From the IMG/VR virus record IMGVR_UViG_3300025026_000001, positions 1 to 21,942 of that record: a DNA stretch of 21,942 nt. One strand, written 5' to 3'. The DNA comes from a virus. Below the pieces are notes generated by a model that saw nothing but the letters and a program-made list of their open reading frames with translations, made no database searches and had not been told where the DNA came from. Position 1 is the stretch's first letter, and every line of letters begins with the position of its first letter. The translations under genes were made by a program, and so were the position numbers. Shown piece after piece: positions 1-21,942 of the stretch.

Positions 1-375
1 ATATTTCATTGTGTGTTCAGAAAGTCCATAGTGATAATCAAACTCTAAAGACTTTTTCATATTGACTAAAGAAGAATATTTTACGTTAGTTAAATGCAGA
101 AACTCTTCCATTTTTTTTACAGCCACATAACTAGTGCAATAGTTACCAGATTCATGATTAAGATGCACAGTTGATTCTTTTATAAAGCACATATCTTTAA
201 GCTCAGTTATTCTACCTGTAATTTGATTTATAGGTAACTTATATAGTCTGCTTATTTCCTGTGCTGTAATGCCATTATGTTTTAGTATAATCTCAAAAAT
301 TTGTTTTCTTTTATCAGAAATCTTATTAATAATATTTTTGTAAGATGTGTTTCTGTTTTGTGTTGATATTTCCAT
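1..375 (-). CDS. Winged-helix DNA-binding protein, partial (3' end outside window)
   Basis: An open frame starts at ATG 375-373 and stays open for 125 codons to the window edge, so the C-terminus is missing. Residues about 22-70 look like a winged helix: a helix around KRKQIFEIILKHNG, then ITAQEISRLYKLPINQITGR as a turn and recognition helix, then ITELKDMCFIKES as the start of the wing. This fold is common in small phage replication or regulatory proteins. It is the last visible gene of the minus-strand early operon, 20 nt downstream of the SSB-like gene. That position suggests a role in replication or in controlling later genes, but the sequence alone does not decide this. The role is inferred; the fold call is moderately sure. 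Confidence 0.6.
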   Translation of the reverse strand, partial: MEISTQNRNTSYKNIINKISDKRKQIFEIILKHNGITAQEISRLYKLPINQITGRITELKDMCFIKESTVHLNHESGNYCTSYVAVKKMEEFLHLTNVKYSSLVNMKKSLEFDYHYGLSEHTMKY

Positions 376-395
376 AGCGTTATAAATTTTAGTTA

Positions 396-1037
396 TTAAA
401 ATGGTAAGTCAGTTCTTTCTGTTTCTATTGGCTCTGGGTTTTTAGGTATCTCATTCATTTTCTCATTCCATTCAGGTGTCTGTTTCATAATATCTTGTAA
501 GAATTGAGGAATGTTTTTATCCATCTTAGTCCAATCAAAATTCTCATTGTAATCAAATGTATAGCTAGGATTAACTTGAGCTGGACATTCAATACCTTTA
601 GGTAAACCAGAAATACCAGCTATGTTTGCATAAGTCTTGCCATTAGCTGCTGAAGTATTATGCACGATTGTAATCATACATGGTTGTCCTAATAAAGTAG
701 AAACATCAAAATCATCTATTTCCTGTGGAGATAAAGCTTTACCTCTCCAAGAGTTTATATGCTTCATAATCTTAGCAGTTTCATAAGGAACATGATTGTA
801 TTCTATGTTTACTGAATAAGGCTCTTCACCTTTCTCATCATTAAATACTGCTAATTCATTGGGTAATTCAAAGTAAACCCAGAGTGAGTTTTTCTTTTTT
901 GGTTCTCCTTGATATTCGTAATCTCTCTCTCCAACATGAATCATTTTATAGCATCGAGCTATATGTGTTCCAGCTGGTGCTAAATACTTATTAGTTGTTT
1001 GTTGTTGTTGTTCTACTTTTTTAAATTTAATTGCCAT
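396..1037 (-). CDS. Phage single-stranded DNA-binding-like protein
   Basis: A 213-residue protein. The N-terminal stretch APAGTHIARCYKMIHVGE followed by beta-rich sequence (LWVYFELPNEL, PYSVNIEYNHV, GQPCMITIVHN) fits a beta-barrel like those of phage ssDNA-binding proteins. The last residues are ERTDLPF; an acidic tail ending in a hydrophobic PF is the hallmark of SSB C-termini, which dock replication and repair partners. A proline- and glutamate-rich linker (about residues 195-207) precedes the tail, as in SSBs. A low-complexity QQQQ run sits near the N-terminus. The gene has an A-rich leader with no Shine-Dalgarno, typical for Bacteroidota. It belongs to the early operon and probably coats ssDNA during phage replication or recombination. 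The barrel is inferred from pattern only; a nuclease- or recombinase-associated protein is the alternative. Confidence 0.6.
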   Translation of the reverse strand: MAIKFKKVEQQQQTTNKYLAPAGTHIARCYKMIHVGERDYEYQGEPKKKNSLWVYFELPNELAVFNDEKGEEPYSVNIEYNHVPYETAKIMKHINSWRGKALSPQEIDDFDVSTLLGQPCMITIVHNTSAANGKTYANIAGISGLPKGIECPAQVNPSYTFDYNENFDWTKMDKNIPQFLQDIMKQTPEWNEKMNEIPKNPEPIETERTDLPF

Positions 1038-1068
1038 TGTTTTAGTTTTTATTTGTTATTGTTTATTG

Positions 1069-1179
1069 TTATTCATATCCTAGATGCATCTGTATTTCAG
1101 ATAAATCCATTTCGTTAATTTCAGCTCTAGTATAGTTAGTACTAGAAAGCATTACTTCTGTATAATATTCTCTAATCAT
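1069..1179 (-). CDS. Small hypothetical protein, 36 aa
   Basis: A 36-codon frame from ATG 1179-1177 to TAA 1071-1069 that begins one base after the stop of the preceding small frame. The peptide is acidic and polar (MIREYYTEVMLSSTNYTRAE, then INEMDLSEIQMHLGYE), with no recognisable domain. Support is its tight spacing in a run of minus-strand micro-ORFs and natural amino-acid composition. I do not recognise it. Confidence 0.4.
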   Translation of the reverse strand: MIREYYTEVMLSSTNYTRAEINEMDLSEIQMHLGYE

Positions 1180-1180
1180 A

Positions 1181-1297
1181 TTAGTAAAATATCCAGATGA
1201 ATACATAAAATGTAGTAGTAAGTCCTATCAAAAAGGATAGGTTTTTAATAAACTCTATAGGTTCATCTGTAACTGATTGTAATATTTCTTTAATCAT
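1181..1297 (-). CDS. Small membrane peptide, 38 aa
   Basis: A 38-codon frame from ATG 1297 to TAA at 1181-1183. The N-terminal half is polar and acidic (MIKEILQSVTDEPIEF). The C-terminal half is one hydrophobic segment, NLSFLIGLTTTFYVFIWIFY, long enough to cross a membrane and ending almost at the stop. It lies between other tiny frames with gaps of 1-4 nt, which supports a real polycistronic gene. A short hairpin (1224-1241) lies inside the frame. A membrane-attached early phage peptide is plausible; the function is unknown. Confidence 0.4.
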   Translation of the reverse strand: MIKEILQSVTDEPIEFIKNLSFLIGLTTTFYVFIWIFY

Positions 1298-1301
1298 AAT
1301 T

Positions 1302-1418
1302 TTATTTATTAATAGGTTTATTTTTAAGAGATTCTTTTTGCATTGCTTGTAACTCTTTTATAAAATCTCCAAATATTAATTTTAGATTATTTGTATATAT
1401 TTTATTCTTTATTGACAT
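1302..1418 (-). CDS. Small hypothetical protein, 38 aa
   Basis: A 38-codon frame from ATG 1418 to TAA 1302-1304, 5 nt after the zinc-ribbon frame and 4 nt before the membrane peptide. The product is lysine-rich, with an amphipathic stretch NLKLIFGDFIKELQAMQKES that could form one helix. There is no domain I recognise. Confidence rests on spacing and composition. Confidence 0.4.
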   Translation of the reverse strand: MSIKNKIYTNNLKLIFGDFIKELQAMQKESLKNKPINK

Positions 1419-1423
1419 TTTTA

Positions 1424-1525
1424 TTATTTAAACATTTCACAGCTCCAACAACTATTGTTGGTGTCTTTTGGTAATCCACAATCATTGCAGACTTCTCCTT
1501 TTTCTATGTATTCTTGATATTCCAT
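1424..1525 (-). CDS. Mini zinc-ribbon protein, 33 aa
   Basis: A 33-codon frame whose ATG (1525-1523) directly follows the stop of the upstream frame with no gap. It holds two CxxC knuckles, CNDC (residues 13-16) and CWSC (residues 27-30), separated by ten residues. That is the layout of a small zinc ribbon. Almost the whole protein is the ribbon, so it probably binds zinc and contacts DNA, RNA or a protein partner. The four correctly spaced cysteines in such a short frame argue that it is real. The partner and role are not visible from sequence. Confidence 0.55.
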   Translation of the reverse strand: MEYQEYIEKGEVCNDCGLPKDTNNSCWSCEMFK

Positions 1526-1687
1526 TTATACTATTGTAAAGCTTCTAGCTCCTCTTCTTCTTGTACTAGCTAATGATTTTGCTTTCTCAATAGCTTGTTT
1601 GTTATTTTTAGCAACTACAGATAAATGCTCATAGTCTGCCATTTCATTGCTGTCATACCACCAATATTCTACTATATACTTTTGCAT
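1526..1687 (-). CDS. Small hypothetical protein, 53 aa
   Basis: A 53-residue frame starting at ATG 1687-1685, which overlaps the TAA of the excisionase-like gene by one base (TAATG), a sign of translational coupling. The sequence begins MQKYIVEYWWYDSNEMADYE, continues with a helix LSVVAKNNKQAIEKAKSLAS, and ends in a basic RRRGARSF patch. The beta-then-helix pattern resembles small one-domain proteins seen in early regions of Bacteroidota phages. No function can be assigned; nucleic-acid binding through the arginine patch is only a guess. Confidence 0.5.
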   Translation of the reverse strand: MQKYIVEYWWYDSNEMADYEHLSVVAKNNKQAIEKAKSLASTRRRGARSFTIV

Positions 1688-1884
1688 TATTCTAAAAATT
1701 GTAATTGTGGAATAGAGTAAGACTTTCCTACTCTAGTAGCTTTGATTTGCTTATTATCAATCGCTTTTATTATTGTACGCTTGTCTTTGTTTAGAAGCTT
1801 TGCACACTCATTAACAGAGAGTTGTTTATTATAAAACAAAACTTCCTCTACAATGTTTCTGATATATTGCTTTTCTGAACTCAT
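1687..1884 (-). CDS. Helix-turn-helix protein of the excisionase type
   Basis: 65 residues. From residue 22 on the protein matches the excisionase/MerR-like HTH pattern: QLSVNECAKLLNKDKRTIIK for the two helices, then AIDNKQIKATRVGKSYSIPQ for the wing and the usual final helix. The length fits phage Xis proteins. The gene overlaps the upstream 68-aa gene by an ATGA junction and the downstream 53-aa gene by TAATG, so it is expressed with the early operon. Given the tyrosine integrase and attP about 2 kb away, an architectural excisionase that bends attL/attR DNA is the natural reading. A second transcription regulator is possible, because the same fold serves both jobs. The domain is seen; the role is inferred. 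Confidence 0.7.
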   Translation of the reverse strand: MSSEKQYIRNIVEEVLFYNKQLSVNECAKLLNKDKRTIIKAIDNKQIKATRVGKSYSIPQLQFLE

Positions 1885-2087
1885 ACTGCTACTAAATTTT
1901 GTTGTCTAATAGTTTGTTGTAGAATTTCAACAACTCTTGACTCATGTTTTTCTGGTATGCTGTAGTAAGATGAAAACCAATTATTTCTAATTGAATTAGG
2001 TTTTACTTTAAATTCCTTAGATAATAGAATTATAAAATCAAACTTATTATCTATTTGGTTAAATAATTCTTTAATGTTTTGTTTCAT
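1881..2087 (-). CDS. Cro-like small HTH protein, first gene of the early operon
   Basis: 68 residues. The middle, SKEFKVKPNSIRNNWFSSYY, reads as a helix, turn and second helix, followed by IPEKHESRVVEILQQTIRQQ as a closing helix. This is the first gene of the leftward operon, divergent from the repressor, which is the position of Cro in lambda-like switches. It overlaps the next gene by ATGA. The gene lies about 78 nt downstream of the predicted start of transcription at the promoter near 2172-2202. A DNA-binding regulator that shuts off the repressor or tunes the early promoter is the likely role. The HTH call is by pattern, without a clear family match. Confidence 0.5.
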   Translation of the reverse strand: MKQNIKELFNQIDNKFDFIILLSKEFKVKPNSIRNNWFSSYYSIPEKHESRVVEILQQTIRQQNLVAV

Positions 2088-2094
2088 TTGGCTT

Positions 2095-2209
2095 GTTTTA
2101 CTTGTTTAAAAATCGTAATTTAATTGTCTTGTTTACTCTGTCAGTCATAGCTAAGTAAGTAATATATAAGCCAAATATAATTATAATTATAATATAAAAC
2201 AAGTAAAAC
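2095..2209. promoter_or_regulatory. Candidate operators: 13-bp inverted repeat in the divergent control region
   Basis: GTTTTACTTGTTT at 2095-2107 has an exact reverse complement, AAACAAGTAAAAC, at 2197-2209. Further copies of the shared core CTTGTTT occur at 2092-2098, 2101-2107 and 2128-2134. The right copy overlaps the -33 element of the predicted leftward promoter and lies about 40 nt before the repressor start codon. The left copies are just upstream of the Cro-like gene, within its leader. This is the arrangement expected for repressor and Cro binding sites. It is an inference from position and symmetry. Confidence 0.5.
2172..2202 (-). promoter_or_regulatory. Predicted leftward early promoter, Bacteroidota type
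   Basis: Reading the minus strand, TTG at 2202-2200 is followed by 20 nt and then TATATTTG at 2179-2172. The main Bacteroidota sigma factor uses a -33 TTTG/TTG and a -7 TAnnTTTG box with about this spacing. Transcription would start a few bases beyond 2172 and give a leader of roughly 78 nt before the first early gene. I found no equally good plus-strand promoter for the repressor. Confidence 0.5.
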
Positions 2210-2249
2210 GCAATTAATATATTAAATACATATTAAAAAACAATTAAAA

Positions 2250-2849
2250 ATGAGTATAGGTAATAGACTAAATTTAGTAATAGAGTACTACAATATGACT
2301 CATAATTCATTTGCAAAATCACTTGGAATGCATAATGGTAGTAATATTAAAAGATTAATCACATTAAATAGATCTCCCCAAATATCAACAGTAAAAAAAA
2401 TATCTCAAGCTTATCCAAATTTAAATATGGATTGGTTAAGAACTGGAGCTGGGAAAATGATAATAGGAGATAAAACTGATATTAGAGAAGATGACTTAAC
2501 CGTAACAGCTAAACAAATATTAAAGAAACTTGATGAGGATAGAGTTTACTATGACTCTGTAAGAAAAGAAATGAATACAATTAAATTTAAAGAGCTGTTT
2601 GATAATTTTGAAAGTCTTGAGGGTAAGGTTGAATCCTATGCTGTACAGGCTTCGCAAACAGTAAACGATAAATTAAATGAGTTATCTAAAAATTATAATG
2701 ATAGCTTTCTTGTTGCACTAGATAAAATATTAAGAATTGAGCAAGACTTAGAAAACATTAATACGTTTATGGCTCAAGCTTTTGAAACAGAAAAGATAAA
2801 GTCAAAATTAAAACCAAAATTAAAAACAAAGCCGAATGAAAGAACTTGA
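2250..2849 (+). CDS. Phage repressor, HTH with coiled-coil C-terminus
   Basis: 199 residues on the plus strand, opposite to nearly everything else. Residues 1-70 form an XRE-type helix-turn-helix: NRLNLVIEYYNMTHNSFAKS, LGMHNGSNIKRLITLNRSPQ, ISTVKKISQAYPNLNMDWLR, then TGAGKMI. The WL.TG.G ending is typical of Bacteroidota phage repressors. The remaining part (about 78-199) is charged and helical, rich in heptad-like leucines and ending in a lysine tail. It contains no S24 peptidase motif, so RecA-driven self-cleavage is not expected. The likely job is to hold the leftward early promoter shut in the lysogen through the inverted repeat. It overlaps the next plus-strand gene by 14 nt. The repressor role comes from position and fold. 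Confidence 0.75.
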   Translation: MSIGNRLNLVIEYYNMTHNSFAKSLGMHNGSNIKRLITLNRSPQISTVKKISQAYPNLNMDWLRTGAGKMIIGDKTDIREDDLTVTAKQILKKLDEDRVYYDSVRKEMNTIKFKELFDNFESLEGKVESYAVQASQTVNDKLNELSKNYNDSFLVALDKILRIEQDLENINTFMAQAFETEKIKSKLKPKLKTKPNERT

Positions 2850-3048
2850 TAAGCAGACTAAAGCTATTAAGACTATAATAAATAATGACAATTATACAGA
2901 TAACGAAAAATTGACATTATACAATGATTACAGTTCTTACTTTAAAAAAGTGTATATAAGAATGTTCCAAATAAAAGAACATAGTGAAGAAGTCAAGGAA
3001 AGAGCCAAACGAATACAAAGAATAAGAAAGTCTAAAACAAATTCTTAG
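2836..3048 (+). CDS. Hypothetical protein downstream of repressor, 70 aa
   Basis: 70 residues, starting 14 nt inside the end of the repressor gene and so probably translated from the same mRNA. It is highly charged and helical (MKELDKQTKAIKTIINNDNY, EEVKERAKRIQRIRKSK) with a strongly basic C-terminus. There is no recognised domain. Its 3' end overlaps the 3' end of the convergent integrase gene by 17 nt. A partner or modulator of the repressor is possible because the two genes are coupled and the repressor lacks a cleavage domain; this is speculation. Confidence 0.55.
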   Translation: MKELDKQTKAIKTIINNDNYTDNEKLTLYNDYSSYFKKVYIRMFQIKEHSEEVKERAKRIQRIRKSKTNS

Positions 3049-4213
3049 TATGTTCTATTATTGCTTTGTTGTTTACCTTCTTGTACTTTTTTAAAGTGTT
3101 GCTATCTTTTATTCCAGTAATTTCCATTATAAAATGATCTGGCACATTTCCCTCACTAGCTAGAGTTATGTAAGTTCTTCTAGCAGTATGTGATCCTATT
3201 TTTTCCCACTTCTCTTTGATTTCCTCTTTTTTGTGATTTCCTTTTGAATGAGTAAATTTTATCTTATCATTAATCTCTAAGGCTTTGCAAATCTGTTGTA
3301 TATGTACATTAAATTTTTGAGAGCTTATCTTAGGCAAGTTCCAATCGTATTTATCCAGGATAGCTTTTAGCTTGGTGTGTAATGGTATCTTAGATATAGA
3401 GCTGGTTTTTTTAGCTCTTTTATATAAGAGTCCGTTTCTAACATCTGCTTTATCAAATACAGAGTAATCACTCCAACGCTGACCAGAATAAACACCAATT
3501 AAAAACAAATCTCTAGCTCTATCTTTTGCTCCAGACAATTCAGCACTTGCAATTAGTTCTACCTCTTCTCTAGTTAAAGCAACATCATCGGTTTCATGCT
3601 TCTTAATTCTTACCTCTGCAAAGTCCATAGGAGGGGAGTACCCTTTTTTTATACACCAACGCAAGAAAGTTTTAATTACAGATATATATCTATTAAGAGT
3701 GTTATCATATAAATCGTGCTTATCTCTTAGATATATTATAAGATCAATAAAAAATTGCTCTTGTAAATCGGATAGCTTGTATTGTCTTTTCTTATGTATT
3801 TGAAATACAACTAGTTTGTTCAATACTACTTTATATTTCTGAATAGTCTTATAGGCAACATCACTAACTTTAATTCTTTCATTTAAAAAGGCTTCAAAGT
3901 AATCTAAGGCATAAACAAATTCTTCTGATTTATTAAATGCTAGTTTTAAATCTCCTATAGTAAGATCTTTGCCAAACTTATAGCGTAAATCTTCTATTTT
4001 TTTGTTAAACTCATTTAGCTTAACGCTTATCTTTTGGGATTCAATTCCAAGACCTCCACGCTTTCTTATTGGAATTCTATTTTTTTTATCCCAATTATCA
4101 GGATTTATTTTTATATTTGTCGAAATTCTGAATTTAGCCTTATCTCTAGCTACATAGTATTGTACTATTATTAAGGTTTTGTTTTTGGAATTAGGCTCTT
4201 TTAAATAAAACAT
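3032..4213 (-). CDS. Tyrosine recombinase, phage integrase
   Basis: 393 residues from the preferred start at ATG 4213-4211. The N-terminus (MFYLKEPNSKNKTLIIVQYY, then KFRISTNIKINPDNWDKKN) is an arm-type DNA-binding domain of the Bacteroidota integrase kind. Residues about 100-195 form the SAM-like core-binding domain. The catalytic domain shows R246 (SGQRWSDY), K269 (RAKKTS), H342-x-x-R345 (SHTARRTY) and nucleophile Y377 (LKKYKK). The usual GH box is GI here, a known variation. The frame stays open upstream to 4384, but those 57 extra codons read the antisense of the tRNA fragment and the arm repeats (MLVARRGLELD), so I reject that start. The enzyme integrates and, with the excisionase, excises the phage at the adjacent attP. 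Confidence 0.93.
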   Translation of the reverse strand: MFYLKEPNSKNKTLIIVQYYVARDKAKFRISTNIKINPDNWDKKNRIPIRKRGGLGIESQKISVKLNEFNKKIEDLRYKFGKDLTIGDLKLAFNKSEEFVYALDYFEAFLNERIKVSDVAYKTIQKYKVVLNKLVVFQIHKKRQYKLSDLQEQFFIDLIIYLRDKHDLYDNTLNRYISVIKTFLRWCIKKGYSPPMDFAEVRIKKHETDDVALTREEVELIASAELSGAKDRARDLFLIGVYSGQRWSDYSVFDKADVRNGLLYKRAKKTSSISKIPLHTKLKAILDKYDWNLPKISSQKFNVHIQQICKALEINDKIKFTHSKGNHKKEEIKEKWEKIGSHTARRTYITLASEGNVPDHFIMEITGIKDSNTLKKYKKVNNKAIIEHTKNLF

Positions 4214-4222
4214 AATTTTAGT

Positions 4223-4245
4223 AGTGGTAAGTATCGTGGTAAGTT
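4223..4245. repeat. Integrase arm-type repeat, integrase-proximal copy
   Basis: Two copies of GTGGTAAGT lie in tandem within 23 nt, starting 9 nt upstream of the integrase start codon. The block recurs at 4424-4446 in the same orientation with one mismatch. Repeats of this kind on both sides of the att core are expected to be arm sites for the N-terminal domain of the integrase. The position also allows binding to affect integrase expression. Confidence 0.65.
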
Positions 4246-4354
4246 TTATTGCTTTCAAATGTACAAAAAACATACATTTTAACACATAACTAAAGAAATA
4301 ATTAAAAGATTCCCTTCGATACTTATGGTTAAGTCGAAGATAACGAATAAAATC

Positions 4355-4380
4355 GAGTTCGAGTCCCCTACGGGCTACTA
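4355..4380 (+). other. attP core: 3'-end fragment of a tRNA gene
   Basis: GTTCGAGTC at 4357-4365 is a T-loop signature (G53-TTC-R-A-NN-C61). It is followed by CCCCT as the 3' T-stem, ACGGGCT as the 3' acceptor strand and A as discriminator, up to about 4380. The 5' T-stem does not pair (TCGAG against CCCCT), so only the 3' end of a tRNA is present. This is how phages that integrate into tRNA genes restore the gene. The fragment lies between two arm repeats and next to the integrase. The predicted host tRNA has a 5' acceptor strand close to AGCCCGT. I cannot name the isotype. Confidence 0.75.
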
Positions 4381-4388
4381 ACAATTTT

Positions 4389-4415
4389 AAATCCTATCTG
4401 TTAAAGATGGGATTT
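4389..4415 (+). terminator. Rho-independent terminator after the tRNA fragment
   Basis: An 11-bp stem with one G-T wobble (AAATCCTATCT and AGATGGGATTT) encloses the loop GTTAA and is followed on the plus strand by TTATTTTT. It begins 8 nt after the tRNA fragment. After integration it would end transcription of the rebuilt host tRNA before it enters the phage late operon antisense. The minus-strand side lacks a U run. Confidence 0.7.
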
Positions 4416-4423
4416 TTATTTTT

Positions 4424-4446
4424 AGTGGTAAGTATAGTGGTAAGTT
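4424..4446. repeat. Integrase arm-type repeat, distal copy
   Basis: This is the second copy of the 23-nt block at 4223-4245, identical except for A in place of C at position 13, again with two GTGGTAAGT units. It lies 44 nt beyond the tRNA fragment on the late-operon side, giving a symmetrical P and P' arm arrangement around the core. Confidence 0.65.
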
Positions 4447-4455
4447 AGCCGATAT

Positions 4456-5184
4456 TTAGCTCTTTTTTGACCCTAATTCCATTAATTCATTTATACAAGT
4501 TTTACCTCCAAATATTACAGCACATCCAATAGCTGGTTTTTTCCCAGCCTTAGCATAAGCAAATGCATATTTTTCATGGTCAATGCCACAGCCTACCTGT
4601 GAGCCAAATACTTTAAAGTTTTGACCTACATAATACTCCGTATAACATTGGGTGTGTAAATGTCCTTGTACTGTTGACATCATATCAGCTCTGCATTTAG
4701 TTCTTGCTGTTCCAGCTTCTCCATGTATATATTGAACATTGTCTATGACCAATCTATCGTGCCATTTCCAGTTAGGAGTGTTTAATACATCGTTATAACC
4801 TTTTATCCAAGCACTAGGAATACCACCAGAAAATGCTTTTCTTGAAGCCATTCTATCATGATTACCAATTAAAATGTCTGCTTTAGGAAATGCTTTGTAC
4901 CATCTTGCTAATCTTTTAATAGCAAAATTAAGTTCATGACCAGCTGAATAACCATCTGGATCGTTTTCATGAAACGAATATCCATGCGAATCCAGACAAT
5001 CTCCTATAAAAACCACTCTTGTACATAAATGCTTTTTATATATATTAACACAATGGTCTAAGTATTCATCTAAGCAGAATGGCTCGTGTAAATCTCCGAT
5101 AACTAATACTCTTGTTTCTTTTTTTAATAGGTTGTTAAAGGCTACAAGTTTATTGCCTTTAAGTCTTGGTCTAAAGTCTTTCAT
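4456..5184 (-). CDS. Calcineurin-like metallophosphoesterase
   Basis: 242 residues with all signature blocks of the two-metal phosphoesterase fold: VIGDLHEPF (D31, H33), FIGDCLDSHG (D62), LIGNHDRMAS (N108, H109), YIHGEAG (H154) and QGHLHTQ (H175, H177). These bind the metals and cut phosphoester bonds; the substrate could be a nucleic acid, a nucleotide or a phosphoprotein. The gene is the last of the late operon, just downstream of the holin-like gene and next to attP. Similar enzymes are common in Bacteroidota phages, where their role is unclear. The ATG at 5184-5182 lies inside the 38-nt intergenic repeat. Position next to attP would also fit a cargo (moron) gene. The fold is sure; the biological role is not. 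Confidence 0.88.
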   Translation of the reverse strand: MKDFRPRLKGNKLVAFNNLLKKETRVLVIGDLHEPFCLDEYLDHCVNIYKKHLCTRVVFIGDCLDSHGYSFHENDPDGYSAGHELNFAIKRLARWYKAFPKADILIGNHDRMASRKAFSGGIPSAWIKGYNDVLNTPNWKWHDRLVIDNVQYIHGEAGTARTKCRADMMSTVQGHLHTQCYTEYYVGQNFKVFGSQVGCGIDHEKYAFAYAKAGKKPAIGCAVIFGGKTCINELMELGSKKS

Positions 5185-5220
5185 ATACTATAAGTAAGAG
5201 GAAAATGAAAAGTGTGGTTA
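5183..5220 (-). repeat. 38-nt intergenic element, copy 1
   Basis: ATATACTATAAGTAAGA at 5183-5199 and AAAGTGTGGTTA at 5209-5220 recur at 7108-7124 and 7134-7145 with the same spacing and a different 9-nt middle. This copy fills the space between the holin-like stop codon (5218-5220) and the phosphoesterase start. The conserved ends with a variable centre suggest a two-part protein binding site or a phage-specific promoter. It does not match the Bacteroidota TTG/TAnnTTTG promoter. Confidence 0.5.
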
Positions 5221-5652
5221 CTTTTTTATTTTTTCGTAACTCCTTCCTCCGAAGTATGCTATATATACAACAGAGCAGAGTTGTTTAAGAGTTTCTATGT
5301 GCATTTCTTCTAATTGAAAATCTATAAAAGTAGAATCCAGAAATATAAAAAGGATTAAACTTATAGTCACAAAGATTAAAGTAAGTGGTCTGACATTTTT
5401 AGAAAGCTTATTGTCAGATTTCATATCACTTTCCCAGCGTTTAGAAATCTCTTGCATTTCAGTAATATCTTGATCTAATAATTTAAGAGCCATTTCTTTA
5501 TCCTTGACAGGCATAGGCTGTTTATGTATAAGATTTTTTACAACAGCCAAGAGTCCTTTGTCTGGTAAAGCACCACCTAAAGTTTCAACAATTGATGATC
5601 CACTCTTAGCTAAAAATTTACCTACTTTAGTATCTTTAAATTTCTTAGCCAT
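5218..5652 (-). CDS. Holin-like membrane protein (3TM holin family)
   Basis: 144 residues. The N-terminal half is soluble and helical and includes a glycine-rich SGSSIVETLGGALPDKG. The C-terminal half has SKNVRP directly before hydrophobic LTLIFVTISLILFIFLDSTF (about 91-110), then a second segment TLKQLCSVVYIAYFGGRSYE (about 121-140). The RPLT entry and the YFG-R-EK exit are typical of the 3TM holin family of gene-transfer-agent and Bacteroidota phage origin. It begins 8 nt inside the M15 endopeptidase gene, which supports a lysis cassette. It would form lesions in the inner membrane that release the endopeptidase. The alternative is a structural membrane-associated protein. Confidence 0.7.
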   Translation of the reverse strand: MAKKFKDTKVGKFLAKSGSSIVETLGGALPDKGLLAVVKNLIHKQPMPVKDKEMALKLLDQDITEMQEISKRWESDMKSDNKLSKNVRPLTLIFVTISLILFIFLDSTFIDFQLEEMHIETLKQLCSVVYIAYFGGRSYEKIKK

Positions 5653-6019
5653 CCCATCTAGCTTTAGTTCCTCTTATATCGTAGTGTACAAAAGAATCAT
5701 ACAATCCCAAGCCACCTTGCAGCATATCTCCTTTTTCAATTAGAAGTTCTATTGTAGTATGTACAGCTAATGGAGTCATTCCTTTTACTACAATATCGGC
5801 TGCTCTACCCATTACATGCTGCGACTTCTTAGAAGAGCCTTTTATAGATGCATTGTACTCTTCTGATCTATAACCAGAATTAATAGTTATTGGTTTGCCA
5901 ATATAATTTCTAAGTATTTGTAATTGATTTGCAACTTTTACTATATTATGATAGATAGCAATATTCATTTCTGAACCATCGTTGCAATCAAACTCTTCTT
6001 TAGTAAAGTTTTTTGTCAT
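5645..6019 (-). CDS. M15-family peptidase, endolysin
   Basis: 124 residues, a complete small peptidase M15 domain. SGYRSEEYNASI leads into SQHVMGRAADI with zinc ligands H68 and D75. GGLGLYDSFVHYDIRGTKARW carries the third ligand H112 and the closing motif. These enzymes cut D-Ala-D-Ala or other peptide bonds in peptidoglycan. There is no signal peptide, so release to the periplasm would need a holin. The gene overlaps a 43-aa membrane peptide at its start and the holin-like gene at its end. The length is typical of the short phage form. The family call is firm; the exact peptide bond cut is not known. Confidence 0.9.
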   Translation of the reverse strand: MTKNFTKEEFDCNDGSEMNIAIYHNIVKVANQLQILRNYIGKPITINSGYRSEEYNASIKGSSKKSQHVMGRAADIVVKGMTPLAVHTTIELLIEKGDMLQGGLGLYDSFVHYDIRGTKARWDG

Positions 6020-6131
6020 TGTATTTTTTATTTAATAATATTTTAAATAGAAAAAATAGTAATGTAATAGTTAGTAGATTTATGTGTGTTTCTCCACACA
6101 TACCAGTCAAATGTTTTATAGTTTCTAACAT
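6000..6131 (-). CDS. Small membrane protein of the lysis cassette, 43 aa
   Basis: ATG 6131-6129 overlaps the stop of the preceding small gene (TAATG), and the frame runs 20 nt into the M15 gene. The N-terminus HLTGMCGETHINLLTITLLF carries the TG-CGE-H-N motif that I associate with tiny membrane proteins next to endolysins in flavobacterial phages. It is followed by hydrophobic LLTITLLFFLFKILL (about 19-33) and a basic tail. One membrane span and the position fit a pinholin or holin helper. The function is inferred. Confidence 0.6.
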   Translation of the reverse strand: MLETIKHLTGMCGETHINLLTITLLFFLFKILLNKKYNDKKLY

Positions 6132-6280
6132 TATTTCTTTTTATTCATTATCCACCATTTTTGTAAAGTGTAGCCAATTGTGATAAGCAAAAGTGCAATT
6201 TTAAGTATTATATCTATATCAGTTAATGATATACCTAAACTCCCCATATTTATAAATAATGTTTTATAATCTTGTATCAT
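6131..6280 (-). CDS. Small membrane protein, candidate holin, 49 aa
   Basis: ATG 6280-6278 overlaps the TGA of the upstream gene (ATGA) and its own stop overlaps the next start (TAATG), so it is tightly coupled. The product has a polar N-terminus and one hydrophobic span, DIIILKIALLLITIGYTL-like, at about residues 21-40, followed by WWIMNKKKK-type basic residues on the cytoplasmic side. It resembles single-span phage holins in size and topology. Two adjacent tiny membrane proteins and a larger holin-like protein may share or antagonise lysis timing. Confidence 0.5.
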   Translation of the reverse strand: MIQDYKTLFINMGSLGISLTDIDIILKIALLLITIGYTLQKWWIMNKKK

Positions 6281-6717
6281 TTTTTATCTAGTTCTTTAAG
6301 TTTGCTTATCGCCCAATTTACTCCAGCACTACCTCCCCAAGCATCCCACATTAAACCACCACAGCCTTCTGAATAAGGAACATCTTTATGCTGTTGATGT
6401 CTTTTAAAAGAAGCCATTCTTGAAATAGTATCTCTACTAATTTTTTCTCTTCTTGCTAATTGACCAGCTCTAGTCCATCCTACACGAGTGCCACAAGAAC
6501 TACCATTTTTTTCCTTGTACTCTACAGCTCTCTTTGCATTATTAACTGCTCCTTCTGGATAGTCGTTATAGCTTTCTAGTTCTACTGCACTACCTTTAAA
6601 AGCATCATAACAAATAGCTATAGCTTCAGATTGTTTATGATAAGGAGTAAGCATAGGAATACATCTTGACATGAAATCCTTTTGGCTTTCGGCTGCTTTG
6701 CGTTTAGGAATCGGCAT
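6277..6717 (-). CDS. Phage protein with two short conserved modules, 146 aa
   Basis: The N-terminal module, PIPKRKAAESQKDFMSRCIP with AIAICYDAF, is a short motif that often occurs attached to phage capsid or protease proteins. The C-terminal module (GAVNNAKRAVEYKEKNGSSC, then GTRVGWTRAGQLARREKISR and DTISRMASFKRHQQHKD) resembles a conserved C-terminal region of MuF or prohead protease proteins of other phages, where it follows the catalytic part. Here the two modules form a free-standing small gene between the fibre genes and the lysis cassette. It overlaps the upstream gene by 14 nt and the downstream gene by ATGA. A virion or assembly accessory protein is plausible. The resemblance is from memory of the motif, not from an alignment. 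Confidence 0.55.
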   Translation of the reverse strand: MPIPKRKAAESQKDFMSRCIPMLTPYHKQSEAIAICYDAFKGSAVELESYNDYPEGAVNNAKRAVEYKEKNGSSCGTRVGWTRAGQLARREKISRDTISRMASFKRHQQHKDVPYSEGCGGLMWDAWGGSAGVNWAISKLKELDKK

Positions 6718-6985
6718 ACTTATAACCTGTAAATTGATGGCATCCTTCTCCTTCTACTACAACTTCAAACTCTTTCCAGTCTTTGTTGTATTCGTGCCAA
6801 AGCACATCTACTAAAAACCCTTGCTCTCTTAACCCAAGTTTAGCATATAGATTTGAAGTAGATTCTCCTTGATCAATGTAATCTAAAGCCATTGTTTTAT
6901 TAGGAAATACATATTTCCCTACCTTTGGTTTTTGTGTTTTACTCTTCTTCTTTGTCATCTGTTTCTTCTTTTGGTATAGATTCAT
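6704..6985 (-). CDS. Hypothetical phage protein, 93 aa
   Basis: A basic N-terminus (KKKQMTKKKSKTQKPKVGK) precedes a compact domain: YVFPNKTMALDYIDQ, NLYAKLGLREQGFLVDVLWH, then VVVEGEGCHQFTGYKYADS. The second part looks like an alpha/beta fold ending in strands. An internal Met at position 10 (ATG 6958-6956) would reduce the overlap with the upstream small gene from 47 to 20 nt and is an equally good start. I do not recognise a family with certainty. It lies in the segment between tail fibre and lysis genes. Confidence 0.55.
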   Translation of the reverse strand: MNLYQKKKQMTKKKSKTQKPKVGKYVFPNKTMALDYIDQGESTSNLYAKLGLREQGFLVDVLWHEYNKDWKEFEVVVEGEGCHQFTGYKYADS

Positions 6986-7085
6986 TTAAGATTTTTACTA
7001 TCTCCTGTGCTTGAGGTAAATAAGCAATAGGCAAAGAATTAATAACCTGATTTACTTTTTGAATTTGTTCTTGTGTAATTGTCAT
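6939..7085 (-). CDS. Small hypothetical protein, 48 aa
   Basis: A 48-codon frame from ATG 7085-7083 to TAA at 6939-6941, placed directly after the second copy of the 38-nt element with a 22-nt A/T-rich leader. The sequence is a helical QEQIQKVNQVINSLPIAYLP and AQEIVKILNESIP, followed by an acidic tail KEETDDKEEE. The spacing and leader support a real gene. It could be a small adaptor or regulator of the downstream late genes; nothing more can be said. Confidence 0.5.
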   Translation of the reverse strand: MTITQEQIQKVNQVINSLPIAYLPQAQEIVKILNESIPKEETDDKEEE

Positions 7086-7107
7086 AATAAATTAATTTTT
7101 ATAGTTT

Positions 7108-7145
7108 ATATACTATAAGTAAGACAAACTTTTAAAGTGTGGTTA
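7108..7145 (-). repeat. 38-nt intergenic element, copy 2
   Basis: The conserved ends are identical to those at 5183-5220 (17 nt and 12 nt, spacing of 9 nt kept). This copy begins 3 nt after the stop codon of the 118-aa gene and ends 22 nt before the 48-aa gene. Both copies have the same orientation relative to the late operon and mark its last two segments. A promoter, a processing site or a regulator target are possible. Confidence 0.5.
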
Positions 7146-7148
7146 TAA

Positions 7149-7505
7149 TTATTCTGCTGGTACAGGTTCTCCTACTACTAACTGAATAGAAGATGGATTT
7201 ATTTCCTGTTCTATTTGTGCATCAAGACCAGCTTTTAAAGAAGCTACTTGTTCTTCTCCCATTGCTGATTCTACCCAACCTTGTACCTGTGATTCTGTTA
7301 AGTCTGCAAAAGGAATAAAGTCTGATATATCGCTAACATCCAAGCTTTGTGTTCCATAGCTAGAAGATTGATATGCTTCTCCCTCTGGGTTTAATTGGTC
7401 TGATACTGCTAATAAACTCCAGTGTACGTTGTAAACGACATCAGCGTAAGCTCCATCTTGTGGGTAAGCATCGACTACTTTGCAATTCCATGAGTAATTA
7501 ATCAT
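7149..7505 (-). CDS. Small conserved phage protein, DUF7936-like
   Basis: 118 residues. YSWNCKVVDAYPQDG, ADVVYNVHWSLLAVSDQ and FIPFADLTESQVQGWVESAM match a family of small proteins common in marine and environmental phages, which combines a beta-sandwich part with a short helical VQxWV-EQV motif. The C-terminus is proline-rich. It follows the tail fibre gene, so a chaperone or a minor virion component near the fibre is plausible. The leader (AATAACAATAAATAAATAAA type) is a typical Bacteroidota A-rich initiation region. Family recognition is from motif memory; the function is unknown. Confidence 0.6.
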   Translation of the reverse strand: MINYSWNCKVVDAYPQDGAYADVVYNVHWSLLAVSDQLNPEGEAYQSSSYGTQSLDVSDISDFIPFADLTESQVQGWVESAMGEEQVASLKAGLDAQIEQEINPSSIQLVVGEPVPAE

Positions 7506-7534
7506 AATTTTTATTTTTATTTATTTATTGTTAT

Positions 7535-8923
7535 TTATTTTTTTTCGCATTGACATTCTAATGCTTCTAATTTTGCAGATAGTTCTTGTATTGACTTAAC
7601 TAATAAAGGAACTATTTTAGAGTAATCTACTGATTGCATTTCTTCAGCATCTTTTTCTCCAGATACTGCTTGTGGTAATACTTCTTGTAACTGATGAGCC
7701 ATTACACCATAAGACCTAGACTTATCTGCTTTCCATTTGTAATCATAAACAGGTATTTTAGAAACTAAATCTAAACCTTTAAAGTCTTGTAAGTCTTCTT
7801 TTAATCTATAATCTGAAGAAGTGTTATATGAAGTTGCAGAGCCAGTTACTGATATAGTACCAACAACAGTATTATTTTGTCTAAAAACTTGTATTTCTCC
7901 ATCATTTGTAAGTCTATTTAAAACTAACGAACTACTTCCATCTGTTGTAAATATGCATTGACCATTTTGTCTTAATTCAGCTCCTTCAGTACTAAAACTT
8001 ATTAATGTTTTACCTACTAAAAAATTACCAGCCGAAGTTAGTCGCATTCTTTCTGAATTACTAGTTGCAAAAGTTAAGTTTCCTGATTCTCTATTATTTA
8101 TATTAAAATCATTTCCATTTGACACTAAAGCTGTTCCATCTGCTGCACCACTTCCAGTTGTATTATTTGTAAACTTTAATTCTGAACTAGTTGTTGCGTT
8201 TATATGTAATCCAGTTCCTCCTGATTGTAATGCTGGATTCGAAGTACCTATGCCCAAATTCCCTGAAGAATTTAGCCTCATTTTTTCAGAGCCATTAACA
8301 TTTGTTGCTAAATAATTGCTTGAATGATTATATATAAAACCACCTACATTATAAGATGCTGTATCAGAAAAATATAAATTAGAAAATCCAGACGCTCCTC
8401 CTAATATTTGCATTTGTGCAGTAGAACCAGCAGCCGGACTGTCTTGCACCATTAAATCAGTATCTCCTTGTGCAGAAGTAGAACCTCCCTTAATAACCTC
8501 TGCTTTTCCTGTTACTGATATACCTGTACTTGTAGTTCTTAACTTTTCATTATTAGTATGAAATAATCTTGCTACATTAGATACACCACTAAAATATTTG
8601 TTTCCTGAACCTGTTTCTATTGTTACATTTGCTCCCTGTATTCTTAAATCTCCAGTTCCTACATCTTTTACAAAACTATTACTTCCATCGTGAAAGATTT
8701 CTAGTCCATCTCCTGAAGTTCCATAGATAGATTTTACATTGTCATTGTGAGTAGTATTACCTACCATTAAACCACCAGCTAGTGGTAAAAACGGTCCGCC
8801 AGACCCACTAATTAAGTTTGCTGGTGTTATTTGAACATTCTCTGCTCCATTATACCCTACAATGTGAGATACATCACTAGTGCTAGTTTTTAGTACAAAT
8901 TCGCTAAATTTTTTATTTGCCAT
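7535..8923 (-). CDS. Tail fibre with C-terminal S74 autoprocessing chaperone domain
   Basis: 462 residues. The N-terminus (MANKKFSEFVLKTSTSDVSH) is a short virion-anchoring part. Residues about 50-350 are a repetitive beta-rich shaft with phrases such as FHDGSNSFVKDVGTGDLRIQ, SEKMRLNSSGNLGIGT and SERMRLTSAGNFLVGK, typical of trimeric fibres. The C-terminus, SSDYRLKEDL at 369-378 through YDYKW and YGVMAHQLQEVLPQAV, is an intramolecular chaperone of peptidase family S74 with the Ser370/Lys375 dyad, and it ends in a coiled coil. The chaperone guides trimer folding and then cleaves itself off. The protein is likely the receptor-binding or side fibre. It ends in CQCEKK, which is unusual but short. 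Confidence 0.88.
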   Translation of the reverse strand: MANKKFSEFVLKTSTSDVSHIVGYNGAENVQITPANLISGSGGPFLPLAGGLMVGNTTHNDNVKSIYGTSGDGLEIFHDGSNSFVKDVGTGDLRIQGANVTIETGSGNKYFSGVSNVARLFHTNNEKLRTTSTGISVTGKAEVIKGGSTSAQGDTDLMVQDSPAAGSTAQMQILGGASGFSNLYFSDTASYNVGGFIYNHSSNYLATNVNGSEKMRLNSSGNLGIGTSNPALQSGGTGLHINATTSSELKFTNNTTGSGAADGTALVSNGNDFNINNRESGNLTFATSNSERMRLTSAGNFLVGKTLISFSTEGAELRQNGQCIFTTDGSSSLVLNRLTNDGEIQVFRQNNTVVGTISVTGSATSYNTSSDYRLKEDLQDFKGLDLVSKIPVYDYKWKADKSRSYGVMAHQLQEVLPQAVSGEKDAEEMQSVDYSKIVPLLVKSIQELSAKLEALECQCEKK

Positions 8924-8933
8924 TATATTTTTT

Positions 8934-9122
8934 TTATTGTGTTTCTGTTATTAAAAATTCGTTGTTAGCTTCTGTTAGTAGGAAATCTCCGTTTTCTGCT
9001 ATGATTTCAAAGAATGGAGTAGGACTACAATCCACAAAAGGTTTATATACACTTCCCCAGCCTACATTATTACAAGCACCTAATCCCCACCATGTTCTAT
9101 AGTATATTAAAGCTGGAGTCAT
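8934..9122 (-). CDS. Small hypothetical protein next to the fibre gene, 62 aa
   Basis: Starts 2 nt before the stop-start junction with the 38-aa frame and ends 10 nt before the tail fibre. The N-terminal half (TPALIYYRTWWGLGACNNVG) is aromatic and glycine-rich. The C-terminal half has two copies of a short beta unit, NGDFLLTEA and NNEFLITET. Such FLLTE-type repeats occur in phage fibre-associated proteins. It is probably a minor tail or fibre adaptor; the family is not certain. Confidence 0.5.
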   Translation of the reverse strand: MTPALIYYRTWWGLGACNNVGWGSVYKPFVDCSPTPFFEIIAENGDFLLTEANNEFLITETQ

Positions 9123-9239
9123 TTATTTATCTTTTTTATTGTGTAGTTTATCACTACGTTCCATGTATTGTTTTCTGTCCACATATTTTAAATATTTTTC
9201 TAGTTTTACAATATTTTCTTTTTTTTGTCTATATCTCAT
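9123..9239 (-). CDS. Small basic hypothetical protein, 38 aa
   Basis: A 38-codon frame joined to the connector gene by ATGA and adjacent to the next start (TAA then ATG). It is very lysine-rich and helical (RYRQKKENIVKLEKYLKYVD, RKQYMERSDKLHNKKDK). The exact junctions on both sides favour a real gene over chance. A basic peptide that contacts DNA in the head is possible but unsupported. Confidence 0.45.
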   Translation of the reverse strand: MRYRQKKENIVKLEKYLKYVDRKQYMERSDKLHNKKDK

Positions 9240-9751
9240 AACACCCATCCACCGAAATCTGAATTAGAAGTATCCGGAAAAGTATCATCCTCTGTATTTG
9301 CATTATATTCAGGATAAGTAGTTTGATTATAAATCATAAAATCTATAAAGTTATTTGTGTAGAATTGTGCTATATCTCTATATTTTTCTACTAAATAATC
9401 TACCTCTTCTTTATCTACTGTTAATGCATTCTCACTCTGCCCTTTAAAAACTCCTTTTGCACCTACTGTGTAAGCAGCAAATGGCATGTAACATACTAAT
9501 GCCCAGTATATTGTCATAGGTTTGACGTATGTTTCTAGTAATGTCTTATAAGCTGCATTAGCTGGTTGATCTATAGTACCAGCAATTATTAAATCTTGCA
9601 ACTTTTCTAATAGCTTAGTTCCTAGATAGTTTTGTACCTCTGTATCTTGTGCAATCTCGACCATATAAATAAATCGGTCAGGATCGACATTACCAGAAAG
9701 CACAGAGTACCTTTTAATATCTTGAGTTGTTATAAATAATGCTTTAGCCAT
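9236..9751 (-). CDS. Head-tail connector / head completion protein (DUF6712-like)
   Basis: 171 residues, mostly helical. ALFITTQDIKRYSVLSGNVD, then IYMVEIAQDTEVQNYLGTKL with YKTLLETYVKPMTIYWALVC fits the small connector proteins that bind below the portal in Bacteroidota phages, which share a start with a helix-forming T-x-x-D-I/L-K-x-Y and a Q-DT-x-x-x-Y-L-G motif. It sits directly after the portal gene (8-nt gap), as expected for this job. The C-terminus is acidic and ends in GGWVL. Confidence in a connector role is moderate, based on fold pattern and place. Confidence 0.65.
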   Translation of the reverse strand: MAKALFITTQDIKRYSVLSGNVDPDRFIYMVEIAQDTEVQNYLGTKLLEKLQDLIIAGTIDQPANAAYKTLLETYVKPMTIYWALVCYMPFAAYTVGAKGVFKGQSENALTVDKEEVDYLVEKYRDIAQFYTNNFIDFMIYNQTTYPEYNANTEDDTFPDTSNSDFGGWVL

Positions 9752-9759
9752 GTCTTATC

Positions 9760-11787
9760 TTATATTGGGTATGCTCCTCTGTTTGGCATATTTTCTGGTG
9801 CAATTCCAGCTTGTTTAGAACCACTAGGGTTTTTCATATAACTCTTAGGAATAGTTTTAGTTTTCTTATAGTTTCCTAAATTCTCGGATGGCTCTGTATT
9901 GCTTTCTAATCTGAAAAGCACTTTTTTGAAAATATGTCTACAGTAAATTCCTCCCTTAAATTTAAACAAATCGAAAGGTTGACCATTATGTCCTAATTGT
10001 CTGTTTACTCCCTCTCTTGATGCTCTATCAATATCTTCAATAGTCCAAACTATTCCAGCATTAGCCATATTCATCATATTTCTGCAAAACGCTCTTTGTG
10101 TTAAACTTGGCTTTCTTGAACCTACAGCGTAAGTATATCTAATTTTATACAATCCGTTTTTAGAATCTAAATAACTAAATGAGCTACCTTTTTTCTTAGA
10201 AGTAATTTCATCTTTTAATCCAAGTAATCCTTTAACCTTAGATAGAGTGCTTTTTTTCTCTTTAATTAAATAGTTTGCCCAATCCTCATTAGCTACATCA
10301 GAATCAGCATCTAATTCATCAACAAAAACATAGTCATCTGACATTTTAACACCACTATCAGCTAAAGAACCCAGCACATTTTTTGTTTCTTCCTCATTCA
10401 TTTTAATAGGAATGCAATTAGGAACTTGTTTACCATTTTTGGTTTTCATTCCATATTGCTCATATCCAGCTTGACAAGGCTTTTTTAAATCTACTGCTTC
10501 ATCATGTGAATCGCATGGCATATACCATACCTCTCCATCTTCTTCGTGTTTATGGTAGCCTTCACATCCTTGTTCTAATGCTTTTGCTTCTGCTTCTTCT
10601 ATAGTTTTATAAACCTCTTGACCATCAATCATTTTAAGATTAACCTTAGCCATTTCATAGCCAGTTTCTTCTTCTATTACTTCTTTAGTTTCTAGTACAT
10701 CTATATCGCTAAATTCAATCGGTTTAAGAGTCTTAAAGTATAAGTCTAATGCTATATCATTAACTGATAAAATTGCATCAATACACTCGACTACTTGATC
10801 TTGAAAGTTTTGTATTACAATAGAATCAAATAATTGTGTAGCAGTTTTAATTTCTTCTGCATTGTTTCCTAGTCCATCGTTTCCTTCACGAATACCTAGA
10901 AGCATTGGAGAGGTAACCCTATGACCTACGATAAGCTTTTTAAAGCATTCATCAGCTAAATAGGAATAATGAGCTGGAGCATCGTTTAAAGGAATGTCAT
11001 CTACTGTTGTTTTGGATTCTGGATTATTGTTAAATGCAACAATTACCTTCTCTCCTCTGCTTCCTGTTAGTTTAGATAAAACATCATTTTTAATAGATTG
11101 CATTTTTTCAGGATCAGGAATTCCATTAGAAAAATTTACGACCTTCGTTCCTGAGAAACCACTTATACAATCGTTAATTAAATAATCTCCTATTTCATCC
11201 TCTAAGACAGCATAAGGCATTGCTGAACTCCAATCTGGAGAACTATAATAGTATTTACCAGCTTCGTAAGGCTTTAGTACATACATTTCTGCTTCATTAC
11301 CTTTGCCATATCCAAATGCTGCGATTCTGTCTGGCTTTTCGTTTGGTTTCATATTATCCCAATGATTGGAATAATACCAAGCTTCTATTTCTCCCTCTTC
11401 ATTGCATTTTTCAGCTCTAAGCGTTTCCATTGGGAAATGGTGTACTTGTTTTACTTTTCCATCTTTATAAACTAGTTGAAATGCTGCCATTCCAAGTATT
11501 TTGTAGTCAGAGATAAATCTTCTTAAATCTTGCTTTTTAAACAACGACATCATTTGAGCGTACTGCTCTGGTCTTTTATCTCCATCGTGTGCAGCAAGTC
11601 CTTTTCCATAGATCATGTTAGAAACCCCTATACAAATGGCTCTATTAGTAGTAGAGTTGTTGTTTACATCAATTATATAGTTAAAATAATTGTTATCCTC
11701 TCCATATTGGATATAATCCTTGTTTTTTAACTCTACAACTTCTGGAGCTGTATAGGCTGCTAAATTAGTTATGAAAAAATTGCTCAT
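9760..11787 (-). CDS. Portal protein with long cysteine-rich C-terminal extension
   Basis: 675 residues, against 400-500 for most portals. Residues 1-365 are the portal core: YIQYGEDNNYFNYIID, IYGKGL, DLRRFISDYKILGMAAFQLV, then VGHRVTSPMLLGIREGNDGL and the long NNAEEIKTATQLFDSIVIQN helix. The portal is the dodecameric ring through which DNA enters the capsid. Residues about 376-462 hold a CEGYHKHEEDGEVWYMPCDSH module (C408, H412, H414, C425, H428) and a GYEQYGMKTKNGKQVPNC module (C438, C458). Residues 537-625 form a third domain beginning FSYLDSKNGLYKIRY and ending YCRHIFKKVLFRLES. The two last modules occur as separate or protease-linked parts in other flavobacterial phages. It overlaps the upstream gene by ATGA. 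Confidence 0.85.
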   Translation of the reverse strand: MSNFFITNLAAYTAPEVVELKNKDYIQYGEDNNYFNYIIDVNNNSTTNRAICIGVSNMIYGKGLAAHDGDKRPEQYAQMMSLFKKQDLRRFISDYKILGMAAFQLVYKDGKVKQVHHFPMETLRAEKCNEEGEIEAWYYSNHWDNMKPNEKPDRIAAFGYGKGNEAEMYVLKPYEAGKYYYSSPDWSSAMPYAVLEDEIGDYLINDCISGFSGTKVVNFSNGIPDPEKMQSIKNDVLSKLTGSRGEKVIVAFNNNPESKTTVDDIPLNDAPAHYSYLADECFKKLIVGHRVTSPMLLGIREGNDGLGNNAEEIKTATQLFDSIVIQNFQDQVVECIDAILSVNDIALDLYFKTLKPIEFSDIDVLETKEVIEEETGYEMAKVNLKMIDGQEVYKTIEEAEAKALEQGCEGYHKHEEDGEVWYMPCDSHDEAVDLKKPCQAGYEQYGMKTKNGKQVPNCIPIKMNEEETKNVLGSLADSGVKMSDDYVFVDELDADSDVANEDWANYLIKEKKSTLSKVKGLLGLKDEITSKKKGSSFSYLDSKNGLYKIRYTYAVGSRKPSLTQRAFCRNMMNMANAGIVWTIEDIDRASREGVNRQLGHNGQPFDLFKFKGGIYCRHIFKKVLFRLESNTEPSENLGNYKKTKTIPKSYMKNPSGSKQAGIAPENMPNRGAYPI

Positions 11788-12119
11788 ATTACTACATATT
11801 CGTTAGTGGTTACATTCTCTGTATAGACATCTTTGTTAATCGTATAAGTACTAACTGTTTGATCTGTACAAAAAAGCATATCTCTATAAACTATTGAAGA
11901 GCCATTTAACACTTTTAAAGTGTAAAATCTACCCTCTACTAGTACTGGAGAGAATGTTACGTTACCTTTTAGATAATATTTATCCTTTGTAAAAGTTAAT
12001 CCAGCATAAGTAACTGGTTTGTTAGTATCTTGATCAGTAATAACTATACTAGATGCTGCATATTCACGAGGAATAAACTTCAATTCTTGAGCATTTGTAG
12101 TAGTAGTTAGTATAATCAT
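11784..12119 (-). CDS. Small beta-rich virion-associated protein, 111 aa
   Basis: 111 residues with alternating strands: LKFIPREYAASSIVITDQDT, YAGLTFTKDKYYLKGNVTF, LVEGRFYTLKVLNGSSIVYR and MLFCTDQTVSTYTINKDVY. This is an immunoglobulin-like or similar sandwich. I associate the FIPRE start and the FYTL-V-NGS-VVYRD-LFCTDQ motif with a recurring small protein near capsid and portal genes of Bacteroidota phages. It lies between the tail tube terminator and the portal. A capsid decoration or tail ornament is a reasonable guess, as for Ig-like domains on other phages; the role is not proven. The ATG at 12119 begins MIILTTTTN. Confidence 0.55.
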   Translation of the reverse strand: MIILTTTTNAQELKFIPREYAASSIVITDQDTNKPVTYAGLTFTKDKYYLKGNVTFSPVLVEGRFYTLKVLNGSSIVYRDMLFCTDQTVSTYTINKDVYTENVTTNEYVVI

Positions 12120-12168
12120 TCAATTCCTTTTTTAATAAACACCAAAAGGCTAAAACTGTTATATAAAA

Positions 12169-12195
12169 AAAGGCAAAACTTAAAGTAATGCCTTT
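12169..12195 (-). terminator. Rho-independent terminator after the tail tube gene
   Basis: Reading the minus strand, AAAGGCA at 12195-12189 pairs perfectly with TGCCTTT at 12175-12169 across a 13-nt loop, and a run of seven T follows (GCC then TTTTTTT). It lies in the 98-nt gap between the tail tube gene and the next small gene, so part of the late transcript probably ends here. That would keep expression of capsid and tube genes above that of the portal and downstream genes. Confidence 0.65.
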
Positions 12196-12217
12196 ATTTT
12201 ATTTATAAAATCAAAGA

Positions 12218-12763
12218 TTAAGTTCCAACTACAATTACTGTATTTGTAGTATCTCCAATAATAGAGGGAAGTATAAAATTAGCTGGAGATTTCTCTGTTC
12301 CAGTTAATGTTAAGTTATATCCATTTAAATCTCCCATTCCAGCACCAGTTGCAGTATTAACTGCTACCTCAACTCCATTTTCTATACCAGCTAAATAAAA
12401 GTTTCCGTTATAATCTTCCACTATTATTTGTGGTCTGCCATAAGAAAGTAACTTTAATTGAGCTGTAGTAGCTTTATCTTGTTTCTTTAAAACAACAGTT
12501 CCTGATTGAGTCCAGAAACTAGTTCCGTTCTCTCTTGAATTTTCATTAGTCTGGTCAAAAGAATTAGCTCCTTTTAAATCATACTTATAAAAAGTAAGTG
12601 CTGATGCAAATCCTGTTATTTCATCTGCTGTTATTGTAACTCCTCCATCTGCTGGAGCGTTTAGTAAACCACTTGTATAAGCACCTCCTATGTAGATAGC
12701 TGTTATGCCACCTACGGAGTCTTTACATGGTTCTAAACGACCAGCTGTAATATCACATGCCAT
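12218..12763 (-). CDS. Major tail tube protein
   Basis: 181 residues. MACDITAGRLEPCKDSVGGI at the start, then FYKYDLKGANSFDQTNENSR with ENGTSFWTQSGTVVLKKQDK, YGRPQIIVEDYNGNFYLAGI and GMGDLNGYNLTLTGTEKSPA are the conserved blocks of a structural protein family widespread in Bacteroidota phages, including crAss-like phages. The beta-rich layout fits a tail tube subunit that stacks in hexameric rings. It follows the capsid gene with a structured 78-nt gap and is itself followed by a terminator, consistent with high expression. That a tail tube protein sits in the head module, far from the other tail genes, is notable. Confidence in the family is high, in the tube role moderate. Confidence 0.78.
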   Translation of the reverse strand: MACDITAGRLEPCKDSVGGITAIYIGGAYTSGLLNAPADGGVTITADEITGFASALTFYKYDLKGANSFDQTNENSRENGTSFWTQSGTVVLKKQDKATTAQLKLLSYGRPQIIVEDYNGNFYLAGIENGVEVAVNTATGAGMGDLNGYNLTLTGTEKSPANFILPSIIGDTTNTVIVVGT

Positions 12764-12780
12764 AAGTTTATATGTATTAT

Positions 12781-12821
12781 AACTCTATGGGTATTAAGTA
12801 GTACCTAATACCCTTTGAGTT
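12781..12821 (-). other. Long hairpin between capsid and tail tube genes
   Basis: GGGTATTA (12789-12796) pairs with TAATACCC (12806-12813) around a 9-nt loop, and after symmetric 3-nt internal loops AACTC (12781-12785) pairs with GAGTT (12817-12821). There is no T run on either side, so it is not a standard terminator. It lies 18 nt upstream of the tail tube start codon and 20 nt after the capsid stop. An RNA processing or mRNA-stabilising structure that separates two abundant products is the likely meaning. Confidence 0.5.
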
Positions 12822-12841
12822 GATTAGTATTAATTTATTAA

Positions 12842-13834
12842 TTATCCAGCATAGTAAACTACGTTTGCACCTACTCCGATTTGTACAGCAGCAGTAAATC
12901 TCATTACGATTCTTACATTTTGCGATCCATCGATTGGAGTTTGGTCTATTACTCTAACTTCGTTGTAGTCAGATAATAATCCAGTTCCAAAGAATAAGTT
13001 AGAAGTTTCAGCAGCAATCATTGTGTTGTCGCTCATACCTCTTGCTACAAAGATTGGAATACCACCAAATGATAAGCTTCCTCCTCCGTACCATTGAGTA
13101 CCTCTGTTTTCAAAACCAGCAGCACCTTTAGAAGATACGTTTTCAGTTCCAGCAGCATTTAATTGCGCACCAAATCCACCTAAAGCTCTAATGTATAATT
13201 TAGCAGCTTTGTTAGAAACGTATAATTTTAAATCTTCTTTTCCAAATAATGTATTTGGAATAGCATCTACTGTATCTTGCATTTTATCTATGATATTTGC
13301 AGCAGTTAATGCAGCAGCTCCAGCTACATCGATAACAGTTGCATCAGCAGCAGCTAAAGTTTCTAGTCCATTGTACTCTCCAGCTTGTGCTCCTCCTAAG
13401 TTTCCAGTCCATAAGTTAATTTCGTTTTGTGCTGCTACTTTAGAAGCTACATAACCAATTAAATATTCTGAGAATGAACTTGGTAGTCCGTTATTATTAA
13501 AGCTACTGAACCCCATCTGAATCGCATCCCATGTGTTAAGGAAGTCTGATTTACATAAGTTTAAGTTCACTTGGAACTCTTCTGGTTGCAATACTACTTC
13601 TGAAAGTGTTACAGAAGATGAAGCTGCAAAATCACAAGTTCCATCTGCGATTAAATCTCCAGTTTCTACTTTTTGTATTACTTGTTTAAATTTTACATTT
13701 GGCATTACAGTAATACCACCATCATCAATAGTTGAAGCAGTTAATAGAGCAGCAGAAATATATTTTCCACTAAATTCCCCAGCATATGAGCTAGAAATTG
13801 TTACTGTAGTCGCTAAGTCTGTTCTTTTTGACAT
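12842..13834 (-). CDS. Major capsid protein, HK97-like
   Basis: 330 residues, the usual size. It shows the pattern of Bacteroidota phage capsid proteins: SGKYISAALLTASTIDDGGI and VMPNVKFKQVIQKVETGDLI near the N-terminus, FQVNLNLCKSDFLNTWDAIQ before the spine, then SSFSEYLIGYVASKVAAQNE and a C-terminal FGGIPIFVARGMSDNTMIAA with NLFFGTGLLSDYNEVRVIDQ and VRIVMRFTAAVQIGVG. The alanine-rich, balanced composition and codon regularity fit a highly expressed gene. It follows the scaffold-like gene by 20 nt and comes after the protease gene, so assembly and maturation genes are together. Fold assignment is by pattern and context. Confidence 0.85.
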   Translation of the reverse strand: MSKRTDLATTVTISSSYAGEFSGKYISAALLTASTIDDGGITVMPNVKFKQVIQKVETGDLIADGTCDFAASSSVTLSEVVLQPEEFQVNLNLCKSDFLNTWDAIQMGFSSFNNNGLPSSFSEYLIGYVASKVAAQNEINLWTGNLGGAQAGEYNGLETLAAADATVIDVAGAAALTAANIIDKMQDTVDAIPNTLFGKEDLKLYVSNKAAKLYIRALGGFGAQLNAAGTENVSSKGAAGFENRGTQWYGGGSLSFGGIPIFVARGMSDNTMIAAETSNLFFGTGLLSDYNEVRVIDQTPIDGSQNVRIVMRFTAAVQIGVGANVVYYAG

Positions 13835-13854
13835 AATTTTAATTTTTTTAAATA

Positions 13855-14412
13855 TTAGTTGTTGTTAAATAATCTTGCAAATACTCTATCTTGAGTATTC
13901 ATCGGTCTGTTTTGAGCATAGTTTACAGGCTCTACTTCGTTTTTACTTTCTGGATTGTGCTTGATAGCAGATAATTCTACATGATCGTTTACTTCAATTT
14001 GTGAAGCTTCTACCTTGCTTTCCTTGTCAGCTTTTAAATCAGCTATTGCATCTTCAAGATTTTTCACTCTTATTTCAAGACCTCTCCAATCTTCAATGTC
14101 TGCTACTTCAGCTGCTTCTACCTCTTCTACTACAGGAGCTTCTACTACTTCTTCAACTTCCTCCTCTACGGATTCTTTCATTTCAGCAATTATTCCATCC
14201 TCTTCAACGATTAGCATCATGCCATCATCTAAAAGATACTCTCCAGCTGGAACAGCTATTCTTTCATCTTCATCGGTTACAATAAAGACCTCTCTACCAG
14301 CTTCAAAAGCATCTGCTTCAAATCGAGTGCCATTTTCTAGCTTTCTCTCTTCTAACTGAACTTCTAAACCAAGTAAAGCTCTCACTTTGTTTAATTTGTC
14401 TGTTGACTTCAT
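13855..14412 (-). CDS. Scaffold-like capsid assembly protein
   Basis: 185 residues. It begins KSTDKLNKVRALLGLEVQLE, followed by a beta domain LENGTRFEADAFEAGREVFI and AVPAGEYLLDDGMMLIVEED. A very acidic stretch (about 80-105, VEEEVEEVVEAP and similar) leads to a coiled coil (RGLEIRVKNLEDAIADLKAD) and a conserved tail NRPMNTQDRVFARLFNNN. The coiled coil, acidity and place directly before the capsid gene are typical of a scaffold that shapes the procapsid and is removed or cleaved later. The beta module recurs in flavobacterial phages as part of this protein. The protease upstream may process it. Confidence 0.7.
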   Translation of the reverse strand: MKSTDKLNKVRALLGLEVQLEERKLENGTRFEADAFEAGREVFIVTDEDERIAVPAGEYLLDDGMMLIVEEDGIIAEMKESVEEEVEEVVEAPVVEEVEAAEVADIEDWRGLEIRVKNLEDAIADLKADKESKVEASQIEVNDHVELSAIKHNPESKNEVEPVNYAQNRPMNTQDRVFARLFNNN

Positions 14413-14460
14413 ATATATATAATTATTGATTAATTACTTTTTTTAATAAACAACATTCTA

Positions 14461-14688
14461 TTATTCCTGTTGTAATTTGTCCTGATTCTGCGACATGATA
14501 AAACCACTATTGTTTTCTAATCGCATAAAGTCCTCAAAGTTTTGCCCTGTTGTTGAGCCTATTCCTTGATTTTGTAAATCTCCATTACAGCATTTAGAAT
14601 TATAGGTATTGTCTTTACATAAGCATCCTCTTCTACCACCTCTTGGAGAGGTTCTACTTACTGTTGGTCTTTGATTCCTTGAGTACAT
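14461..14688 (-). CDS. Small RGCLC cysteine-motif protein, 75 aa
   Basis: 75 residues, starting 35 nt inside the protease gene. The basic start (MYSRNQRPTVSRTSPRGGRR) leads into GCLCKDNTYNSKCCNGDLQN and QGIGS. This C-x-C...CC-x-G-x-L-x-x-QGIG motif recurs in small proteins of Bacteroidota phage head modules, always close to the protease and scaffold, and has no assigned function that I know. Four clustered cysteines could bind a metal. The C-terminal part is polar and glutamine-rich. A minor head protein is the best guess. Confidence 0.65.
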   Translation of the reverse strand: MYSRNQRPTVSRTSPRGGRRGCLCKDNTYNSKCCNGDLQNQGIGSTTGQNFEDFMRLENNSGFIMSQNQDKLQQE

Positions 14689-15277
14689 CTATTATATCAT
14701 TTAGTAGTTTATCATCTTCGCTATAAGTATCTTTTTGTTTATCCTTTGGTCTATTGCTCAAGCGATCAATAAAATATCCTTCAATGCTAAAGCCTTTGAT
14801 TTTATTTTTCTTAACGTAATTATTCCAAATTTCATCGTTATCTACTTTCATAGAAACCATCCATGTACCTATAGGCATATCTAATCCGTACTTTTTACTC
14901 TTGTCGTACAAGTCAGATTCCACAATCCAAGACTCTACTACTGTCATGCCATCTAATTTTTTAGTAGCGTGTTCCATTGTAGCCTGTCCTTGATTACCAG
15001 ATTTTAAAAACATCTGTGATGCTTTAGCTACTGTATCTTTAGAGAAATAGATATAAAACTCATGATCTCCTGATTTTCTGTAGATTGGTTTGTCTGGTAT
15101 AAGAGCAGCACCCATTAACAAGCGTTTCTCTTTTGATACTTCTGCAAGTCTTATTTTATCCTCATTTTTAAGAGCTATAAAATCCTCTTCTATTGCTGGA
15201 GATTCTACTACTGAAATAGCTTCTATTCCAGAGAACTCTTCGCTTTGTTCATCTATTACTAATTCTATTATATCCAT
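14654..15277 (-). CDS. Prohead maturation protease, XkdF-like
   Basis: 207 residues. ISVVESPAIEEDFIALK is the conserved entry motif. RLLMGAALIPDKPIYR is followed by the catalytic region with EH at 102-103, VVESWIVESDLYDKSKKYGL and PIGTWMVSMKVDNDEIWNNY, then KGFSIEGYF around S164. These blocks define the XkdF family of phage serine proteases, which cleave scaffold and capsid proteins inside the procapsid. H103 and S164 are the likely catalytic pair. The C-terminus is charged. The gene directly follows the tape measure gene and precedes the scaffold and capsid genes. Confidence 0.85.
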   Translation of the reverse strand: MDIIELVIDEQSEEFSGIEAISVVESPAIEEDFIALKNEDKIRLAEVSKEKRLLMGAALIPDKPIYRKSGDHEFYIYFSKDTVAKASQMFLKSGNQGQATMEHATKKLDGMTVVESWIVESDLYDKSKKYGLDMPIGTWMVSMKVDNDEIWNNYVKKNKIKGFSIEGYFIDRLSNRPKDKQKDTYSEDDKLLNDIIDVLKESKTNSK

Positions 15278-15318
15278 AGTCTTTTTTTATTAAACCTTTT
15301 TTGTTAATTTCTGTTGTA

Positions 15319-16887
15319 TTAATCTCCTAGCGTAGCACCTTGTATAATTCCATTCTCTAAACTTTGTGCAGTAGTAACATCTTGAGAAACTACAAAGGCT
15401 TGAATAGGAGTCTGTTGTTGCTGTCCTAATGCAGATGCAATTTGGCTTCCTTCTCCTTGTCCTACTATATTAAATGCTGGTACTTGAACAGGAGTAGAAG
15501 TTGGAGCAGAAACTGGAGCAGAGCCACCACCACCACCTTTAACAGTTTTTAAAATATTACTAGCTTGTTTTGCTGCTCCAGCTACAGCTGCAATTTGTTG
15601 TGCATAAAATATTGGAAATGCAAATGCAGCTGCTGGTCCTGTTCCTTTAGCAGATTTTTGTGCTATATCTAAACCTTGTACATAACCAACTCCAGTTCCT
15701 ATAATAATTTCTGCTAATGCAGCTGCTTTACTTGCAGCTGTTCCTTCTTGAAATAAAGAACCAAGTGCGCCAATAGCTGAACCAGATGCTTCAACTAATT
15801 GTAATTGTAAAATTTTTCTTGCTTCTGTTATGGTAATATCATCATCTAAACTCTTTTGTTTTATTTCTTCTTCTTCTTTTGCATATTTAACATTAATATC
15901 TTTTTTCTTTTGTGCTAAAGATTCTTCTAATTCTAAAACGATAGGAGATAATACTCCATAGTAATCGATTGCTTTTTGTATTAAATCATCATAAAAAATA
16001 TCTAGCTGATTTAACTCTTCAGCTCTTTTTTCTTCTTCAGTATTTATCATTCCCAATCTAATCTCTTCTAAAAATTGAGATCGTTTTTTTACAACTTCAA
16101 TAGCTTCTTTATCTAATGCAAGAAGTTTTTTGGAAATTTCAAAATTTTTGTCTTTTATCTCTTTTATTTTGCCTTCTATTTCAGCAGTTTCTTCTGAATC
16201 TTCTTTGATTGATTCTTGAAGTGATTTTATTCCTTTTTGTTTATTAAATCTAAACAGAACAAATGATTTGGTTGCTTCCCACCAAGTGAGTTCTTTGTTT
16301 TGTGCTTTTTCTTGATCTAACTGATTTTCATAACTTTTTAAACTTTCAATGTTTATTTCTTGCTGTAGTAAAAGCTGTTTTCTTAATTCATTAGTTATTT
16401 CACGAGTTGGTTTGCCTTGTAATTCTAAAAGCTCTTTTTGTTGTGTAAGTAAACTAACCTCAATATCTAACTGTTTATTTATTCTCTCATACTCAGCTCT
16501 TTGTTTTTCTAAATCTCTTGTAGCTCCAGTAATAAAATCAGTTATTTCATCCCAATAAGAAACTACAGTTCCAAGTAAAACAACAAAAGCTCCAATTCCT
16601 GTAGCTATTAATGCTGTTCGCATTGACTTTAAACTAAAATTAAATAGTTTAGTAGCTTCAAAAGTATCACGAACTCTGGATGCAAGACCACCAGTAAGCT
16701 GATCTAGTATAGCAATAGCACCACCATTTTTTGTTACCTCTTCAAATTGCGATGCAGTTTGCCCAGTTTCTTTGTTTAATTTTTTTTCTGCTTTTGTAAG
16801 GTTATCTACTGCTACTGTAGTTGCTGTTAAATCAGCTGTTGCTGCTGCTGTATTAGCCTGTACATTAATTACTACTGTATTAGCCAT
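15319..16887 (-). CDS. Tape measure protein
   Basis: 522 residues. A helical N-terminus (TVVINVQANTAAATADLTAT, VDNLTKAEKKLNKETG) is typical of tape measures. A hydrophobic segment (LIATGIGAFVVLLGTVVSYW, about 93-112) follows. A long charged coiled coil covers about 120-355. Then comes an alanine- and glycine-rich region (TAASKAAALAEIIIGTGVGY and AAAFAFPIFYAQQIAAVAGA) and a flexible glycine-, proline- and glutamine-rich end. It fixes tail length and passes DNA through the membrane. At about 0.15 nm per residue it predicts a tail near 75-80 nm, which is short for a siphovirus. It overlaps the upstream 48-aa frame by 16 nt and precedes the protease gene. Confidence 0.85.
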   Translation of the reverse strand: MANTVVINVQANTAAATADLTATTVAVDNLTKAEKKLNKETGQTASQFEEVTKNGGAIAILDQLTGGLASRVRDTFEATKLFNFSLKSMRTALIATGIGAFVVLLGTVVSYWDEITDFITGATRDLEKQRAEYERINKQLDIEVSLLTQQKELLELQGKPTREITNELRKQLLLQQEINIESLKSYENQLDQEKAQNKELTWWEATKSFVLFRFNKQKGIKSLQESIKEDSEETAEIEGKIKEIKDKNFEISKKLLALDKEAIEVVKKRSQFLEEIRLGMINTEEEKRAEELNQLDIFYDDLIQKAIDYYGVLSPIVLELEESLAQKKKDINVKYAKEEEEIKQKSLDDDITITEARKILQLQLVEASGSAIGALGSLFQEGTAASKAAALAEIIIGTGVGYVQGLDIAQKSAKGTGPAAAFAFPIFYAQQIAAVAGAAKQASNILKTVKGGGGGSAPVSAPTSTPVQVPAFNIVGQGEGSQIASALGQQQQTPIQAFVVSQDVTTAQSLENGIIQGATLGD

Positions 16888-17018
16888 CTTCTATTTCGTT
16901 TTATTTGATTATAACCTTCTTTTAAAGTTTCTGGTAATTTGTTTTTTCCTTTTGCTATTTCTATACTTTCATCTTGACCATAGAATTCATCTACATTTAA
17001 TAATTTTAGTATTTTCAT
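16872..17018 (-). CDS. Small hypothetical protein between tail and tape measure genes, 48 aa
   Basis: A 48-codon frame from ATG 17018-17016, joined by ATGA to the upstream tail gene and overlapping the tape measure start. The sequence, MKILKLLNVDEFYGQDESIE followed by IAKGKNKLPETLKEGYNQIK, is polar and ends in a basic tryptophan-containing RNRRWLIQ. The exact coupling on both sides argues for a gene. I cannot name a family. Small proteins at this site may help tape measure folding. Confidence 0.5.
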   Translation of the reverse strand: MKILKLLNVDEFYGQDESIEIAKGKNKLPETLKEGYNQIKRNRRWLIQ

Positions 17019-19117
17019 ATTGTAATAAGTTCTAGTTGTGTTTTGTTATTAATTAGATTAATGTTCAAACTGTTAATCCTATATTGTTTACCATTAATAA
17101 TTAAGATGTCTGCAAGAGTATAATTAAGAATAATGTGCAATGGTAAGTAAGCAGTATGTTTAATCAATCTTGAATTTTCTAAAAACAAGTTTTCTATATA
17201 ACTACTGTAGTAATTATTATAAAGAGAACCTGTAAAAGGATTACCTTGTCCTTGCGTGTATTCATTAGCCATTACACCAAAGTTTATATTAGCAGTATTT
17301 GTTGAGGATGCTAAAGCAACGCTATTAGAAGGTATTATATAAGATGTAACTTCACTATGGCTAGTGGAAGTATCTCTAAATGATATAGGAGTAGTTACTC
17401 CTCCTGTTTTTAAAATAGGATAAAATAAAATAGGTTTACCTATATAAGATTGCTGATTATCATTTACACAAAATCCCCATTGAATTGTGGTTGGTGTTGC
17501 ACCTGTTGAATCGCCTGTATCTAAAAGTCTTTCAAATTGCATATGCTCAAAAGGAGCTACTACTGAATATATACCTCCATCTAAACCACCTTCTGCTTCA
17601 TAACTTTCAGCTCCCCATTTAGCTACGTTTAATTGTTCCCATTGAGCAGCTAAAAATGTTCCTAATCCTTCATAAGTAAAATTAATTTTTCTATAAGGCA
17701 ATGCTACATCTACAGAGCTTGTATTTACATCTATGTATTTAGTAATGTCATATGTATTGGAGGTGGCATAGAAGTCATCTAAGGTATCTACATATATAGT
17801 TCCATCTGCTTTTGTATAAGCAACTAGGTTAAACATTTTAAACAGTCCTGTTAAAAAGTCTATTATTTTAATGTCTGGTGTTTGTTGTGTTATAATAAAT
17901 TCAAAATTAGTATCACATAAAAAAGAACCAGTTGGAAATGTAAGAGGTACTGGAGTTTCGTTTGGTTCATTATTAGTTAAAGTCCAAGTTATATTGCTAA
18001 AAGTAATTCCAGATGCATTAGCAGATGTTACTGTTACAATAACAGTCCACTCTCCAGCAGATAAAGAAGTAGAACCTAAATCTCCCCCAGATGCATTACT
18101 TGAAATAGTTGTATTTTCAGATAAACCACTTGCAGCGTAAATAGATAATCCATTTTGTAAAACTTCTACTGCATATTCGTCTGTGCTAGTCGTTGCTAAA
18201 CTTAACTGAAATAAAGTACTTGTATCAGAATAAGAAGCAAATTCTGGACATACTGTTAAAGTAGATACACTACTCATTCCACCCCAAACTTCAGTAGCAC
18301 CACAAGTAAAACTACCACTTGAACTCCAGCCATTAATAGAAGTTGGAAAAGTTTCTACTTGATCTCCATTACCTACTCCTCCAGATTTTCTGTGAAGCCA
18401 CATAAACAAATCATAATAAGCTTCGTTTGTACTAACAAAAAAATCATTGCTAAATGAAATAGAAGGATAATTGACTTGTATTGCCTGTATAATTCTATGT
18501 ACTCTTAAAGCATACTTTAAATCAGAAAATAATACTCCATGATTATTTGCTCCTGGTCCTGTATGATAATGTAAATTACCAGATCCAACTAAAGCACCAT
18601 TTTGACTATCATAGAGGAGTCTTTGCGTGTGTGTTATTAAAGGAGCTACAATATCATTGGTTGATGGATCGACTTGAAGTTTTTCTCTTACCTTTGTAGA
18701 GTTATAGTTCAAACTCAATGTATCTAAATCAGTTAAAGCACTTAGCTTATATTCTCCTAGCACATCATTAAGAGCTACTGTTTCTCCATAAAATACAACT
18801 TTGTAAGAGTAAGCTTTGTTATCTCTCATTGCTACTGAGTTCAGCTTTACTTTTCCAATCTTGTAATCAACTCCGTTTAATTTAAGTATAGCACTTACTC
18901 TAATTCTAGCATCAAACCCTCCACTAATTTCAAAATTATAATAGTGCTTGAATATTTGATTATTAGTAGAACTTGCTGGTAAACTAAATTGTTGGCTAAA
19001 TGCTGTAAATACTTTAGCGACATCTTTAGCATTGATTATAGTATCTGTTATTGTAAGGCTTTCATCCTTAAACAAATCAACTCTGGTGTTACTTATGTAT
19101 AGCTCTACTACTTGCAT
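17015..19117 (-). CDS. Large tail-tip (baseplate or hub) protein
   Basis: 700 residues. The first 120 residues (QVVELYISNTRVDLFKDESL, VAKVFTAFSQQFSLPASSTN, FDARIRVSAILKLNGVDYKI, AYSYKVVFYGETVALNDVLG) are a conserved start of a tail protein in flavobacterial phages. About 245-395 is a serine- and threonine-rich inserted region (SWSSSGSFTC-like, ENTTISSNASGGDLGSTSLS, WTVIVTVTSANASG) that reads as one or two beta sandwiches. The last 300 residues contain QTPDIKIIDFLTGLFKMFNL, VDTLDDFYATSNTYDI and a final ADILIINGKQYRINSLNINL, all hub-like. It likely forms the tail tip and starts receptor contact. It starts one base before the stop-start junction with the previous gene and ends with ATGA. Confidence 0.7.
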   Translation of the reverse strand: MQVVELYISNTRVDLFKDESLTITDTIINAKDVAKVFTAFSQQFSLPASSTNNQIFKHYYNFEISGGFDARIRVSAILKLNGVDYKIGKVKLNSVAMRDNKAYSYKVVFYGETVALNDVLGEYKLSALTDLDTLSLNYNSTKVREKLQVDPSTNDIVAPLITHTQRLLYDSQNGALVGSGNLHYHTGPGANNHGVLFSDLKYALRVHRIIQAIQVNYPSISFSNDFFVSTNEAYYDLFMWLHRKSGGVGNGDQVETFPTSINGWSSSGSFTCGATEVWGGMSSVSTLTVCPEFASYSDTSTLFQLSLATTSTDEYAVEVLQNGLSIYAASGLSENTTISSNASGGDLGSTSLSAGEWTVIVTVTSANASGITFSNITWTLTNNEPNETPVPLTFPTGSFLCDTNFEFIITQQTPDIKIIDFLTGLFKMFNLVAYTKADGTIYVDTLDDFYATSNTYDITKYIDVNTSSVDVALPYRKINFTYEGLGTFLAAQWEQLNVAKWGAESYEAEGGLDGGIYSVVAPFEHMQFERLLDTGDSTGATPTTIQWGFCVNDNQQSYIGKPILFYPILKTGGVTTPISFRDTSTSHSEVTSYIIPSNSVALASSTNTANINFGVMANEYTQGQGNPFTGSLYNNYYSSYIENLFLENSRLIKHTAYLPLHIILNYTLADILIINGKQYRINSLNINLINNKTQLELITI

Positions 19118-20164
19118 CTATCTTATGTTATTAATTTTATCAAAGGCAAAGCTTACATCTATTGTATAGTTTATTAAACTATCGGTAAGACTTGTTTTAT
19201 AAGTGATTTGTTTATTTTCTATATTGACTCCTAAAGTTTGACCTTCATAATCTATCCATACTTTCTCACTTAAAAACAATTGTCTAAAGACTTCATTGTA
19301 AGATTCAGGATAATAATCACTATTTAATTTTAGACTTTGATTAGCATTTTTAGTAAGTAGTTTTATTTGTGGATCATAAGTATTATACGTTCCGTTAGTA
19401 AGTATATTAGACTTGTACCTTTCTTCATTTGTTGCCATGCTTAATATAGAATTAGCAAACATCCATATTTCTTGATATGCTCCAAACTTATTTATAAAGG
19501 TTAATTTGATTGGAGTGTACTTACATTTCTCATAAGAATCAATATTTATAGTTAGACTTTTAGCACCAGTACTAATCTCTGCTTGATCTACATTAGAAAT
19601 ACCTGTACTTGTTACATACGTTATTTGATTTTCTATTTTGGTTTGTGCTGATATTGAAATACTTGAAACTGGTGATCCTTGATATTTCCAAACTAGACTT
19701 GTAGCAATAGTATTATCAACAGGAATTGTTACTGTTGCATTAGTGTTTTTAAGTATTCTAGTATTGGATTGTAATACAAAGTTATCGAGAACTGGATTAG
19801 CTCCATCTTCAAAATATCCATATCCATAAAAAGCTCTATTGCCATATACTGGAGTTAATACAGTAGGCGTAGCAACAATAGTTTCAGTTATTCTATAATC
19901 TACAAATATTGTAGTTGCTTCTGTTAAAGAAACTGGAAAAGTAGGAAAAGCTCCATCAAATTCTGTATCTATATAATCTTTAATCAATTCAGAAACCTCA
20001 AAGTTTACCTTTTCATTTATAGCTGTAGAAACTAAAGTATATTGAGGAGTGCCAAAAGAAGTATTAGCGACTCCAAAATATATAACTATTTCAAGCGTTG
20101 CACTTGTTAAATTTGTTGCTGTATGATTTATGAAGTATGGACTTCTTACGTTTATTTTACTCAT
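19118..20164 (-). CDS. Tail-tip protein, distal-tail-like
   Basis: 348 residues beginning SKINVRSPYFINHTATNLTS, with VNFEVSELIKDYIDTEFDG, FYGYGYFEDGANPVLDN, CKYTPIKLTFINKFGAYQEI and a C-terminus LINYTIDVSFAFDKINNIR. I recognise these blocks from one recurrent tail protein of flavobacterial phages. It is beta-rich throughout. The KFGA-x-Q-x-IW and YNEVFRQLFLSEKVWIDYEG regions probably form the ring-forming core. It stands just before the large hub gene and after the gp10-like gene, so a distal tail ring or an adaptor between tube and hub is the likely job. It shares an ATGA overlap with the upstream gene. The function is from position; the family is firm. Confidence 0.68.
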   Translation of the reverse strand: MSKINVRSPYFINHTATNLTSATLEIVIYFGVANTSFGTPQYTLVSTAINEKVNFEVSELIKDYIDTEFDGAFPTFPVSLTEATTIFVDYRITETIVATPTVLTPVYGNRAFYGYGYFEDGANPVLDNFVLQSNTRILKNTNATVTIPVDNTIATSLVWKYQGSPVSSISISAQTKIENQITYVTSTGISNVDQAEISTGAKSLTINIDSYEKCKYTPIKLTFINKFGAYQEIWMFANSILSMATNEERYKSNILTNGTYNTYDPQIKLLTKNANQSLKLNSDYYPESYNEVFRQLFLSEKVWIDYEGQTLGVNIENKQITYKTSLTDSLINYTIDVSFAFDKINNIR

Positions 20165-20769
20165 TGTTTATTATTTTGTTTTTCTAATGCTATACGAAGT
20201 CTTATTAATTCATCTATATCTCTACCAAATGCAGCTTGAAGTAGTGGAGTATATATTTCCACTCCTTTTAAAAAAGGTTTAGTAAAAAACATAGTAGGAG
20301 CTATTCCTCTATTAAATATATTTTTAGATATTATGTATGCTATGCTATCATAATTGCCTTTTTCAAACTTTCCAGTAGGAACTCTTTTACCATCTACTGT
20401 TTTATATCTTCTTAATCTTATATTCTTTTGCTTTGCCCATGCTCTAATTTTTCCTTGAAACTCATCCCAAGTTCCACTAGATGAACCACTACCAAATCTG
20501 TAAGGAGATCGTGGAGCTTGTTGCCCTTTTAGTTTAGCATTAGGAGATACTTTACTAGGATTATTTCCTCGAACTCCTTTATCTACAAAAGTTGCATAAT
20601 CAACTCCATAAAAACTAATTTCATAAAGATTGTCAGATTCTGTTAATTCATAGTTTAGACTATTGAATAATTCTCCCCCTCCTTTTTTATCTTTAGTTAA
20701 TTCAGCTCTTGCACCTTGTATAACAAAACTTCCAAATTTCCTAAACTCAGCTGATAGTTCTCTTAGCAT
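20161..20769 (-). CDS. HK97 gp10-like tail completion protein
   Basis: 202 residues. The N-terminal half shows GSFVIQGARAELTKDKKGGG, LFNSLNYELTESDNLYEISF, then YGVDYATFVDKGVRGNNP, the YG-x-x-YA-x-F-V-x-x-G pattern of the HK97 gp10 family, whose members join head and tail. The second half is longer than usual (KIRAWAKQKNIRLRRYKTVD, YIISKNIFNRGIAPTMFFTK, PFLKGVEIYTPLLQAAFGRD), with a conserved R-G-I-APTMFF-KP segment. It overlaps the preceding gene by 7 nt. The likely role is neck or tail completion. The family match is by motif. Confidence 0.7.
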   Translation of the reverse strand: MLRELSAEFRKFGSFVIQGARAELTKDKKGGGELFNSLNYELTESDNLYEISFYGVDYATFVDKGVRGNNPSKVSPNAKLKGQQAPRSPYRFGSGSSSGTWDEFQGKIRAWAKQKNIRLRRYKTVDGKRVPTGKFEKGNYDSIAYIISKNIFNRGIAPTMFFTKPFLKGVEIYTPLLQAAFGRDIDELIRLRIALEKQNNKQ

Positions 20770-21227
20770 ATAGTCATATCATTAGGTACTAATACATTAA
20801 AAGTTGCTGTAACACCAGCTAACTTATTTTCAAAACGATCAACAAAAAACTCTAACTGTGGATTGCCTTCTAGCTGATATTTCTCTACATATAAATCTCC
20901 TCTTAGTAATAACTCTAGCAATCTATTAGCTACAGCCATTTGCGTGTTAAGTACATCTTGCTCATTGCTAGTACCTCTAAAATCAGCTGGTGTGCCTTCT
21001 GGAAACTCTTTGCTCTCATCTACTATATCCATGCATAATACCGATACTGAAAAGTTCCAGACATTGCTCTGCATAGTTGCTCCTGAAATCATTACATGAG
21101 ATAATGGAAATATAGTTTGCTTGTTTAAATCTACTTCGAAAATATCTCCATACGTTACTGTATTTACAAAAGCATCTAGTTGTAGAGTTTCTCTTATTTT
21201 GTTAGATAGGTTATAAAATCCTTGCAT
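20763..21227 (-). CDS. Tail terminator / tail completion-like protein
   Basis: 154 residues. GFYNLSNKIRETLQLDAFVN leads to VTYGDIFEVDLNKQTIFPLS and HVMISGATMQSNVWNFSVSV, then CMDIVDESKEFP and NEQDVLNTQMAVANRLLELL, and finally GVTATFNVLVPNDMTIC. The alternation of a helical entry with beta strands and the NEQDVLNT-x-x-A-V-x-N helix match a conserved small protein of flavobacterial phage tail modules with the size and layout of tail terminators. These cap the tail tube so it can join the head. It starts one base after the chaperone stop codon. The family is recognised; the terminator role is inferred from size and place. Confidence 0.6.
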   Translation of the reverse strand: MQGFYNLSNKIRETLQLDAFVNTVTYGDIFEVDLNKQTIFPLSHVMISGATMQSNVWNFSVSVLCMDIVDESKEFPEGTPADFRGTSNEQDVLNTQMAVANRLLELLLRGDLYVEKYQLEGNPQLEFFVDRFENKLAGVTATFNVLVPNDMTIC

Positions 21228-21228
21228 A

Positions 21229-21483
21229 TTATTTAAATTTGTTTTTAATCATTGTATTCTCTAGCTGTATTTTTTCCTTTTCAAAAGCCAAATACATTAG
21301 GCATTGATGAAGGGATAACTTTGTAACCTGTTCAAATTTTGTAATGTCTCCTTGAGCAAGTGCATAGAGTTCTGAATAGCTTCCCCACTTTCTGCTAAAT
21401 CCACTCCTTGCATCTGTGCCTGTTTGATCTCCTTCTCCAAATAATTCGGTATAGAGTTCAGCAATGCGCTTGTTAAATTCCAA
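21229..21483 (-). CDS. Tail assembly chaperone, -1 frame extension (GT-type)
   Basis: 84 codons open in the -1 frame relative to the upstream chaperone gene, with no ATG before about residue 63. The only early start would be TTG at 21483, inside a run of nine T. The sequence EFNKRIAELYTELFGEGDQT, RKWGSYSELYALAQGDIT, then FEQVTKLSLHQCLMYLAFEK is protein-like and resembles the T part of tail chaperones. It is best read as the C-terminal part of a frameshift fusion that begins in the upstream gene and slips at 21482-21490. In lambda-like phages the G and GT proteins hold the tape measure until the tail tube polymerises. Translation as an independent protein from TTG is possible but less likely. 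Confidence 0.65.
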   Translation of the reverse strand: MEFNKRIAELYTELFGEGDQTGTDARSGFSRKWGSYSELYALAQGDITKFEQVTKLSLHQCLMYLAFEKEKIQLENTMIKNKFK

Positions 21484-21942
21484 AAAAAAACCATCGCTCC
21501 AAGTACTACATCTAGTGGCATATTTTTCATCATCTCACTATACTTGTGGCTACCTTCATAATCTTCTATTAAGTATTTAGAGTTTAGCTTTTGCTTTACT
21601 GGTCTAAATAATACTGCCATAGCTTTATGCATATTTCCCCAATCGTTTATGTAGTTTGTAACATCTTTATTTTCTCCATAGGTAATATCATCTAGCTTTG
21701 GAATAAATCCGTATAACACACCCTTCATTTTAAATGTGGGAATAAACTCATGTTTTTTATCAAAGAGCTTATTTATAATTGCTAGTAGATTATCTACATC
21801 CTTATCTTTTATCTTGCCTAATTCTTTAGTATTGATATTTAAGATGCATTTAAGCATGTCATCATTATCTGGATTTTCTTTAATTAGTAACTCTTGATAG
21901 TTTTTAAGTTTAACCTCTCTAAGAGAACTTGGAACAGATACT
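21297..21942 (-). CDS. Tail assembly chaperone, zero frame (G-type), partial
   Basis: The frame is open to the right edge; 28 codons precede the first Met (21857), and the upstream residues SVPSSLREVKLKNYQELL look like the native N-terminal motif, so the real start is outside the window. Conserved blocks follow: MKGVLYGFIPKLDDITYGE, YINDWGNMHKAMAVLFRPVK, MKNMPLDVVLGAMVFF, then WNLTSALLNSIPNYLEKEI. The first 150 or so residues are the chaperone body. After the slippery site the zero frame continues for about 62 codons, overlapping the -1 frame by 187 nt. Both frames look coding. This would be the G protein, with GT made at lower level by slipping. Confidence 0.7.
   Translation of the reverse strand, partial: VSVPSSLREVKLKNYQELLIKENPDNDDMLKCILNINTKELGKIKDKDVDNLLAIINKLFDKKHEFIPTFKMKGVLYGFIPKLDDITYGENKDVTNYINDWGNMHKAMAVLFRPVKQKLNSKYLIEDYEGSHKYSEMMKNMPLDVVLGAMVFFWNLTSALLNSIPNYLEKEIKQAQMQGVDLAESGEAIQNSMHLLKETLQNLNRLQSYPFINA
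21482..21490 (-). promoter_or_regulatory. Programmed -1 frameshift site (T9)
   Basis: Nine T in a row (minus strand) read ATG GTT TTT TTT TGG in the zero frame. The last seven zero-frame bases of the run give T TTT TTT, a perfect X-XXY-YYZ heptamer. Slipping back by one base gives TTT TTG GAA TTT AAC, which enters the chaperone extension. No obvious long downstream hairpin was identified by eye. Confidence 0.65.

Follow-up and report, generated by a model that had tools for sequence, protein, structure and literature searches.

The window analysed here is the whole 21,942-nucleotide stretch of a 21.9-kb virus record from a marine phage, and the recoding locus lies wholly on its minus strand. 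The central feature is a run of nine T (21482..21490, minus strand), read in the zero frame as GTT TTT TTT TGG between ATG and AAT TTA, which contains the exact in-frame heptamer T TTT TTT (21483-21489, minus strand). The zero-frame ORF (21297..21941, minus strand), a candidate gpG-like product, consists of an N-terminal domain and a tail of 61 further open codons after the run, and its 5' end is cut by the window edge. The gene starts just beyond this edge: a relative with 98% identity (L002) opens with MQVEVSVPSSL and the window with VSVPSSL, and the relatives give a full-length zero-frame protein of 218 aa. In the -1 frame, an ORF of 84 codons (21229..21483, minus strand; LEFNKRIAELY...KWGSY...) represents the C-terminal domain of the putative recoded fusion. 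The two frames share 187 nt (21297..21483, minus strand), a stretch in which both are constrained. The preliminary description had its coordinates right, and it was also right about the exact heptamer, the 84 open -1 codons with no ATG near their start, the length of the overlap and the zero frame that stays open past the run, for which we counted 61 codons. No other T9 occurs in the window, whichever strand is read, although dinucleotide shuffles led us to expect 4.56; if anything, the rest of the window seems to avoid long T runs. The T run is not a product of chance, because it is conserved in 283 loci.

These relatives were obtained in several rounds. A search of IMG/VR with the -1 domain gave 80 contigs at 65-99% identity, a second search brought the set to 110 loci, and profile searches reached more distant clades, for a total of 283 loci, which fall into 61 clusters when grouped at 80% identity. 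T9 and the frame relation seen in the window recur in all 80 IMG/VR contigs; their zero-frame tail is always exactly 61 codons long, and their -1 frame has 84-85 codons where the contig end does not cut it. Among the 283 loci the run is T9 in 259 and T10 in 24, none being shorter or longer, and the frame relation at the run is identical down to about 30% identity; a large, mostly uncultured family of Bacteroidota phages retains the T9-T10 run. The -1 domain is conserved as well, with Y11, F29, W33 and Y36 invariant. The zero-frame tail has 47-72 codons across the further clades of the recoded-gene family and 16-25 codons in the Inhavirus lineage. Two cultured phages alone were found in this set, Nonlabens phages P12024L and P12024S (about 30% identity). 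Both carry T9 in the corresponding position; their zero frame continues for 25 codons after it, and their -1 frame is closed five codons before it. A sequencing artefact of the T run was considered and rejected, as hundreds of contigs and the isolate genomes agree. One locus, L306 (position 1618), has a zero-frame tail of 6 codons and is the only short-tail locus outside Inhavirus.

The only possible start of the -1 ORF in the window is a TTG at the slip codon itself. That this ORF is a gene in its own right, with internal or non-standard initiation, would fit this first-codon TTG and the annotation of P12024L gp41 as a 55-aa ORF of its own, but it is hardly credible, for the TTG occurs in only 25 of 110 loci, no other ATG, GTG or TTG is found in the first 30 -1 codons, and in many loci the -1 frame closes a few codons upstream of the run. 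An independent start was therefore rejected; a separate start codon, which the preliminary description had named as a possible refutation, was not found. The earlier prediction of two products from one start outside the window is supported, and so is that of a conserved slippery run.

The open zero frame after the run is not accidental either. Synonymous reshuffling of the -1 protein of the window leaves the zero frame open with a probability of 0.014 (median across clusters, 0.016), and a chance-open frame was rejected because random synonymous coding closes it about 97-98% of the time. Constraint was tested in disjoint sister pairs, 33 at first and then 42 from other clades. In the 33 pairs, no zero-frame stop was produced by changes silent in the -1 frame (8.2 expected) or by changes that were not silent there (12.6 expected), and both classes were enriched for changes that are silent or conservative in the zero frame. 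The mirror test in these pairs gave a still stronger constraint on the -1 frame, and the same tests were essentially null in neighbouring single-coding stretches. In the 42 further pairs, the two classes held 2 zero-frame stops each, where 10.6 and 6.7 were expected. The rates of change per opportunity were 62.6 for changes silent in both frames, 26.1 for those silent in the -1 frame only, 14.1 for those silent in the zero frame only and 9.8 for those silent in neither; on this basis the -1 frame is more constrained than the zero frame. Stops are avoided and conservative changes favoured in both frames, in two independent clades, while the controls are null, and the overlap 21297-21483 is therefore dual-coding, of which we are close to certain. 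The codon-wise comparison of relatives proposed in the preliminary description thus revealed purifying selection in both frames. It could be argued that the zero-frame tail is passive and owes its open frame to constraint from the -1 protein alone, since the -1 frame is the more constrained of the two and the Inhavirus tail is as short as 16-25 codons. This is very improbable, given how rarely a -1 protein alone would leave the zero frame open and the selection seen on the zero frame itself.

In lambda only a few zero-frame codons follow the slip. At the present locus the distance from slip to stop is about 183 nt. In the phage training set of PRFect (SEA-PHAGES, annotated tail chaperones), the average distance from slip to in-frame stop is 26 nt (PMC10885494). 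Hence, the view that the overlap is unusually long holds against the published average, but not within the recoded-gene family, where 47-72 codons are the rule. An AlphaFold2 (AF2) model of the zero-frame protein reached a pLDDT of 84 and predicted helices at residues 147-182 and 190-211; the N-terminal domain was confident, and the two long helices around and after the run were less so (pLDDT 54-87). From this model, the zero-frame tail plausibly forms a helical hairpin.

By analogy with lambda, the recoded pair is probably a gpG/gpGT-like tail assembly chaperone, a reading that is based on the gene order, the tape measure gene downstream and the recoding itself. The tape measure protein, which we presume to be the client of such a chaperone (15319..16887, minus strand; phrog_24676, tail length tape measure, E 2.9e-13), is encoded on the same strand, five genes downstream of the pair. 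The next downstream gene (20763..21227, minus strand; 154 aa) is tail-terminator-like by position only and belongs to phrog_30964, of unknown function; the same neighbour recurs in L081, L216 and L353. In relatives the order is TerL, the recoded pair, a gene of 150 aa, a gene of 165-200 aa and the distal tail genes, or, by type, TerL, the recoded gene, a terminator-like gene, an HK97-gp10-like gene, the distal tail genes and the tape measure gene; the recoded gene follows TerL and does not directly precede the tape measure gene. In such a chaperone, the common N-terminal part would hold the tape measure protein, which the abundant short form would coat, and the rarer -1 domain would recruit the tail-tube protein. 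The earlier proposal of a tail-chaperone pair is borne out by the recoded architecture and the tail-module context, but not by database matches: PHROG and Pfam searches returned only unknown families and no named chaperone family, and sequence and fold searches of the PDB gave no match.

This lack of a family match, the position next to TerL and a weak match to the terminase small subunit family phrog_2414 (E 0.0035) would also suit a recoded pair that is real but serves in another role, for example as a packaging or head-tail protein. We consider this unlikely, as the support for a terminase small subunit is one weak local match, the same operon continues with tail genes and the tape measure gene, and the hallmark of tail chaperones is just such a conserved recoded pair ahead of a tape measure gene.

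A T9 run is a classic site of RNA polymerase slippage. Under ordinary decoding, the gene would yield a protein of about 218 aa with its last 61 residues after the T9 run, and in a fraction of products a shift to the -1 frame at the run would bring in the 84-aa KWG[WS]Y domain instead. The sequence leaves very little doubt that -1 recoding occurs at the T run; the slip itself we infer from the conserved run and frame relation. It is suggested that the switch would proceed mainly by RNA polymerase slippage at T9, with one U added, and that ribosomal -1 frameshifting on U UUU UUU would be a contributor or an alternative. As the main agent RNA polymerase is narrowly favoured, at a little better than an even chance. 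Every locus (283/283) has an uninterrupted run of 9 or 10 T, and programmed transcriptional slippage calls for about nine or more A/T. Nine A or T are enough for efficient slippage of bacterial RNA polymerase in vivo, and the RNA-DNA hybrid of this enzyme spans 9-10 bp (PMC5009743), a length that the conserved T9-T10 run matches. In gut Bacteroidales (including Prevotella and Dysgonomonas sp. 520), T9 is kept in another codon phase, GCT/AGT/AAT TTT TTT TTR; the phase differs yet the run is still T9, and therefore it is the run length, not the encoded residues, that is preserved. Since T9 or more persists even in this moved phase, and since neither downstream RNA structure nor a conserved Shine-Dalgarno was seen, ribosomal -1 frameshifting seems no more likely than RNA polymerase slippage. 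No downstream hairpin or pseudoknot was signalled by MFE z-scores (mean z -0.1 to -0.8), and a conserved Shine-Dalgarno stimulator was not seen, a Shine-Dalgarno-like site being present in just 36 of 61 clusters; such stimulators are usual, not obligatory, for a ribosomal -1 frameshift.

The same two products and the same overlap could also come from classical ribosomal -1 frameshifting, by tandem slippage of two tRNA-Phe on U UUU UUU, and we give this reading somewhat less than an even chance. It is favoured by the heptamer T TTT TTT of the X XXY YYZ type, which is exact and in frame in every locus of all clusters, and by the T6G, T7G and T7C runs of P2-like phages (PMC3931495). The characterised tail chaperones, likewise, all rely on the ribosome for recoding (Xu 2004, cited in PMC5009743). 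On the other hand, seven T suffice for this mechanism, yet 9-10 are always found and in two codon phases; the two Phe codons within the run read TTT in each of the 61 clusters, so that the last heptamer base never makes TTC, against TTC in 118 of 439 upstream Phe codons (27%); and there is no stimulatory RNA structure. Two further points count against RNA polymerase. Conserved V/L/I and Y/W/C residues can account for the T at positions 1 and 9 of the run, and every tail-chaperone recoding known to us is ribosomal.

The preliminary description had asked whether an indel in the run joins the two parts in one frame in any relative, and only two isolated T10 cases were found, both with the alternative frame open. 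In L353/L408 both parts are read in one frame and the alternative frame is still open. In L438, the prophage copy of Dysgonomonas sp. 520 (NZ_QVMP01000015), there is a single fused ORF of 253 codons and the alternative frame is open for about 80 codons after the run; a related phage-like locus of the same strain (L437, NZ_QVMP01000013) has T9 and two frames. These cases could be errors or recent slips. With RNA polymerase slippage, the fused T10 loci would still give both products, which a ribosomal -1 shift would not. Seven predicted proteins of 234-267 aa in BFVD (A0A516L611, A0A516L5A8, A0A6J5SVK3, A0A6J7WJY4, A0A6J7XA66, A0A6J5N0W0 and A0A6J5MY57) resemble the -1 domain as well as the zero-frame model in fold, which hints at natural single-frame fusions in distant relatives.

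Frameshifted tail chaperones are a textbook example of conserved ribosomal recoding. As in lambda gpG/gpGT, a single start would serve for two proteins through -1 recoding, close to the tape measure gene: a short form and a rarer form with a small C-terminal domain. The locus differs in having no detectable sequence homology, a T9-T10 slip run and 183 nt that are dual-coded. The E/E+E' pair of phage P2 is alike in its T-run slip, its -1 frame and a second ORF without a ribosome-binding site, and E' reaches 37 nt back into E (PMC3931495); P2-like phages have runs of 6-7 T with a variable last base and this 37-nt overlap, whereas here there are 9-10 T and about 187 nt. In Shigella mxiE (T9), Thermus dnaX and Citrobacter tssM1, A/T runs of at least 9 give two length variants per gene (PMC5009743, PMC4256274, PMC3711429), with slippage of 20-30% in mxiE (PMC4256274). 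Their products are assembly or regulatory proteins; these are bacterial genes, and at the present locus such slippage is a proposal from the sequence. We know of no phage tail gene that uses transcriptional slippage, and our literature search found no paper on recoding in this gene family or on slippage in tail-chaperone genes. Permanent fusion of G and T in TP901-1 gives non-infectious particles (PMC4493119), and for this reason a fixed product ratio would be selected.

Overall, the best explanation, a dual-coded gpG/gpGT-like pair switched mainly by RNA polymerase slippage, stands in our judgement at about an even chance. The wider proposal, that Bacteroidota phages make a tail-chaperone pair by polymerase slippage at T9-T10 with an overprinted tail of 47-72 codons and selection on both C-termini, falls just short of that. 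The same recoding logic would be kept, but with a homopolymer at the threshold of RNA polymerase slippage and a long dual-coded overlap. The locus is tractable for testing whether phages can fix the ratio of two proteins at transcription instead of translation, and how two C-termini evolve within one stretch of DNA.

Automated annotation splits or truncates such genes, as in the Inhavirus phages. P12024L gp40/gp41 and P12024S gp38/gp39 share the N-terminal domain, the -1 domain, the place of T9 and the order after TerL with the present pair; apart from the lower identity and shorter tail given above, they differ in being annotated as two separate hypothetical proteins. In gp41 (NC_018272.1 24473-24640) and gp39 (NC_018271.1 23663-23830), the -1 domain is annotated as a 55-aa protein from an internal start, which misses the N-terminal 26 or so codons of this domain and the fusion.

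The window also has a portal, a putative tail-tube protein (12218-12763) and a major-capsid-like protein at 9760-14412 (minus strand), after the tape measure gene and the tail genes. Such a tail-before-head order is unusual; in the relatives, TerL precedes the recoded pair. Further along, a 450-aa ORF from TTG (3032-4384, minus strand), tyrosine-recombinase-like as judged by its sequence, adjoins a regulator-like ORF (2250-2849, plus strand), and the phage may be temperate.
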